From assembly GCF_032714615.1 (NCBI RefSeq), contig NZ_JAWDKA010000006.1, positions 1 to 64,000 on the forward strand: a stretch of DNA of 64,000 nt, read 5' to 3'. A program made the position numbers and the translations under genes. Below are positions 1-64,000 of the stretch, in pieces; position 1 is the first letter of the stretch, and every line of letters starts with the position of its first letter. The notes under the pieces were generated by a model. The model did not search any database, had not been told where the DNA came from, and saw nothing but the letters and a program-made list of their open reading frames with translations. The stretch is from Methanorbis furvi. Its GTDB lineage: Archaea; Halobacteriota; Methanomicrobia; Methanomicrobiales; Methanocorpusculaceae.

Positions 1-110
1 CTACCGCTCCTGTAACCACCACCGCAACCCCGACTACTCCGGGATTCGGCGCATTCATTGCACTTGCAGGACTTGGTGCAGTAGCACTTCTCGTACTCCG
101 CCGCAACTAA
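1..110 (+). CDS. C-terminal end of a surface (S-layer-like) protein with PGF-CTERM signal, 5' truncated
   Basis: The reading frame starting at base 3 runs open to a TAA at 108-110. It encodes a Thr/Pro-rich stretch, then Pro-Gly-Phe-Gly, a hydrophobic segment of about 18 residues rich in Ala and Leu, and a final Arg-Arg-Asn. This is the three-part PGF-CTERM pattern recognised by archaeosortase A, which removes the tail and links the protein to a membrane lipid. The Thr-rich part is typical of the glycosylated stalk of archaeal S-layer proteins. The body of the protein lies outside the window, so its function cannot be read. Confidence 0.8.
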   Translation, partial: TAPVTTTATPTTPGFGAFIALAGLGAVALLVLRRN

Positions 111-136
111 GCAGCGTGAAACAAAAAACTGGTGAT

Positions 137-156
137 TTTGTCCCACCCGGGACAAA
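137..156 (+). terminator. Hairpin after the PGF-CTERM gene
   Basis: An 8-bp perfect stem (TTTGTCCC / GGGACAAA) with loop ACCC lies 27 bases after the stop codon and is followed by a run of T. Its position and the T tract suggest a transcription end; archaea terminate mainly on T runs, so the hairpin may instead protect the RNA 3' end. Bases 157-349, up to the end of the next gene, are AT-rich and show no gene. Confidence 0.45.
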
Positions 157-349
157 TTCCCTTTTTATCACAAAGATGCTCTTTTCAAAAAAATTATTGC
201 AATCTGATGTTACGCGGTACAATTCACCGTGATCATTCGAAACGTCTTCGGTCCGCTTGTTCTGGAATAATTTTCATGTGGCTTGTGTAATTTTTGCACA
301 AAATAATTCTGAGAAAAAATTTCTCAACTCAAAACAAAAAAAAAGATTT

Positions 350-1876
350 TCAGGCAACACGCCGTATCGGCGGAACCCGATCAAGCAGCATCCCCTCAAC
401 CACAACCGGCATGCTCACTCTTGCCTCTTCAATCGCCCGCTGAAGCCTCCACCCGCGATCTGCGTAAATAGTCAAAATCGGCTCTCCCTTCTTCACCGAC
501 TCTCCGGGTTTTTTGTGCAGATACAGTCCTGCTCCGTGATCCGCAGGAGACCCTGCAGTTCGTGCAACATTGATCAGCTCACGATTTTTCACCGCAATTA
601 CGTATCCGTCATTTGGGGCAGGAACATCAAACACATTCGAACCCAAAGCAAGATCGGAAGATTTGACTTTCGGGTCGCCGCCCTGTATCTCAATCATCTC
701 CTGCATTTTCTGCAGTGCCTTACCGCTTTTGATCAGATCCATCGCAGCCTCAGTACCAAAACCGTACGCGGTCTTTCCGGTCATCTCAAGAGCCATGCCG
801 GCAAGGGCTGCACTCTTCTGCATTAGAGAGGTGGGGCCTGGCATTCCCTCAAGAATTCTGAGAGCCTCTGTGACCTCAAGATTCACACCAATATTTCTTC
901 CGACCGGTGCCCCTCCATACGTAATTGCGCACTCAACGCGAACGCCAAGACGTCTCCCGAGCTCGATCAGATCATTTGCAAGCAGCCGTCCCTCATTCTC
1001 ATTCGGAACTTTTGTCCCGGGACCTACCGGAATGTCGATCACGCAGGTGTCAGATCCCACAGCCATCTTCTTGGCCATGATGCTTGCCAGCATCTGGCCT
1101 CGTGCATCAATCTTCAGCGGATACTCATAGGTGATGATCAGATCATCTGCTGGCGCAATGTTTGTCGCTCCTCCCCAGACGATCACACCGCCGGCCTTCA
1201 GCGTCATTTGCTGAATCTCCTGAATCGTAAATGTTACCGGGGCAAGTGCCTCCATCAGATCCGCAGTCCCTCCGGCGCCGGTAATGGCACGTGAACTGGT
1301 CTTTGGAATCAAAAGCCCGGCAGCAGCAATGACCGGCACCACGAGAAGAGTGATTTTATTTCCCGGCACTCCGCCGATTGAGTGCTTGTCCACAATCGGC
1401 CGGGTGTTGAAACTGAGCCGGTCGCCGGACGCGACCATCTCGCGGGTGAGATACTCTATCTCATCCATGTCGAGATTGTTGATGTATGCTGCAGTAATAT
1501 ATGCGGTAATCTCGGAGGGTGAGAGAACGTTTGCGGTCATGTCCTCTACAATCTGTGCGGTCTCTTCGCGGGTGAGTTTACCGCCGTCCATTTTTTTGCG
1601 GATGAACTCTATTGACGCAGGTCGGGATGCGACGCGGATCTCAACAGGATCTCCTTTATTTGTCTGAAGTTTTTCGTTTGCTCCGGCAGTGATGATGATT
1701 GTTCCGGGAGTTGTGACATTTTCCGTGAGGGATACAGCCGCACGCACTGATGTTCCTTTCGCGTTATTGATAATAGTGACGCGGTCTCCTTCCCGGACTC
1801 CTATATGCCGGGCATCGTCTGCATGGAGAACAGCATAGACACTGACAATGTCAACCGTAGAGCTGCTGAGTATCAT
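350..1876 (-). CDS. deoA: AMP phosphorylase (thymidine phosphorylase-like)
   Basis: At 508 residues this matches archaeal AMP phosphorylase, which splits AMP (also CMP and UMP) with phosphate to ribose-1,5-bisphosphate and the free base, feeding the archaeal RuBisCO nucleotide salvage pathway. Visible features are an extra N-terminal domain of about 85 residues, which bacterial thymidine phosphorylases lack, the phosphate-binding motif [11 protein letters not shown] at about 164-174, and [13 protein letters not shown] at about 194-206. The start is the ATG at 1876. The gene stands alone on the minus strand; its partners (ribose-1,5-bisphosphate isomerase, RuBisCO) are not in the window. Confidence 0.92.
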
Positions 1877-1942
1877 TAGGTGATTTTAGGCAGGAGAACG
1901 AGATAAGGGTTTGCCAGAGTGCAAAAAATTCAAAAAGAAAAA

Positions 1943-2026
1943 CGCTGAGGGGGAGATTTGAACTCCCGAGAGACTTTCGCCTCACGGGCTTTCCAGGCCC
2001 GCGCCCTACCGCTAGACTACCTCAGC
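1943..2026 (-). tRNA. tRNA-Ser (anticodon GGA)
   Basis: On the minus strand a 7-bp acceptor stem GCTGAGG/CCTCAGC encloses a class II cloverleaf. The anticodon loop is CTGGAAA with GGA in the middle, there is a long variable arm as expected for serine, and a GTTCAAATC T-loop. The discriminator base is G. CCA is not encoded. Confidence 0.95.
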
Positions 2027-2059
2027 AAACTAGCATAAGATGTGGGTTTTTCGTCTTTA

Positions 2060-2917
2060 TTAATATTGCTTGTTTGAACGTGCCGGCGAAAGAAAAACCC
2101 GGGTCGATCTGGCAATAAGACCCGGCTCGCCGCAGACAAATTTTTCTGAGTCACGCAGTCCTTCGGCAAGGGCGACGAGTCTGCCCTCTTCGGTGATCAC
2201 TGCCACGCTCTGTCCACGCACAAATTTGTCGCACCGGATTACCCCAACTCCCGCAAGTACTGCCCCGTGAGAAACTGCGTCGGCAGCACTTGGCCGGACA
2301 ATGATTTTTGGAATGTCTGCGATTGCTTCTTCGGGCGGCAGGATCATGGCACGGATTTTTTCCTCGTCACCGTTCTCGATCGCGTCACGAACTTCGTGGA
2401 GCGTGTGCGTATTTTCAACAGAAAATCCTCCGGACTTTGTCCGCCGCAGTTCGATCATCTGTGATCCGCATCCAAGTATTCTGCCGATGTGGACGCAGAG
2501 TGATCTAATATATGTGCCTGCTTCGCAGCGGACACGTATCAGCACCAGCCTGTCCTGCATGTCAAGAAGCTCAATGCGGTGAATCACGCGAATGCGGAGC
2601 GCCCGCTTCACCGCCGAGCGTCTCGGCGGTCGCTGATAGACGCGGCCGGTGAACTCTTTTACTGCCGCCTCCACTTTTTCGCGAGGGATGTCTGCATGCA
2701 GACGAAGACATGCCACGTACTCTTTTTCATGCAGTAATAATAGTGGGGCAAGGCGGACTGCTTTACCAAGCATCACGACAAGAACTCCTGAGACCATAGG
2801 GTCAAGAGTTCCCGAGTGGCCTACCTCGCTCTTCAGCATATCACCAACCCATGCCGCAACCTGATGGCTGCTTGGTCCCCGCGGCTTGTCCACCAGAAGA
2901 ACGCCGGTGTAGCTCAT
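2060..2917 (-). CDS. truB: tRNA/rRNA pseudouridine synthase Cbf5/TruB
   Basis: This 285-residue protein has the TruB catalytic motif HSGTLDP at about 34-40, with Asp39 as the expected nucleophile, a second TruB motif around EAGTYIRSL, and a C-terminal PUA-like RNA-binding region from about 200. In archaea Cbf5 is the catalytic subunit of H/ACA guide RNPs and can also make Psi55 in tRNA. It is somewhat shorter than many archaeal Cbf5 proteins because the N-terminal extension is small. Its start overlaps the stop of hemD by 4 bases (ATGA), so the two are translationally coupled. Confidence 0.9.
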   Translation of the reverse strand: MSYTGVLLVDKPRGPSSHQVAAWVGDMLKSEVGHSGTLDPMVSGVLVVMLGKAVRLAPLLLLHEKEYVACLRLHADIPREKVEAAVKEFTGRVYQRPPRRSAVKRALRIRVIHRIELLDMQDRLVLIRVRCEAGTYIRSLCVHIGRILGCGSQMIELRRTKSGGFSVENTHTLHEVRDAIENGDEEKIRAMILPPEEAIADIPKIIVRPSAADAVSHGAVLAGVGVIRCDKFVRGQSVAVITEEGRLVALAEGLRDSEKFVCGEPGLIARSTRVFLSPARSNKQY

Positions 2918-3609
2918 TGGCTGCTCTCCAGATAGGTGTTCAGAGCGTTCAGCGTTCCTTCCAGAGATCCGTCACCGACAATTTTCGGTTCAACTCCCCC
3001 TGCCCGCATGGCGTCAGCGGTGATATCACCAATGGCTATTGGAAGAATGTTCTGCATGGGGGGGAGCAGCGCCATCTTGTACGAGTTTGCACTGGTAAAC
3101 AGGACTGCGTCGACTTCGTCGAAGTTCAGCAGTTCATTGGTTGGTTCAAGACCATAGCATCTGTACTCAAACGCCATGCCGCCCGCATCCTCGATCGCAT
3201 TGATCAGGCCCGGGTTCGGTACATCCGCCCGCGGAATACCGATACGTTTTCCACTGATCCATTCACCAAGATAGGGTACAAAGTCGCGCGAATAAAATGT
3301 CGGAAGAGTTTCTGCTGCAATCCCTGCATCATGCAGAACTTTTGCGGTCTGCGGACCAATCGCGATCACCCGCGAATTTTTTGTGATGTCTGGATGTAAG
3401 AGCGGGGCGATTTTTTGCGCAGGAAGGGCACTGGTGAAAAATATTGCATCGAACTCACCATCAGCTGCTGCAAGCACAAATGTCTGAATCGTACTGCTTC
3501 TGATCTCCGCACGAAGCGGCGAGACAATTCTGCATTCATGTCCGTATTTTTTGCAGAGAGCAGCGTCTGCCGAACCTTTTTCGGCGAGACGGGTGATCGC
3601 AAGTAACAT
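2914..3609 (-). CDS. hemD: Uroporphyrinogen-III synthase
   Basis: HemD cyclises hydroxymethylbilane to uroporphyrinogen III, the precursor of siroheme, corrinoids and coenzyme F430 used by the mtr and mcr enzymes of this window. The 231-residue product has the weakly conserved two-domain HemD pattern: DAIFFTSALPAQ near the middle of the first half, a VIAIGPQTAKVLHDAG segment, then AVLFTSANSY and PIAIGDITADAM in the second half. The ATG at 3609, followed by MLLAITR, is the best start; the frame remains open upstream to 3651. HemD sequences diverge quickly, so the call rests on the pattern of short motifs. It is read together with truB. Confidence 0.82.
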   Translation of the reverse strand: MLLAITRLAEKGSADAALCKKYGHECRIVSPLRAEIRSSTIQTFVLAAADGEFDAIFFTSALPAQKIAPLLHPDITKNSRVIAIGPQTAKVLHDAGIAAETLPTFYSRDFVPYLGEWISGKRIGIPRADVPNPGLINAIEDAGGMAFEYRCYGLEPTNELLNFDEVDAVLFTSANSYKMALLPPMQNILPIAIGDITADAMRAGGVEPKIVGDGSLEGTLNALNTYLESSQ

Positions 3610-3636
3610 GCGCAAATATTGGACGGCAGAGTTAAT

Positions 3637-4887
3637 ATGCTGTCCCGTCAAGATTCAGATATGCTTGGGGTGGTAGCCGGCTGTCTTTTCGGAGTCCTTC
3701 TCGGAACTGTTTCCGGTCTTGTTCCGGGCATTCATTCAAACACCATCGCAGGTTTTCTCGCAGGGGCGGCAGGTCCGCTTCTGATCCTGTTCGGTGCTGA
3801 AGGAGTTGCCGCGGCAATCGTTGCCACCATGGTGACTCACACATTTCTGGACGCAGTGCCGTCGACTTTTCTCGGCGTCCCTGATCCTGACACTGTTCTC
3901 GCTGTTCTCCCGGCGCATCGGATGTGTCTTGCCGGTCACGGCGAAGAGGCGGTTCGAACGTCAGCGATCGGAAGTGCGGCAGGATTTCTTCTCTGCCTCC
4001 CGCTGTTCGCACTGTTTATGCTGTTCCTTCCGCCGCTGCAGGAGTATATTGACTGGGGGATTGGTCTGGTAATTTTGTTTGCGGCAGGTCTTTTGATTGT
4101 GTACAGTAAAACACCTGCCTGGGCTCTTGCGGTGTTTGCCGCGTCCGGTGTTCTCGGTGTTTTCTCTTTGGGCTACTCTTATTTTTCGTTCGGATTGTTT
4201 GGTATTGGAGAAGTTTTGCTGCCGCTCCTCACCGGACTTTTTGGTATACCTGTGCTGTTGGCATCAATGCGATCCTCACAGCCTCTGCCTGCGCAAAATT
4301 TTTCGGGTTTGTCGATCTCCCGGCGGGATATACTCGCAGGCGGTTTGCGCGGGGCTGTTGCAGGGGCTGTTGTCGGCTGGCTGCCGGGTTTTTCCAGCGG
4401 CACGGCAAATGCAGTACTTGTTGTCCGGCGCAGCAGTGATTTTGAGTCGATGGATGCCCGCAGCTATCTGGTAGCGACAAGTGCGGCGAACACCGCGAAT
4501 GCAGTTCTTGGCATTGCCGCGTTGTATGCAATTGGAAGAATGCGAAGCGGCGCGATGGTTGCTTTGGGTGCGATTGATCTTCCACCGCTGTCGCTGATGA
4601 TGGCTGCGGCTGCTGTTGCTGCAGTCTTTGCTTATCTTCTTACGATCACGTCTTCACGTTTCGCGCCACTGGTGATGCGATTGAACCAGCCGCTGCTTGC
4701 AAAGATTGTTCTCGTGTTTCTAATTGTGATGTCGTTTGTGTTTTGCGGACCGTTTGGTTTGTTGGTTTTACTGGTTGCTGCTCTGGTCGGCATGATCCCA
4801 GGTCTCGTAAATGTTCCGAGAATTTTTTGTATGGGGGCAATTATGCTGCCGGTGATGCTTCTGACTCTGGATCTGATCAGGTTGTAA
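3637..4887 (+). CDS. TctA-like (DUF112 / tripartite tricarboxylate transporter family) membrane protein
   Basis: This very hydrophobic protein of about 416 residues has ten or more predicted membrane segments. It shows the LVPGIHSNT motif near the N-terminus and an internal repeat with WLPGFSSGTANAV around residue 255, which are the paired PGI/PG-type motifs of the TctA family. Archaeal members lack the TctB and TctC partners, so the substrate is unknown, and no partner gene is nearby. ATG 3637 is chosen; ATG 3661 and TTG 3619 are alternatives. It diverges from hemD with only 27 bases between starts, so its mRNA is probably leaderless. Confidence 0.75.
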   Translation: MLSRQDSDMLGVVAGCLFGVLLGTVSGLVPGIHSNTIAGFLAGAAGPLLILFGAEGVAAAIVATMVTHTFLDAVPSTFLGVPDPDTVLAVLPAHRMCLAGHGEEAVRTSAIGSAAGFLLCLPLFALFMLFLPPLQEYIDWGIGLVILFAAGLLIVYSKTPAWALAVFAASGVLGVFSLGYSYFSFGLFGIGEVLLPLLTGLFGIPVLLASMRSSQPLPAQNFSGLSISRRDILAGGLRGAVAGAVVGWLPGFSSGTANAVLVVRRSSDFESMDARSYLVATSAANTANAVLGIAALYAIGRMRSGAMVALGAIDLPPLSLMMAAAAVAAVFAYLLTITSSRFAPLVMRLNQPLLAKIVLVFLIVMSFVFCGPFGLLVLLVAALVGMIPGLVNVPRIFCMGAIMLPVMLLTLDLIRL

Positions 4888-4890
4888 GGT

Positions 4891-5898
4891 TCACCTGAGA
4901 ATGCTGATCTCCTTCTCTGCTTTTCTGAACTGTTTGAGTATCTGTTTTCTGGTGTATCGCTGATAGGATCCTGCCAGATATCCTTCGTGTCCTGCAAGCA
5001 TCTCACCAATATCTTTGTTCGCCGCAAGACCGAATCGTGAGATGAACCATTTGCGGGTCATGTGCCAGTGAAGCTGGCTGACATTGGTTACCGGATCGCG
5101 GTTTCCGTAGCCGAGTTCATCAGCAGTTTTTCTGAAATGATACTGTGCTGTTCCAACCGAGAAAGGAAACACTCTTGGATCTTCGTCACGACGTGCGGTG
5201 AAATAGTCCCTGAGAGCTTCGGATGCTTCAAGCGTGAGGTAGGTTGTTCGTGCAGTTCTGGTTTTGGTGTTCTCAGCACGGATGTTGACGGCTGTTCTCT
5301 GTTGATCTTCATCGAGATCAGTTTTGAGAAGGGTCATTGCCTCGCCAAGCCGCATACCGGATCCCACGAGAGTCAGAAGAAGGGTTCCGATATGTTCTGG
5401 GAGTTCCAGATACATCTCACGGAAAACTTTTCGTTTGATCTCCAGTTCTTTTGTTGTCGGTCTTGCAGGAGGCAGACAGTTAAACAGTCGCTGACGTTCC
5501 CGTCTGCTTAGAGAATACCCGTTGTCCTCAAGCCATACACAGGTTGATTTGATATTCAGGTTCGCGGTCATGGGTGCATAACATTTTGAAAAATGGTTGA
5601 TCGCTATTTTGAGATCACGGTGATAATTTCTTCCGCGTTTGAGATCTGTAAGATATGCCGATGCGTAAGGATCGATATCTTCTGCTCTCTTGGATAGGAG
5701 ATCCGGATACACACAGTTCAGATAGGCTGCGATTGCAAGGCGATAATTATCCATGGTTTTTTTGTTATCATACAGTTTCAGAAAATCACTGACTGGTGTT
5801 GCAGAGTCTGCATAAATGATCGGCGGTTCCATTTCAATCTCGACGATCTGATCGATTTCACTCATGTTGCATGTGGTTGGTGTCATTGATGTGTTCAC
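4891..5898 (-). CDS. Tyrosine recombinase / integrase
   Basis: The 335-residue protein has the catalytic set of tyrosine recombinases: Arg183 in GSGMRLGEAM, Lys212 in AENTKTR, His279 and Arg282 in WHMTR, His304 in AGHEGY, and a likely nucleophile Tyr315 in YQRYT. The N-terminal 150 residues resemble a SAM-like core-binding domain. Nothing else of a virus or plasmid is visible nearby and no tRNA is cut by it, so it may be a remnant integrase or a domesticated recombinase. It converges with the TctA-like gene, the two stops being only 3 bases apart. Confidence 0.85.
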   Translation of the reverse strand: MNTSMTPTTCNMSEIDQIVEIEMEPPIIYADSATPVSDFLKLYDNKKTMDNYRLAIAAYLNCVYPDLLSKRAEDIDPYASAYLTDLKRGRNYHRDLKIAINHFSKCYAPMTANLNIKSTCVWLEDNGYSLSRRERQRLFNCLPPARPTTKELEIKRKVFREMYLELPEHIGTLLLTLVGSGMRLGEAMTLLKTDLDEDQQRTAVNIRAENTKTRTARTTYLTLEASEALRDYFTARRDEDPRVFPFSVGTAQYHFRKTADELGYGNRDPVTNVSQLHWHMTRKWFISRFGLAANKDIGEMLAGHEGYLAGSYQRYTRKQILKQFRKAEKEISILR

Positions 5899-6381
5899 CT
5901 ATCTCCAAAATCACTGAAATAGCCCTGAAGGTTTTTCGTTCTTCTTTGCGATTGGTAGGTCTATTGTGATTTACGGGACAGTGAAAATATATGGTATTAT
6001 GAAGGGATGTTGGTATGGTAATTTTGAAAAATTCGCACATTCAAGACAATTTCGTTATGATTTTCAACACTTCGGTTGTTGTGGCAACAACCAGATATAG
6101 TTTGAACTGATTGTTGACATGTCCGGGCACACACGCACTACTACCTCATTGGTTTTGCATCTGAATTCATTTACGTAACCAAGCTGATGTCCGTCATTGA
6201 TCATGTTCTCATGATGACATTCATGGAGAACATCCATGAATACGTGTGCAACAGAGATCCTCTCCCACAACAAAGCATACAAACCTCCTGTTACTACTAT
6301 ACTACTATGAGTGAAAGGCGCCCACATCACCAGTTCGACCGAATAAGTAATACCGGTTCACCTCCAAAACTGAATACATCT
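5899..6381. other. Intergenic region with two perfect hairpins
   Basis: No convincing gene is seen. A perfect 8-bp stem (GGTTGTTG, loop TGG, CAACAACC) lies at 6074-6092. A second (ATTCATGG / CCATGAAT with 7-base loop) lies at 6219-6241. They sit between the integrase start and the surface-protein start and could be regulatory dyads or the remains of a recombination site; neither role can be shown from sequence alone. A frame that is open from 6187 lacks signal-peptide character before 6382. Confidence 0.5.
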
Positions 6382-7542
6382 ATGTACATAAAACATCTCG
6401 TTGCGATCTTTTTGCTTGCGGCCCTGCTCTTCAGTGGTGCAGCAGCTGCGGAAGCAACAAGTCTCACACTAAATGTCTATGATAACAGTGCCTCCCACGA
6501 CCCGGTCAAGGATGCAAAGGTTGTCATAACCAAAGGAGGTCTTGATCAGACTCTTTACACTGATGTGAACGGCAGAGCAAAGTTTGCCGCAGTAGAGTAT
6601 CAGTCCACTTACACGGTATCGATAAGTAAAGACGGCTATGACACGCAGAAGTTTTCTCTCACCATCAATGTGATGGACAAAGACTACACCGTCTATCTGC
6701 AGAAGTCAAATCTGATTCAGGTAAAAGTTCTCAATCCTGACAAGTCGACTCCGGTTTCCGGTGCGAAAATTGCAGTTGACGGCCTCACTATGGGTACAAC
6801 CAACAGCGCAGGTGTTCTGCATGTATCCATGGAAAAAGGAGCCTACCACAATGTTCAGGTAACTGCTGACTCGTACGAGACCTACTCTTCATCCCAGTAC
6901 ATTGACTCGGATCAGACATCGCTTACGATCACGCTCTCGAAGTCGTACCTTTCCCCGCGTGTCCTTGTCTATGACACTGACAAAAAACCGATTCCTGCTG
7001 CGTCAGTAATTATTGATGAGAAGACCACGGTCTATACTGATGAGTACGGCAGAGCATCACTCTCCAAACTTACCGCGGGAACGTATGATCTGAAGGTGAC
7101 CAAGACCAACTATGTTCCGTACACCAAAAAAGTCACCTTCTCTGAAGACTCATCAGATGTGGTTGTTGAGCTCACGTATGAATCCGTTCCGGTCACGGTT
7201 CTGGTTGTTGAGGGAACAACTCCGGTTGCCGGTGCTCTTGTTTCTCTGGACAATCTGGTTACGGGCGTGACTGATGCGACCGGAAAGTTCACGAAGACCA
7301 TGTCTCCTGGTCAGACCGTTCTCTTTGCAGCGTCCAAAGATGGTTACACGGGAACCAGCATCTCGTATCAGATCACAACCACGGGTGACAATACGATCAC
7401 TCTCCCGATGACTCCCAACTTCCCGACGCCGATTGTTGTCGGCTGTATTGTTGCGGTCATTGTTATTGTGATTCTTGTTTTCCTTTTCACGAGAACCCGA
7501 AGACCGAGAAGAAATAATGACTTCGGTCGCAGAGGATTCTAA
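6382..7542 (+). CDS. Surface protein with four carboxypeptidase-regulatory-like domains and C-terminal membrane anchor
   Basis: This 386-residue protein begins with a clear signal peptide (Met-Tyr-Ile-Lys, a hydrophobic core, then small residues Ala-Ala-Ala). Four similar beta-sandwich units of about 75-80 residues follow, each with a VxGAxVxxxG-like core, a TDxxGxA turn and a final GxY/GxT strand, as in CarboxypepD_reg and PEGA domains. It ends with one membrane helix of about 20 residues and a basic Arg/Asn-rich tail. ATG 6382 is preferred over the upstream frame start at 6187 because the signal peptide starts exactly there. It is probably an extracellular, membrane-anchored adhesion or scaffold protein; the ligand is unknown. 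Confidence 0.78.
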   Translation: MYIKHLVAIFLLAALLFSGAAAAEATSLTLNVYDNSASHDPVKDAKVVITKGGLDQTLYTDVNGRAKFAAVEYQSTYTVSISKDGYDTQKFSLTINVMDKDYTVYLQKSNLIQVKVLNPDKSTPVSGAKIAVDGLTMGTTNSAGVLHVSMEKGAYHNVQVTADSYETYSSSQYIDSDQTSLTITLSKSYLSPRVLVYDTDKKPIPAASVIIDEKTTVYTDEYGRASLSKLTAGTYDLKVTKTNYVPYTKKVTFSEDSSDVVVELTYESVPVTVLVVEGTTPVAGALVSLDNLVTGVTDATGKFTKTMSPGQTVLFAASKDGYTGTSISYQITTTGDNTITLPMTPNFPTPIVVGCIVAVIVIVILVFLFTRTRRPRRNNDFGRRGF

Positions 7543-7560
7543 CAATCATTTTTTTCAAAA

Positions 7561-7665
7561 CACTTTGCTACCCACGATTCGCATGCCGTTCCATCGTGTT
7601 CACTGCTTCGCGGGAACACACAGAAATTTCACCGAAAAAAATATCACGGAACTCCAATCGAGACT
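7561..7665. repeat. Partial copy (one arm) of intergenic element family A
   Basis: The stretch contains CCCACGATTCGCATG, the same words as in the left arm of the copy at 16480. It continues with the family-A words GGAACACACAGAAATTTCACCG and ATATCACGGAACTCC with small changes. Only one arm is present, so it cannot form the long palindrome of complete copies. It lies between the surface-protein gene and tRNA-Arg. Confidence 0.6.
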
Positions 7666-7738
7666 AACTCATTTTATGTGAAACTGTGAACACTATGATC
7701 ACGACGTGAGAGGCTCACGCATAAAAATTCAAAATACA

Positions 7739-7810
7739 CGGACCTGCTGGGGATCGAACCCAGTTCTCCGGGTTCGAAGCCCGGAAGGATATCCACTACC
7801 CTACAGATCC
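7739..7810 (-). tRNA. tRNA-Arg (anticodon TCG)
   Basis: The minus strand folds to a cloverleaf: acceptor GGATCTG/CAGGTCC with one G-T pair, anticodon stem CCGGG/CCCGG around loop CTTCGAA (anticodon TCG), and T-arm loop GTTCGATC. The discriminator is G and CCA is not encoded. Confidence 0.95.
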
Positions 7811-7908
7811 TTATTGTATACTCATCTCTTTTTCTCTCTTTTTTACTCTATCGTATTTGTCCTGATACATCACAAATTACAATTGGAAAGGAAACCAACA
7901 CACCATAC

Positions 7909-8340
7909 ATGTTACTCTCCTCATCCCGCATTCGTGCACGAATTGCTGACGGCACCCTTGGCATTGCTCCTTTTGCTGAAGACTCCCTGCAGCCGGCATC
8001 CTATGACCTGCGTGCTGCTGAGGATATCGTTTTGAAAAAAGGTGAGTTGTCTCTTGTTGCGACCATGGAGTTTGTCAGCCTTCCTGCTGATCTCGCCGCC
8101 ACGCTTCGAGGCCGTTCCTCGTTTGGCAGAAAAGGAGTACTGCTTGGTGCAGGCTACATTGATCCCGGATTTCGGGGAAATCTGACACTTTGCATGGTAA
8201 ACATGGGGCCTGAGGATATTTCGGTTACGAAGGGAACACGCATCGTACAGATGCTTATTCATCCAATCCTTGGCGATGTGGAAACAGCCTACAATGGAAA
8301 TTATCAGGACAGCTACGGAATTGTAAAATCAAAAATATGA
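7909..8340 (+). CDS. dUTPase-like member of the Dcd/DUT family
   Basis: The 143-residue protein has the family motifs SLQPASYDLR (about 25-34), GRSSFGRKGV and GYIDPGFRGNLTL (about 82-94). It removes pyrophosphate from dUTP, or less likely deaminates dCTP, keeping uracil out of DNA. After IDPGFRGNLTL comes Cys where dCTP deaminases carry the catalytic Glu; E. coli dUTPase has Ser at that place, while the Asp of IDPG is kept. The protein is also shorter than typical Dcd (about 170-190 residues). Both points favour dUTPase. Start ATG 7909 gives the usual hydrophobic MLLSSSRI N-terminus. Confidence 0.75.
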   Translation: MLLSSSRIRARIADGTLGIAPFAEDSLQPASYDLRAAEDIVLKKGELSLVATMEFVSLPADLAATLRGRSSFGRKGVLLGAGYIDPGFRGNLTLCMVNMGPEDISVTKGTRIVQMLIHPILGDVETAYNGNYQDSYGIVKSKI

Positions 8341-8346
8341 ACGGGT

Positions 8347-10623
8347 TTACACCCACTTATCCTTATCACTTTTTTTTGCAATCTCTTTGACCGCGGCATT
8401 TTTCGGGAGAGGAATCGAGGTTACCCGGATACCTTTGTTGACCTCGCGGGGTTTCTGGGAGTCACGAACCTTTGCCGATTCACCAATCTCCTTCGGCCGC
8501 TGTGCAGACCCTCCGCGAATAGCTCCGTCAATCTCTTTGGGTGTTTGTGCTCCGGCCATTCTTACGGGTCCGTCCATCTCCTTTGGTCTCTGACTTCCTG
8601 ACATTCTTACATGTCCGTCGGTCTCCTTTGGCCTCTGACTCCCCGCCATTCTTACATGCCCGTCCGTCTCCTTCGGTCTCTGACCTCCCGACATTCTGAT
8701 ATGTCCGTCGGTCTCTTTCGGTTTCTGATGTCCAACCGTCACCGATCCCTCAAGGACTCCCGCACTCATCGTCTCCTTTGGTCTTCCTGCTCCACCGACA
8801 CTTGCCATGCCGGTTCCCACCCTGTCCGAGTCCTTCGGCTTGTCCTTGCCGCCCACATCCGCCATGCCGGCGAGAACTGTGTCCTCCTTTCTCTGCCGCT
8901 TCGGCATCATGATGGTGCTCCCGCTCATCTGTGGCTGCTTCTTCGGTCCGGCAATGGTTATTTTTGGCATCTCCTTTGGCTTTGCCGTCGGGAGAACCTG
9001 TCTCTCCTGTGCAGTCTCATCAAAGATAGTTGCCTGCTGGGGCTGTGACCCGATATACTGCTGGACATACTGCGGCGGATAGATGTACTGCTGCTGCGGC
9101 GGTGGCGGAGCAACCACTCTCCTGACCACATCCTCAAACACATCATCCTCCCCTCCGGGCTGGTATACATACTGCTGCTGGACTTCATCCTCAAAGACGT
9201 CCTCACCATAGTACTCCTCCTCATCTTCAAAGACATCCTCCCCATACGGAGTTGCATCGTAGATCTCTTCCTCGTCCTCGAAAACATCGTCCGATTCGTA
9301 GGCGAGGGTCTGCCCTGCCTCCTGAAGCATGTTTGAGTAATCATCCTCCAGCTCAAAGATGTCCTCTTCGTTTTCCTCGAAAACCTGAGCAGCTGACGGA
9401 ACGCCAAGACCAATGGGCATCACCATCTCCTCTTCAAAGAGAACCGAGTCGCCAGCAATCTGAATGGCGGGTGTTGTCTCCTCTTCCTCTTCTTCGTACT
9501 CCTTGCTCTGTTCGTTTTCGTATATTCCTCGAATCTCGTCCAACTCCTTCACTCGTGGTACATTTTCCAGACCGGCGAGAACAATAATCACACCGACATA
9601 CTGGGTTGACTTTACCGGATAATCTCCGGCACGCATCTCAAGACCTTTGATACTGCGGTCGATCCATTTGCGCACCGTTTGAAATCCTTTCATCGACAGT
9701 TCATCAGAAGGCCCTGCGATCAGCACCAGAGCTTTTTCCGAAGAGGTCAGATCACAGGGAACAGAGACCTCGCGATAGACCGCCTGCTTTGCCAGCTCAA
9801 CGATGCGTGATGTCCGTGCCTGATTTTCTTCCAGAAGATATTTTTCCACACGGATGCGTTTCATCATATTGTTGGTCCATGTTGTCGGAAGTTTCTCGGT
9901 CGCATAACCGATCGCAACAAGGTCCATATCTTTGAGGGTATTGAGCACTTCGCCTGCATCCAGCACAACTTCGGCAGCTTCCACGCCGCGGTGATTGAAC
10001 TCTCCTGCTCTGAGGAGGAGGCCGACACGACGTGCGAGCATCTCGTTCAGTACCGGATACATCTCATAGATGGTGGCTTTTCGTTTCGCCTCTATCTGAT
10101 TTTTGATACTGTCCTCCTCTTCGGTACGCTTGAACCATGTTTCGTTGTCGAAGAGAATGGTTGCCTGCGAAACTTTTCGTATTTCGGCAAGGGTTTCTGA
10201 GGCGCGTGCTGATACCTTCACGCCTTCGTTTCTTCCGGGAAGGGTGAGGATGCAGAATACCGGATCTGCGAAGGCGTCGTTGAGCTGCTCAACAACAGTT
10301 GGCACAAGTTCGGCCATTCTTCCGCCAAGTCCTGCACAGACAAAAACTGCATCAACGTCATGCACGCCGTCACGCTGAAAACAGCTTGCAAGGTTTCCCA
10401 CTTCAAAATCCGTTCCCTTCGTGTTGTTCTGTTTGATTGGATCTGTTGGGGTGAGTACGAACCGGTCTTCCTGGGGAATACTTTGCATCTCGGAGATCGT
10501 TTTCTGATCTGCATCAAACACAAATGAACGCACACTTCGTACACCACTCCGTTCGTCGTGTTGATTGAGTGTGTCAACGATCTGACAACCCGCTCCGCCG
10601 ATTCCGATAAGTAGTGCTCTCAT
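8347..10623 (-). CDS. Divergent tubulin/FtsZ (CetZ-like) GTPase with acidic linker and basic tandem-repeat tail
   Basis: The N-terminal 355 residues look like a tubulin-superfamily GTPase: T1 loop GIGGAGC (about 7-13), T4 loop region VCAGLGGRMAEL (about 95-106), FDNETW at the place of the FtsZ T5 segment, and a T7-like LDAGEVLNTL (about 221-230). T4 lacks the classical GGGTGSG, so nucleotide binding may differ. A long acidic linker (about 367-498) holds four copies of DVFED, followed by Pro/Gln/Tyr-rich sequence. Residues about 594-726 carry nine copies of K/R-P-K-E/D-type repeats with a 15-residue period in the central ones. Such a tail could bind membrane, DNA or partners. ATG 10623 (MRALLIG) is chosen; earlier ATGs at 10644 and 10635 exist. 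Confidence 0.78.
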   Translation of the reverse strand: MRALLIGIGGAGCQIVDTLNQHDERSGVRSVRSFVFDADQKTISEMQSIPQEDRFVLTPTDPIKQNNTKGTDFEVGNLASCFQRDGVHDVDAVFVCAGLGGRMAELVPTVVEQLNDAFADPVFCILTLPGRNEGVKVSARASETLAEIRKVSQATILFDNETWFKRTEEEDSIKNQIEAKRKATIYEMYPVLNEMLARRVGLLLRAGEFNHRGVEAAEVVLDAGEVLNTLKDMDLVAIGYATEKLPTTWTNNMMKRIRVEKYLLEENQARTSRIVELAKQAVYREVSVPCDLTSSEKALVLIAGPSDELSMKGFQTVRKWIDRSIKGLEMRAGDYPVKSTQYVGVIIVLAGLENVPRVKELDEIRGIYENEQSKEYEEEEEETTPAIQIAGDSVLFEEEMVMPIGLGVPSAAQVFEENEEDIFELEDDYSNMLQEAGQTLAYESDDVFEDEEEIYDATPYGEDVFEDEEEYYGEDVFEDEVQQQYVYQPGGEDDVFEDVVRRVVAPPPPQQQYIYPPQYVQQYIGSQPQQATIFDETAQERQVLPTAKPKEMPKITIAGPKKQPQMSGSTIMMPKRQRKEDTVLAGMADVGGKDKPKDSDRVGTGMASVGGAGRPKETMSAGVLEGSVTVGHQKPKETDGHIRMSGGQRPKETDGHVRMAGSQRPKETDGHVRMSGSQRPKEMDGPVRMAGAQTPKEIDGAIRGGSAQRPKEIGESAKVRDSQKPREVNKGIRVTSIPLPKNAAVKEIAKKSDKDKWV

Positions 10624-10826
10624 TGTGATTCCCATGCATTTCAAGAATGCATTCTGCTTCTATTATTCCTTTTGTAACCATATATTCTTTTATAAGATAC
10701 GATGATTTTTAAAAACGAAATCGACAAATCGGAAAGCGCATACAAAAAACGATGATTTCAGCCGATTTTAGGATTCCATAGGGGAATCCCGCGGATTTTG
10801 CCGGAAAGTGTGTCTTCAAAACAGAA

Positions 10827-10836
10827 TCTATTTATG
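10827..10836 (+). promoter_or_regulatory. TATA box of mer
   Basis: TCTATTTATG lies about 38-47 bases before the mer start, in the sequence AGAATCTATTTAT that also precedes tRNA-Ile (14771-14787). The same intergenic region holds an upstream dyad GGATTCC-ATAG-GGGAATCC. Transcription should start near 10860, giving a very short leader that contains the Shine-Dalgarno GAGGTG at 10859-10864. Confidence 0.55.
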
Positions 10837-10873
10837 CAGAGGGGATTAACTTAGAATTGAGGTGTAAAGAACT

Positions 10874-11857
10874 TTGACATATGGAATTGAGTTTGTTCCG
10901 GGAAACGTTAATGTTAAGCAGGTAGTTAACTACTGTAAACTTGCAGAGAGCAAGGACATTGACTACGCATGGATCACTAACCACTACAACAACCGCCACT
11001 GCTACCCGGTTCTGACCGCAGTTGCTCAGGCAACCACCACCCTGAAAATGGGTCCGGGTATCATGAACTCCTTCACTGACACTCCGGCAGGAATGGCATC
11101 CTTTGCCTGCACCCTGAATGAGATCTCCGATGGTCGTGCAGTCCTCGGTATCGGTCCTGGCGACCTGTCCACCCTTCCGAAGCTCGCAATCGACCCGGTA
11201 AAGCCGGTCGCAAGACTCGGTGAAGCAATCGACCAGATTCGCGCACTCTGCAGCGGTGCAGAAGTCAAGAAGTCAGGTCTTGAGTTCTTCGACTACGATG
11301 GTGCAAAGCTTACCGGTGTCACTCTTCCAGGAAAGAAGGGCATCCCAGTCTACGTCGGTGCACAGGGACCGAAAGTCCTTGAGCTCGCAGGTCTCAAAGG
11401 AGACGGTGCACTGATCAACGCATCCAACCCGAAAGACTTCGCAGTTGCAATCCCAATCATTAAGGCAGCATGCGAGAAGGTCGGCAAGAAAGGATTCGAT
11501 GTCGGAGCATACACTGCACTGTCCATCGACCAGGACCAGAAGAAGGCAGAGAAAGCAGCAAAGATCGTTGCAGCATTCATTGCAGCAGGATCTCCTGAGG
11601 CACTTCTCCAGCGCCACGGCCTTGACCTTGCAAATGTTGCAAAGATTAAGGACGCACTTGCACGCTTCGACTTTGGTGCAGTCGGCGGTCTCGTTACCGA
11701 GAAAGAAATCGCAGCATTCACTATCTGCGGTACGCCGGATGTTATCCGCCAGAAGTGTGAAGACCTGACCAAAGCAGGTGTCACTCAGATCATCTTCGGT
11801 TCCCCGCTTGGACCGGACATGACCAACTCTATCCGCCTGCTCGGCAAGATTATGTAA
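10874..11857 (+). CDS. mer: F420-dependent methylenetetrahydromethanopterin reductase
   Basis: Mer reduces methylene-H4MPT to methyl-H4MPT with F420H2 in the cytoplasm, the step before the Mtr complex. The 327-residue protein is full length and belongs to the bacterial-luciferase-like (TIM barrel) family; it starts TYGIEFVPG and has AWITNHYNNRHCYPVL, LGIGPGDLSTL and the GPKVLELAGLKGDGAL segment typical of Mer. It begins with TTG, placed 9 bases after GAGGTG; the reading MTYGIEFVP agrees with the family N-terminus, so the rare start is well supported. Codon use is strongly biased as in mcr and mtr. Confidence 0.96.
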   Translation: MTYGIEFVPGNVNVKQVVNYCKLAESKDIDYAWITNHYNNRHCYPVLTAVAQATTTLKMGPGIMNSFTDTPAGMASFACTLNEISDGRAVLGIGPGDLSTLPKLAIDPVKPVARLGEAIDQIRALCSGAEVKKSGLEFFDYDGAKLTGVTLPGKKGIPVYVGAQGPKVLELAGLKGDGALINASNPKDFAVAIPIIKAACEKVGKKGFDVGAYTALSIDQDQKKAEKAAKIVAAFIAAGSPEALLQRHGLDLANVAKIKDALARFDFGAVGGLVTEKEIAAFTICGTPDVIRQKCEDLTKAGVTQIIFGSPLGPDMTNSIRLLGKIM

Positions 11858-11911
11858 ATCGGGTAAAACCGGTTTCAATATTTTTTTCGTTTTTGAGAAT
11901 TTTTTTTCTGT

Positions 11912-12239
11912 GGGGATGATTTCGTAGCTCCGCCCACGGAAAATCTGAAAACACGGAGCTTCACAGAAAAAAGATCACAGAGCAGACGTGAACATCACGG
12001 AAATATAATTTCGTTGGCTTTTTTCAACAGGTCAACTGAAAATTATTTTTCGAGAGTACTGAAAAAAATATTTTTGAATGCGATACCGTGAAAAAAATTC
12101 CGTTGGCTTTTTTCAACATGAGAACTGAAAATAATTTTGAATGAGAGTTCCGTGGTGTTCACGTCTGCTCCGTGATCTTTTTCTGTGAAAATTCCGTGTG
12201 TTCAGTGTGCTCCGTGGGCGGAGCTACGAAGTCATCCCA
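11912..12239. repeat. Intergenic palindromic element, family A, copy 1 (full)
   Basis: The ends form an inverted repeat (11915-11940 against 12211-12236, one mismatch in 26) containing GTAGCTCCGCCCACGGA. Inside it are ATCACAGAGCAGACGTGAAC on the left and its near complement GTTCACGTCTGCTCCGTGAT on the right. The roughly 185-base AT-rich centre, with tandem TTTCGTTG / CAACTGAAAATTATTTT units, is homologous to the centre of the copy at 16480 in the opposite orientation. It carries no ORF. It lies between the convergent genes mer and iorB, right after the T runs that end mer. Confidence 0.88.
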
Positions 12240-12271
12240 GTACAAAAAAAAATTTCAAAAAGAAAAAAAGA

Positions 12272-12853
12272 TCAGAGGGCCTCGCGGCCCAGAGCAAATG
12301 CCTGTTCATTGATCGCAATAGTTTTCTGCGGAACATTTCTCCGCACAGCCTCTTCAAGCGATGCAACCGAGAGCGGGAGCTCGTGTGAAGCTGCGCCAAG
12401 CAGAACAATGTTTGCCGCAAGCGGACTGCCGGCCTTTGCCGCGATATCTGTTGCATTCATCAGAACAACTTTGGCACTGCCTGACTTCAGCTCAACAGCG
12501 ACATCATCAAGCTGCGGCACCGGAAGTTTTGCCGAAAACACCGAGGTTGGCACAATCATCTCGCGGTTGACGATCATTGTTCCGCCATCCTTCAGGAAGT
12601 GGCGGTAGCGGACCGCCTCAAGCATATCAAACGCGATCAGCAGATCAGCAGAGCCCGGAGCAATCAGAGAGCCGAACTTTCCATCGATGCGGATGTGCGT
12701 CTCAACAGACCCTCCGCGCTGCGACATGCCGTGCGTCTCTGCGCCGCGAACGTGACGGCCCTCGATCACACAGGCATCGCCGAGAACGTTCGAGGCAAGA
12801 ATAGTTCCCTGCCCGCCGATACCAACGATCAGCACATCATAACTCTTCTTCAT
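12272..12853 (-). CDS. iorB: Indolepyruvate:ferredoxin oxidoreductase, beta subunit
   Basis: IorB is the small (gamma-domain type) subunit of the enzyme that oxidatively decarboxylates aryl pyruvates to aryl acetyl-CoA, or runs in reverse to make aromatic amino acids from aryl acids. The 193-residue protein has the glycine-rich VGIGGQGTILASNVLG at about 10-25 and RGAETHGMSQRGGSVETHI, typical of the pyruvate:ferredoxin oxidoreductase gamma family. Its start overlaps the stop of iorA by 4 bases, so the two subunits are coupled. Confidence 0.93.
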   Translation of the reverse strand: MKKSYDVLIVGIGGQGTILASNVLGDACVIEGRHVRGAETHGMSQRGGSVETHIRIDGKFGSLIAPGSADLLIAFDMLEAVRYRHFLKDGGTMIVNREMIVPTSVFSAKLPVPQLDDVAVELKSGSAKVVLMNATDIAAKAGSPLAANIVLLGAASHELPLSVASLEEAVRRNVPQKTIAINEQAFALGREAL

Positions 12854-14637
12854 TGTCTCGCACCTCCACGGTGAATCGCCCCTGCAGGACAGATGTCAGC
12901 ACACACGCCGCATCCGGTACATAATGCAGTCGTTACTGCCGCACCATTCTCATCGATCTCCAGAGCCGGACAGCCGTATCTGATGCATGCGCCGCACTTA
13001 TTACAGCGTTCAGCGTCCACCACATATCTGCTGCGTTTTACGCCGTTGCGTTTGTTCATGATCACGCACGGCTGCTTGGCGATAATAACTTTCACGCCCG
13101 GTTTTTCCTTTGCAGCCTTCAGGGTCTCCAGCAGATCCGTCAGATCGTAAGGGTCAACCGACTCCACAAACGAAACTCCGCAGGCACGTGCCAGCTCTTC
13201 GAGTGAGATCTTCGGCGACTCAACGCCGGTTGCCGTCATCCCTGTGTTCGGGTTTGGCTGGTGCCCGGTCATTGCCGTGATCCGGTTGTCGAGAATGATG
13301 ACCGTCTGGTTTGTGTTATTATACACTGCATTGATCAACCCGTTCACTCCGGTGTGCAGGAAAGTGGAGTCACCGATTGTGGAAACCACGTCCGTCTCCG
13401 GACATGAGTGGGCGATACCTGATCCGACCGTGATCGATGCTCCCATACAAATCGTTGTGTCAACCGCGCCCATCTGAAGTCCGAGCGTGTAACAGCCGAT
13501 GTCGCTTGGGAACACGCCGTCTTTGAACACCTTCTTCATCGCGTAAAACACCGAGCGGTGCAGACATCCGGGGCAGAGAATCGGCGGCCGGACGGCGACA
13601 GCGGTCGGCTGTTTCTCAGGCGGGAACGGATCTTCTTTGAGGTAGCCTGCCTTCAAAAGAGCTTTTGCAACAAGTGCTGTTGAGAACTCTCCTTCGTGCG
13701 GCAGATAACCGTCGAGTTTTCCGTGAACTGTTACCGTTCCCGCAACCTGCCGGACCGCCTCCTCAACAACCGGCATCAGCTCTTCCACGACAAGAACTTC
13801 GGTGTGTTTTCCAACAACTTCAGCCAGCCAGTCAGCATCGATCGGGTATGCGCCGATCGTGATTAATGAAATATCTTCGGGGAGAATCTCTTCAACATAT
13901 GCCGCAGAAATTCCTCCGGCAATCACCGCACGTTCTCCGCGAACGGTCGCCGAGTTGTAGCCTGCCTCAACAAGATATTTTGCAACCTCGGCCTGCTTCT
14001 TGGTGAGGATTGCATGAAGCGGGCGGGTGTGTGCCGGAATCACCACGTACTGTTTCGGGTCGCGGACAAACTCGCCTTTGCGTGGTGACGGAGTTTCTTC
14101 GCCGAGAGCTACGTCACTTTTTGAGTGGCAGATTCTGGTGGTGGGTCGAAACAGCACCGGCAGGGAAAACTTCTCTGAAATGTTCCAGGCAGCGGTCATC
14201 ATGTCATGAGCCTGCTGAACATCCTTTGGATCCAGACACGGAATCTGGGCAAACTTTGCATACATCCGGGAGTCCTGTTCGTTCTGCGAACTGTGGGCGA
14301 ACGGATCATCTGCTGACAGAACAACAAATCCGCCTTTCACGCCGGTATAGGCTGAGGTCATCAGAGGGTCTGCGGCGACGTTGAGGCCGACATGTTTCAT
14401 GGTCACAATTGATCTGCATCCGCACCAGCTTGCACCGATCGCATTTTCAAAGGCAACTTTTTCGTTGACCGACCACTCAAGATAATACCAGGGATCCTTT
14501 ACTCCACGGAGAGTGTCAACCACTTCGGAGGATGGCGTTCCCGGATATCCCGAGACAAAGTCCACTCCTGCTTCAAGGCATGCATGGGCAATTGCCGCGT
14601 TTCCGAGAAGATATTGTTTTTTTCTCTCTTCAGCCAT
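12850..14637 (-). CDS. iorA: Indolepyruvate:ferredoxin oxidoreductase, alpha subunit
   Basis: The 595-residue subunit has an N-terminal pyrimidine-binding domain with GYPGTPSSEVVD (about 35-46), a middle TPP-binding domain with GDSTFLHTGVNGL and the downstream Asn-containing metal site, and two C-terminal [4Fe-4S] clusters in CNKCGACIRYGC and CTGCGVCADICP, as in archaeal IorA. With IorB it forms the complete enzyme. In autotrophic methanogens it mainly serves reductive synthesis of Phe, Tyr and Trp from aryl acetates. The upstream region 14638-14760 has no gene. Confidence 0.95.
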   Translation of the reverse strand: MAEERKKQYLLGNAAIAHACLEAGVDFVSGYPGTPSSEVVDTLRGVKDPWYYLEWSVNEKVAFENAIGASWCGCRSIVTMKHVGLNVAADPLMTSAYTGVKGGFVVLSADDPFAHSSQNEQDSRMYAKFAQIPCLDPKDVQQAHDMMTAAWNISEKFSLPVLFRPTTRICHSKSDVALGEETPSPRKGEFVRDPKQYVVIPAHTRPLHAILTKKQAEVAKYLVEAGYNSATVRGERAVIAGGISAAYVEEILPEDISLITIGAYPIDADWLAEVVGKHTEVLVVEELMPVVEEAVRQVAGTVTVHGKLDGYLPHEGEFSTALVAKALLKAGYLKEDPFPPEKQPTAVAVRPPILCPGCLHRSVFYAMKKVFKDGVFPSDIGCYTLGLQMGAVDTTICMGASITVGSGIAHSCPETDVVSTIGDSTFLHTGVNGLINAVYNNTNQTVIILDNRITAMTGHQPNPNTGMTATGVESPKISLEELARACGVSFVESVDPYDLTDLLETLKAAKEKPGVKVIIAKQPCVIMNKRNGVKRSRYVVDAERCNKCGACIRYGCPALEIDENGAAVTTALCTGCGVCADICPAGAIHRGGARQ

Positions 14638-14778
14638 GTATTCATCCTGCCAAATATATTATTCCTTAACTTTTGGCAGAACAAGCAGTTAAGCCTGTCC
14701 CCATTGGTGATGTTGTGTCTTTAATCATGCTCCGTGGACGGGGCAGAAATACTAACTCAAATCCGGCAATTCGGAATC

Positions 14779-14787
14779 TATTTATAT
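14779..14787 (+). promoter_or_regulatory. TATA box of tRNA-Ile
   Basis: TATTTATAT stands about 36-44 bases before the mature tRNA, in the same AATCTATTTAT context as the mer promoter. It would give a short 5' leader removed by RNase P. Confidence 0.55.
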
Positions 14788-14822
14788 GGACACGGCATAT
14801 GTATTAGGGTAACACCCAATCG

Positions 14823-14896
14823 GGGCCCGTAGCATAGCTAGGTGGTGCGCCCGGCTGATAACCGGGAGGTCATGAGTTCGAATCTCATCGGGCCCA
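14823..14896 (+). tRNA. tRNA-Ile (anticodon GAT)
   Basis: The acceptor stem GGGCCCG/CGGGCCC, D-arm TAGCTAGGTGGT, anticodon stem CCCGG/CCGGG with loop CTGATAA (anticodon GAT) and T-loop GTTCGAATC form a complete cloverleaf with discriminator A. CCA is not encoded. Confidence 0.96.
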
Positions 14897-14929
14897 CTGT
14901 TTTTTCTTTGTTTTCAAAAACGAAAAAAA

Positions 14930-15469
14930 TTATGTCTGATTCTTTTTCTGAATGTATCCAAGCGTCAGATCAAGTGCAGCAATCACGTCCTCTTCTGCAA
15001 GCAGGTACTCTTTCATTGCCGAGTAGAGCATGTAGATGATATCGTAACCATAGAACTCCAGCGCATCCTCCGGTGTGAGCGCTGATGCATAGGTGTCGAC
15101 GACGAATCCGTCGTTTGAAAACATCAGTTCGTAGAGATTTCCGTTTTCCGAGAGCACACAGAACTGCTGAATGACTTTTTTCTTGGGATCGTCCGGCCTC
15201 AGCGCGACAGGATCTTCACTCTTCCCGAGAATGATCATCTTTTCATCATAGTACTTCTGGTCATAGAGATCTCCTTTACTGTCCTGTTTTGCTTTGAGCA
15301 GGTACTCAGATCCTACCTCTTTTGCTATCGGCGCGACAGACTCTGTCATGCGCACAAGAAGGGCTGCGTTTTGTTTGATGATCTCTTCAGAGAGGCGCTC
15401 CTGTTCTGTTTTGGCTTCGCTGATCAGCGTCTGGAGCCGTTCAAATCCCTGTTCGACGATTTCGTCCAT
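14930..15469 (-). CDS. Hypothetical protein with N-terminal coiled coil
   Basis: I do not recognise a named family. The 179-residue product is acidic and has no signal peptide or membrane segment. Residues about 1-45 (EQGFERLQTLISEAKTEQE and following) look like an amphipathic coiled coil. The rest is mixed alpha/beta with a conserved-looking YDQKYYDEKMIILGKSEDP and a helical C-terminus ending in Lys-Lys-Asn-Gln-Thr. Codon use resembles the neighbours and the ORF spans the whole interval between tRNA-Ile and the dyad at 15489, so it is probably a real gene. Confidence 0.65.
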   Translation of the reverse strand: MDEIVEQGFERLQTLISEAKTEQERLSEEIIKQNAALLVRMTESVAPIAKEVGSEYLLKAKQDSKGDLYDQKYYDEKMIILGKSEDPVALRPDDPKKKVIQQFCVLSENGNLYELMFSNDGFVVDTYASALTPEDALEFYGYDIIYMLYSAMKEYLLAEEDVIAALDLTLGYIQKKNQT

Positions 15470-15488
15470 ACCATATTATAGATCAGTT

Positions 15489-15505
15489 CGATAGTTTAAC
15501 TATCG
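15489..15505. promoter_or_regulatory. Perfect 8-1-8 palindrome between divergent genes
   Basis: CGATAGTT-T-AACTATCG is a perfect dyad in the 68-base gap between the hypothetical gene (start 15469) and the AEC transporter (start 15538). Its place and symmetry suggest an operator for a dimeric regulator acting on one or both genes. No regulator gene is adjacent. Confidence 0.45.
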
Positions 15506-15537
15506 GTTCGGTTTCATATGTACAAAATACCTCGGGG

Positions 15538-16476
15538 ATGTTGGTTGTGGATTATTTTATCGCCTTGAATCAGATATTAATCCTGTTCCTTCTGATCGGA
15601 GTCGGATTTTTCTGCAGGCGTGTCGGGATTTTAACGGAAACATCAGTCTCATCGCTTTCCAAATTTCTGCTGCATATCTGTATTCCGGCGATGATCATCT
15701 ACTCGATGCAGATTCCGTTTACGAATGAGCTGCTGCAGAACGGCGAGCTGCTGATGGTTTCTGCGATCGGCTACTATGCGGTGTCACTCGTGATCGCCTG
15801 GTTTGCTCCGGTTATTCTTCGTGCGAAACATGAGGAGTATGGCGTGTTCCGGTTCATGCTGGTGTTTTCCAACTCGATGTTCATGGGATTTCCGGTCCTG
15901 TCGATGATCTTTGGTCCGCAGGCGATTTTTTACGCGGCAATATTTAACATTCCATTCACGATTCTTGCGTACTCGCTTGGCATCTGGCTTCTGACGGCAC
16001 ACGGCGGCGGACACGGCAGGCCGGTTTTTCAACCGAAGCTGCTTCTGAATGCTGCCTTCATCTCGACATTCGTCGGTCTTGCCCTGTTTCTGACGTCGAC
16101 AACGATTCCTGATCCGATCAATGGATCTCTTGCTCTCCTTGACAGTGTGACCACTCCATTATCTCTGGTGGTTACCGGAGGTTTTCTTGCGCAGCTGGAT
16201 CTCTCAAAGATCTTCGGTAATGTCAGGCAGTATTTTGTCGCGGGAGTTCGTCTGCTGATCCTTCCTGCTCTGATGTTTGCTATCTTTTCGCAGTTCATCA
16301 CCAATCCTTTGATCCTTGGGGTGATTGTGGTGACCGCGGGAATGCCTGCTGCGACGAACACGGTGATGCTCGCATCCGAGCATCGTGTTCATCCTGATAT
16401 TGCTGCTCAGGGTGTGTTCATCACTACACTGATTAGTGTGCTTACGCTGCCGCTGCTCGCGATGTTTCTGTCGTGA
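15538..16476 (+). CDS. AEC (auxin efflux carrier) family transporter
   Basis: This 312-residue membrane protein has about ten hydrophobic segments arranged as two five-helix halves, the layout of the AEC/BART superfamily. Recognisable pieces are the N-terminal LLIGVGFFCRRVGIL, the CIPAMIIYSM segment and GMPAATNTVMLASEH in the second half. Prokaryotic members export or exchange small carboxylates, but the substrate here is unknown. It starts with ATG and is convergent with mtd across family-A copy 2. Confidence 0.88.
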   Translation: MLVVDYFIALNQILILFLLIGVGFFCRRVGILTETSVSSLSKFLLHICIPAMIIYSMQIPFTNELLQNGELLMVSAIGYYAVSLVIAWFAPVILRAKHEEYGVFRFMLVFSNSMFMGFPVLSMIFGPQAIFYAAIFNIPFTILAYSLGIWLLTAHGGGHGRPVFQPKLLLNAAFISTFVGLALFLTSTTIPDPINGSLALLDSVTTPLSLVVTGGFLAQLDLSKIFGNVRQYFVAGVRLLILPALMFAIFSQFITNPLILGVIVVTAGMPAATNTVMLASEHRVHPDIAAQGVFITTLISVLTLPLLAMFLS

Positions 16477-16479
16477 GAA

Positions 16480-16858
16480 ATGTTTTTCATAGCTCCGCCC
16501 ACGATTCGCATGGCTTCGTTGCTCCGCCCACGGAAAATCTGAAAACGCGGAGCTTCACAGAAAAAGATCACGGAGCAGACGTGAACAGCACGGAACTCTC
16601 ATTCAAAATTATTTTTTCTGTACTTTCGTAAAATAATTTTCAGTTACTCTTTTGAAAAAACTCAACGAAATTTTTTCACTGTATTGTATTCAAAAATATT
16701 TTTTTTCTGTACTCTTCGCAAAATAATTTTTAGTTGCCTTGTTGAAAAAAATTCAACGAAATTCTATTTCCGTGTTGTTCACGTCTGCTCCGTGATGTTT
16801 TTTCCGTGCCCATTTCCGTGTACTCTGCGTGTTCCGTGGGCGGAGCTACGATAAACAT
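16480..16858. repeat. Intergenic palindromic element, family A, copy 2 (full, inverted relative to copy 1)
   Basis: The left end reads CATAGCTCCGCCCACG and is followed by an extra short repeat ATTCGCATGGCTTCGTTGC and a second GCTCCGCCCACGGAA. The right end is TTCCGTGGGCGGAGCTACG. The inner arms are ATCACGGAGCAGACGTGAAC and GTTCACGTCTGCTCCGTGAT. The AT-rich centre is the reverse complement of the centre of copy 1, so the element has an orientation. It fills the gap between the convergent AEC gene and mtd. Confidence 0.88.
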
Positions 16859-16925
16859 CGCTTGCTAAATAAACGACTCGTGGACAACATCCACAAAAAA
16901 GAAAAAAAATATTTTTTCAGAATAT

Positions 16926-17768
16926 TTACTCTGGCTTGCTGATCAGTGCGACCTTGGAAACGATCTCACCGGTCTTCTTGTGCGGCTTGCGGATGATGCT
17001 GTCGCCTGCCTTCTCGATCTCGCGTGCCTCATCACAGAGTGCTGCTGCAACGCGCATCATTTCGTGTGCGGAGGTGACGATTGGGACGTAGTCTGTCCAC
17101 TCTTTGGTCATGAAGCAACCCTTAACATTGACGCCTGCAACGGACTGTGCAATCTCGTATGCTGCACGTGCCTTTGCCTGTGCGTAGGGGTTGGTAAACT
17201 CGCCCTTGGTGGAGTTGTCAGAGTTCAGGACAACCTTCGGGAGAACGAGCTCTGCGCCCTTCTTTCCTGCCTTAACCTGGTCGATGACTTTGTCGAGCTC
17301 CATCTGGAGCTTGCGGAATGCACCGGTCAGTGCAAGGACTTTGACAAGGTTGCCGTTGTAGTCTGCCATCTCTACTGGGTCGAGGAACTCACGGCGTGCA
17401 CCAATCATGGCGTCTGCCTTGACGATGATGTATCCGAACTTGGATGCCTTGAGTGCGTCGAACTGTTCCTTCTTGGAGGTGACATCATCAGTGATGACGA
17501 TTGTCGGGATACCTGCTGCTGCAAGGTCCTCACGTGCACCGGCCGGTCCCTCAAGGAGTCCGTTCGGGGAGACGACGATTGCAAAGTCCGGCTGCCATGC
17601 TTTCAGGTTGGTGACAACACGGTCAACATCTTCCTTCTGCAGTTTCGTTCCAGAGGTTGCCATGAAGGTCATCATGTCTTCACGGTCTGCACGCTCATCT
17701 AACAGAAGCTCTGCCATAACACCGGATGCGATGTTACCGAGCTTTGCAACTCCTACCTTAACTACCAT
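16926..17768 (-). CDS. mtd: F420-dependent methylenetetrahydromethanopterin dehydrogenase
   Basis: Mtd interconverts methenyl- and methylene-H4MPT with F420H2 as electron donor, the step just before Mer. The 280-residue protein starts [15 protein letters not shown] and contains [16 protein letters not shown] and [10 protein letters not shown], typical of Mtd, and it is full length. ATG 17768 is chosen because GAGGTG stands at the right distance and the family N-terminus begins there; the frame is open to 17822 without support. The family has no cofactor-binding fold similar to other dehydrogenases, and the homology is unmistakable. Confidence 0.96.
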
Positions 17769-17776
17769 ATTTATTA

Positions 17777-17797
17777 CACCTCTCATTTTCAATGAGA
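17777..17797 (-). promoter_or_regulatory. Hairpin touching the mtd ribosome-binding site
   Basis: On the minus strand TCTCATT-GAA-AATGAGA forms a perfect 7-bp stem whose 3' half runs into the Shine-Dalgarno sequence GAGGTG, 9 bases before the mtd ATG. Pairing could partly hide the ribosome-binding site. A TATA-like CTTATATT on the minus strand at about 17821-17828 would give a short leader containing just this hairpin. The rest of the 17769-18169 gap shows no gene. Confidence 0.4.
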
Positions 17798-18169
17798 ACA
17801 TCAGATCATCGACGAGAACCAATATAAGGTTTGTGAATTGTTAATGCGGTTTTCAAAAATAAGGTGATACCTTGGTTTTTTGAAGAAAATGTCGATAAAT
17901 TTCGGATAACGTCGGGTACGATAACTGATGATGAATCACAACAGCAAATGTTTTTTTCCTCATCTTTTTCGTTTGGGTAACTCTCCCATCTCAAAACCGG
18001 CCTCAACCATCATACATCTGTGCGCGTGTCTTCGCAGTATATCTGATCTGCACTTCTCCACCACGGAATTTTTTCTGCGGGCTGGTTTGTGAGTGAAAGT
18101 ACACTACTCTGCGAAGGCAGAGTTCTTTAACCAAATATGTTTATAGTTAACAATCTTAAATTAATAACC

Positions 18170-18574
18170 ATGAAGGATACTCTCCTTACCGATCGTCAGA
18201 AGGAAGTTATCAGATACCGCAAACAGGGTATGACCCAGCAGCAGATCGCCGATCGTCTCGGGACATCAAAAGCAAATATCTGTACTATAGAAAAATCTGC
18301 CAATGAAAACATCAGACGTGCAAAAGAAACCCTTGAGTTTTTGTACACTCTTGATGCTGCTGATCTCTGCATCCTTGCTGCCGGAACTGATCTTATGGAG
18401 GCCCCGCACCTGATCTTTCAGGCAGCTGCTCCTCTCAACATCAAAATTCGTTACGACAGCATTTCTCTCATCAACCGCATCAGCTCCTATATGCCTGAAA
18501 AGATCAAGGGCCGGCATGTACGCGAAGACATCCGGGTATACCTCAACACCGACGGCGATCTCTACTTCGGATAA
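18170..18574 (+). CDS. tfx: Tfx family DNA-binding regulator
   Basis: The 134-residue protein has an N-terminal helix-turn-helix with LTDRQKEVIRYRKQGMTQQQ, ADRLGTSKANICTIEKSA and NENIRRAKETL (about 5-55). This is the Tfx pattern first described for the protein that binds behind the fmdECB promoter of Methanothermobacter. The C-terminal half is the family's acidic alpha/beta part. ATG 18170 is preferred over the longer frame at 18137. A TATA-like TATGTTTATAG (about 18136-18146) lies about 25-35 bases upstream and no Shine-Dalgarno is present, so the mRNA is probably leaderless. It diverges from mtd, a possible target. Confidence 0.88.
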   Translation: MKDTLLTDRQKEVIRYRKQGMTQQQIADRLGTSKANICTIEKSANENIRRAKETLEFLYTLDAADLCILAAGTDLMEAPHLIFQAAAPLNIKIRYDSISLINRISSYMPEKIKGRHVREDIRVYLNTDGDLYFG

Positions 18575-18601
18575 TCTTTTTTTTCAGCTTGCCCCACTAT
18601 C

Positions 18602-18609
18602 TTTATAAC
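18602..18609 (+). promoter_or_regulatory. TATA box for the ribosomal-protein leader
   Basis: TTTATAAC, within CTATCTTTATAACTC, is the best archaeal TATA box in this stretch and would start transcription near 18630, about 550 bases before the L3 start codon. It also sits just behind the tfx stop codon. Confidence 0.5.
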
Positions 18610-18631
18610 TCTTCTCTACCAATAATAGAGG

Positions 18632-19184
18632 AGCCTTCATAGGCTGATATCAGCATAGCTGCTGTGTATCGTGGATATCCAGTTGGTTTGAAAACACGCA
18701 GATTCTGCGACTGTTTTCATTATCGTGTAACCCTTTCGCGGTGTTCCCGCAAAAGGATTAAGACCTCAATAGGTCTGATGAAACGCGCCGGGCGAACGTC
18801 GTTATGTACGAGCCCATTCTTTGTGAAAATCAAAGAGCGCGTGGACTGTCAGGTTCTCTTTCGTGAGACTTGGAAGCCGCAACTGTGCGGCGCGCACACT
18901 CAACCTGTGCGTTTTCGGGCATAAACCACAAGAACAGACAAGACGTTGTCGTTCATTGCGGATATCCTCAATTGGATCAATTGCTACCCGTCTTTCCGTC
19001 TTCTTAGCCCCTGTGTTATTTACACAGAGTGCGGAGACCGACACTTAGAATGTACGTCCCATGGTCGAAGGCGATAAATTTCGCAGGCCGATGGTGAAAG
19101 AACGGTTGTTTCATAATTGACAACCACAGCAGACGTCTTCGTCCCGCAAGGGCGCAAGACACAGTATTAAGGACTGATTAACAC
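18632..19184 (+). ncRNA. Long hairpin-rich leader or separate structured RNA before rpl3
   Basis: About 550 bases without a credible ORF are packed with perfect dyads. These include the palindrome GCTGATATCAGC (18643-18654), CCTTT-CGCGG paired with CCCGCAAAAGG (18732-18756), AGACCT-CAAT-AGGTCT (18761-18776), CCGCA-ACTG-TGCGG (18877-18890), CGCACA/TGTGCG (18893-18911), CTGTGT/ACACAG (19011-19027) and GGTTGT/ACAACC (19104-19125). I looked for SRP RNA and RNase P RNA hallmarks and did not find them. It is most simply an unusually long, structured 5' leader of the ribosomal-protein operon, but a free-standing RNA is possible. Confidence 0.4.
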
Positions 19185-20186
19185 ATGAGAACTGTGAGAC
19201 CGCGTGCAGGTTCACTCGCATACTATCCTCGCAAGAGGGCCAAGAGTATTGTACCAAAGTACCAATCCTGGCCAGAGTATAACGGGCAGCCCACGCTTCA
19301 GGGCTTCGCCGGCTACAAAGCAGGCATGACCCACGTCATCATGATTGACGATCACAAGAAGAGCCCGACCGAAGGCAAAGAGATTATGGTCCCGGTGACC
19401 GTAATTGAGATTCCGGCAATGAAAGTTGCTGCAATCCGCGTCTACGTCAAAGACACCTACGGCAAGCACCCGCTTACCGAAGTCTGGTCTGAAGATGTTG
19501 CGGCTCTCTCCGGCAGAATCACCAAAGCAAAGGCACACAACGCCGCAGCTGCAACCGAGAAGATCAACGCCGCAATGGCAGACGTCGTCGAAGTTATGGT
19601 TCTGATGTACACCCAGCCGGACACTCTCACCGGCGTTCCAAAGAAGATTCCGGACTTAATGGAAATCCGTGTCGCAGGCGGCAGCTCCCAGGAGCGCTTC
19701 GACTACGCACTCTCCCTTCTTGGAACCAGCATTGACATGAACACCATTCTCTCCGAAGGTCAGTTCGCTGACATCACCGGAATCACCAAAGGAAAGGGAT
19801 TCCAGGGAGCAGTCAAGAGATTCGGTATCTGTCTCAGAAAGAGAGCTCACTCCAGAGCCAAGAAGACCAGACACATCGGTACTCTTGGTCCATGGCACCC
19901 TCACCACGTCCGCTGGCAGGTTCCAATGCCCGGTCAGATGGGTTTCCAGCAGCGTACCGAGTTCAACAAGAGAGTCATTAAGATCGGCGAGAACCCGGAC
20001 GAGATCAACCCGGCAGGAGGATTCCTCCACTACGGCCTTGTCCGCAACAACTACGTTCTGATCAAAGGCTCCATCCCGGGCCCGGCAAAACGCCTGATTC
20101 GTATCCGCCCCGCAACCCGTATGGGCGAGCAGACTATCCAGACTCCGGTTGTAGAATTTGTGAGTCTCCAGAGCAAGCAGGGGTGA
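19185..20186 (+). CDS. rpl3: Ribosomal protein uL3
   Basis: First gene of the ribosomal-protein cluster. The 333-residue archaeal L3 has the conserved [19 protein letters not shown] (about 194-212) and, further on, [18 protein letters not shown] and the [10 protein letters not shown] loop that reaches the peptidyl-transferase region in the large subunit. The ATG at 19185 follows a long structured leader. Confidence 0.97.
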
Positions 20187-20194
20187 CCTGACCG

Positions 20195-20941
20195 ATGAAA
20201 GCAAATGTAAAAGCAATTAACGGTTCTGTTCTCCACGAAATCGAGCTTCCGGTTGTCTTCTCCGAAGAATTCCGCCCGGACCTCATCAAGAGAGCTGTCC
20301 TCGCCTACCAGAGCGAACAGTACCAGCCGTACGGCGCAGACCCGTATGCAGGTATGAGAACCTCTGCCGAAGGCTGGGGTTCCAAGCGCGGCGAATCTAA
20401 GATTCCGCGTATCAAGAACGGATCCCGCGGTGCAAAAGTTCCGCAGACCAAAGGCGGTCACCCGGCACACGCACCAAAAGTTGAGAAGATCATCCTTGAG
20501 AAGATCAACAAGAAAGAGAAGGCAAAGGCCATCCGCTCTGCAATTGCAGCAACCGTAAACACCGAACTTGTCACCGCCCGCGGTCACAAATTCGAAGGCG
20601 ATGCAGCAATTGTTGTTGAGGACGCATTTGAAACGCTCACCAAGACCGCAGAAGTCAAGAAGGCACTCATTGCCCTCGGACTCGGCGCAGACCTTGAGCG
20701 TGCAAAAGAGTCCCGTGCAATCCGTGCAGGACGCGGAAAGACCCGTGGACGCAAATACAAGCAGGCAAAGTCCGTCTTAATCGTCACGGTCGGTACTGAA
20801 TTCACCGCAGGTGCAAACATTGCCGGTGTCGATGTAATGCCGGTCACTTCTCTGAACGCAAATGTTCTTGCCCCCGGAACCGATGCAGGCAGACTTACTG
20901 TCTGGACCGAAGCCGCTGTCAAGAAACTCGGGGAGGCATAA
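20195..20941 (+). CDS. rpl4: Ribosomal protein uL4
   Basis: The 248-residue large-subunit protein has the long basic loop RTSAEGWGSKRGESKIPR-like region (about 50-67) that lines the exit tunnel and a C-terminal globular part with SVLIVTVG. It starts 8 bases after the L3 stop; GGGGTGA at the L3 stop serves as ribosome-binding site. Confidence 0.97.
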   Translation: MKANVKAINGSVLHEIELPVVFSEEFRPDLIKRAVLAYQSEQYQPYGADPYAGMRTSAEGWGSKRGESKIPRIKNGSRGAKVPQTKGGHPAHAPKVEKIILEKINKKEKAKAIRSAIAATVNTELVTARGHKFEGDAAIVVEDAFETLTKTAEVKKALIALGLGADLERAKESRAIRAGRGKTRGRKYKQAKSVLIVTVGTEFTAGANIAGVDVMPVTSLNANVLAPGTDAGRLTVWTEAAVKKLGEA

Positions 20942-20943
20942 TT

Positions 20944-21192
20944 ATGACACTCGCACACCCGCTTGTAACAGAAAAGGCAATGGTTCTCCTGGAAAATTCC
21001 AACCAGCTTTCTTTCATCGTACGAAAGGACGCAACCAAGGCATCCGTCAAGGCAGCAATGGAGAAGAGCTTCGGCAAGAAGGTCGCATCCATCAGCACCA
21101 TGATGACCACCAAGGGAGCCAAGAAGGCAATCATTACCTTCGAAGAGAAGAACGCTGCTGAAGAGATTCTCTCTCAGCTGGGTATTGTGTAA
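20944..21192 (+). CDS. rpl23: Ribosomal protein uL23
   Basis: This 82-residue archaeal L23 with HPLVTEKAM near the N-terminus lies at the exit-tunnel rim, where SRP and the Sec translocon dock. It starts 2 bases after the rpl4 stop, so translation is probably coupled; GGGGAGG precedes it inside rpl4. Confidence 0.96.
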   Translation: MTLAHPLVTEKAMVLLENSNQLSFIVRKDATKASVKAAMEKSFGKKVASISTMMTTKGAKKAIITFEEKNAAEEILSQLGIV

Positions 21193-21203
21193 GGTGAGTC
21201 AAC

Positions 21204-21914
21204 ATGGGACACAGAATTAGTACACAGGCACGTGGAAAGGGAGGTTCAACCTACCGCGCCCCGTCGCACCAGTATAAGGCTGCGCTGAAACACTTCGGTT
21301 CCTTTACCGAAACTGTTACTGCAACCGTCATTGACATCGAACACGACCCGGCACGCCACACTCCGATTGCAGTTGTGAAAATCAACGGCAAGAAAGAGTA
21401 CGCACTCATCACCGAAGGTGTGGGTATCGGCAAAGAGCTCGCATGGGGACCTGAAGCAAAGATCGAGAACGGTAACACCCTTCCGCTTGCATCAATCCCT
21501 ACCGGTATGGCAGTCTGCAACATCGAGGCACGCCCCGGAGACGGCGGCAAGTTCGTTCGCGCAAGCGGCGTTCAGGCAATTGTCATCGGAAAGTCCGAAG
21601 GCAAAGTCGGTGTCAGAATGCCGTCCGGCAAACCGAAATGGTTCAATGAAAACTGTCTTGCAACCATCGGCCTTGTGGCAGGTGGAGGACGCGGTGACAA
21701 GCCGATCCTGAAAGCAGGTAAACAGTATCACAAGATGAAGACCTCGGCAACCCGCTGGCCACGCGTCCGTGGTGTCGCTATGAACGTTATCGACCACCCA
21801 TTCGGTGGTGGAGGACACCAGCACCCGGGTAAGCCAAAGACTGTCGCACGCGGAACGCCGGCCGGTAAGAAAGTCGGACACGTCGCAGCACGCAGAACCG
21901 GATGCCGGAGGTGA
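21204..21914 (+). CDS. rpl2: Ribosomal protein uL2
   Basis: The 236-residue protein has MGHRISTQARGKGGSTYRAP at the N-terminus and the C-terminal GVAMNVIDHPFGGGGHQH with the conserved His residues near the peptidyl-transferase centre. AAGGTGAG precedes the ATG. Confidence 0.97.
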   Translation: MGHRISTQARGKGGSTYRAPSHQYKAALKHFGSFTETVTATVIDIEHDPARHTPIAVVKINGKKEYALITEGVGIGKELAWGPEAKIENGNTLPLASIPTGMAVCNIEARPGDGGKFVRASGVQAIVIGKSEGKVGVRMPSGKPKWFNENCLATIGLVAGGGRGDKPILKAGKQYHKMKTSATRWPRVRGVAMNVIDHPFGGGGHQHPGKPKTVARGTPAGKKVGHVAARRTGCRR

Positions 21915-21920
21915 ACGTAA

Positions 21921-22331
21921 ATGGCAAAGAAAACTACTAAGAGAATGCCAAAGCGGCGAGAGGAGTACACCTACCACGGCTACAACATCGAGCAGCTCAA
22001 GTCCATGTCCATGGAAGAGCTCCTGCCGATTATGCCGAGCAGTGCCCGCCGTAAGGTCCTTCGCGGTTTCACCCGCGAGGAAGAAGACGTTCGCAATAAG
22101 ATTGTAACAGGTGAAGGCGTGAGAACTCACGTCCGTTCCATGATCATTCTGCCCGAGATGGTTGGCAAGAGTGTTGCCATCTACTCTGGTAAAGAGTTCG
22201 TCAATGTTGAGATTCCGGTTGAGGGAGTGTTCCACTACTTTGGTGAGTTCGCTCTGACCCGCAAGAAGGTCAGCCACGGAAGTGCCGGTATCGGTGCAAC
22301 CCGGTCGAGTAAGTATGTCCCACTGAAGTGA
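21921..22331 (+). CDS. rps19: Ribosomal protein uS19
   Basis: This 136-residue archaeal S19 of the small-subunit head contains VRTHVRSMIILPEMVGK-type core and KEFVNVEIPVEG, and ends with the basic STR-like tail (ATRSSKYVPLK). The start is 6 bases after the rpl2 stop with GGAGGTGA in front. Confidence 0.96.
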   Translation: MAKKTTKRMPKRREEYTYHGYNIEQLKSMSMEELLPIMPSSARRKVLRGFTREEEDVRNKIVTGEGVRTHVRSMIILPEMVGKSVAIYSGKEFVNVEIPVEGVFHYFGEFALTRKKVSHGSAGIGATRSSKYVPLK

Positions 22332-22336
22332 TTGTC

Positions 22337-22810
22337 ATGGCAAGAACAGAATACAGTAACAAACTTACCGGCGACAACATCGCCCGTGCAAAGGCCAACG
22401 AGCTTGGATGCTCTCCGAAGCATGCAGTGGAAATTGCCCACCTTGTCCGCAACATGATGGCAGATGATGCAGTTGCATATCTGGAACAGGTTGTTGATCT
22501 CAAGAGAGCAGTACCGTTCCACCGCTACGCAAGAAACGTCGGCCACCAGAAGAGCTTAAACGGTAAGACCTTTGGCACCGCAGCCGGAAGATATCCGGTC
22601 AAGGCAGCCGCAGAGTACATCCGCTTAATCCGCTCCGCACAGAAGAACGCCGAGTACGCAGGTCTTGCTCCGGAAAAGATGGTCATCATCCATGCCGCAG
22701 CAAACAAAGGCCGGTGCATCAAGGCAATCTTCCCCCGTGCAATGGGCAGAGCCACTCCGAAACACAGAGACTCCGTGAACGTTGAGTTAATCCTCCGCGA
22801 GGTGCAGTAA
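22337..22810 (+). CDS. rpl22: Ribosomal protein uL22
   Basis: The 157-residue large-subunit protein lines the exit tunnel through its long hairpin. ATG 22337 (MARTEYSNK) is chosen instead of the in-frame GTG at 22328, which overlaps the rps19 stop and has no family match. The region VPFHRYARNVGHQKS is typical of archaeal L22. Confidence 0.96.
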   Translation: MARTEYSNKLTGDNIARAKANELGCSPKHAVEIAHLVRNMMADDAVAYLEQVVDLKRAVPFHRYARNVGHQKSLNGKTFGTAAGRYPVKAAAEYIRLIRSAQKNAEYAGLAPEKMVIIHAAANKGRCIKAIFPRAMGRATPKHRDSVNVELILREVQ

Positions 22811-22812
22811 GT

Positions 22813-23514
22813 ATGACTATCGAGAAGAAGTTTGTCGCAGACGGCGTCCGCAAGGTCCGTGTTGAGCAATACCTCAACAAGGAACTCAAACGTGCCGGAT
22901 ACGGTGGAATGGACATCGTCCGCACTCCGATCGGAACCCAGGTCACGATCTTTGCTGAGAAGCCTGGTATCGTCATCGGTAAAGGCGGTAAACTGGTTCG
23001 CCAGATTACGTCTGACCTTACCTCAGTATACGGTATCGACTCTCCGCAGGTTGAAGTTCAGCAGGTTGCAAACCCGAACTTAAACGCCCAGATCATGGCC
23101 GAGCGCCTTGCAAATGCACTGGAACGCGGATGGTACTTCCGTAAGGCAGGTACCTCCGTCATCCGCCGTGTCATGGACTCGGGAGCACTTGGCTGCGAAG
23201 TTATCATCGCAGGTAAGCTCACCGGTGCCCGTGCACGTGTGCAGAAGTTCGTTGAAGGATACATCAAACACTCCGGTGAGCCGGCTGAGTCTGTGGTTGA
23301 GTCAGGATACGCAACCGCAGTCAAGAAGCTCGGTATCATTGGTGTTCAGGTCAAGATTGTCCCGCCGGGAGCAATCCTGCCGGATCACTTTGAGATCCGT
23401 CCGGATGCAAACCCTGCTCCGGCACAGATGGCCGAGGCTGATGTGTTTGAAGAGTTTGACGCAGAACTTGCAAGTGAGCCGGAAACCGAACCTGAGTTCC
23501 AGAAGGAGGCCTAA
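22813..23514 (+). CDS. rps3: Ribosomal protein uS3
   Basis: This 233-residue protein has an N-terminal KH domain with EKPGIVIGKGGK (about 56-67), which binds RNA at the mRNA entry of the 30S subunit, and a C-terminal domain containing KIVPPGAILPDHFE. An acidic tail of about 25 residues (EVFEEFDAEL-like) follows, longer than in many homologues. Confidence 0.97.
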   Translation: MTIEKKFVADGVRKVRVEQYLNKELKRAGYGGMDIVRTPIGTQVTIFAEKPGIVIGKGGKLVRQITSDLTSVYGIDSPQVEVQQVANPNLNAQIMAERLANALERGWYFRKAGTSVIRRVMDSGALGCEVIIAGKLTGARARVQKFVEGYIKHSGEPAESVVESGYATAVKKLGIIGVQVKIVPPGAILPDHFEIRPDANPAPAQMAEADVFEEFDAELASEPETEPEFQKEA

Positions 23515-23517
23515 ACT

Positions 23518-23718
23518 ATGGCAATCTTCAGAGCAAAGGAAGTTGCCCAGTTCTCCGATGCTGAGCTTGTGGAAAACGAGCAGAAACTCAAGAACGAGTT
23601 AATTCAGCAGTACGGAAAAGTCAGCGCCGGTGGTGCACCGGAAAACCCCGGAAAGATCCGGGAAGTTCGCAGAACTATCGCACGTATTAAGACTGAACAG
23701 GCAAAGCGTCAGGCGTAA
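23518..23718 (+). CDS. rpl29: Ribosomal protein uL29
   Basis: This 66-residue helical hairpin protein of the exit-tunnel rim ends with the conserved IREVRRTIARIKTEQ helix. It starts 3 bases after rps3 stops, with AAGGAGG at the right distance. Confidence 0.95.
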   Translation: MAIFRAKEVAQFSDAELVENEQKLKNELIQQYGKVSAGGAPENPGKIREVRRTIARIKTEQAKRQA

Positions 23719-23726
23719 AACAGTCT

Positions 23727-23999
23727 ATGATCACTCCACAATCTATCTGCAATCATGAACTGATTGGTTTGTATGCGGTTGTGGTGGGATCACGCAACAA
23801 AACACAGGAGGGAATGTGTGGTTTCATCGTCGATGAAACCAAAAACACATTCTCTCTTCAGACGGGGAATGGGATTAAGTGCTTGGAGAAACAATATATG
23901 TTACTCCGGGTAACCCTCCCGGATAGTGTTAATGTTGTAATAGACTGCTCATGCTTGTCTGTTTCTCCAACGCGGCGCGTTACAATGCGCGTAAGATGA
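23727..23999 (+). CDS. rnp1: RNase P protein component 1 (Rpp29/Pop4)
   Basis: This 90-residue protein binds RNase P RNA and helps mature tRNA 5' ends. It shows the Rpp29 pattern: HELIGLYAVVVGSRNKTQEG (about 12-31), GFIVDETKNTF and a KQYMLLRVTLP strand. Archaea keep this gene between rpl29 and rps17, exactly as here. Base composition in 23720-23990 is less codon-biased than in the neighbours. Confidence 0.92.
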   Translation: MITPQSICNHELIGLYAVVVGSRNKTQEGMCGFIVDETKNTFSLQTGNGIKCLEKQYMLLRVTLPDSVNVVIDCSCLSVSPTRRVTMRVR

Positions 24000-24008
24000 G
24001 GGTTAAAT

Positions 24009-24335
24009 ATGGCAAAAAATATCGGCTTAAATGTTACAGCCCCTGAAAAGGACTGTAACGATGTAAACTGCCCATTCCACGGCAGCTTACCGGTGCGCGG
24101 CCAGGTGATTACCGGTAAGGTCGTGAGTGAGCGCATGCAGGGGACCGTTGTCGTTGAACGGAACTATCTCCACTTTGTCAAGAAATATGACAGATACGAG
24201 AAGCGCAGTTCCAAAATTCACGCACACATGGCTCCGTGCCTCGACGCCAGAATCGGCGACGAGGTTACCATTGCAGAGTGCAGACCATTGAACAAAACAA
24301 CCTCCTATGTCGTTGTTGAGGTGACTCGGGCATGA
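24009..24335 (+). CDS. rps17: Ribosomal protein uS17
   Basis: The 108-residue archaeal S17 has [12 protein letters not shown] (about 19-30), the OB-fold core with [24 protein letters not shown] segments, and [13 protein letters not shown] near the end. It overlaps rpl14 by 4 bases. Confidence 0.96.
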
Positions 24336-24730
24336 AAGGATTAACATCCAAGATCCCGCGCGCACTTCAGACCGGCTCCAAGATGGTTTGTGCAGACAAC
24401 ACGGGCGCCCGTGTTGTACAGATTGTTTCCGTCTTCGGTTACCATGGTGTCAAAAACCGGCAGCCAAAGATGGGTATCGGCGACCTTGCGACAGTAACTG
24501 TCAAGAAGGGAACCCCCGATATGAAGAGAAAGCTTGTCAGAGCAGTTGTTGTCCGTCAGAAGAAGGAATTCCGCCGCCCGAACGGTCTGCGTGTTTCCTT
24601 TGAAGAGAACGCAATGATCCTCTTAAATGATAACGGTGACCCGCGCGGTACCGATATCAAAGGACCGGTCGCACGTGAAGTTGCAGAGCGGTTCCCGAAA
24701 GTCGGATCGATGGCAACGATCATTATCTAA
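24332..24730 (+). CDS. rpl14: Ribosomal protein uL14
   Basis: This 132-residue L14 contains the signature [17 protein letters not shown] and the basic KKEFRRPNG loop. L14 sits at the subunit interface and is the docking site for aIF6. The start overlaps the rps17 stop (ATGA). Confidence 0.97.
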
Positions 24731-24739
24731 GGTGAAAAC

Positions 24740-25105
24740 ATGGCACGTATTGCAAGCATTCAGCCGAGAAAGCAGAGAAAGTTCCGGTATAACGCACCTA
24801 TCCACGTTCGTGGAGCGTTCTTACACGCAACTCTCGCTGACGATCTCCGTACGAAATATGGCAAGCGCAGTTTCCGTGTTGTCACCGGCGACACCGTAAA
24901 AGTACTCCGCGGTGAGTTCGCAGGAACCGAAGCTGTTGTCGACGCAGTTGACACAAAGAGCAGCAAAGTTCTTGTTCACGGTGTTGCAGTGAAGAAGGCA
25001 AACGGCGAGGATGTTCCAAGACCCGTTGACCCTTCGAATGTGATGATCACCAAACTGAATCTCAAAGACGCAAAGCGCGTCGCACGCCTTGAGGTGAAGG
25101 CATAA
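24740..25105 (+). CDS. rpl24: Ribosomal protein uL24
   Basis: The 121-residue protein has a KOW motif, VVTGDTVKVLRGEFAGTEA (about 48-66), and the archaeal N-terminus QPRKQRKFRYNAPIHVR. Its stop overlaps the S4e start by one base. Confidence 0.96.
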   Translation: MARIASIQPRKQRKFRYNAPIHVRGAFLHATLADDLRTKYGKRSFRVVTGDTVKVLRGEFAGTEAVVDAVDTKSSKVLVHGVAVKKANGEDVPRPVDPSNVMITKLNLKDAKRVARLEVKA

Positions 25106-25824
25106 TGACTCGTACAAAGCGTATGACAGCACCGGACGCATGGCAGATTGCCCGTAAGGAAAGCAAGTATGTGGTAAGTCCCGCACACGGTCCGCACGAC
25201 GGATCTGCTCTTCCGATCGGTGTCTGGATGCGTGATCACATGAACTTCGCCCAGAACACCAAAGAAGTCAAGAAGATTCTTCATGACCGTCACGTTGTTC
25301 TGAACGGCAAGATCGTAACTGATGAACACATCGGTATCGACGTGTTCGACATTGTCAGCTTCCCGAAGATCAACAAGCACTACATGATTCTTGTTGACGA
25401 GAAGGGACGTCAGACTGCTCACGAGATCTCCTCTGAAGCAGCACAGGTCCAGCTGGTTAAGGTCGCAAACAAGACCACCATTACCGGCGGCAAGACCCAG
25501 ATTAACCTGACAAGCGGTGCAAACTTCATCGGCGACAACAGCTGCAAAGGAAAAGATTCCCTTGTCATCACTATCGTCGGTGACGACCGGTTTGTTGTCC
25601 AGCAGCACTTCCCGTTCGCAGTAGGAAACATGGCAATGATCATCGGCGGTCAGCACACGACCAAGACCGGTAAGATTGTCGAGATCAAGATCCAGGAGTC
25701 TTCCCTTCCGAACCGTGTTGTCATTGAGACAGCAAACGGTGACAAGTTCGAGACTATCGAGGACTACATCTACATGATCGGAACCACCGAGTCCTTCCTT
25801 TCCACCTGGGGTGTTGATGCATGA
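25105..25824 (+). CDS. rps4e: Ribosomal protein eS4
   Basis: This 239-residue protein, found only in archaea and eukaryotes, has an S4-like RNA-binding segment (KILHDRHVVLNGKIVTDEH, about 53-71) and a C-terminal KOW region with GGQHTTKTGKIVEIK. It overlaps both neighbours by a few bases, so the block is tightly coupled. Confidence 0.96.
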   Translation: MTRTKRMTAPDAWQIARKESKYVVSPAHGPHDGSALPIGVWMRDHMNFAQNTKEVKKILHDRHVVLNGKIVTDEHIGIDVFDIVSFPKINKHYMILVDEKGRQTAHEISSEAAQVQLVKVANKTTITGGKTQINLTSGANFIGDNSCKGKDSLVITIVGDDRFVVQQHFPFAVGNMAMIIGGQHTTKTGKIVEIKIQESSLPNRVVIETANGDKFETIEDYIYMIGTTESFLSTWGVDA

Positions 25825-26336
25825 CCGACATGCAGAAGCCCTTTGTTGCAAAGGTTGTCGTCCACATGGGCGTCGGTGAGGCAGGAGAACGTCTTGTCAA
25901 TGCCGAGAACATCATGGCAGACCTTACCCAGGGATCCAAGCCAATCCGTTCCTATGCAAAGAACACACTTCCGGCTTTCGGTGTCCGCCGTGGCCAGCCG
26001 CTCGGCTGCAAGGTAACCCTTCGCGGCGAAAAGGCTGTAACTTTCCTTCAGACTGCATTAAAGACCTATGCAGTGGAGAACGTTCTCCATGCACGTCAGT
26101 TCGATGCAACCGGAAACTTCGGTTTCGGTATTGAGGAACACACGGACTTTCCGGGTCAGGCATATGACCCGAAGATCGGTATCTACGGTATGGATATTAT
26201 CGCAGTTATCGAGAAGAAAGGTACGAGAACCGCACGCAGAAAGATCCAACAGAAGAAACTCAACAGCAAACTGCATGTGACCCGTGAGGAGTCCATGGCA
26301 TTTGTGACCGAGGCCTTCGGCATTGAGGTGGAGTAA
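25821..26336 (+). CDS. rpl5: Ribosomal protein uL5
   Basis: The 171-residue archaeal L5 contacts 5S rRNA and the P-site tRNA. Typical parts are [33 protein letters not shown] and [19 protein letters not shown]. The ATG lies inside the rps4e stop. Confidence 0.96.
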
Positions 26337-26337
26337 C

Positions 26338-26508
26338 ATGGCAGCAAAGGACAACGGCAAGGTCCAGCAGAAAAAGTTTGGTCGTGGTGCAAACCAGTGC
26401 CAGCTTTGCGGACGTAAGCAGGGACTTGTGCGCAGATATAACATTTACTTCTGCCGCCAGTGCTTCCGTGAGTGGGCACCCACGATGGGCTTTAAGAAGA
26501 TGAACTAA
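26338..26508 (+). CDS. rps14: Ribosomal protein uS14 (zinc-binding)
   Basis: This 56-residue small-subunit head protein has two CxxC pairs, CQLCGR and CRQCFRE, forming a zinc ribbon. The start at ATG 26338 follows GGAGTAAC; the frame reaches back to 26323 but the family begins at this Met. Confidence 0.95.
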
Positions 26509-26521
26509 GAGGTGACGGAGA

Positions 26522-26914
26522 ATGACAAAACAGAATCCGATTGCAGACGCAATGAGCGCTATCAAGAATGCCGGTGACACTGGTAAGCTTGTAGTGACCG
26601 TTGAACCGGCAAGCCGCCTCTTTGGTGACATGCTTAAAGTCATGCAGGAATATGGATATATTAACGGTTTCGAGAAGGTTGAGGACGGCAGAGGAGGTCA
26701 GTATGCGATTTCCCTTTCCGGCGGCATCAACAAGTGTGGTGTTATCACCCCCCGTTTCTCAGTAAAAGTTGAGGACCTCGAGTCCTGGGAAATGAGATAC
26801 CTTCCAGGAAAGGGTTTTGGAATTATTATTCTGACCACTTCCAAAGGTGTCATGTCCCACGAACAGGCGCGTAAGCTCGGCGTCGGCGGTGAGCTGTTAG
26901 GATACGTCTTCTAA
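26522..26914 (+). CDS. rps8: Ribosomal protein uS8
   Basis: The 130-residue S8 has the N-terminal NPIADAMSAIKNA helix and the C-terminal GIIILTTSKGVMSHEQAR that binds helix 21 of 16S rRNA. GAGGTGACGGAG lies before the ATG. Confidence 0.97.
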   Translation: MTKQNPIADAMSAIKNAGDTGKLVVTVEPASRLFGDMLKVMQEYGYINGFEKVEDGRGGQYAISLSGGINKCGVITPRFSVKVEDLESWEMRYLPGKGFGIIILTTSKGVMSHEQARKLGVGGELLGYVF

Positions 26915-26928
26915 GGAGAGGATAAATT

Positions 26929-27453
26929 ATGCATGAAATGATTTTCCACATCCCGGCGGGCGTAACCATCACCAAAGAAGGTGACCTGATGACCGTCAAG
27001 GGAGCAAAAGGTTCCCTTGAACGCATTATGCACCACCCGGCAATTGACATCATCACCGAAGACGGCGTTGTCAAAATTACGACCGAATCTCCCAGACGCC
27101 GTGTGTATGCACTCGTCGGTACCTACAACGCACTTCTGCATGTAATGGCAAAAGGCGTTACTGAGGGCTACGAGTACCACATGAAAATTGTCTACAACCA
27201 CTTCCCGATTCAGGTGAAGGTTGCAGGCGACCGCGTTGAGATCGCCAACTTCCTTGGCGAGAAACAGGCCCGCTACGCAAAGATCGTAGAAGGCGTGAAG
27301 GTAAAAGTCCAGGGCGACGAAGTGATCTTAAACGGTATCGACCGTGAAAAGATCGGCAACACTGCAGCAAACGTTGAGCAGGCCTGCAAGGTCCGCAACC
27401 GTGACCCGCGTGTGTTCCAGGACGGTATCTACATTACCAACAGAGGTAACTAA
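26929..27453 (+). CDS. rpl6: Ribosomal protein uL6
   Basis: This 174-residue protein has two related domains, the second with FPIQVKVAGDRVEIANFLGE and the family ending RDPRVFQDGIYIT. L6 lies near the factor-binding site. AAGGAGAGG precedes the ATG. Confidence 0.97.
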   Translation: MHEMIFHIPAGVTITKEGDLMTVKGAKGSLERIMHHPAIDIITEDGVVKITTESPRRRVYALVGTYNALLHVMAKGVTEGYEYHMKIVYNHFPIQVKVAGDRVEIANFLGEKQARYAKIVEGVKVKVQGDEVILNGIDREKIGNTAANVEQACKVRNRDPRVFQDGIYITNRGN

Positions 27454-27454
27454 C

Positions 27455-27877
27455 ATGGCGAGCGAAATTAAGAAACTGATTCGTGCACGTGCTGCAAAGA
27501 GAGCCAGATTCTCCCGCCAGTGTCTCTGTGCAAAGGTTAAGCTGGCTGACTCCTGGCGCAGACCACGCGGTCTGCACAGCAAGCAGCGCAAAGATTACCG
27601 TGCAAAGGGTGCACACCCGGAAGCAGGATTTGGAGCACCGAAAGCAATTCGCGGATTCCACCCAAGCGGATACCGTGAAGTTCTCGTGTTCACTCCGGCC
27701 GAACTTGAAGAGATTGATGCAGCAACGACAGCTGTTCGTATCGGCGGATCCGTCGGCGGCCAGAAGCGTGCTGTTATGCAGACAAAGGCAGCAACCCTTG
27801 GTATCAAGGTTCTGAACCCGAAAGAGGCAAAGACTGTTGTTGCACCGGTTGTTGAGGAGGCGAAGTCCGATGAGTGA
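27455..27877 (+). CDS. rpl32e: Ribosomal protein eL32
   Basis: The 140-residue archaeal/eukaryal protein contains [20 protein letters not shown] (about 30-49) and [16 protein letters not shown], diagnostic for eL32. ATG 27455 is taken; the frame is open to 27344 but that part lies inside rpl6. It overlaps rpl19e by 8 bases. Confidence 0.95.
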
Positions 27878-28322
27878 TCTTGCATCCCAGCGTCGTATCG
27901 CAGCATCCGTTCTCGGATGCGGTCTGAACCGTGTCTGGATCAATCCTGAGAAACTCTCTGACGTACAGAGCGCAATGTCCCGTGAGGATATCCGCAGACT
28001 GATCGAGGAAGGAGCAATCTCTTCCCATCAGAAGAAAGGTATCTCCCGCGGACGTGCACGGGCACGCATTGCAAAGCGCGCATACGGACACTGTAAAGGT
28101 CCGGGACGCCGCAATGGTGCAAAAGGTGCACGCACTCCGTCCAAGACCCAGTGGATCAAGAAGATCCGTGCACAGCGCAAAGAGCTCCGTGCACAGCGTG
28201 ATGCAGGTTCCATTACGAGAACCGAGTACCGCAGACTTTACCGCCGCGCAGCCGGTGGTCAGTTCCGCAGTGTCGCTCACCTGAAGACTCAGGTTGAGAT
28301 CGTAACTTCCCGGAGGGACTAA
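27870..28322 (+). CDS. rpl19e: Ribosomal protein eL19
   Basis: This 150-residue basic protein has [20 protein letters not shown] at the N-terminus and the long helix [19 protein letters not shown] 27870 lies inside the rpl32e stop region with GGAGGCGAAG before it; the upstream part of the frame belongs to rpl32e. Confidence 0.95.
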
Positions 28323-28325
28323 ACA

Positions 28326-28850
28326 ATGGCAACAAATGGAAGATACTTTGTTCAGTTCCGCAGACGCCGTGAAGGCAGAACTGATTACTACCAGCGCCAG
28401 CGGCTGATCGTCTCCGGCAGAAACCGTATGGTTGTCCGCAAGACGAACCGCCACATCATCATTCAGCTTGTTGCTGCACAGATGGATGGCGACTACACGC
28501 TCGTTCACGTGAACAGCAAAGAACTCACAAACTACGGATACAAGGGCTACCTTGGAAACACCCCGGCTGCATACCTGACCGGTATGCTGTTCGCAGTCCG
28601 TGCCCAGAAGGCCGGATACGAGGGCGCAATTGCAGATATCGGTCTGCAGGTTGCATCCACCGGTGCCCGTGTGTTTGCAGCAGTAAAAGGAGCAGTTGAT
28701 GCAGGATTCGACGTCCCCGTCGGAGAGAGCATCCTTCCGGATGAGGACCGCTGTAACGGCGCCCACATTGCGGAGTACGATGACCGTTATGCAGACCTCG
28801 TCTCTCAGGTCGAGACTGCAAAAGACGCAATCATGAAGGAGCTGGAGTAA
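28326..28850 (+). CDS. rpl18: Ribosomal protein uL18
   Basis: The 174-residue 5S rRNA-binding protein begins with [17 protein letters not shown] and contains [20 protein letters not shown], typical of archaeal L18. Spacing to rpl19e is 3 bases, with GGAGGG in front. Confidence 0.96.
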
Positions 28851-28851
28851 C

Positions 28852-29469
28852 ATGGCTTACGAACAGGAAGAGTGGGTCCCGATCACCGGTCTTGGCAAGA
28901 AAGTTATGGCCGGGGACTTTGCAAGCTTTGATGAGATCCTTGCAAGCGGATACCCGATTAAGGAAGCAGGCATTGTTGATGCAATGCTCCCTGACCTTGT
29001 TGACGAAGTCCTCTGCATTGACATGATGCAGCGTATGACTGACTCCGGTCGCCGTATTAAGTTCAGAGCGGTCGTTGTTGTCGGCAACAAGGATGGTTAC
29101 ATCGGTTTCGGCCAGGGCAGAGATGTTCAGGTCGGTACTGCGATCAAGAAAGCAATCGTGAATGCAAAGCTCAACGTTGTCAAGGTCCGCCGTGGATGCG
29201 GTTCCTGGGAATGCGGCTGCGGTCAGAAACACTCTGTCCCGATGGAAGTTACCGGTAAAGCAGGATCTGTTACGGTTACTCTCAAGCCCGCCCCGAAAGG
29301 AATCGGTCTGGTGACTGGTGACGTTGGTAAGAAGGTTCTGGCACTCGCCGGTATCCGTGATGTGTGGGTCAACACCAGTGGTAACACGAGAACGACCCTC
29401 AACTTCGCAAAGGCTACCTACAACGCACTTCGCGAAACGAATCTGATTCGTATCGGAGGTAGAAAGTAA
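28852..29469 (+). CDS. rps5: Ribosomal protein uS5
   Basis: This 205-residue archaeal S5 near the decoding centre has the double-stranded RNA-binding domain followed by [29 protein letters not shown] and a [19 protein letters not shown] segment. The start is one base after the rpl18 stop. Confidence 0.97.
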
Positions 29470-29930
29470 TGTACGCAGTTGTGCAGGTTCGCGGTGTCGT
29501 TAACACCCGCCGCGACATTAAGGAGACCTTAAAGATGCTGCGTCTTCACCACATCAACCACTGTGTCCTCGTGCCCGAGACTCCGGAGTACCTCGGTATG
29601 ATCCGGAAGGCAAAGGACTACATTGCGTTCGGTGAAGTCGACGCTGCAACCCTTGAGACGATCCTCTCTACCCGTGGAAGACTCACCGGAAACAAGCCGC
29701 TCACTGAAGAGTATGTAAAGGAGGCAACTTCCTATGGAAGCATTGCAGACCTTGCAGCAGCTCTCGTCGCAGGCCAGATCCGGATGAAGGATGTTCCTGA
29801 ACTTAAGCCGGTGCTTCGTATGCACCCGCCAAGAAAGGGATACAAGACCACGAAGCGTACGTACAATCAGGGCGGTGCCCTTGGATACTACGGGAAGGAA
29901 ATTAACGACCTTCTGATCAAGATGAGGTAA
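29469..29930 (+). CDS. rpl30: Ribosomal protein uL30
   Basis: The 153-residue long archaeal form of L30 has VQVRGVVNTRRDIKETLKML at the N-terminus and RMHPPRKGYKTTKRTYNQGG near the end. It shares one base with the rps5 stop. Confidence 0.96.
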   Translation: MYAVVQVRGVVNTRRDIKETLKMLRLHHINHCVLVPETPEYLGMIRKAKDYIAFGEVDAATLETILSTRGRLTGNKPLTEEYVKEATSYGSIADLAAALVAGQIRMKDVPELKPVLRMHPPRKGYKTTKRTYNQGGALGYYGKEINDLLIKMR

Positions 29931-29935
29931 AAAGT

Positions 29936-30358
29936 ATGCCAGTCAACAAGCGTTCAAAGTTCCGGGGAACCCGCACCTGCGGTGGAGGAACCCACAAGAA
30001 CCGCCGTGGTGCAGGTAACCGCGGAGGTCGTGGACAGGCAGGATGGCGTGACCACAATTTCAGCCGGTTCTATCTGCTCGGGAAGACGGAAGGTAAACAC
30101 GGATTTGTCTGCAAGACATCCGTTACCTACGAAGTTCTCGATATTGGTGATATTGACCAGATGATTCCGGATCTTGTTGCCCGCGGTATTGCCACACAAA
30201 ACGGAGATGTTATTATTCTTGACGCCGCACAGATTGGTGTTGAGAAGGTTCTCGGCGGAGGCCAGGTTACTCATAAACTTGAGATCACCGCAGAGAATTT
30301 CTCCGAGCGTGCTGTCGCAAAAGTTCAGGAAAAGGGCGGTCAGACTCTGACCCCCTAA
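29936..30358 (+). CDS. rpl15: Ribosomal protein uL15
   Basis: This 140-residue protein starts with the basic, glycine-rich tail (TCGGGTHKNRRGAGNRGG) that penetrates the 50S core and ends with the globular L15 domain. It is the last ribosomal protein before secY, the usual archaeal order. Confidence 0.96.
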   Translation: MPVNKRSKFRGTRTCGGGTHKNRRGAGNRGGRGQAGWRDHNFSRFYLLGKTEGKHGFVCKTSVTYEVLDIGDIDQMIPDLVARGIATQNGDVIILDAAQIGVEKVLGGGQVTHKLEITAENFSERAVAKVQEKGGQTLTP

Positions 30359-30382
30359 ATTTAATTTTTTGGTGTATCACTC

Positions 30383-31825
30383 ATGGGAGAACTGCTGGAT
30401 CGAATGGAACCACTGCTGGCAAAGATGCCGGCGGTCAGGCCACCGGAGGGTCACGTTCACTTCAAAAATAAGTTGATGTGGACTGCCGCGGTGCTGCTGT
30501 TGTATTTTATACTGACGAACATTCCGGTTTTTGGTCTGAGTGCAACTTCTCTGGATGTCTTCCAATATTACCGTGCATTACTTGCCGGTGCATCCGGAAC
30601 AATTCTGCACCTTGGTATCGGACCGATTGTGACCGCATCTATCGTACTGCAGCTGCTTCGTGGTGCCGACCTGATTAAGATTAATACCTCTGACGAGCGT
30701 GGCCAGGTTATTTACATGGGTCTGCAGAAGTTGCTGATCTTTGTGATGATCATTCTTGAAGCTCTGCCAAACGTGCTGGGCGGATGGATGACTCCTGACA
30801 TGACGGTTGCTGCTATGTTTGGCGGCAATACGATGATCGTGATGTTTATGATTTTCCTGCAGATCTGTTTAGGCGGTCTGCTGGTTGTGTTCATGGATGA
30901 GGTCGTCTCGAAATGGGGTATTGGTTCTGGTGTTGGTATCTTCATCGTTGCAGGAGTTGCCCAGGGTCTCGTGAACGGTTTCCTTAACTGGGAGACGACG
31001 ACCGATCAGTTTGCGGTGGGTTTCTTCCCCCGACTGTTTGAGGTCATAGGCTCAGGTGCGAACTTTATTGAGTACTTCGGTCTTGAGGCGCTCGCACTTG
31101 TTACGACAATAGGGTTGTTTTTCCTTATTGTGTATGTTGAGGCAACCCGTATCGAGATTCCGCTTGCCCACGCGAATGTGCGTGGTGCCCGTGCCAGATT
31201 CCCGGTGAAGCTTGTGTATGCAAGTGTTCTGCCGATGATCTTGGTTCGTGTTCTGCAGGCAAACATTCAGATGATTGGTATGTTCCTTTCCAGTGTTGGA
31301 ATTACTTTCCTTGGAGAGTACAATGGTTCTACGCCGATCAATGGTCTGATGTGGTATCTTGCACCGATTAACCAGCCGCAGGACTGGATGTGGTGGCTCC
31401 CGCAGTTTACGGGTGCCGGCCATGCAGCATGGGAGGTTGCTATCCGTGTTGGTATTGATGCATTCGTTATGATTGCAGGTGGTGCCCTGTTCGCAATCTT
31501 CTGGGTTAAGACCGCCGGTCTTGATTCGAAGCATGTTGCCCGCCAGATTCAGAACTCTGGTATGCAGATTCCGGGATATCGCCGCAGCCCTGCGGTGCTG
31601 GAACGGTATCTGGACAGATACATTCCGCGTGTGACGGTGATTGGTGGTGTGTTTATTGGAATATTAAGTATTCTTGCAAACATGCTCGGTATCATCGGCT
31701 TCGTCGGAGGTACTGGTCTTCTGCTTACGGTCTCAATCGTTTACCGTCTGTATGAACAGATTGCAAACGAGCAGATCATGGAGATGTATCCGTTTATGCG
31801 GGGCTTCTTCGGCGGCAAAGAATAA
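30383..31825 (+). CDS. secY: Preprotein translocase subunit SecY
   Basis: SecY forms the protein-conducting channel for export and membrane insertion. The 480-residue protein has ten predicted membrane helices, the IVTASIVLQLLRGADLI plug/TM region, the SDERGQVIYMGLQKLL segment, and the cytosolic loop with VEATRIEIPLAHANVRGARA that meets the ribosome. It is read from the ribosomal-protein operon after a 24-base gap. Translation starts at ATG 30383. Confidence 0.97.
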   Translation: MGELLDRMEPLLAKMPAVRPPEGHVHFKNKLMWTAAVLLLYFILTNIPVFGLSATSLDVFQYYRALLAGASGTILHLGIGPIVTASIVLQLLRGADLIKINTSDERGQVIYMGLQKLLIFVMIILEALPNVLGGWMTPDMTVAAMFGGNTMIVMFMIFLQICLGGLLVVFMDEVVSKWGIGSGVGIFIVAGVAQGLVNGFLNWETTTDQFAVGFFPRLFEVIGSGANFIEYFGLEALALVTTIGLFFLIVYVEATRIEIPLAHANVRGARARFPVKLVYASVLPMILVRVLQANIQMIGMFLSSVGITFLGEYNGSTPINGLMWYLAPINQPQDWMWWLPQFTGAGHAAWEVAIRVGIDAFVMIAGGALFAIFWVKTAGLDSKHVARQIQNSGMQIPGYRRSPAVLERYLDRYIPRVTVIGGVFIGILSILANMLGIIGFVGGTGLLLTVSIVYRLYEQIANEQIMEMYPFMRGFFGGKE

Positions 31826-31828
31826 ACA

Positions 31829-31845
31829 TTCTTTTTTTTTGTTTT
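31829..31845 (+). terminator. T-rich end of the ribosomal-protein/secY operon
   Basis: Two T runs (TTCTTTTTTTTT and a following GTTTT) stand directly after the secY stop. Archaeal RNA polymerase terminates on such runs. In many archaea adk follows secY directly; here the operon appears to end. Confidence 0.5.
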
Positions 31846-32061
31846 GTGTGTTGTGAGTTTGCAAGGGGCGTACCCTTCACGTTGTTGGAATTTTTTTGAA
31901 ACACGTTTGAAAATATTTTCTTTGGATTTTTTGTTTTGAAATTTTTTTCTGAAAATGTTTTGTGATAATTTTTTTGCGTTGAAAATATTTCGATGACTCT
32001 GTATTGTCGAGCAATTCGCGGCTCCAAAATATTCATCGTCACATGAGTCCTCGTGAAAATT

Positions 32062-32428
32062 TTTCAGAATAAGGAGTTACGCGGTATAAAATAATACAAG
32101 GAAAAGGGATTTTCCATTACTTGACCTCACTCTGACTAACCACGGAATGCACGGAGTACCCAGAACTTCACTGAAAATTGTACTCTCACAAAAAGATTTA
32201 GTCGATTTTTTTTCTGGAAAAAAGTAAGCGATTGCGTGGATTTGCGGTTTCTTTTTCCTCATCATGCCCACTCGCCACTTACCCGCTTACTTTTTCCAGA
32301 AAAAACGGACTAAATCTTTTTGTGGGAGTACAATTTTCAGTGAAGTTCTGGGTACTCCGTGCATTCCGTGGTTATTCCAAGCAAAATCGCATACCACAAA
32401 ACCCCACAGCGTAACTCCTATTCAGAAA
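32062..32428. repeat. Nested palindromic element: long inverted repeat around a deleted family-B core
   Basis: The outer words CAGAATAAGGAGTTACGC (left) and GCGTAACTCCTATTCAG (right) are inverted copies. Inside, an almost perfect inverted repeat of about 90 bases (32137-32230 against about 32284-32373) carries CCACGGAATGCACGGAGTAC and AAAAAGATTTAGTC. Its innermost part TTTTCTGGAAAAAAGTAA resembles the terminal repeat of the family-B copy at 57414. The 50-base centre contains GCGTGGATTTGCGGTT, a family-B end. There is no ORF. The rest of the 31826-32610 gap is AT-rich and shows no gene. Confidence 0.85.
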
Positions 32429-32607
32429 TAATTATGATGAAATTTTTTCACAGCATCAGATGACATTTCCCCTCTGATGGGAATACGCTCAATGACGAAC
32501 GCTCCCCGTCAATAAACGAATTCGGGCGCAGAGACACAATGAAAAGTAGATTTATTATCCTGTCGCTCCAACCTTTAGACAATTCTCACAAAGGAAAAGT
32601 GATCTAA

Positions 32608-33183
<576 letters not shown>

Positions 33184-33187
33184 CCTC

Positions 33188-33817
33188 ATGGAAATCGGTA
33201 AAAAGTACGGAATGTACATTGCCTTAGCCGTCGTGTTCGGCATGATGCTTCTCTACGGCTGGCCGGAAGCGCGTACGTTTATCGCCAGTCTGGTCGATCT
33301 GGTGATCGGTCCGTTCGCAGCTCTCGGTCTGCCGTTCTTTGCACTGGTCTTAATCCTTGCAACCTTCACGGGTCTGTACTCCTCACTCATTCAGAAGTAC
33401 ACCATCGACTACGAAAAGATGCGGGAAAATCAGGAGAAGTTCAAGGACTTCAATGCAATGTTCCGCGAAGCCCAGAGATCCGGCGACGAGAAGGCAATCA
33501 AAAAGATGCAGGCACGTCAACAGGCAATGATGTCTGAGCAGATGGAGATGAGCCAGCAGCAGTTCAAACCGATGGCGTACATTCTTGTGCTGACGGTCCC
33601 GATCTTTTTCTGGCTGATCGAACACATTCCGCAGACCACTGATCTGATTATGGCCAACGCGAATCTCAGCAATGCGATCGTCCTGCCGTTCGCAGGTCTT
33701 GCCAGTTACTTTGACATCTATCTCTGGTTCTTCCCGCTCTGGATTCTCTGGTACATGCTCTGTTCTATTACGGTCAGTCAGGTAATTCGCAAGGCTCTGA
33801 ATATCGGGGGCTTGTAA
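33188..33817 (+). CDS. EMC3/TMCO1-like (DUF106) membrane insertase
   Basis: This 209-residue protein has an N-terminal membrane helix, three more hydrophobic segments, and between them a charged coiled coil (NQEKFKDFNAMFREAQRSGD and the Gln/Met-rich stretch after it, about 80-125). That is the layout of the archaeal YidC-like proteins of the DUF106 family, related to EMC3, TMCO1 and Get1, which insert membrane proteins beside SecY. The Met-rich coil suits contact with the ribosome or hydrophobic substrate. The place between adk and cmk, close to secY, is the conserved archaeal neighbourhood. Confidence 0.88.
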   Translation: MEIGKKYGMYIALAVVFGMMLLYGWPEARTFIASLVDLVIGPFAALGLPFFALVLILATFTGLYSSLIQKYTIDYEKMRENQEKFKDFNAMFREAQRSGDEKAIKKMQARQQAMMSEQMEMSQQQFKPMAYILVLTVPIFFWLIEHIPQTTDLIMANANLSNAIVLPFAGLASYFDIYLWFFPLWILWYMLCSITVSQVIRKALNIGGL

Positions 33818-33820
33818 CCG

Positions 33821-34363
33821 ATGCGGATTACGATCAGCGGTTCTCCGGGTTCGGGAACCACGTCTCTTGGCAAGGTGCTTGCCGAGAGATACAATCTCCG
33901 CTACCTGTCTGCCGGAGAGGTTTTCCGCGGTCTTGCCAAGGAGCATGATATGGACCTTGCTTCTTTTGGTAAGCTTGCCGAGGAAAATCCTGAGATCGAT
34001 CTGAAAATTGATGCCCGGCAGAAAGAGATCGGCGAGGCGAGCGATGATATTATTCTGGAAGGCCGTCTTGCCGGCTGGATGGTTGAGAATGCTGATCTGA
34101 AACTGCTGTTGTATGCTTCTCCGGGCTGCCGTTCGGAACGGATTGCCGAGCGCGAGAATATTTCGCCCGAGGAGGCTTATCAGCAGACCATTGATCGCGA
34201 GGCGAGCGAGGCGTCGCGGTACATGGAGTACTATGAGATTGATATTTCCGATGATTCACCGTATGATCTGGTGATTAACTCTGAGACGTTTGATCAGGCA
34301 GCTGTTGTTGCTCTTGCCGAGGCGGCAATTGCAGTTGTTTTGAATAGACTGAAAAAAGAGTAA
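33821..34363 (+). CDS. cmk: Cytidylate kinase (archaeal)
   Basis: This 180-residue P-loop kinase phosphorylates CMP and dCMP with ATP. GSPGSGTTS at 7-15 is the P-loop (Thr-Thr in place of the usual Lys-Ser, normal for archaeal Cmk), followed by YLSAGEVFRGLAKEHDMDL and IILEGRLAGWM. It starts 3 bases after the insertase gene, so the three genes are one operon. Confidence 0.93.
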   Translation: MRITISGSPGSGTTSLGKVLAERYNLRYLSAGEVFRGLAKEHDMDLASFGKLAEENPEIDLKIDARQKEIGEASDDIILEGRLAGWMVENADLKLLLYASPGCRSERIAERENISPEEAYQQTIDREASEASRYMEYYEIDISDDSPYDLVINSETFDQAAVVALAEAAIAVVLNRLKKE

Positions 34364-34380
34364 TATTATTTTTTTATGAT

Positions 34381-34725
34381 CTATTGGCATTGGCTGCCTG
34401 CTTCGTAGAGGGCGTAGAGTTCGTTGCCTGCTTCGGGTCCTGCACGGCGCAGTGCCTGTTCGATTAAGACTTCTGCGCATTCTACCGGTATGCATCCGAT
34501 TCCTTCTTTTCCTTCCCGGATCATGTCGATGAGTCTGAGGAATTCGTCGTCGCTGAGTTTGTTGAGTCGTGCGGCGAAGTCGTCTGCGTCTTTGGCGTAA
34601 TGGTTGGCTACGGGCGGGAGTATGGACCGGTAGGTGTTTTCGGATCCTTTGCAGACGAGTGTGTCGCATTCTGGTGCAAGTTTGAGGAGCAGCGCGATGT
34701 CGTGTTCGGAAAGTGTCCTGGCCAT
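34381..34725 (-). CDS. Hypothetical small acidic protein
   Basis: I recognise no named family. The product (about 114 residues from ATG 34725; ATG 34743 is an alternative) has a central stretch of aromatic and proline residues (ENTYRSILPPVANHYAKDA), then a helical part with LSDDEFLRLIDMIREGKE and an LEQALRRAGPEAGNELY-like end. There is no signal peptide or membrane helix. Two Cys residues (CDTLVCKG) could bind metal. The frame stays open to 34818, but that part runs into repeat element A3, so it is not counted. It converges with cmk. Confidence 0.6.
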   Translation of the reverse strand: MARTLSEHDIALLLKLAPECDTLVCKGSENTYRSILPPVANHYAKDADDFAARLNKLSDDEFLRLIDMIREGKEGIGCIPVECAEVLIEQALRRAGPEAGNELYALYEAGSQCQ

Positions 34726-34790
34726 TATGTACCATTGTGCCATTCCGGCGTAATTACTTGTCGATGGGGGATGGTTTTTTGTGTTTTTCT

Positions 34791-35131
34791 TTGAGCCGCC
34801 CACGGAAAAGCGGAACACACAGAAATCTCACGGAAAAATATCACGGAGCAGACGTGAACATCACGGAAATTAAATAAGTAAGTTTTAAAAATTATTTTGT
34901 GAGAGTCCGAAAATATTTTTTTTTGAATGAGAGCTTCGTGATGTTTTATTTTTCTTTGAAATTTTTTTTGGCAATCCTGTTCGCAAAATGTTTTTGCAAA
35001 AAAAAGTCTCAAAAATTATTTTGTGAAAGTACGAAAATATTTTTTTGAACGGGAGTTCCGTGTTGTTCACGTCTGCTCCGTGATGTTTTTTTCCGTGAAA
35101 TTTCCGCGTGTTCCGCTTTTCCGTGGGCGAC
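34791..35131. repeat. Intergenic palindromic element, family A, copy 3 (full)
   Basis: The arms run from GCCGCCCACGGAAAAGCGGAAC on the left through ATCACGGAGCAGACGTGAAC to an AT-rich centre, and back through GTTCACGTCTGCTCCGTGAT and TTCCGCTTTTCCGTGGGC. About 75 bases of each arm can pair, with a few mismatches. The centre carries the AAAATTATTTTGTGAGAG / TTTTTGAATGAGAG-like words of copies 1 and 2. It sits 7 bases from the stop codon of the following gene and shows no ORF. Confidence 0.87.
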
Positions 35132-35137
35132 CCGAGC

Positions 35138-35374
35138 TCACGAAATATTTTTCAGAGAGTCCGGCACAACATCGAATCCTGCGTCCAGAACGCATTCACG
35201 AATATCATCGAATGTTGTCGCATCCCCTTCGACCGAAAGCGAAACTTTGCCTGAGACATGATCTGCTTTGACGTCAGTTACTCCCGGCAGTTCTGCAAGC
35301 ATCGCAGTGAGATGGCCTGAGCATCCGCCGCAGTGCATACCTGCTACATCGAACTCAATTTTTTTGGCTGTCAT
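35138..35374 (-). CDS. copZ: CopZ-like heavy-metal-binding protein
   Basis: The 78-residue single HMA domain has the metal site GMHCGGCS (about 12-19) in a ferredoxin-like fold with the typical LPGVTDVKADHVSGKVSL strand pair. Such proteins carry Cu(I) to P-type ATPases; the copper ATPase at 58488 is a natural partner although it is 23 kb away. Stop codon TGA at 35138-35140 directly follows element A3. Confidence 0.88.
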   Translation of the reverse strand: MTAKKIEFDVAGMHCGGCSGHLTAMLAELPGVTDVKADHVSGKVSLSVEGDATTFDDIRECVLDAGFDVVPDSLKNIS

Positions 35375-35400
35375 GACAAATAATTGGGGCCTTGGTTCAC

Positions 35401-36000
35401 TTATGCCCTTCTACTCTGACAGCTGCCGTCAGGAAAACAGCAGAGATCGCGTGAGATGCGAAGCACATACAACATCTCGCCATCCTCCATTTTTTCGGAG
35501 TCGGCAACTATACAGATCATAGCATATCTCCTGCACAACTCCTGAATCTCCGCAAGACCTGTTGATGAAGAGATGAGCAAAAGTATTCGCCCGAACTTTG
35601 CAAGATGCAGAACCGCATCAGGCAGAAACTTTTCAATCACCTCTCGTCCGGTAACTCCTCCGTCCAGCGCAAACTCCAGCCAGTCGTTCAGCCGCTCCTC
35701 AGGCATTGTTGGAAGATAAGGGGCATTGAATACAATCAGATCAAACTCTCCTGCGAGCGGGTCCAAAAGATTTCCCCTGATAACATTCACACCCTGTTCG
35801 CCCGCGTACTGAGCGGCATGAGGATTGATCTCTGTTGCGACTGTTTGTGGTGCAACATCCATCACCGCCTTTGCAACTGCTCCCGATCCGGTTCCCACCT
35901 CAAGAACACGATCCCCGTGCTTCACCTCACGGAGTGCGGCACGCATCAGAAGAAACGTGTCTTCGGCAGGAAAATAGATCTGGTTCGTATCAAGGATCAT
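35401..36000 (-). CDS. HemK-like protein methyltransferase (Mtq2/PrmC-related)
   Basis: The 199-residue SAM-dependent methylase has YFPAEDTFLLM, the SAM motif VLEVGTGSGAVAKA (about 33-46) and NAPYLP (about 93-98), the NPPY-type motif that holds a glutamine or adenine amide. Archaeal members probably methylate the GGQ glutamine of release factor aRF1. The C-terminus ends in a Cys-rich tail (CCFPDGSC). It overlaps ksgA by 4 bases. Confidence 0.86.
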   Translation of the reverse strand: MILDTNQIYFPAEDTFLLMRAALREVKHGDRVLEVGTGSGAVAKAVMDVAPQTVATEINPHAAQYAGEQGVNVIRGNLLDPLAGEFDLIVFNAPYLPTMPEERLNDWLEFALDGGVTGREVIEKFLPDAVLHLAKFGRILLLISSSTGLAEIQELCRRYAMICIVADSEKMEDGEMLYVLRISRDLCCFPDGSCQSRRA

Positions 36001-36773
36001 TGTATCAGAAGAGCAAGGCGGTTGGAAAGATCAATAAAATCAACAACCGACAGCATCTCCGGCCGCTTGTCAAGCAGTTCCTTTGGCAGCGCATCAATAA
36101 GCGAGAGGGCTGCATCACCATAGATGCTTTTCATTCCTTTGAGACCGTTTCGGATCGTTTTTCTCCGGTGGGAGAACAACTCTCGGACGAGGACTGCATG
36201 CACCTCGCGGTTTGCAATCGGCACCGGTGGGTCATGCGGCGTAATCTTCACCACAATCGACCAGACCTCCGGCGGCGGCGAGAACGATTCCGGTGGAAGC
36301 TTCAGGATCATCTCCACATCCGCAAACGTCTGGGTCATCACCGAAAGCCTTCCGTACTCACCGTCACCCGGTGGAGCAATCATCCGCTCGCCGAACTCCA
36401 GCTGATACATCAGCACAGCCGATTCAAATCCTGCCTCAAGCAACCGGAACGTAATCTTCGATGAGATCGAGTACGGCAGGTTTGCGACCACAATCTCAAA
36501 CTCAGGCAGCGGCACTTTTGATGCATCACCGCGGATGATCTCCAGCTGACCGGATGCCAGCTGATCAGAAAAACGTTGTTCAAGATTTGGGAGAAGCGTT
36601 CCGTCCAGCTCAACTGCACGAACCGCTGCCCCGCGTGAAAGCAGAGCGTCTGTCAGCACGCCGCCGCCCGGTCCTATCTCGAGAACTTTTCTTCCCGATA
36701 CCGGAACCGTCTCAGCGATCAATGCAACAGCCTCTGCATCAACCAAAAAATGTTGATCCTTTGGAGCCTTCAT
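35997..36773 (-). CDS. ksgA: 16S rRNA dimethyladenosine transferase
   Basis: KsgA/Dim1 dimethylates two adjacent adenosines in the 3' hairpin of 16S rRNA, a late step in 30S assembly. The 258-residue protein has QHFLVDAEAV, the SAM motif EIGPGGGVLTDALL (about 33-46) and catalytic NLPYSISSKI (about 97-106). It is part of a tightly packed minus-strand block, with 4-base overlaps on both sides. Confidence 0.95.
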   Translation of the reverse strand: MKAPKDQHFLVDAEAVALIAETVPVSGRKVLEIGPGGGVLTDALLSRGAAVRAVELDGTLLPNLEQRFSDQLASGQLEIIRGDASKVPLPEFEIVVANLPYSISSKITFRLLEAGFESAVLMYQLEFGERMIAPPGDGEYGRLSVMTQTFADVEMILKLPPESFSPPPEVWSIVVKITPHDPPVPIANREVHAVLVRELFSHRRKTIRNGLKGMKSIYGDAALSLIDALPKELLDKRPEMLSVVDFIDLSNRLALLIQ

Positions 36774-37348
36774 TTTGAAGTAAACAGATGATACTTCTCG
36801 TCAGGATTTTCCAGCTCCAGCATGATCCGTTCAAGAATAAACTTCTCAGGCTTCTGCAGCGTCTTGACGCGCGACCGGATATCATCAAAGCTCTCAAAGG
36901 GTTTTTTCTGCCGCTCGGTCAGCGTGTCGGTCAGCGTCTTTTTCCCAAAGCCGGGAAGAAGGTTCAGCATATGCAGCTTCAGACTGATCGGCACTGCTTC
37001 ATTGTAGAACTTAATGAACCGCGGCTCACTTTCTGCAATGATCTCTGCAATCACTGGTTCAAGTTCACCTCTTGCGGTGTTGGACAGCTCAGCGTAGGAT
37101 ACCCTGCGCTTCACCCGCTCAACCACTTTTCGTTCTCCGTCTCCAATGTAGACTTTGTCATGCAGATTGATTGCAAGATTGCGCTTGGGAATCAGCTCAA
37201 GCAGTTTAAACTGATCAGTACCGATTGCAAGGATGATCGGCTCACGCTGGTTTAAGGGGCGCTTGTCGTCGGCATATCCCCACTGAAGAAAATCCAAAAC
37301 GATGGCTTCGACTTCCTTCTTATCGGATCTCTCGGTTTTTGGAGGCAT
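36770..37348 (-). CDS. DUF655 family archaeal RNA-binding-like protein
   Basis: This 192-residue archaeal protein has an S1/OB-like N-terminal half (EAIVLDFLQWGY, HDKVYIGDGERKVVERVKRR) and a C-terminal helix-hairpin-helix-like half with LNLLPGFGKKTLTDTLTERQ, the DUF655 pattern. Its role is unproven; it is regularly found with rpl21e, rpoF and ksgA, as here. ATG 37348 is chosen because GAGGTG stands 7 bases before it; the GTG at 37357 lies inside that ribosome-binding site. Confidence 0.88.
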   Translation of the reverse strand: MPPKTERSDKKEVEAIVLDFLQWGYADDKRPLNQREPIILAIGTDQFKLLELIPKRNLAINLHDKVYIGDGERKVVERVKRRVSYAELSNTARGELEPVIAEIIAESEPRFIKFYNEAVPISLKLHMLNLLPGFGKKTLTDTLTERQKKPFESFDDIRSRVKTLQKPEKFILERIMLELENPDEKYHLFTSK

Positions 37349-37360
37349 TGTCTGCACCTC

Positions 37361-37732
37361 TCACGCATGCTGGCGGAGAATGTCAAGGATCTGATCCAAA
37401 TCCTCCGGAAGAAGTGTGTACCGCTCTTTTGCGTAGATCGCGCGGAGCTCGTCACGGCTTTCCGGCATGATGTTGACGATCCGGCATGCAATCTCCGGTC
37501 TGATCTTTTCAAGCTTGTTCAGCTCGCTGACAAGAGCTTTTGCAGTTGCAGAGTCGCACTTTCCGAGACTGTCAGCATGATCGATACTCTTGCGCAGCTC
37601 ATACGACATCGTGCGTGAAGACGTTTCCGTCTCGCTGTCTCCGCCGGATCGCTGATCACGAATCGAGATCAGAACCTCACGGAGTTCGGGCAGCGACATC
37701 ATTTCTTCGCTGATAACTTTTTTCACTTTCAT
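37361..37732 (-). CDS. rpoF: DNA-directed RNA polymerase subunit F (Rpb4)
   Basis: The 123-residue F subunit forms the RNA polymerase stalk with subunit E. It has the N-terminal ISEEMMSLPELREVL and a long helical region with KLEKIRPEIACRIVNIMP and the C-terminal HRDC-like end. It lies between DUF655 and rpl21e, the common archaeal order. Confidence 0.92.
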   Translation of the reverse strand: MKVKKVISEEMMSLPELREVLISIRDQRSGGDSETETSSRTMSYELRKSIDHADSLGKCDSATAKALVSELNKLEKIRPEIACRIVNIMPESRDELRAIYAKERYTLLPEDLDQILDILRQHA

Positions 37733-37773
37733 GCTTATGACTCCTGAATAGTTGTAAAATTAGTATTTGGGGG

Positions 37774-38067
37774 TTAATATTTCTGCGCCTTGAGGTGCTG
37801 GGGACGGGAGATGACCACTTTGGTTGCATTGCCGTCTTTGATCTCAAGGATCCACGCACGTCCGCGCTGACCGAGAATAGTACCGGTTCTGCCGTGGAAA
37901 CGCGGGTGGGGCATACCCTTCTGCACGCTTGGCTCAAGCACGATGTGTACTTTCTGTCCTTCTTCGAAGTGCTGGATGACAGAAGTTACATTCGGCATTC
38001 CGCGCTCGCGGAGACCCTTCTGAAGCTTATACCGTGTCCGTTTCTTAATACCATTATGTTTTGCCAT
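37774..38067 (-). CDS. rpl21e: Ribosomal protein eL21
   Basis: The 97-residue SH3-like large-subunit protein has [20 protein letters not shown] and [20 protein letters not shown], diagnostic for eL21. It starts 3 bases after the pus10 stop, so the two are read together. Confidence 0.96.
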
Positions 38068-38070
38068 TGA

Positions 38071-39312
38071 TTACTCATCTCCATTATTAATTCCGTCGAC
38101 CTGCACCACGTCTAATGCGACAACCTTGGCGGGGACGGCGAGGATTTCAGCGAGACTCGGGGTTGTTCGACCTCCGTCTCCTGATACGAGTTCCTTGATA
38201 TAGAGTCCTCCTTCTCCAACAACCTCGATGCGGTAGAGGGAATCTTCTATTCCGAGACACTCGATATCAACGACCGTCCTCTCTCGCACAAGATCAGCCC
38301 TGCGGTGAGCTACGCGTTCGGGCGTGCGCTGATGAATCAAAGCTCCTTTCAGCTTTGATACCGCATTCTGAACCTTATCAAGAGAGATACTGTCGTCTAT
38401 ATCGACTAGAATCCTGTATGTTTTATGCCCTTTGTGTGATTTAAGCATTTCCACCATTTTTTTGTCAGACCAGCTTTCCAGTTTTACCTGAACGCGTGGA
38501 CCTGCCGATGCATTAATGGCGGATTCCAGCTCCTGCAGATTTACTTTGCGAATCAGCGGGTTTTGCATCTCCATTACAAATGGTCTGCCGGTTCCAATCA
38601 TGACCGCGTCAATGTCTTCGCGCCCTGATCCGTGCAGAATACCTTTTTCTGCGAAAAACATCTGTATCGGGACCTCTGCGATCAGTTCTTCGACTGAGGT
38701 CGGGTACTGTTTTCCGGTGAAGTTGCATTTTTCACATCCTCTTCCGCGGCATGCGCGGCAGTCCCAGTGTGTCTGGGGGATTCCCCGTTCGAGTTTGAGG
38801 TATCTGCCGTAGAAGTAGACTGATGCAATCTGTGTTTCGACGCAGTCGTCTGCGATGTTGAGTACTGCGGTTACTTCAGGATCTTTGGGATCTCCTTTCT
38901 TGCCGGTAAGAGCGGATACTGCTTTGCCGACTTCGCGGTTCATCTCAGATTTCAGCGGTTCGGGTTTTTCAAGAGAGAGGTCTGACCAGATCATCTCTTC
39001 GGACTCTGCCATCATCGGGGGAACCCGTGTTCCGATCACAAAGGTTGCGTAGTCGATGTCTTTTAGCGCCACCGCAACTTTTTCCGCCCAAGAGGGAATC
39101 TGATCAAAGAGATCATTGCAGATCCAGCAGGTTCCTTTTTCGTATGGGACGAACGGAATGTTGTAGGCGAGTGCGTGCGCGATGCGCAGCGCGTTGCCGC
39201 GCTGTTCGTTGGTGAGACCAAACGATCGTTTTGCAAATAATCTTCCTAGGCAGTGATCGCAGATGTCTCCGTACTCAAGGATGTTGTGAACGGTTTCCAG
39301 AATTTCTGTCAT
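38071..39312 (-). CDS. pus10: tRNA pseudouridine synthase Pus10
   Basis: Pus10 makes pseudouridine 54 (and often 55) in tRNA. The 413-residue protein has N-terminal zinc-binding cysteines in CDHCLGRLF, CWIC and CRACRGRGCEKC, a THUMP-containing region, and the catalytic domain with GSGREDIDAVMIGTGRPF (about 230-247), whose Asp is the expected nucleophile. Its stop codon lies next to rpl21e and its start overlaps the trmY stop by 4 bases, so the enzyme that uses its product is encoded directly upstream. Confidence 0.95.
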   Translation of the reverse strand: MTEILETVHNILEYGDICDHCLGRLFAKRSFGLTNEQRGNALRIAHALAYNIPFVPYEKGTCWICNDLFDQIPSWAEKVAVALKDIDYATFVIGTRVPPMMAESEEMIWSDLSLEKPEPLKSEMNREVGKAVSALTGKKGDPKDPEVTAVLNIADDCVETQIASVYFYGRYLKLERGIPQTHWDCRACRGRGCEKCNFTGKQYPTSVEELIAEVPIQMFFAEKGILHGSGREDIDAVMIGTGRPFVMEMQNPLIRKVNLQELESAINASAGPRVQVKLESWSDKKMVEMLKSHKGHKTYRILVDIDDSISLDKVQNAVSKLKGALIHQRTPERVAHRRADLVRERTVVDIECLGIEDSLYRIEVVGEGGLYIKELVSGDGGRTTPSLAEILAVPAKVVALDVVQVDGINNGDE

Positions 39313-39878
39313 GGTACCTGCCTCCGGTCGAACTCATTCATGATGACGGTGATGGTATGGTCAGCATGCAGTACGCGGGGACCTACCGAGTAGCGTGGAA
39401 GATCTGCGAGAAGTGCCTCTTCTTCTTCGGTGAAGTTCATGTGATCACTCAGGATGAAATTTTCCGGCAGCGTTTCTGCATTTCTGATGTCTTCGCCGTT
39501 TTCGTCAAGCACGGCAAACGAAAAGTCAGCCAGAAGTTCTGCAAGGCCGCCGCTGCGGATTGCAATACCGTCGGCAGCTTTTTTGAACTCAGGTTCTGCT
39601 GCGGTGCTGAGACCTTTTTTGATGAGTGCTCCGGCGCTTCTCTCGTCAGGGTTCAGTGACCGGATGGTGTCACCGGAGAATCTGAGTGTTTTTGGTATCT
39701 CTCCTCCTTTGAGAATCAGATAACATTCGGTATCGCGGCGGAGATCATGGCTGAGGAAGAAGGATGTGTTGACGCAGCGGCAGAGGACGTCCATTCTTCC
39801 TGCGGCTCCCGGCATATCATTGAGGGAAAAGTCGGGAGTTGTTACGGCCTTGTGGCCGACAATTGCAAACCGGGGCAT
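39309..39878 (-). CDS. trmY: tRNA pseudouridine-54 N1-methyltransferase
   Basis: TrmY, a SPOUT methylase, converts Psi54 made by Pus10 to m1Psi54, the archaeal counterpart of T54. The 189-residue protein has FAIVGHKAVTTPDFSLND at the N-terminus, the SSFFLSHDLRRDT-like region, and the C-terminal knot LPENFILSDHMNFTEEEEALL and SVGPRVLHADHTITVIMNEFD. It forms one transcription unit with pus10. Confidence 0.94.
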   Translation of the reverse strand: MPRFAIVGHKAVTTPDFSLNDMPGAAGRMDVLCRCVNTSFFLSHDLRRDTECYLILKGGEIPKTLRFSGDTIRSLNPDERSAGALIKKGLSTAAEPEFKKAADGIAIRSGGLAELLADFSFAVLDENGEDIRNAETLPENFILSDHMNFTEEEEALLADLPRYSVGPRVLHADHTITVIMNEFDRRQVP

Positions 39879-40045
39879 GTGAGAATATATATTGGTAGTT
39901 GACTGGCATAAGGAGTTCGCCTGTCTTGGTTTTGTATCTTTAATCCTGGTAGTCCACGAACGAACCCCGTCCTATCCCCTCCACTTTGTTCACTCCGCAA
40001 ATAATCTAAACAATGAAAGCTCATATCCTCGTATTCGAGGAAATC

Positions 40046-40954
40046 ATGAAATCTAAACACATCCTTCTCATCCTGCTGATAGGAATCCTTGCCGTCAGCC
40101 TCATCGCATCACCTGCGGCTGCACGTGACGTAACTCCCGGCAGTACCATCTTTGTCTATGAAGACGGCCTTGCTTTCACCGGCGGTCTCTCTACAATCAC
40201 TCAGCTGCAGTACACTCAAAACAACAATGTCTTAAACACCATTCCAGTACAGGATCCGTCCAACTTCAATCTCCTTGCAGCATCTGTCGGCGGGTACACC
40301 GGATCATGGAATGCAGTTGATGCAAGCGGGACCCAGCTTGGCATCGTCATGATCTATTACCCTGAACTCTCCATCGACATCGTCCTCGCAAAAGACGGTT
40401 ACTCCTCTGTTCAGGAGTACGGATTTGTCGACACCGAGTACTACAAAGTCAAAATCAACGCACCGCAGGTAGGTCCGAGCGGTGTCGGAGCGACCGCCAA
40501 CGTTGTTTTCAAAGGAATTGACGGAGCAGAAACCACCTATGCCTCTGGCAGCAACTTTGCCAACATTCCAATAGACAGTGCCCAGGTCCTGACCACTCAG
40601 GCATTCCGGCCTGAAGATCTCCGCCAGACCACCACCATCTATGCCGAGTGGAACACCCCTGCATCCTTCCACAACTATGCACCAAAATCCAACTCCATCA
40701 CCATGAACTATGATGATGTCGGAAACTCAGGAACCCACATCACCTTCAATCCCACAGTGACCAAGACCATAGCTCCGGTAACTACCGTCAGGACGACAAT
40801 CCCGACCACCGTTAGAACCCCGGTCCCGACAACCGAAATCCCAACACCAATCCCGACCACAGAAACACCGACACCTGCCCCGACCCAGTCACCTCTTCCA
40901 CTCGTACTTGCCCCGCTCGCTGTCCTTGCCGGAGCCCTCCTCCTCCGCAAATAA
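40046..40954 (+). CDS. DUF3821-type surface protein with Pro/Thr stalk and C-terminal sorting-like tail
   Basis: The 302-residue protein begins with a signal peptide (MKSKHILLILLIGILAVSL, cut near PAAARD). Next comes a DUF3821-like region (PGSTIFVYEDGLAFTGG, about 30-46), then a beta-rich body, a Thr/Pro stalk with several PTTE/PTP repeats, and at the end Ser-Pro-Leu-Pro, a hydrophobic segment and Leu-Leu-Arg-Lys. The tail has a three-part sorting layout but with SPLP instead of PGF. ATG 40046 is chosen over 40013 because the signal peptide starts there and CGAGG precedes it. DUF3821 proteins are cell-surface proteins of Methanomicrobiales of unknown function. Confidence 0.8.
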   Translation: MKSKHILLILLIGILAVSLIASPAAARDVTPGSTIFVYEDGLAFTGGLSTITQLQYTQNNNVLNTIPVQDPSNFNLLAASVGGYTGSWNAVDASGTQLGIVMIYYPELSIDIVLAKDGYSSVQEYGFVDTEYYKVKINAPQVGPSGVGATANVVFKGIDGAETTYASGSNFANIPIDSAQVLTTQAFRPEDLRQTTTIYAEWNTPASFHNYAPKSNSITMNYDDVGNSGTHITFNPTVTKTIAPVTTVRTTIPTTVRTPVPTTEIPTPIPTTETPTPAPTQSPLPLVLAPLAVLAGALLLRK

Positions 40955-41182
40955 TCTCTTTTTTTCTTGTGCGCGGTGAATATCCTGACAGAATGTATCG
41001 GCGCATGCAGAATTATCATTTGTATTGGTCTTAAACGCACGAAGTATTACGTGACACAAACTTCCGTCACACTTGGCAAAATCTTTCACGAAAAAATCGG
41101 GATTATATTTACAAATTTCTAAACTCCTGCCCTAATCCCCCAAATGAAGCTGTTCTCCTCATTATCTCTCATCAAAGAGAAT

Positions 41183-41430
41183 ACTTATATCCAGACACAA
41201 AGAAACATTTCAATGTCCCGAGAGGGGGACGTGTGAACATTTTCGGAAAGCTTAGGCAATCCACCAGAAACTGTTTGCGCAATGTGCCAAAACAACCGTC
41301 ACTGACAGTATCAGCAACTTCTATTAGCGACTCTCAGAATTTTCAGTGAAAGTAACGGAAAACCAATGCACCACATGCAGCAATGCATCTGATGCAAAGC
41401 CAATGAACAACATTATTCAGAGGAAAAATT
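41183..41430 (+). promoter_or_regulatory. Promoter and long leader of the mcr operon
   Basis: ACTTATATC at about 41183-41191 is a good TATA box; transcription would start near 41213. That gives a leader of about 215 bases before mcrB, unusual in archaea. It opens with a stem GTCCC/GGGAC (41215-41230). The Shine-Dalgarno AGAGG is about 9 bases before the ATG. Between 40955 and 41182 no gene is seen. Confidence 0.5.
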
Positions 41431-42738
41431 ATGGCAAAATACAAGGATGTCATTGATCTCTATGACGACAACGGCAAGCTCCTCAAGAGCAACGTTGCAC
41501 TCGAGAAGATCAGCCCGCTGGTCAACCCGGCAGTAAAGAAGATCATCGACGACACCAAGAGAACCGTCGCAGTCAACCTCGGCGGCATGCAGGAAGCACT
41601 CAAGACCGGAAAGATCGGCAAACACCAGCAGATCCTCGGTCGTGAGCTCAACCTCGACCTCGTCGGTCACGTCGACTCCATCGAAGCAAAGATCAAAGAG
41701 TACGTCTCTGTCACCGCAGGCGACGACACTGAAGTCAAGCGCTTCAACGGTGGAAAACTCCTGTTAGTCAAGGTCCCGTCTGCACGTATTGCAGCAGCAG
41801 CAACCTACGACGCAGCACTGACCTCTGTCGCAGCAGCCGCAACCTATGCAGTTGTTGAAGAGTTCAACGTTGACATGTTCAACGCAAACACCGTCAAGGC
41901 AGCAGCATTCGGTTCCTACCCGGTTACCATGGATATGGCAGGTGGAGCATGTTCCATGATCATGTCCATCCCGCAGAACAACGAGTCCCTTGGTTACGCA
42001 CTCCGTAACATCCCGGCAAACCAGACTGTAATGATCACTCAGAAGAATGCAATGCAGGGTGCAGCCCTCGCATCAACCTTCGAGCAGGCAGGTCAGTTTG
42101 AGATGGGTAACGCAATCGGTCCGTTCGAGCGTGCACAGCTTCTTCTCTACGCCTACCAGGGCCTGAACGCAAACAACATCGTCTACGACCTTGTCAAGAA
42201 GAACGGCCAGACCGGAACTGTTGGTACCGTCGTCCAGTCTCTTGTCGAGCGTGCAATTGAAGACAAAGTCATCACCCAGGGTGCTGGCAGTGCAACCTTC
42301 AAGCCGTACGAGACCAAAGACCCGATGATGTGGAATGCATACGCATCTGCCGGAACGCTCGCAGCAACCATGGTCAACTGTGGTGCAGGACGTTTCGCAC
42401 AGGCAGTCTCTTCGACTCTGCTCTACTTCAACGACCTTCTTGAGCACGAAACCGGACTTCCGGGATCTGACTTCGGAAGAACCATGGGTGTTGCAGTCGG
42501 TTTCTCCTTCTTCAGCCACTCCATCTACGGTGGAGGCGGACCGGGTATCTTCAACGGCAACCACGTCGTTACCCGTCACGCAGCAGGTGTCGGTATGCCC
42601 TGTATCGTTGCAGCTTGTGCACTTGATGCAGGAACTCAGATGTTCTCTCCAGAGGGTACCTCCAAGATCTATGGCGATACCTACGGTCAGATCGAAGAGT
42701 TCGCAAACCCGCTCCAGGCAATTGCAAAGGCAGTATAA
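41431..42738 (+). CDS. mcrB: Methyl-coenzyme M reductase, beta subunit
   Basis: The 435-residue McrB is part of the alpha2-beta2-gamma2 enzyme that makes methane from methyl-coenzyme M and coenzyme B with two F430 centres. Clear family parts are DVIDLYDDNGKLLKSNVALE at the N-terminus and GFSFFSHSIYGGGGPG and FNGNHVVTRH near the end, where residues contact F430 and coenzyme B. It is the first gene of mcrBDCGA. Strong codon bias (GCA, AAG, CGT/CGC) marks it as highly expressed. Confidence 0.98.
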   Translation: MAKYKDVIDLYDDNGKLLKSNVALEKISPLVNPAVKKIIDDTKRTVAVNLGGMQEALKTGKIGKHQQILGRELNLDLVGHVDSIEAKIKEYVSVTAGDDTEVKRFNGGKLLLVKVPSARIAAAATYDAALTSVAAAATYAVVEEFNVDMFNANTVKAAAFGSYPVTMDMAGGACSMIMSIPQNNESLGYALRNIPANQTVMITQKNAMQGAALASTFEQAGQFEMGNAIGPFERAQLLLYAYQGLNANNIVYDLVKKNGQTGTVGTVVQSLVERAIEDKVITQGAGSATFKPYETKDPMMWNAYASAGTLAATMVNCGAGRFAQAVSSTLLYFNDLLEHETGLPGSDFGRTMGVAVGFSFFSHSIYGGGGPGIFNGNHVVTRHAAGVGMPCIVAACALDAGTQMFSPEGTSKIYGDTYGQIEEFANPLQAIAKAV

Positions 42739-42777
42739 GCCTGGCAATCTTAACACCACCCAGAGGTGGATGACAGA

Positions 42778-43251
42778 ATGACAGAATTAACATATCCCCA
42801 ACTGAGAATCGTACCAACCCGATTCCTGAATCCGGAAACCACCGAGAAACTTCTCGGCGAACTCTGTGAAATAGACGGTATTCGAAGACTTGTACTGAAC
42901 GGTCCGAATCTTCCTGCAGTTATTCCTTATGGTCCCGCCCGCGGTATGGCAAACGATACCAGCTACCGGCGTTCCATTATGGTCTGCGGAGAAGAGTTTG
43001 TCCTTCACATACATGTTGGAACAATTCTCGTCGAACTGGAATCTGCGGAGGTAATTTCCCAGGTGAAACTGGTATGCGATGAAGTGTTTGCCGACAAATT
43101 CCCGTACGGAATTTCCGAAGGTACCTACATGCGTTCCAATATGACAACAACCGATTATGCCAAATACGGCATTGTCGAGGACGAGCGCATTCTCGGAATG
43201 TCCGATCCCAAGAGCAAACAACGCCCGATCATCCTTCAGGGGAATAGATAA
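42778..43251 (+). CDS. mcrD: Methyl-coenzyme M reductase operon protein D
   Basis: The 157-residue protein is not part of the final enzyme but binds apo-MCR and seems to help assembly or F430 insertion. It shows PTRFLNPETTEKLL and FADKFPYGISEGTYMRS, typical of McrD. ATG 42778 is favoured over the ATG at 42766, which lies next to the Shine-Dalgarno AGAGGTGG. Codon use is less biased than in mcrB, G and A. Confidence 0.93.
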   Translation: MTELTYPQLRIVPTRFLNPETTEKLLGELCEIDGIRRLVLNGPNLPAVIPYGPARGMANDTSYRRSIMVCGEEFVLHIHVGTILVELESAEVISQVKLVCDEVFADKFPYGISEGTYMRSNMTTTDYAKYGIVEDERILGMSDPKSKQRPIILQGNR

Positions 43252-43254
43252 ATC

Positions 43255-43878
43255 ATGCCTCTTGGACGTGTTACACAATTAGTCGACTGCAGACAGAGTA
43301 TGGGTATGGGCAAGGGAGGCTCTCTTGCTCAGAGGGGAACCATCTCTGAATGTAAAAATCCTGACGTCATTATCGTGGGAATGTCTCCAGGCAGGAGACA
43401 CATAACAAAACCCGTCTGCGATATCACGTCAGCACTGCGGCAGCAGGGGATAGAATACAGCGTAAGTACCTTGGTGCTGAACGCGGGCAGCGGAGTCCCC
43501 CCGGACGCAGAAATCGGCGGTGTATCACTTGGTTCCAACTTCGGCATACTGGAACGTGAAATAGAACAGATTGAACGCCACAAAGTGGCTGTTCTTCACC
43601 ACGGCAACATCCGTTCGCACGTGGTCCACAAATCCCGAAAGATCTTACAGGAATGCAACGTCAACGCCGTTGTTGTCTGTCAGGCTCCGGTTGATTACGA
43701 GGACCTCGCAAAGGAAGGCGTCAAAACCGCATACGTCATGCCAAAACCTGAGAAGATCAGAACGAAAGGAACAGTTATGGGGATTGTGACCGGCATTACC
43801 CGGGGTCAGACCCCAAGTCGTGTCGCAATGTCTGATGTCATTCATGAAGTACTACGAATTATTAAATCTAACAACTAG
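43255..43878 (+). CDS. mcrC: Methyl-coenzyme M reductase operon protein C
   Basis: The 207-residue McrC belongs to the MCR activation complex, which reduces the F430 nickel in an ATP-driven process. Family parts are RVTQLVDCRQSMGMGKGGSL at the N-terminus and VLHHGNIRSHVVHKSR in the middle. Three bases separate it from mcrD. Codon bias is weaker than in the structural subunits. Confidence 0.94.
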   Translation: MPLGRVTQLVDCRQSMGMGKGGSLAQRGTISECKNPDVIIVGMSPGRRHITKPVCDITSALRQQGIEYSVSTLVLNAGSGVPPDAEIGGVSLGSNFGILEREIEQIERHKVAVLHHGNIRSHVVHKSRKILQECNVNAVVVCQAPVDYEDLAKEGVKTAYVMPKPEKIRTKGTVMGIVTGITRGQTPSRVAMSDVIHEVLRIIKSNN

Positions 43879-43889
43879 GTGAACAAACT

Positions 43890-44654
43890 ATGGCATACAA
43901 ACCACAGTATGGACCGGGAACGTCCAAGGTTGCAGAAAACCGCCGCAACCAGATGAACCCGAACGTGAAGCTCGAGAAGATTCGCAGCGTCACTGATGAG
44001 GACCTTGTCCTTATTATGGGACACCGTGCACCAGGACAGGCATACCCGTCCGCACACCCACCACTGGCAGAGCAGGGAGAACCTGACTGCCCGATCAGAA
44101 AGATCGTGAAGCCGACCGAGGGAGCCAAAGCTGGTGACCGCGTCCGCTACATCCAGTTCGCAGACTCGATGCTGAATGCACCGTGTCAGCCGTACCAGAG
44201 AACCTACCTCGAGATGTACCGCTACCGTGGTATTGACCCGGGAACACTCTCTGGCCGTCAGATCGTTGAGTGCCGTGAGCGTGACCTTGAAGGATACGCA
44301 CGCGAGCTCGTTGAGACCAACCTCTTCGACCCAGCAACCTGTGGTATCCGCGGTGCAACCGTGCACGGCCACTCCCTGCGTCTCGCAGAGAACGGTATGA
44401 TGTTCGATATGCTCCAGCGCTGTATCCTCGACGCAGACGGTATCGTCAAATACGTTAAGGATCAGGTTGGTGTCCCACTTGACCGCAAAGTTGCCGTTGG
44501 CAAGCCGATGGACGCAAAGTGGCTCAAGGACAACACTACCATGTTCAACTCTCTCGTCGGCACTGCATTCCGCAGTGACGCAGAGTACGTCAAATACGTC
44601 CAGCGCATCCACGCACTTCGTACCAAGTACGGATTCATGCCCAAGGAGGCCTAA
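43890..44654 (+). CDS. mcrG: Methyl-coenzyme M reductase, gamma subunit
   Basis: The 254-residue McrG starts MAYKPQYGPGTSKVAENRR and contains IMGHRAPGQAYPSAHPPL (about 43-60) and RYRGIDPGTLSGRQIVE, typical of the family. It completes the active-site funnel with the alpha and beta subunits. A GGTGAAC sequence before the ATG is the ribosome-binding site. Codon use is as strongly biased as in mcrA. Confidence 0.98.
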   Translation: MAYKPQYGPGTSKVAENRRNQMNPNVKLEKIRSVTDEDLVLIMGHRAPGQAYPSAHPPLAEQGEPDCPIRKIVKPTEGAKAGDRVRYIQFADSMLNAPCQPYQRTYLEMYRYRGIDPGTLSGRQIVECRERDLEGYARELVETNLFDPATCGIRGATVHGHSLRLAENGMMFDMLQRCILDADGIVKYVKDQVGVPLDRKVAVGKPMDAKWLKDNTTMFNSLVGTAFRSDAEYVKYVQRIHALRTKYGFMPKEA

Positions 44655-44657
44655 ACT

Positions 44658-46364
44658 ATGGCAAAAGTAGAGAAGACCCAGAAACTTTTCCTTGATGCAC
44701 TCAAGCAGAAGTTCCCCAAGCAGGACGTCGAGTCCACCACCACTGAATTCTACAAGTTCAACGGTGTCCGTCAGTCCGCACGTAAGCTGGAGTTCATGAA
44801 AGAGAACGAGTCCATCGTCGCAAAACGTGGAATCTCCATGTACGACCCCGAACGCTGCCACCTTGGTGGTATCCCGATGGGTCAGCGTCAGCTCATGACC
44901 TACGAAGTCTCCGGAACCGGAACCTTCGTTGAGGGTGATGACCTGCACTTCGTTAACAATGCAGCAATGCAGCAGTTCTGGGATGATATCCGCAGAACCG
45001 TAATCGTGTCCATGGACATGGCACACGCAACCCTGCAGAAGCGTCTTGGCAAGGAAGTCACTCCGGAAACTATCTCCGAGTACCTCCACATCGTCAACCA
45101 CGCAATGCCAGGAGGAGCAGTCGTTCAGGAACACATGGTTGAGACCCACCCGGCTTTAACCGATGACTGTTACGTCCGTGTCTTCACTGGTGACCAGGAA
45201 CTCGCAGACTCTATCGAGTCCCAGTTCGTTATTGATGTCGAGAAGCTCTTCCCGAAGAAACAGGCAGAGGCACTTCAGGCAGCAGTAGGCAAATCCCTGT
45301 GGCAGTGTGTCCACATGCCGACCATTGTTGGCCGTACCTGCGATGGTGGAACCACCTCCCGCTGGTCTGCAATGCAGATCGGTATGTCCTTCATTGCAGC
45401 ATACCGTATGTGTGCTGGTGAAGCAGCAGTCGCTGACCTGTCCTTCGCAGCAAAGCACGCTGGTGTCATCAACATGGCATCCCACCTGCCGGCACGCCGT
45501 GCACGTGGACCGAACGAGCCAGGAGGAATTCTCTTCGGCAACTTCGCCGATATGATCCAGGCAGACCGCCTGAACCCGAATGACCCCGCAAAGTCAACCC
45601 TTGAGGTTGTCGGTGCAGGTGCAGTCCTCTTCGACCAGATCTGGCTCGGCTCGTACATGTCCGGTGGTGTCGGTTTCACTCAGTATGCAACCGCAGCATA
45701 CACCGATAACATCCTCGACGACTTCGTCTACCACGGTATGGACTACATCCACGACAAATACAAGATCGACTGGAAGAACCCGAACCCGAAAGACAAAGTC
45801 AAAGCAACCCAGGAAGTTGTCAACGACATCGGTACTGAAGTCAACCTCTACGGTATGGAACAGTACGAACAGTTCCCGACCATGCTTGAGGACCACTTCG
45901 GCGGTTCCCAGCGTGCATCCGTTCTTGCAGCAGCATGTGGTACGACCACCTCTATTGCAACCGGTAACTCCAACGCTGGTCTGAACGCCTGGTACCTGTC
46001 CATGCTTATGCACAAGGACGGATGGTCCAGACTTGGATTCTTCGGCTACGATCTTCAGGACCAGTGCGGTTCCGCAAACTCTCTCTCCATGAGACCTGAC
46101 GAGGGTTGTATTGGTGAGTTCCGTGGACCGAACTACCCGAACTATGCAATGAACGTCGGTCACCAGGGCGAGTATGCAGCAATTGCAGCAGCAGCTCACC
46201 TCGGCCGCGGCGATGCATGGGCACTGTCCCCGCTTATCAAGATCTGTTTCGCAGATCCGGCACTCACGTTCGACTTTGCAAACCCGAGAAAGGAGTTCGC
46301 AAAGGGAGCTATCCGCGAGTTCATGCCAGCAGGCGAGCGCTCGCTTATCATCCCGGCACAGTAA
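44658..46364 (+). CDS. mcrA: Methyl-coenzyme M reductase, alpha subunit
   Basis: The 568-residue catalytic subunit binds F430, coenzyme M and coenzyme B. The [11 protein letters not shown] motif places Gly463, Asp468 and Cys470 at the positions that carry thioglycine, didehydroaspartate and S-methylcysteine in the Methanothermobacter enzyme (445, 450, 452). [13 protein letters not shown] holds the region around the N-methylhistidine, and [16 protein letters not shown] is the standard primer region. All catalytic motifs look intact. It starts 3 bases after mcrG and ends the operon. Confidence 0.99.
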
Positions 46365-46388
46365 TTCTGTTCAGGGTGATAAACCCAA

Positions 46389-46402
46389 TTTTTTCTTTTT
46401 TT
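46389..46402 (+). terminator. T-run terminator after mcrA
   Basis: TTTTTTCTTTTTTT stands 24 bases after the mcrA stop codon, a typical archaeal T-run terminator. From here to the mtr promoter (46403-46750) I see no gene. Confidence 0.55.
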
Positions 46403-46750
46403 CCTCCTCATTCCCACTCAGCACTAACCTGATCACCACTTTTCATAATGACAGTACTGCATCCCATTTCCTTCTCATCCGCGCAGAGCCAGACCCGTCA
46501 CTCCGGAAATCATCTACCTTCTATATAATATCCATCCAGCTTTTTCCTCATGACACATGCCGCATGCCTTCACTTTTCCGACGACAAAGGTATTATGCAG
46601 GGATATTTATTCCAGAAAAATTGAGATGAAGTAATGCTTACTTGTGTTACTAAAATTTATTGTTTGTAATGCAAATTGTTTTGGCAATTCCGGCAAAAAA
46701 ACAGGAATAATCACTGATCATAGAACGCCCTTTCGACAATTTTCGTATAC

Positions 46751-47066
46751 ATTAATATACCTCACGGGGCAAACAAGTTATTGTCCACACTTTGTACTCC
46801 ATTCTTTAGAGTGGTAACGTTATTCGAACATTCACGCTTATCTCACGTGTGGGTTAAATCGTGAATTGTCCACGAGTCGAACAGACTCCTGAGACGTCTG
46901 CACGGATCTATTTCGTGCGGCTACTTGAGACGCATCCTTCGTTTCAGTTCCACACTGAAACACAACGTTCGTTTCCGAACTGTCGGAAACGTCAGCCTGA
47001 TGCCTGTGGGGCGTCAGGTTTTGCACGAAAAAGTTTGTGCACGCTAAACTCAAGGGAGAATCTTAC
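46751..47066 (+). promoter_or_regulatory. Promoter and hairpin-rich leader of the mtr operon
   Basis: ATTAATATACC (46751-46761) is a TATA box; transcription should start near 46785, leaving a leader of about 280 bases. It contains four clear hairpins in a row: GAGTC/GACTC (46874-46888), GTTTCAGT/ACTGAAAC (46941-46961), GTTTCCGA/TCGGAAAC (46971-46990) and CCTGATGCC/GGCGTCAGG (46996-47018, one G-T pair). A weaker TGCAC/GTGCA stem follows them. The ribosome-binding site GGGAG lies outside the stems, about 11 bases before mtrE. Confidence 0.55.
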
Positions 47067-47963
47067 ATGCAAGAAATTATCATCGGCATTGGAGTAACTG
47101 CCCTTGCGGGAGCTCTCGCAGCGGTTGCAGGTGCAGCCGAGGATACTGAGTCCAACATCGGTTCACAAGGTGACCCGAACTCTCAGGTCCAGCTTGCACC
47201 TCAGATGGGTTATACTCACCGTATATACAACAAAGCAGTATCCGGTGAACCCCCAGCATATACGCTCTGGGTAACCCTTGCTTGCGGTGTTGCATGGGCA
47301 TTCATTATGATGAATGTTAATGCAGTACTGGCAATCATCTTCGGTACAGTTCTCGCAACCTTTGTGCAGGGTATCTATGCTACCACTGCATACCTTGGAA
47401 GAACCGCAAGTCTTTCCAAGTTCGGACAGCCGGTCTTTATTGATGTCTTAAAATCAGTAACGACTGTAACCATGGGTCACGCATTCGTTGCAATCTTCAC
47501 TACGGTAACCGCTTGTTACCTGATGTCAACAGTGCTTCACCACCCGTTCGCACTTCCGCTTCTCGGCGTGGTATGGGGTCTCGCTCTTGGTGCAGCAGGT
47601 TCTGCAACCGGAAACCCGTACTATGGTAAGGAGCGTCAGTACCAGAACCAGAAGTTCGGTGCTGGTGTGCCAATCTCTGCATCCGGTAACATCGTTCGTT
47701 ACGCAGAAGCCGGTCAGAGAAGCTCTATTGACAACGGTTTCTTCACCGCAAAACTCGGCGGACCAGCATCCGGTCTCTGCTTTGGTTTAATTGTGTTCTT
47801 TGAACTGTGGCGTACCGTTCTCTTTGAGCCTATCGCAAACGGATGGGGAGCAGTAGTTGCAGGTGTTGTTATCATCCTCATCTTCATGATCATCGATCGC
47901 TATGTTGAGGTATGGGCACGCAAGAACTACGGACCCTACACCGCGGCAGCTACGGAGGCCTAA
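47067..47963 (+). CDS. mtrE: Tetrahydromethanopterin S-methyltransferase subunit E
   Basis: MtrE is one of the large membrane subunits of the Mtr complex, which moves the methyl group from H4MPT to coenzyme M and pumps sodium ions. The 298-residue protein has about six membrane helices and AGAAEDTESNIGSQGDPNSQ (about 21-40), conserved in MtrE. ATG 47067 (MQEIIIGIG) is chosen over the frame start at 47037. It is the first gene of the operon. Confidence 0.97.
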   Translation: MQEIIIGIGVTALAGALAAVAGAAEDTESNIGSQGDPNSQVQLAPQMGYTHRIYNKAVSGEPPAYTLWVTLACGVAWAFIMMNVNAVLAIIFGTVLATFVQGIYATTAYLGRTASLSKFGQPVFIDVLKSVTTVTMGHAFVAIFTTVTACYLMSTVLHHPFALPLLGVVWGLALGAAGSATGNPYYGKERQYQNQKFGAGVPISASGNIVRYAEAGQRSSIDNGFFTAKLGGPASGLCFGLIVFFELWRTVLFEPIANGWGAVVAGVVIILIFMIIDRYVEVWARKNYGPYTAAATEA

Positions 47964-47966
47964 ATT

Positions 47967-48827
47967 ATGAGCGCAATCGCAGCAAAACCGGCAGGCAATG
48001 CAGGAGCATTCCAGCCTGTCGCATCCGTAATCGCAATTATCCTTGCAGTCATCTTCATTGGCGTCGCCTACCTCCTCGGTAACACCGGGATCCTTTCAGG
48101 CGGAGCAATGGCCCCGATGATGACCCTCGTTGGCATCATCGTTGGTGCAGCATTAATTGCATTTGGTGTCCACTTCGTCCCGGTCGGCGGTGCGCCGGCA
48201 GCAATGGGACAGTCTCCGGGTATCGCAACCGGTGTCGCAATGCTTGCGACCGGTGCAGGTCTCGCAGGACTGTTCGGAGGAGCATGGGCAGCAAGTTTAG
48301 GCTTTGGAGTCGCTCTCGCCGGTGGTGCAATCGGCGGCGGTTTAATGATGGCAATCACCTGTTTAATGGTGAACATCTCCTATGTCTACGGCATGGGTAT
48401 CCCCGCAGCATCCGGTAAGGTCGCAAAAGACCCGATCACCGGTGACTCTCAGGCTGAGTATAAATCCCAGGGAACCGAAGGTCACGGTCTTCCGTTCATC
48501 TCCTACGTTGGCGGTGTTATCGGCGGTCTCTTCGGCGGTCTTGGCGGAACACTCATCTACATTCAGCTTCTGAACTTCTACAATGCAAGTTTCGCAGCTG
48601 TCGGAATCGTTGGCGAAGACGCCCCGGTTCTCGCAGTAGGCCTTGCAGGCATCTTTGCAATCGGTATGTTCCTTGTTATCGCAGTACTTTCTGCATACAA
48701 CATTACCGGAACCATTGAAGGCCCGCACGACCCGAAGTTCAAGCGTTTCCCCCGTGCAATCGTCGCAGCAATCTGTGCAAGCGGTATCTGCGGACTTGTT
48801 GCACTGCTGGTGGTGGCAGTACTCTGA
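47967..48827 (+). CDS. mtrD: Tetrahydromethanopterin S-methyltransferase subunit D
   Basis: This 286-residue membrane subunit has about six to seven helices and a conserved loop DPITGDSQAEYKSQGTEGHG (about 153-172). MtrC, D and E form the sodium-translocating core of the complex. It follows mtrE after 3 bases. Confidence 0.97.
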   Translation: MSAIAAKPAGNAGAFQPVASVIAIILAVIFIGVAYLLGNTGILSGGAMAPMMTLVGIIVGAALIAFGVHFVPVGGAPAAMGQSPGIATGVAMLATGAGLAGLFGGAWAASLGFGVALAGGAIGGGLMMAITCLMVNISYVYGMGIPAASGKVAKDPITGDSQAEYKSQGTEGHGLPFISYVGGVIGGLFGGLGGTLIYIQLLNFYNASFAAVGIVGEDAPVLAVGLAGIFAIGMFLVIAVLSAYNITGTIEGPHDPKFKRFPRAIVAAICASGICGLVALLVVAVL

Positions 48828-48837
48828 GGTGTAAAAA

Positions 48838-49695
48838 ATGTCAGTAAAAGTTGAAGCATCACACGATGGCATTCCACACAACAAGGTTATGGCTATGGGC
48901 CTTATCCTTGCACTGGTCTCCCTTTACATCGCAGTCGCCGGCGCATTTGCAGGATATGATTATCTTGCATTCTTCGGTGGAATTGCAGCTGTTGGTGCCC
49001 TTATCTGGGGTAACAGCACAATTAAGAAACTCTGCAGCTACGGTATCGGTACCGGCGTTCCGTCCGCGGGTATGCTCGCATTCGGTTCCGGTGTTATTGC
49101 AATGCTGTTCGCAGCAAAACTCGCAGTAATCAGCCCGTTCCTTGTACCAATCGCAGGATTAGTCATTGCACTGATCGTCGGTCTCGTTCTTGGATGGATC
49201 TCTAACTCCGTTCTGAACATGAAGATCCCGGTCATGACCCGCAGTATCGCCGAGCTCGCAGCAGTCGGTTCCGTCGCCCTTATGGGCCTGACCGTTGTTG
49301 CAACCGGTCACGTCTCCTTCTCGGAGATCACTGCGTTCAACATCGACATCCTCGGCATCACCGTGAGCTTCTATGATGTGTCCTACATTGGTGCAGGCAT
49401 CATTGCAGTCTCATTCATGCTTGGTGCAATCGCACTGCAGCACCCCTTCAACGCCTGCCTTGGTCCGGGCGAGAAGCAGGACAGAACCAACATGCTCGCT
49501 ATTGAGTGTGGATTCCTTTCCATGATTGTCATGGCAGTCATTTCCTTTGCATTCGTTTCCCTCGTTGCAGCCTGGATCTCTCTTGTCATCGGACTCATCG
49601 GATGGTTCGTGTCCTATAAGAAGTACTTCGCCTTATCCAAGCGCGATGCAGCAGCATGGCTCGACGCAAAGCCGTTCAGCGATGCGGAGGAGTAA
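48838..49695 (+). CDS. mtrC: Tetrahydromethanopterin S-methyltransferase subunit C
   Basis: The 285-residue membrane subunit has several helices with GYGIGTGVPSAGMLAFGSG-type glycine-rich segments and the conserved LQHPFNACLGPGEKQDRT loop near residue 200. GAGGTG precedes the start. Confidence 0.97.
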   Translation: MSVKVEASHDGIPHNKVMAMGLILALVSLYIAVAGAFAGYDYLAFFGGIAAVGALIWGNSTIKKLCSYGIGTGVPSAGMLAFGSGVIAMLFAAKLAVISPFLVPIAGLVIALIVGLVLGWISNSVLNMKIPVMTRSIAELAAVGSVALMGLTVVATGHVSFSEITAFNIDILGITVSFYDVSYIGAGIIAVSFMLGAIALQHPFNACLGPGEKQDRTNMLAIECGFLSMIVMAVISFAFVSLVAAWISLVIGLIGWFVSYKKYFALSKRDAAAWLDAKPFSDAEE

Positions 49696-49714
49696 GCTTT
49701 AGGAGGAATCAAAA

Positions 49715-50008
49715 ATGGGATATGTATTAGTATTACCTGAATTTGGCCTCGTAGCTGACCCTATCGCAGGCATTGTCACGACCGCAGGTATCTCTTACCA
49801 GCCGGTCATTGATCAGGTAGCTGAACTTGAAAAGATTGCAGACGATCTGGTTGGAATGCTCTCCGGAGAAGGAAACTTCCTCAACAGCTACCCCGGACGT
49901 GAGAAGACTCTCCTGTACGCAGGAACGGTTACCTCGCTCTGGTATGGTCTTGCTGTCGGACTGTTCATCGCCGGCCTGATTGCAATCGCGTTACTTGTTG
50001 GGATGTGA
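49715..50008 (+). CDS. mtrB: Tetrahydromethanopterin S-methyltransferase subunit B
   Basis: This 97-residue protein has a soluble N-terminal part ([16 protein letters not shown]) and one C-terminal membrane helix. It starts after TTTAGGAGGAATC, the best ribosome-binding site in the operon. Confidence 0.96.
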
Positions 50009-50013
50009 GATAC

Positions 50014-50748
50014 ATGGCAGATAAGAAATCACCAGCAAGCGGATGGCCGATTGTTCAGGGTGACTACCACACCGGTGACGCAAACAGCCCAGTCGCTGTT
50101 ATCACCATGGGTTCCCACCTTGACGAGACGGCAATCTGCGCTGCAGGAGCTGCCCTCGCAGGATCCTGTAAGACCGAGAACCTCGGTATTGAAAAGATTG
50201 TCGCCAACATCATCTCAAATCCGAACATTCGTTTCGTTCTCCTCTGTGGTACTGAAGTGAAAGGTCACCTCAGTGGTCAGAGTATCGAGGCGATGCACAA
50301 GAACGGTGTTGACGGCGGTAAGATTGTCGGTTCCGGCGGAGCAATTCCGTTCCTCGAGAACCTGACGGCAGAACACATCAAGCGGTTCCAGGAACAGGTT
50401 GAGATCGTTAACATTATGGAGAGCGAAGACGTCGGTCAGATCTCTGCAAAGATTAACGAGCTTAAATCCAAAGATCCCGGAGCATTCGGTGCTGACCCGA
50501 TCGTCATCCAGATTTCTGACGATGACGGCGGATCTTCCGGAGGCGCAGAAGCCGGCGAGGAAGAGCCTCTGACCGGTGAGATGGCACTCATCACTGCCCG
50601 CATGAAATATATCCAGATGATGGTTACCGACATCGGTTACCGCACCAGATTCTCTTCCGGTCTCTACGGAGGTAAGATTGAGGGTCTGATGATTGGTCTT
50701 ATCGTGTCCTTCGTCATCCTCGGTGCTCTCTTCTATGGAGTGATGTAA
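50014..50748 (+). CDS. mtrA: Tetrahydromethanopterin S-methyltransferase subunit A (canonical copy)
   Basis: MtrA carries the corrinoid that receives the methyl group from MtrH and passes it to coenzyme M. The 244-residue protein has a cytoplasmic Rossmann-like cobamide domain with the cobalt-binding His85 in [10 protein letters not shown], a linker, and a C-terminal membrane helix ([20 protein letters not shown]). ATG 50014 is chosen; the in-frame GTG at 50005 overlaps the mtrB stop. Residues 1-172 are almost identical to the copy fused to MtrG at 50954. Confidence 0.97.
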
Positions 50749-50750
50749 AA

Positions 50751-50942
50751 ATGGCAGGTTCAATTATCAGAATGGCTGCCATCGATAAGATGGTAGATGA
50801 CATCAGATACAAGGGACAGATTCTTGCCCGTACCCACAAAGTCGAGTCCGCAATTATGGACTCCGGTCTTGTCGGATTTGGCGCAGGTCTTGTTCTTGCC
50901 CTTGTTATGATCCTTGTCCCGGTACTGGTGCTGATGCCCTGA
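50751..50942 (+). CDS. mtrF: Tetrahydromethanopterin S-methyltransferase subunit F
   Basis: This small protein of 63 residues has a soluble head (IDKMVDDIRYKGQILARTHK) and one C-terminal membrane helix. It sits between mtrA and the fused mtrA-mtrG gene; the normal order is mtrA-F-G-H. ATG 50751 follows the mtrA stop by 2 bases. Confidence 0.95.
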   Translation: MAGSIIRMAAIDKMVDDIRYKGQILARTHKVESAIMDSGLVGFGAGLVLALVMILVPVLVLMP

Positions 50943-50953
50943 GGTGAAGAAGA

Positions 50954-51691
50954 ATGGCAGATAAGAAATCACCAGCAAGCGGATGGCCAATTGTCCAGGG
51001 TGACTACCACACGGGTGACGCAAACAGCCCTGTTGCTGTTATCACCATGGGTTCCCACCTCGACGAGACGGCAATCTGCGCTGCAGGAGCTGCCCTCGCA
51101 GGATCCTGTAAGACCGAAAACCTCGGTATTGAAAAGATTGTCGCCAACATCATCTCAAACCCGAACATTCGTTTCGTTCTCCTCTGCGGTACTGAAGTGA
51201 AAGGTCACCTCAGTGGTCAGAGTATCGATGCGATGCACAAAAACGGTGTTGAGGGCGGTAAGATTGTCGGTTCCGGCGGAGCAATTCCGTTCCTTGAGAA
51301 CCTGACGGCAGAACACATTAAGCGGTTCCAGGAACAGGTTGAGATCGTTAACATTATGGAGAGCGAAGACATCGGTCAGATCTCTGCAAAGATTAACGAG
51401 CTCAAAGCAAAGGATCCCGGAGCATTCGATGCTGATCCGATCGTCATTCAGATCTCTGATGATGCAGGCGGAAGCGGTGCCGGTGCAACGGTTGCCAGTG
51501 CAAACCCGCAGTTCCTTGAGATTGAAAAGCGTCTTGACGCGATCGAGAAGAAGATCGAGTTTACGGACGCTGAAATCGCAATGCGTGTCGGAAGAAAAAT
51601 CGGTCGTGACATCGGTATCCTCTACGGTCTCGTAGCAGGATGTATTGCCTTTATGGTAATTCTGATGTTACTCCCGCAGTTATTGATGTAA
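50954..51691 (+). CDS. mtrG: MtrA cobamide domain fused to MtrG
   Basis: The gene stands where mtrG is expected but encodes 245 residues instead of about 75. Residues 1-172 repeat the MtrA cobamide domain with only a few changes (for example Glu to Asp in SIDAMHK, Val to Ile in EDIGQ), including His85 in [11 protein letters not shown] short Gly/Ala linker follows. Residues about 184-245 are Mtr[36 protein letters not shown] and one membrane helix. No separate mtrG is present. GAGGTG precedes the ATG. A second corrinoid-carrying subunit in the complex is therefore likely. The frame is intact with no sign of decay. Confidence 0.93.
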
Positions 51692-51705
51692 TTTGAGGTG
51701 CCAAT

Positions 51706-52725
51706 ATGTTCAAGTTCGAAAAGGAACAGCAGGTCTTTGACTTTAACGGAACTAAGATTGGTGGACAGCCCGGAGAGTACCCGCGTGTTCTCGGCGCATC
51801 CATCTTCTACAACAAACACGAGTGTGTTCTTGATGATCACACCGGTAAGATCGACAAGGCGAAAGCAGAAGCACTCTGGAACCGCTGTCAGGAACTGACG
51901 GACGAGACCGGAAACCACTTCTTCCTTCAGATCATCGCCGAGCACGGAGAGGCATTCGAGTCCTACTTCCAGTGGTTCGACAGCATCGACAACAAGACTG
52001 CATTCCTGATGGACTCTTCTGCACCGGCAGCACTTGCCCATGCAACGAAGTACGTCACGGAAGTTGGTCTTGCAGACCGTGCAATCTACAACTCCATCAA
52101 TGGATCCATTGCACCGGAGAACATCCAGGCACTTGCAGAGTCCGACGTTGACTCCGCAATTGTTCTTGCGTTCAACCCGGGAGACGGTTCTGTTGCAGGC
52201 CGTGAGAAAGTTCTTTCTGAGGGTGGTGTTGCAGGTCAGGCAAAGGGTATGATTCAGATCGCAGAAGAGTGCGGTATTAAACGCCCGATTCTCGACACTG
52301 CAGCAACTCCGCTCGGTCTCGGCTCTGCCGGTTCTTTCCGTGAGATTCTTGCATGCAAGGCAATCCACGGTCTGCCGACCGGTGGTGCATACCACAACAT
52401 GACGGTGTCCTGGACCTGGCTGAAACGCTGGAGAAAGAATATCCACGAGCAGTACAAGGGTAAGGATGTCCTTGCAGAGCAGATGTTCCACCACCACTAC
52501 GGTGGTATCGAGGGTATCCGCCAGATTGCCTGGTCATCGCCCGACATTGGCTGTAACATCATGGCAATGACCCTTGGTGCAGATCTTATCATGTTCGGTC
52601 CGATTGAGAACATGGAAGGTATCGCAACCGCAGCAGCATTCTCCGACATTGTCCTGTCCGAGGCCTTAAAGGAACTCGGCGGCGAAGTCGCAGACCACGA
52701 AGGCCCGCTGTACAAGCTGGTCTAA
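51706..52725 (+). CDS. mtrH: Tetrahydromethanopterin S-methyltransferase subunit H
   Basis: The 339-residue soluble subunit MtrH takes the methyl group from methyl-H4MPT and gives it to the MtrA corrinoid. It is a TIM-barrel protein with GGQPGEYPRVLGASIFYNKH near the N-terminus and MFHHHYGGIEGIRQIAWSSP and DIGCNIMAMTLGADLIMFGP in the second half. It is the last gene of mtrEDCBAF(A-G)H. Confidence 0.97.
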   Translation: MFKFEKEQQVFDFNGTKIGGQPGEYPRVLGASIFYNKHECVLDDHTGKIDKAKAEALWNRCQELTDETGNHFFLQIIAEHGEAFESYFQWFDSIDNKTAFLMDSSAPAALAHATKYVTEVGLADRAIYNSINGSIAPENIQALAESDVDSAIVLAFNPGDGSVAGREKVLSEGGVAGQAKGMIQIAEECGIKRPILDTAATPLGLGSAGSFREILACKAIHGLPTGGAYHNMTVSWTWLKRWRKNIHEQYKGKDVLAEQMFHHHYGGIEGIRQIAWSSPDIGCNIMAMTLGADLIMFGPIENMEGIATAAAFSDIVLSEALKELGGEVADHEGPLYKLV

Positions 52726-52810
52726 ATCCGGATTGGAATATATCCGATGCCGCAGAGAATATCTGCGGCGCTATTTTTTTTATCGATTTTGTTCACTCCA
52801 TCCTGCTTTG

Positions 52811-52992
52811 CTCTGCTCCGCCCACGGAAAGCACTGAACACACGGAAATTTTGCAGAAAAACATCACGGAGCAGACGTGAACACCACGGAATTCTCATTC
52901 AATACAATATTTCTGTGATGTTCACGTCTGCTCCGTGATGTTTTTTCCGTGACATTTCCGTGTGTTCAGTGCTTTCCGTGGGCGGAGCAGAA
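52811..52992. repeat. Intergenic palindromic element, family A, copy 4 (minimal form)
   Basis: This is the shortest complete copy, 182 bases. The arms pair from CTGCTCCGCCCACGGAAAGC through ATCACGGAGCAGACGTGAAC to a centre of only about 20 bases (TCTCATTCAATACAATAT), and back through GTTCACGTCTGCTCCGTGAT to GCTTTCCGTGGGCGGAGCAG. The centre keeps the beginning (CTCATTCAA) of the copy-2 centre, so it looks like an internal deletion. It lies between mtrH and the TPR-like gene; the rest of the 52726-53087 gap holds no gene. Confidence 0.9.
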
Positions 52993-53087
52993 CAAGCAGA
53001 ACGTGGTGAACAACTCAGAGATAATTATCCAAAGCCGGTTCTATCAGAAGGCATACATAGTGTTAACACACAAAACTCTACATAATC

Positions 53088-55247
53088 ATGCGAGTCAGCG
53101 AGGGAAATCTGACCCAACAGTACTACACGGATTATCTGACGATTCTTGCCGATGAGATGCTCTCTCACTCCACAGACGATGCCGTCCGCTTCGGAGTGCA
53201 CGAAAACATTGTGTTTCGCAATCTGTTTCTGCACCGGATGAGTGTTGACGGCGGATTCCATGCGAGAGTACTTGCTGCCATTCTTCAGCAGCCTGACGAC
53301 AGCCGTGTCCTGCTGGACCTTCTCCATGCTGCAGAAAATATCAGTGACGACGTTCTGCCGGTTCTGGACTGGCTGAAACAGGAGCATGCCTCTGCAGTGG
53401 AACACGGGGAGTCTTCCCGGAAACTTGCTCTGACTGCTTTGATCAGATCCTACATCTCAGGAACAAATCAGGCTGCAGAGATCATTGCCTCCTTTGGTGA
53501 CACGCGTCCCGAGAGCTGGTGGCAGTTCAAAACCCGTGCCATCACCACCTCGGAAGTGCGCAATCCTGACATGTACTTCGGCGTCGGCCGCCGTCCGTTC
53601 TGGCACGAGTTTCCGCTCGACCGGTATGCGGCTGTTCGTGCAGGCGTTCCCTCGCTTCCTCCGCAGGACATCTACGACTGTGTGGTCTGCATTGCCGGAG
53701 CATGGTTCTCATCCCTGACCCGTGAAGAGATGATCACCTGGCTGAACATGCCCCAGCCCACCCTTGCCGAGTGGGATTCCCTCTGTTCTCCCCTGCTGGA
53801 CTGCGAGACACCGGACGCGGCACTGTCCACCGCGAACTGGCTGTATGCCTCGGGAAACAATGAGCCTGCCCTTGATCTCTACGCAAATATCGCTCTCGCA
53901 TTCCCCGGAACCCCTGCCGAGACAGTGTCGTTTGAACTGATCGGCACCATTCTCAGGCGTTCCGGAGACTTTGACAACGCATTTGAGGCATACAAAAATG
54001 CCTTCATGACCTCCCGTGGCGGTCCTGCATACCAGACTGCAATCGGCCTGAAAAATCTCTGCGAAGTCGGTGAGGATTTAGGCGAGGACATGAGCGAGTA
54101 CTATACCCGTATTGCAGGTATCGCCGCAATGCTTCCGGTCACCGACAAACTGCGGCTGTATCTGGAACTCGCTGCATCGTGTCGCAGACGCCATGCCTAT
54201 GAGGACGAGTATCATCATCTCGAACTGATCATCGGTGAAGAAGGCGGCGACGAGGAGCTTGTTGACACGGCAATGTCGCGTCTCTCAGAGATGAACTCGC
54301 ATCTGACCGCCGACGGAAGACCGGACGCTCTCTCTCTCAAAGCATTCGATGACGAGATTGAGTCCTCTGTTGCTGCCACCCGCGGTACTGCCGCCTACTT
54401 TGGATTTGATCCCTCTTGTGCCCTTGACTGGTACTGCCGTTCCTCTTCACCTGAGATTTTGCCGCTTCAGTTTAAGGCAGCGGTTGCGGCAGGAGTTGAC
54501 GCAACAGCATATGCGCAGACGTCTGCTGAAAAAACCGTTCTTCTTGCAGCAGCTGATGCACCATCCGCACTGATTGCCGGAGAACTGAACAAGTCAGTCA
54601 CCAGTTCCTGGCAGAACGGTGCTGATATCTCTGCGGTTCTCGATCCGGTTCTCCCGCATCTCAACGCCGAAAAACGTTCAGCTGTTTTCGCGGATCTGAC
54701 CAACAGATCTACCCGTGATGACGAGCGTGCCGTTGTCTGCTCTGCGGTATCGCGTGCACTGCTTACTGCGGGTTTTGCCGACGAAGCGCGTTCGATGCTT
54801 CGGGCAGCACTTCGTGCAAACCCTGGCCGTGAGACGCGGTCCCGCCTTTTTGCCGAGCTTGGATGGCTGGAGCACGAGTCTGGTCTCTACGCCGACTCGG
54901 TTGATGCCTGCCGGTCTGCACTGAAGATCAATGATCAGTTCCCTGCGGTATGGGCATGCATGGCACGTTCCCTCGTCTGCATGGAAAAGTATGATGATGC
55001 ACTTCTGGCTGCATCACGTGCGGTTGTGCAGAACCCTGCGAACGAGTCGTACCAGTACTTGCGTTCCGCTCTGCAGATCGTAGCTTCATCGCCGGTGAAC
55101 CCGGCAGCCGACCGGCTGTTTATCCTGCCGGAACCCGGATTCCTTGAGGCTGCGGCTGCTGAGTACATGATCCAGAAAACATCCTCATGCCCGCCCGGGG
55201 TGTGGGATGCCGCAACCCTTGAGGACGTCGCCTCCATGAGGATTTAG
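53088..55247 (+). CDS. Large TPR-like helical repeat protein
   Basis: The 719-residue protein is soluble, with no signal peptide, and almost entirely helical. TPR-type units can be seen around residues 240-310 (ALSTANWLYASGNNEPALDLY, LRRSGDFDNAFEAYKNAF) and 580-680 (ALLTAGFADEARSMLRAAL, AELGWLEHESGLYADSVDAC, CMEKYDDALLAASRAV). The N-terminal 230 residues match no family I know. It probably acts as a scaffold. A TATA-like CATACATAG about 30 bases upstream suggests a leaderless mRNA. It is followed after 6 bases by a surface receptor-like gene, so the two are probably functionally linked. Confidence 0.72.
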   Translation: MRVSEGNLTQQYYTDYLTILADEMLSHSTDDAVRFGVHENIVFRNLFLHRMSVDGGFHARVLAAILQQPDDSRVLLDLLHAAENISDDVLPVLDWLKQEHASAVEHGESSRKLALTALIRSYISGTNQAAEIIASFGDTRPESWWQFKTRAITTSEVRNPDMYFGVGRRPFWHEFPLDRYAAVRAGVPSLPPQDIYDCVVCIAGAWFSSLTREEMITWLNMPQPTLAEWDSLCSPLLDCETPDAALSTANWLYASGNNEPALDLYANIALAFPGTPAETVSFELIGTILRRSGDFDNAFEAYKNAFMTSRGGPAYQTAIGLKNLCEVGEDLGEDMSEYYTRIAGIAAMLPVTDKLRLYLELAASCRRRHAYEDEYHHLELIIGEEGGDEELVDTAMSRLSEMNSHLTADGRPDALSLKAFDDEIESSVAATRGTAAYFGFDPSCALDWYCRSSSPEILPLQFKAAVAAGVDATAYAQTSAEKTVLLAAADAPSALIAGELNKSVTSSWQNGADISAVLDPVLPHLNAEKRSAVFADLTNRSTRDDERAVVCSAVSRALLTAGFADEARSMLRAALRANPGRETRSRLFAELGWLEHESGLYADSVDACRSALKINDQFPAVWACMARSLVCMEKYDDALLAASRAVVQNPANESYQYLRSALQIVASSPVNPAADRLFILPEPGFLEAAAAEYMIQKTSSCPPGVWDAATLEDVASMRI

Positions 55248-55253
55248 TGTGAT

Positions 55254-57371
55254 ATGAAACAGGTAGTTGCCCTTCTTCTGATAGCTCTCACACTGGTGGT
55301 CGCATTTGCCGCCCTCACCGGAGGAGGTGCTGATGATCCGCTTCCTTCTCCTCCGGTGCCCGGTACAACCCAGCATCGCGAGACCATCGGCGTACTTTTG
55401 CCAAACGACTCTGTGGTCGGCGATCAGATCAGAAACGGTATTGATACCGCCTACCTTTTGCAGGACACCGCAACCCGTCCGTCGCTTGTGTATCTGAATG
55501 GCACACAAAATGTTCCTTCTGACATGGTGGCTGTCATTACCGCGACCGATGCTCTCAGCGAAGAGTGGGACGCGGCGTTTGAATCGCCTGATATTGTGCA
55601 TCTGGCGGTTGCGTCCCCGGGTTACGCCGCATCCGCTCCGGAAGGTGTTGTCACGTTCAGTACTCCGCCGTCGTATGAGATTGCCTCACTGAAGTCGCTT
55701 CTCCGGCAGCATGATGCAATCGCGGTGCTTGGTCCTGACACTTTGTATACGGCTGCGTATATTCAGGCGCTTGAAGATGCTGTCAGCGGGCATGTTGTTT
55801 CCGGAACCTACTCATCACCGTCCGGCGAGCTTGCCAGTCTCCGCTCTCTTCTTGATCAAAAACCAGGTCTTTTGATCATCACCGGCGGATCGGATGTTCC
55901 GGCGGTTGTTGCAAAGGCCCGCGAGTTTGGTCTGACCGGTCCAGTTCTGGTTTCTTCGTGGGTAGGGGAGGATGCAGGCACAATGAATGATCCCAGAATG
56001 GAAGGGGTCTACACGGCAAAGAGGATCTCTGATATCTCGTCTCATCCGTTTTACAATGTCTACTCTGTCAGATTCGACACTTCTGCATCCGTGTATGCTG
56101 CAGAAGGCTATGATGCGATGATGACTTTGTCGCGTCTGGTGCCACAGAGCAACGGGAATACTGTCTACATTTCAGGATGGTACATGGACAAGACCTATGA
56201 GGGTGCTGCGGGTTCTTATGAGTTTGATATCAGCGGCTGCGGGAGAATTCTGATGCAGATTGCACAGTTCAGGTCAGGATCTGTGGTTCTGGTTGATACG
56301 TATGCGCCTCCGCCGTCAGAGGTGGTGATTGGTGTCTACGGCAATGCTGAGGTGGTCCGAGGGGCAACTGCGGCCGCCGAGTTTATCAATACGGCGAGCC
56401 AGATCTCTCTTCCCGGAGCGGCAACGAGCGGTATTTCAGGCATCTATGGTGCGAAGGTTCGCATTCTGCCGCTTGAGTCCGGTTCTCCGGTTCCAAGTGA
56501 TGTTGTCGCTGTTGTCGGGGATATGGAGGGTGTTGTTACGAACCGGCCCGCGGTCCAGACGGTGTCGGGCGGTGAGTATCGTCCCGGTGACTGGTCGGTG
56601 TCCCTTGCACCGGATGAGGAGGAGGGTATTGTTCAGCTGATCGGTATTCTTGATTCAAGAAAGGTATATGGATCACATTCTTCGAACATCACGCTGCTGG
56701 CGCCCGAAGGTGTTGTTCTGTCTTCGTCTGCTGCATCCCTGCTGGAGGATCACGGCTACTCTGTTGAGACCGTCTCTTACTCGCTTCCTTTGACCAAGGC
56801 CGGGGCTGATGTTCTTTTCTCCGGTCAGAACCGTCCCGGAGAAGTTATTCTGAGTTTCCCTGCCGGTGCAGAGGATCTGACGCTCCTTTTGGATGCGGCC
56901 CGCATGTCAAACTCCCTGCCTTCGGTCTGGTATGTGTCAGGTGATGTGATACTTGGGGATCCGAAGGTTGTTCAGAGTGTTCAGGTCTATGATTATCTTG
57001 CAGCGTCTGATATCTGGTCCTCGGAGCTTGGCAAGTCAAAACCTCTGGTCAGGGATGTGTCCCTGTTTTACTCGAAGGTTTATCCTGGTCAGTCGATGAC
57101 CGGTGTTTCGGCAAGATCGTTTGAGGCGGTGGTGATGCTTGCGGATGCGATGAGTGTGTCAGGTTCTACTACGCCGGCGGCGGTTGGTTCGGCGCTGAAG
57201 AATCTCCGGTACTCAGTCGATCAGAGTATTTTCTCAGGGTCCGGGATATCCTTTGATGAATCGGGGAATGTCGTTGGTCCTGAGACGATGCTTCTTCAGA
57301 GTCAGGGAGGGACGATGAGGGTTGTTCTTGGTGCGGGTGATCTGATCTCTGTGGCAGAGAGACAGATGTAG
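55254..57371 (+). CDS. Surface protein with two tandem periplasmic-binding-like domains
   Basis: The 705-residue protein begins with a hydrophobic N-terminal segment (KQVVALLLIALTLVVAFAA) that is a signal peptide or membrane anchor; no lipobox Cys follows. Residues about 40-350 look like a type I periplasmic-binding (Leu/Ile/Val-binding) domain: ETIGVLLPNDSVVGDQIRNG, then AIAVLGPDTLYTAAYIQAL and GLTGPVLVSSWVGED. A second, weaker copy starts near 360 (VVIGVYGNAEVVRGATAAAE). No ABC permease or kinase is adjacent. It is likely an extracellular sensor or binding protein working with the TPR-like protein; the ligand is unknown. Confidence 0.7.
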   Translation: MKQVVALLLIALTLVVAFAALTGGGADDPLPSPPVPGTTQHRETIGVLLPNDSVVGDQIRNGIDTAYLLQDTATRPSLVYLNGTQNVPSDMVAVITATDALSEEWDAAFESPDIVHLAVASPGYAASAPEGVVTFSTPPSYEIASLKSLLRQHDAIAVLGPDTLYTAAYIQALEDAVSGHVVSGTYSSPSGELASLRSLLDQKPGLLIITGGSDVPAVVAKAREFGLTGPVLVSSWVGEDAGTMNDPRMEGVYTAKRISDISSHPFYNVYSVRFDTSASVYAAEGYDAMMTLSRLVPQSNGNTVYISGWYMDKTYEGAAGSYEFDISGCGRILMQIAQFRSGSVVLVDTYAPPPSEVVIGVYGNAEVVRGATAAAEFINTASQISLPGAATSGISGIYGAKVRILPLESGSPVPSDVVAVVGDMEGVVTNRPAVQTVSGGEYRPGDWSVSLAPDEEEGIVQLIGILDSRKVYGSHSSNITLLAPEGVVLSSSAASLLEDHGYSVETVSYSLPLTKAGADVLFSGQNRPGEVILSFPAGAEDLTLLLDAARMSNSLPSVWYVSGDVILGDPKVVQSVQVYDYLAASDIWSSELGKSKPLVRDVSLFYSKVYPGQSMTGVSARSFEAVVMLADAMSVSGSTTPAAVGSALKNLRYSVDQSIFSGSGISFDESGNVVGPETMLLQSQGGTMRVVLGAGDLISVAERQM

Positions 57372-57378
57372 CCGTATT

Positions 57379-57410
57379 TTTTTAAAACGCCAATGGCGAT
57401 TTTTCTTCGT
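57379..57410 (+). terminator. Hairpin with T runs after the receptor-like gene
   Basis: AAACGCCA and TGGCGATTT form a stem just after the stop codon, with T runs on both sides. A close relative, AAAAATCGCCA-T-TGGCGATTTTT, lies at 61459-61483 in front of DUF2115, so this hairpin may be mobile or part of the flanks of family B. Confidence 0.45.
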
Positions 57411-57413
57411 ATG

Positions 57414-57961
57414 TTTTCTGAAAAAAGTAAATGGGTGGTGGTGAACGTGGCCTCGTGTGAAAAAAGAACCGCAAATCCACGCAAATCTCGCTCGCTGACG
57501 CTCGCTCCGCAAATCGCGTTTGCTAATCGTCGCTCTCATCCCGCCGGATTCCGGCGGGCTCGTTGCTATCGCAACCGCGACGGCAAACGCTGGCGACGCG
57601 ATTCGCGCGTCGCCTTGTAAATGGGAGTTGTTTTATCTTATATGTTGATGGCTGAAAAATAATACTCAAAACAACAAAATCTCCTAATTCATTCTGCATC
57701 AGTTTTTTTTTCAACAGTGTGGCGGCGCCCGAATGGCGCCGTCCAGCGTTTGCCGTCGCGGTTGCGATAGCAACGAGCCCGCCGGAATCCGGCGGGATGA
57801 GAGCGACGATTAGCAAACGCGATTTGCGGAGCGAGCGTCAGCGAGCGAGATTTGCGTGGATTTGCGGTTCTTTTTTCACACGAGGCCACGTTCACCACTT
57901 TTCCAATCAACATTTTTCATAATGCGATATAGTAGATCATCCGATTACTTTTTTCAGAAAA
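57414..57961. repeat. Large palindromic element, family B, copy 1
   Basis: The element ends in a perfect 17-base terminal inverted repeat TTTTCTGAAAAAAGTAA (57414-57430 and 57945-57961). Inside, two 156-base arms (57438-57593 and 57743-57898) are exact inverted copies by eye. Each arm starts with GTGGTGAACGTGGCC, contains CCGCAAATCCACGCAAATC and the hairpins CCCGCCGG-ATT-CCGGCGGG and GTTGC-TATC-GCAAC, and ends in GCAAACGCTGG followed by a third hairpin with loop ATTCG. The 149-base centre is AT-rich. No protein is encoded. Open frames seen on both strands only mirror the palindrome. Confidence 0.9.
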
Positions 57962-58487
57962 ATAACCCCCCAAATTTTTTCATGGAGATGCACACAGCGC
58001 CACTATCCAAAACTTCGCCAACCCTGCGCTAACCTTTGCGCTAACCTTAACGCATTCATTTTCATCCAAATCGGAATTCAACGTTGTATATCGAAAGTTC
58101 GTATAGTGCGTATAGTGAAAACGAAAATTCTCTCTCTCTATCTGAATAGAAATTAGTAGCCCATAGAAATCCAGGCAAAACACACTCCAACTATACGCAC
58201 TATACGAAATAACAACCAAACACAACAGAATCCAAAAATATGCAAAATACAATGATTTCAACTATACGTAAAACCTCACGCATGCATTGTCTGTAAGTTG
58301 TCGCTGACCGACACAGTTTTGCATTATCATTTTGCGCGAGTACAACCATTCATTTTCGTGATGTTCTCGTTTGCTCCGTGATGTTTTTTTTCTGTGAGAC
58401 TCCGTGTGTTCCGTTTTTCCGTGGCCGACTCGGACGAGCACTGTTCCAAACACATTCTATATCCGGTTGGAGAGGTAAACTACCAGT
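57962..58487. other. Non-coding region before copA with a 19-base inverted repeat and a half copy of family A
   Basis: A perfect 19-base inverted repeat TTCGTATAGTGCGTATAGT (58098-58116) / ACTATACGCACTATACGAA (58190-58208) is separated by 73 bases; each half also contains the direct repeat TATAGTGCGTATAGT. A tandem TTTGCGCTAACC-like repeat lies near 58030. At 58360-58440 there is one arm of family A (GCTCCGTGATG, TTCCGTTTTTCCGTGG). TATA-like CTATATCC at about 58456-58463 may serve copA. A 93-codon open frame on the minus strand is not convincing. Confidence 0.55.
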
Positions 58488-60923
58488 ATGGCAACCCGAT
58501 ACCTCCGTTTTTTGGTTGGCGGCATGCACTGCAGCGCATGCTCCGCCCACCTTGAATCCACCCTGAAGCTTCTTCCCGGTGTGTCTGAGGTAACGGTAAA
58601 TCTCTCTGACGGAACGGCAAGTGTCAACATTGACACCAATTTCACCACGCCGGAAATGGTGAATGAAGCGGTAATCGGTGCCGGATTTTCCGTAACACCG
58701 GTTCCGATATCCTTCATCGTCACACCTCCGAGTGCAGAACTGCTGGAGAAAGGCTCTGTTGCGCTGCGCTCACTTCCGGGAGTTTTAGAGGTCTCAAGTG
58801 AGGATGACATCATCACGGTCAGGTATCATCCGCTGCTTGCCGACTCCTCCCAGTTTGTGCCGGTCCTGAAGAAGGCGGGTTTCTCTTCTGTCACCGTAAA
58901 CAGCGGGTTTGATGATCTGTTCTATATCCCTGAGTCGGAGAAGGACGAACTGTCGGGAATCCGCAACAGAACAATCCTCGGTTTTGTCGGCTCAGCCGTT
59001 CTGATGGCGCTGATGTTCTTCGGACACTCACTGTTCGGCGACAACATGTTTGCGATGGACGTGACAATGCTCGTCATCGCAACCCCGATTCTGATTGTTT
59101 GTGCGTATCCGATCTTCCGGCAGGGGCTTGCGCAGCTCCGCGGCGGCATGCTCGGCATGGAGGTCATGTACATGCTGGGCATTGCGACATCCTACATCGC
59201 AGGTCTTGGAGCGGTCGCAGGAATTCTGCCTTCGCCGGATTTTTTGTTGTTTGAGACCGCGGTGATGCTTACTGCGTTCCTTGGTCTTGGCAGGTATCTT
59301 GAGACGCGTGCCAGAGGGCGGACGTCTGATGCTATCATGGCGCTTTTACACCTGCGCCCGCCGGTTGCAACTGTTATTCGCGGCGGAGTCGAACAGGAGG
59401 TCAGGGTCGGCGAGCTGGTTGCAGGCGACATGGTTATCGTGAAGACCGGCGGTCAGATTCCGTCCGACGGTATTGTTCTTGAAAATCCGGTCACGGTGAA
59501 CGAGTCGGCGATCACCGGCGAGTCGGTGCCGGTGATCAAAACTCCCGGAACCGGCGTCATCGGCGGCACGGTTGTTTCGCAGGGTGTACTGACCATGGAA
59601 GTGGAAAAAGTCGGTACCGATACGGTTCTTGCAGGCATCATCAGAATGGTCCGCGAGGCGCAGGAAACCAAACCTTCGGTGCAGAGCGTGGCTGATACTG
59701 CGGTCCGATATTTTATTCCGTTTGTCCTTCTGGTTGCAGTTGTGGCGTTTGTCTACTGGTACTTCTTCGCCGCAGAGACTCTGCTTGTTGCCCTTTCCAG
59801 TTTTATTGCGGTTATTGTGGTTGCATGTCCCTGTGCTCTCGGGCTTGCGACGCCGACCGCGGTCACGGTCGGTATCGGACGTGCGGCAACTCTCGGCATT
59901 TTGATCAGAAACGGCGAGGTGCTGGAACGTGCAGGAAAACTGAAGGCAGTCGCTGTGGATAAGACCGGCACGCTGACGCTTGGAACTCCGGCGGTCTCGG
60001 GCATTGCGGTTGCCGAAGGAGTCTCTGAGGACGACCTTCTGACGACCGCGTCGGCTCTCGGCCGCAGGTCGCTGCATCCTCTTGACGGGGCTATTGTTTC
60101 TGCCGCAGATGCCCGCAGCCTTGCTGATCTTCTGGCGGCACGAATCGAGACCGTTCCGGGAAGAGGAATGACGGCACGGGTGAACCGTCAGGAGATTGTG
60201 ATGGGATCTACTGAGTTCATGAGTGAGAAGAGCGTCTTGATGGATGAGAGCGTGGCTGCCGCTGCGGAAGTATTCCGTTCGACCGGTGCCTCGGTTGTTT
60301 TTGTTGCGGTCGCAGGAAAAATTGCCGGTGCGATCGGTGTGTCTGATACGCTCCGGTCTGATGCGAAGTCTGCGGTCACGGAGTTTGAACGGATGGGTCT
60401 TCCGGTGACGATGCTTACCGGCGACAACGCCCGTGCGGCAGATGTTGTGGCAGCGGCTGCCGGAATTTCGCATGTTGAGGCAGGTCTCATGCCTGATGAT
60501 AAGCGTTCGTTCATTCAGAAGATGCAGGAGAAAGGGACTGCGGTGGTGTTTGTCGGCGACGGTATCAATGATACTCCTGCAATGACACAGGCAGATGTTG
60601 GTATTGCGGTCGGCAGCGGAACGGATGCTGCGGTTGCGTCCGGCGGCATTGTGCTGCTGAGAAATGATCTGATCGGTGCGGTTGCCGCGGTGCAGCTTGC
60701 GAAGAAAGTGTTCGGCAGAATCCGGATGAATCTGTTCTGGGCGTTTGCCTACAATGCGGTTTTAATCCCGCTTGCAGCAGGTGTTTTGTATCCGTTTACA
60801 CAGGTGATGTTCCGGCCCGAGTATGCGGCAGCGGCAATGGTGCTGAGCTCGGTGACGGTGGTGAGCCTGTCGCTTCTCCTGCGGAGATACACGCCGCCGG
60901 CGTTGTCTCTCGCGGATAACTAA
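58488..60923 (+). CDS. copA: Cu(+)-exporting P1B-type ATPase
   Basis: The 811-residue ATPase exports copper(I). Residues 1-70 form an HMA domain with GMHCSAC (Cys15, Cys18). Residues about 75-145 form a second HMA fold that has lost its Cys pair. Eight membrane helices follow, with the ion-binding CPC at 447-449, TGES in the actuator domain, the phosphorylation motif DKTGT (Asp491) and GDGINDTPAM near 690. HP for the HMBD-type nucleotide site is seen in SLHPLDGAI. A leaderless start after a TATA-like box is likely. The gene lies between family-B copies 1 and 2. Confidence 0.95.
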   Translation: MATRYLRFLVGGMHCSACSAHLESTLKLLPGVSEVTVNLSDGTASVNIDTNFTTPEMVNEAVIGAGFSVTPVPISFIVTPPSAELLEKGSVALRSLPGVLEVSSEDDIITVRYHPLLADSSQFVPVLKKAGFSSVTVNSGFDDLFYIPESEKDELSGIRNRTILGFVGSAVLMALMFFGHSLFGDNMFAMDVTMLVIATPILIVCAYPIFRQGLAQLRGGMLGMEVMYMLGIATSYIAGLGAVAGILPSPDFLLFETAVMLTAFLGLGRYLETRARGRTSDAIMALLHLRPPVATVIRGGVEQEVRVGELVAGDMVIVKTGGQIPSDGIVLENPVTVNESAITGESVPVIKTPGTGVIGGTVVSQGVLTMEVEKVGTDTVLAGIIRMVREAQETKPSVQSVADTAVRYFIPFVLLVAVVAFVYWYFFAAETLLVALSSFIAVIVVACPCALGLATPTAVTVGIGRAATLGILIRNGEVLERAGKLKAVAVDKTGTLTLGTPAVSGIAVAEGVSEDDLLTTASALGRRSLHPLDGAIVSAADARSLADLLAARIETVPGRGMTARVNRQEIVMGSTEFMSEKSVLMDESVAAAAEVFRSTGASVVFVAVAGKIAGAIGVSDTLRSDAKSAVTEFERMGLPVTMLTGDNARAADVVAAAAGISHVEAGLMPDDKRSFIQKMQEKGTAVVFVGDGINDTPAMTQADVGIAVGSGTDAAVASGGIVLLRNDLIGAVAAVQLAKKVFGRIRMNLFWAFAYNAVLIPLAAGVLYPFTQVMFRPEYAAAAMVLSSVTVVSLSLLLRRYTPPALSLADN

Positions 60924-60961
60924 ATTTTGTAAATTTTTTTTAATAGGGCTTAAGAAATCGC

Positions 60962-61437
60962 GAATGTTTGTATTATAAAAAATATTGTTTGGGAGAGTGG
61001 CAATTGGGCATGATGAGGTAAAAAAACCGCAAATCCACGCAAATCTCGCTCGCTAACGCTCGCTCCGCAAATCGCGTTTGCTGTTCGTCGCTCTCATCCC
61101 GCCGGATTCCGGCGGGCTCGTTGCTATCGCAACCGCGACGGCAAACGCTGGACGGCGCCAGTCGGGCGCCGTCATTGCTGAAAAGTATTGATGCAGATTA
61201 ATTTGAGATTATCCAGTTCCTCAGGCGGCGCCCGAATGGCGCCGTCCAGCGTTTGCAGCTGTGGTCGCGATAGCGACTCCGTTACTGCCGGTTCCGGCAG
61301 ACGGAGAGCAGCGGTTTGCAAACGCGATTTGCGGAGCGAGCGTTAGCGAGCGAGATTTGCGTGGATTTGCGGTTCTTTTTTTCATAGTGCCCACTCACCA
61401 CTTTTCCAATCAACATTTTTCATAATACAAAACATTC
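60962..61437. repeat. Large palindromic element, family B, copy 2
   Basis: The outer ends GAATGTTTGTATTAT (left) and ATAATACAAAACATTC (right) are inverted copies. The inner arms (about 61021-61165 and 61225-61380) share CCGCAAATCCACGCAAATC, CTCGCTAACGCTCGC and GCAAACGCTGGACGGCGCC but differ in between. The right arm has hairpins CTGCCGG-AA-CCGGCAG and GTCGC-TATC-GCGAC (written on the complementary strand) where the left has CCCGCCGG-ATT-CCGGCGGG and GTTGC-TATC-GCAAC. Every change keeps the pairing. It lies between copA and the convergent DUF2115 gene. There is no protein-coding content. Confidence 0.88.
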
Positions 61438-61458
61438 ACCGCCGCGTAACTCTTATTT

Positions 61459-61483
61459 GAAAAATCGCCATTGGCGATTTTTT
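61459..61483. terminator. Perfect hairpin between family-B copy 2 and DUF2115
   Basis: AAAAATCGCCA-T-TGGCGATTTTT is an 11-bp perfect stem with A and T runs on its flanks, so it can act on either strand. It lies just behind the DUF2115 stop (minus strand) and behind copA (plus strand), fitting a shared terminator. Confidence 0.5.
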
Positions 61484-61528
61484 ATTCGCGCTATTCGCGT
61501 CATTCGCGTTTTTCACACAAGGCAGCAC

Positions 61529-62131
61529 TCAACGGTACTCGGGATCCTGCTCGGCCGGACAGAAATTACACAACGCTGTTGGAAAATCCCTCTCCTTCTC
61601 ACGAATCGGACAGAGAACTTTGTCGCCGTCACGTCTGATCACCGCCCCTCCCGGAAACGGCATCCCGATTGGATGGCCGTACCCGCCCTCGATCAGCATC
61701 ACATACCCGTAGACCAGCCGGTAAAACAGCTTGGTCATCGGATGCTCAAGCTGCGGAAACGGATCGTTTGGTGATCTGCTTTTCACAAAGCACTGAACCG
61801 GCGTTATATCCCAGTATGTACGCCACAACTCAGGATCTTTAAACGGGTGAGCCGTAAAACAGTTCATCCGGTACTTTGTCATGAACGCATGGTACTGATT
61901 CAGCAGATCAGAACTGTAGGGCTGATAGCACCTCCGGTACGGATTTGGGAGTTTTCCCACCTCGCGCTGAATGCCGCCGCCGATGTACTGGAGATCAAAA
62001 ATGGTGTAGCTGCCAAGAGCAGCACCGATTTTTTCCATTGCCTGCGCTGTTTCCTTTGCCGCGATAAGATCACGGACAGTTTTTTCAATAAAATATCTGG
62101 ACTCGCTGTCCGAGAAGGACAGCACATTCAT
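61529..62131 (-). CDS. DUF2115 / UPF0305 family protein
   Basis: The 200-residue soluble protein ends with the motif CPIREKERDFPTALCNFCPA followed by a short acidic tail. Three Cys residues are spaced as in the UPF0305 (DUF2115) family of methanogens and could hold a metal or cluster. Other parts are YHAFMTKYRMNCFTAHPF and YVMLIEGGYGHPIGMPFPGG. Function is unknown. Its start overlaps the stop of the PEGA gene by 4 bases (ATGA), which makes it part of the surface-protein operon. Confidence 0.82.
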   Translation of the reverse strand: MNVLSFSDSESRYFIEKTVRDLIAAKETAQAMEKIGAALGSYTIFDLQYIGGGIQREVGKLPNPYRRCYQPYSSDLLNQYHAFMTKYRMNCFTAHPFKDPELWRTYWDITPVQCFVKSRSPNDPFPQLEHPMTKLFYRLVYGYVMLIEGGYGHPIGMPFPGGAVIRRDGDKVLCPIREKERDFPTALCNFCPAEQDPEYR

Positions 62132-62802
62132 CTTCGCACGACTGCTGCTGCACCAAGCAGTGCGAGTACCGGCAGAAGGGCACAGACCGGCGCTTTGGTC
62201 GGAGCTGCTGGGACCGTTGATCCTGCCGCCGCCGTGGTAGTGGTTACTGCACCTGCTGTCGACTTGAGATCAGCAACAACATTTGCGGTTGCCAGATTTT
62301 TCGGCTTCACATCAACCATCATCGCATAATCGTCGTACCCGTCCTTCTTTACCTGTACATAATGCAGACCAAGCTTCGCGTTGTCGATGGACAAGGATCC
62401 GCCGGAGATTTTTCCATAGTAGCTGTTGTCCATGTACACCTCGGCATCCTCGGCATTTGAGCTGACCACGACAATACCGAAGTCCTTGGAGTGTTCTGTC
62501 TTCTTGCTGACCGGAACCGTCATGCTGACATCCTGTCCTGCGGGAACATATGCCGAGCCTCTCCATATATCATACGTGTTTCCTGGAATTTCGACGCGGA
62601 GATTGATCATTGCGTCACCCGGAACGATTACTGATACCGGAGCGTATCCGACAAACTTTCCTGATACCCAGACATCAGCTCCGTCTGGATCTGAGTTGAT
62701 GGTCAGTCTTCCTTCATCGCTTTCCATTGCCGCAACCGCTGCCGCTCCAACGGATGCGAGGAGACATATGGATATAAGAATTATGCATATCTGTTTTTTC
62801 AT
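62128..62802 (-). CDS. PEGA-domain surface protein with C-terminal sorting-like tail
   Basis: This 224-residue protein has a signal peptide and a PEGA domain (LTINSDPDGADVWVSGKFVG, then YAPVSVIVPGD; about 33-75). A second PEGA-like unit (VVVSSNAEDAEVYMDNSYYG; about 112-160) follows, then a Thr/Ala-rich stalk. The C-terminus is Pro-Thr-Lys-Ala-Pro, a hydrophobic stretch and Val-Val-Arg-Arg. It is a diverged copy of the next gene upstream (62833), about 30 bases away, so the pair arose by tandem duplication. Confidence 0.82.
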   Translation of the reverse strand: MKKQICIILISICLLASVGAAAVAAMESDEGRLTINSDPDGADVWVSGKFVGYAPVSVIVPGDAMINLRVEIPGNTYDIWRGSAYVPAGQDVSMTVPVSKKTEHSKDFGIVVVSSNAEDAEVYMDNSYYGKISGGSLSIDNAKLGLHYVQVKKDGYDDYAMMVDVKPKNLATANVVADLKSTAGAVTTTTAAAGSTVPAAPTKAPVCALLPVLALLGAAAVVRR

Positions 62803-62832
62803 ACTAACACCTCATCTTCGGATCTATTAAAC

Positions 62833-63492
62833 TCATCGCCCGATTTTTCGGACCGCTGCAAGGAGTCCGAGTACGGCAAATCCGATGAGGGGGCTTGGGG
62901 ATTTGGTTGGTGCGGGGGGCACTGCTTCTGTTGTTGGGACCACTGTTGCGGCTGTTGCAAGCGGTGTGAGGTCTGCTTCAACGGTTGTTGTGGCAATATT
63001 TTTCGGCAGCACTTCAACGAGTTTGGTGTAGGTGGTGTAGCCGGGTTTTTGTACCAGTACCTGATGGAGTCCGAGCCGGATCTCATCTTTGGCGAGCCTT
63101 CCGTCCGTGATTACTCCGATGTATCCGTTGTCCAGATACACCTCAGCGCCTTCGGCGTTGGAGGTGACGACCAAGTAGCCGGTGGTGCGGATTTTGTCCT
63201 CGGTTTTGTAGAGTTTTGCGGTGTAGGTGATGTGTTCTCCTTTGGGAACATAGACCGATCCCCGCCAGATGTCATAGGATCCGCCGTGCCGCTGAATCAT
63301 GACCGAGACGGTTGATCCTCCGGGGACTTCGACTGTTGTTGGTGTGTAGCCGACGAACTGATCTGATATTCTGAGATCGGCTCCTCCGGGTATTGAGTCT
63401 ACTGTGAGTTTGCTGACGGTCTCGTCAGCCATTGCGGTTGGTACGGCAAGCAGGAGTACTAGGAGTGTCAGACTGATCAGATAGAGCTTCAT
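62833..63492 (-). CDS. PEGA-domain surface protein, paralogue
   Basis: The 219-residue protein has the same layout as its downstream neighbour: signal peptide, PEGA unit 1 (LTVDSIPGGADLRISDQFVG, about 29-48), the shared YDIWRGSVYVPKGEHITYT, and PEGA unit 2 (LVVTSNAEGAEVYLDNGYIG). The end is a Pro/Thr stalk and Pro-Thr-Lys-Ser-Pro, a hydrophobic segment and a basic tail. It is first in a three-gene unit 62833-62128-61529. The ligand is unknown; PEGA domains usually take part in surface or cell-wall contacts. Confidence 0.82.
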   Translation of the reverse strand: MKLYLISLTLLVLLLAVPTAMADETVSKLTVDSIPGGADLRISDQFVGYTPTTVEVPGGSTVSVMIQRHGGSYDIWRGSVYVPKGEHITYTAKLYKTEDKIRTTGYLVVTSNAEGAEVYLDNGYIGVITDGRLAKDEIRLGLHQVLVQKPGYTTYTKLVEVLPKNIATTTVEADLTPLATAATVVPTTEAVPPAPTKSPSPLIGFAVLGLLAAVRKIGR

Positions 63493-63568
63493 GATGATTA
63501 GATCATATCCAGAAATGATAAAAGGATCGCACGTGACAAGGGGGTTGTGTCTTTATTTCTGAGCTGCT

Positions 63569-63834
63569 CACTGCTCCGCCCACGGAAAAACGGAACGCAT
63601 GCCTCCGGCCTGCTTACTGCTTCGCAGGAACACACGGAAATTTCACGGAAAAAAACATCACGGAGCAGACGTGAACAGTACGGAAATATTTCTAATACTG
63701 ATGTTCAAACCACCGAATGAAAATGGGATTGGAATTTGATTTTTCATATCAAATGAATTATTTTCTTGATTCCGTGATTTTTTTCCGTGCCTATTCCGTG
63801 TACTCAGTGTGTTCCGTGGGCGGAGCTATGACGA
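63569..63834. repeat. Intergenic palindromic element, family A, copy 5
   Basis: The left arm starts CTGCTCCGCCCACGGAAAAAC, carries an inserted stretch (CGCATGCCTCCGGCCTGC and following) and continues with ATCACGGAGCAGACGTGAAC. The right arm ends GTGTTCCGTGGGCGGAGC. The right inner core (GTTCACGTCTGC) is missing and the centre differs from copies 1-3. It separates the PEGA operon from the divergent TerC-like gene. Confidence 0.8.
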
Positions 63835-63896
63835 ATAATGGGTAGTACAGTGCTGACCTGACCGGATGAGAGTATTAATTACATATCAGCCCAAAC

Positions 63897-64000
63897 ATGT
63901 CCCTATTTACCATGGAGATTGCATACGCCGTACTGGTGGTACTCGGTCTTGTCGCGTTTGAGACGGTGGCAAGTATCGATAATGCAATCATCAATGCCGA
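63897..64000 (+). CDS. TerC/DUF475-like integral membrane protein, 3' truncated
   Basis: The window ends 34 codons into this frame, which starts at ATG 63897. It encodes a hydrophobic helix followed by FETVASIDNAIINA. The SIDNAIINA part resembles the (S/F)DNAxVNA motif in the first helix of the TerC and DUF475 families, where the Asp is thought to bind metal. A TATA-like ATTAATTACATAT lies 17-30 bases upstream and there is no Shine-Dalgarno, so the mRNA may be leaderless. The rest of the gene is outside the window. Confidence 0.6.
   Translation, partial: MSLFTMEIAYAVLVVLGLVAFETVASIDNAIINA

Follow-up and report, generated by a model that had tools for sequence, protein, structure and literature searches.

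The window analysed here is a stretch of 64,000 nucleotides from Methanorbis furvi (contig NZ_JAWDKA010000006.1, positions 1 to 64,000 of the forward strand), taken from an assembly of 1.85 Mb in 26 contigs that is 95.8% complete. It contains an mtr operon with the gene order mtrE-D-C-B-A-F-(A–G)-H, all on the plus strand. The operon begins with mtrE (47067–47963; Pfam PF04206, E 1.3e-128), whose start is the in-frame ATG that we chose inside a listed open reading frame of 47037–47963, and continues with mtrD (47967–48827; PF04207, E 3.6e-91), mtrC (48838–49695; PF04211, E 7.6e-67) and mtrB (49715–50008; PF05440, E 2.9e-32). The next gene, mtrA-1 (50014–50748; PF04208 at residues 4–172, E 1.1e-84; NCBIfam TIGR01111, 331.7 bits), encodes a cobamide domain (residues 1–172, with His85) and its own C-terminal anchor helix. 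It is followed by mtrF (50751–50942; PF09472, E 4.5e-22), by an MtrA–MtrG fusion gene (50954–51691) and by mtrH (51706–52725; PF02007, E 3.7e-95). Judged by the fusion protein, the closest named relatives are Methanocorpusculum petauri (93%) and M. parvum (89%), and the host fits Methanomicrobiales. Directly upstream of the operon, on the same strand, lie mcrG and mcrA (methyl-coenzyme M reductase; 43890–46364), assigned solely by sequence recognition. Downstream of mtrH, the region 53088–57371 holds two large open reading frames of 719 and 705 amino acids, one with weak similarity to TPR repeats and the other without an NCBIfam match.

An MtrA–MtrG fusion in place of mtrG

Downstream of mtrA-1, the gene that separates mtrF from mtrH had been described in preliminary form as a second MtrA cobamide domain (residues 1–172, His85 kept) joined in frame to the whole of MtrG (about residues 184–245). 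Pfam confirmed both parts in one frame: PF04208 matches residues 4–172 (E 5.4e-85) and PF04210 residues 184–238 (E 1.1e-22). In the window, the MtrA domain corresponds to codons 1–172 (50954–51469) and the MtrG part to 51503–51688, with the PF04210 match at 51503–51667 (82 bits). MtrG is thus present but not whole, as about eight N-terminal profile positions of the free-standing MtrG family are replaced in the fusion (the match spans profile positions 9–63 of 64). An AlphaFold2 model, built from an alignment of only 13 sequences and with a mean pLDDT of 73, showed a domain folded to about residue 167, a low-confidence linker (168–191) and a single long helix (185–244). This helix, together with the PF04210 match and matches to the MtrG chains 9qtq_S and 8q3v_G in the PDB, indicates that the C-terminal part is the stalk/transmembrane helix sequence of MtrG. 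The cobalt-ligating histidine, His85 (His84 in Methanothermobacter marburgensis), is present in both window copies and invariant in both copies of 56 genomes. GAGGTGA, a likely ribosome binding site, stands ahead of the fusion ATG. A search of the host's own genome recovered just two MtrA domains and a single MtrG, each of them within the mtr operon, and no free second mtrG was found elsewhere in this 95.8% complete assembly; the sole MtrG of the genome lies in the fusion, which agrees with the earlier proposal that mtrG has been replaced. The fusion scores above the NCBIfam cut-offs of mtrA (TIGR01111) as well as mtrG (TIGR01149), and automatic naming may label it MtrA, so that MtrG appears to be missing.

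The fusion is real, standard for Methanomicrobiales and already known. Wang et al. (G3, 2015; PMC4632066) described a second mtrA of Methanomicrobiales, mtrA-2b, which is fused with mtrG and sits between mtrF and mtrH, with eight syntenic orthologues and Methanocorpusculum labreanum among the species. All features of mtrA-2b are found in the window gene, namely a complete MtrA cobamide domain, no MtrA anchor and an in-frame MtrG. The two are alike in domain order, in the mtrF–mtrH slot and in the near identity of the MtrA domain, and there is no difference of substance, the window gene coming from another species of the same genus. Comparable arrangements occur elsewhere. The mtrA-2a gene of Methanococcales and Methanocella arvoryzae (PMC4632066) also places a second MtrA domain, homogenised with mtrA-1, on a small stalk subunit, but its partner is MtrF rather than MtrG, its operon position is another one and its origin is separate. 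MtrA is likewise fused to a small stalk subunit in the EDCB[AF]FGH operons of TACK archaea, Methanoliparia and ANME-1 (PMC9982363, 2023), a study that gave the frequent fusion of mtrF and mtrG as its reason for omitting both from trees.

Distribution of the fusion

The preliminary description had suggested searching the MtrG homologues of Methanomicrobiales for the fused domain, and we found the fusion throughout the order. An MtrG match was present in 163 of 199 genomes of the order, one per genome, and among the matches listed the large majority lie in open frames of about 240 amino acids or longer. The matches begin at profile position 5–11, indicating that the first MtrG residues are replaced. 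Nearly all fusions across the order share the junction motif NPQFLEIE and the same operon position. As the loci of named relatives with this architecture were found using the fusion as the query, their uniformity is less informative. No free MtrG was seen among 12 short-frame genomes that we fetched, in all of which a contig end or an N-run interrupts the sequence (G184 has an additional frame break close to a contig end); many of the short-frame entries beyond these 12 begin no more than a few hundred bases from the start of their contig. In a phylum-wide sample, MtrG frames outside the order measured 56–143 amino acids among the matches listed. Such frames are too short to hold an MtrA domain, suggesting that MtrG is a free-standing protein in the other orders of the sample. 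A class-wide search sampled the same order only and added nothing. Two Methanoperedens loci (L082 and L083) that matched most of the query length were rejected as fusions, as mtrA, mtrF and mtrG are separate and ordinary in them. Outside the order, one contig (G233, C212, 7124–7650) has two adjoining MtrG matches, a possible tandem mtrG duplication. In addition, a contig carrying a Methanocorpusculum mtr operon (L009, JAQVAY010000069.1) has been placed in a metagenome bin labelled 'Bacilli bacterium' and is mis-binned.

Near identity of the two MtrA domains

The two MtrA domains of the window (50014–50529 and 50954–51469) are 95.3% identical in DNA and 97.1% identical in protein over 170 codons, close to the 95% or so previously judged by eye. 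They differ at 24 of 172 codons, at 18 synonymously and at 6 not. Identity in the 15–90 bases upstream of the two ATGs is at background (27–37%), and similarity drops off past codon 174 or thereabouts into unrelated tails, much as had been noted for the sequence after codon 172. The shared stretch is therefore the cobamide domain alone. At third codon positions, the window copies are more similar to each other (0.876) than to their M. petauri orthologues (0.76 and 0.74), indicating that the window pair was homogenised after the split from M. petauri.

The preliminary description had left two explanations for this near identity, recent duplication or continuing gene conversion. If mtrA had been copied onto mtrG recently and independently in this species, gene conversion would not be needed to account for domains that are 95.3% identical in DNA. 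Such a duplication would also agree with the window pair having no significant internal conversion tract, the differences being scattered (longest-identical-run permutation test, p 0.83). However, relatives across the order share the operon position and the junction motif, so the fusion must be old although its domains look young, and many independent identical events would be needed, as Wang et al. (PMC4632066) also argued; we consider this explanation very improbable. Gene conversion best accounts for young domains in an old fusion whose junction is shared. A tree of both MtrA-domain copies from 56 genomes, of the kind proposed earlier, points the same way, as most copies pair by genome. The copies were sisters in 38 genomes, in 30 of them with an SH-aLRT support of at least 95, and the window pair was supported at 99. 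A single clade of all mtrA-1 was rejected by the AU test. Among relatives, the M. petauri pair has a significant tract (a run of 119 of 225 variable sites, reached in 0 of 20,000 shuffles), and several other genomes were also significant in the same test. The case for conversion in the window pair is drawn from the tree and from relatives that do have a tract, M. petauri among them, and not from a tract in the pair itself. Judged from these sequence comparisons, recent duplication is the less favoured of the two earlier suggestions: the order-wide junction and the genome-wise pairing speak for gene conversion. This agrees with Wang et al. (PMC4632066), who attributed the near identity of the MtrA domains to long-lasting gene conversion using trees and GENECONV, and with a genome-wide study of 2018 (PMC6053082), which recovered mtrA among genes with recurrent concerted evolution.

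Lineages with lapsed homogenisation

In 18 of the 56 genomes the copies did not form sister pairs. Fifteen of these genomes fall into four groups: Methanospirillum and its kin (6), Methanomicrobium (2), gut Methanocorpusculum (5) and M. parvum with UBA424 (2). The other three (L048, L063 and L065) had no resolved placement in the tree. Within the four groups, copies mostly sort by gene type, and group means of third-position identity were 0.59–0.83 for paralogues versus 0.66–0.96 for orthologues, with orthologues higher in every group. In the gut Methanocorpusculum group, the fusion copies form a clade, but no such clade is resolved for the mtrA-1 copies. Together, the sorting by gene type and the higher identity of orthologues indicate that these lineages went through a period in which homogenisation lapsed. 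The lapse in Methanospirillum, Methanomicrobium and two Methanocorpusculum groups is a modest refinement of the 2015 account; that study could not have seen it, as its species list, in the part accessible to us, holds one Methanospirillum, one Methanocorpusculum and no Methanomicrobium. Beyond that report, our sequence finding adds only these lineages and denser sampling.

Collapsed-looking operons and the question of assembly artefact

Three metagenome bins (L050 (UBA275), L024 and L058) showed an operon of the form E-D-C-B-(A–G)-H, at about 2500–3230 in each, that lacks the mtrA anchor and mtrF, and a search of the rest of these three genomes found no MtrF either. We rejected them as examples of a real reduced operon. 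The full operon is present in a relative (L053) whose domain is 98% identical, L050 combines an upstream flank of the mtrA-1 type (95%) with a tail of the fusion type (100%), and in one of the three genomes another MtrA piece is cut at a contig end. The pattern is therefore best read as a repeat collapse; most likely the assembly merged the two near-identical MtrA domains, a real deletion by recombination being the less probable alternative. Collapsing two near-identical domains yields just this pattern, which makes it a trap for others.

The same bins raise the question whether the window operon could itself be an artefact, with mtrA repeated or misjoined during assembly. Near-identical repeats of 510 bases do disturb assemblies, and many related contigs end or have N-runs inside these genes. 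The usual assembly error, however, removes a copy and does not add one. The differences between the window copies are mostly synonymous and are accompanied by different tails, the same structure has been described for complete genomes (PMC4632066), and two single-contig congeners (G042 and G054; 1.76 and 1.80 Mb) carry both copies in order. An assembly-made duplication, against which the preliminary description had cautioned, can thus be given almost no weight.

A model for the fusion in the Mtr complex

We put a probability of about 0.9 on the reading that the window holds the standard Methanomicrobiales operon, in which an old fusion, homogenised by conversion, has replaced MtrG and would provide extra cobamide carriers. 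A duplicate of the mtrA cobamide domain would have joined mtrG at its 5' end ahead of the diversification of the order, and gene conversion, as supported by the trees and by PMC4632066, would since have kept the two MtrA domains near identical in most lineages. In canonical Mtr of M. marburgensis (8Q3V) and Methanosarcina mazei (9QTQ), the MtrA and MtrG chains are homologous to the two halves of the fusion, but MtrG is free and there is one MtrA cobamide domain per protomer. The solved complex is a trimer in which three MtrA and three MtrG helices stand side by side in the stalk with their N-termini cytoplasmic, and a disordered linker carries the cobamide domain of MtrA between MtrH and MtrCDE. 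With its folded domain, low-confidence linker and helix, the AlphaFold2 model suggests that MtrG acquires, through the fusion, a linker and a domain of this kind. By homology to the solved MtrG chains, the fused protein would occupy the place of MtrG in the central stalk, and its MtrA domain would lie on a flexible linker at the cytoplasmic side, beside ordinary MtrA. If assembly follows Mtr(ABCDEFG)3, the sequence and the published trimeric structure would give up to six mobile cobamide domains per trimer instead of three, which would take up methyl groups at MtrH and deliver them to the MtrCDE sodium pump. Our search of the literature accessible to us returned no proteomic or biochemical papers on the fusion and no protein-level evidence of its being made, loaded with cobamide or present in Mtr at full stoichiometry. 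Mtr is a central energy-conserving enzyme of methanogenesis, and both solved structures come from species without the fusion. A natural complex with double the mobile B12 domains would be useful for testing whether carrier number limits the pump.

Instead of simply adding carrier capacity, the second domain might be functionally specialised, for example by serving mainly one half-reaction or by binding a regulator. The stalk anchor differs between the two copies, and in Methanospirillum and its kin (L027, L033, L036, L042, L049 and L055) and Methanomicrobium (L047 and L052) they sort by gene type at 80–83% DNA identity. We regard specialisation as unlikely, and slightly more doubtful still is the idea that the MtrG-tethered domain does a job different from that of the MtrA-tethered one, with Methanospirillum-type lineages as the place where the work divides. 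In most lineages, that of the window included, the domains are instead kept almost identical in protein, and 70 residues, His85 among them, are invariant in each copy set.
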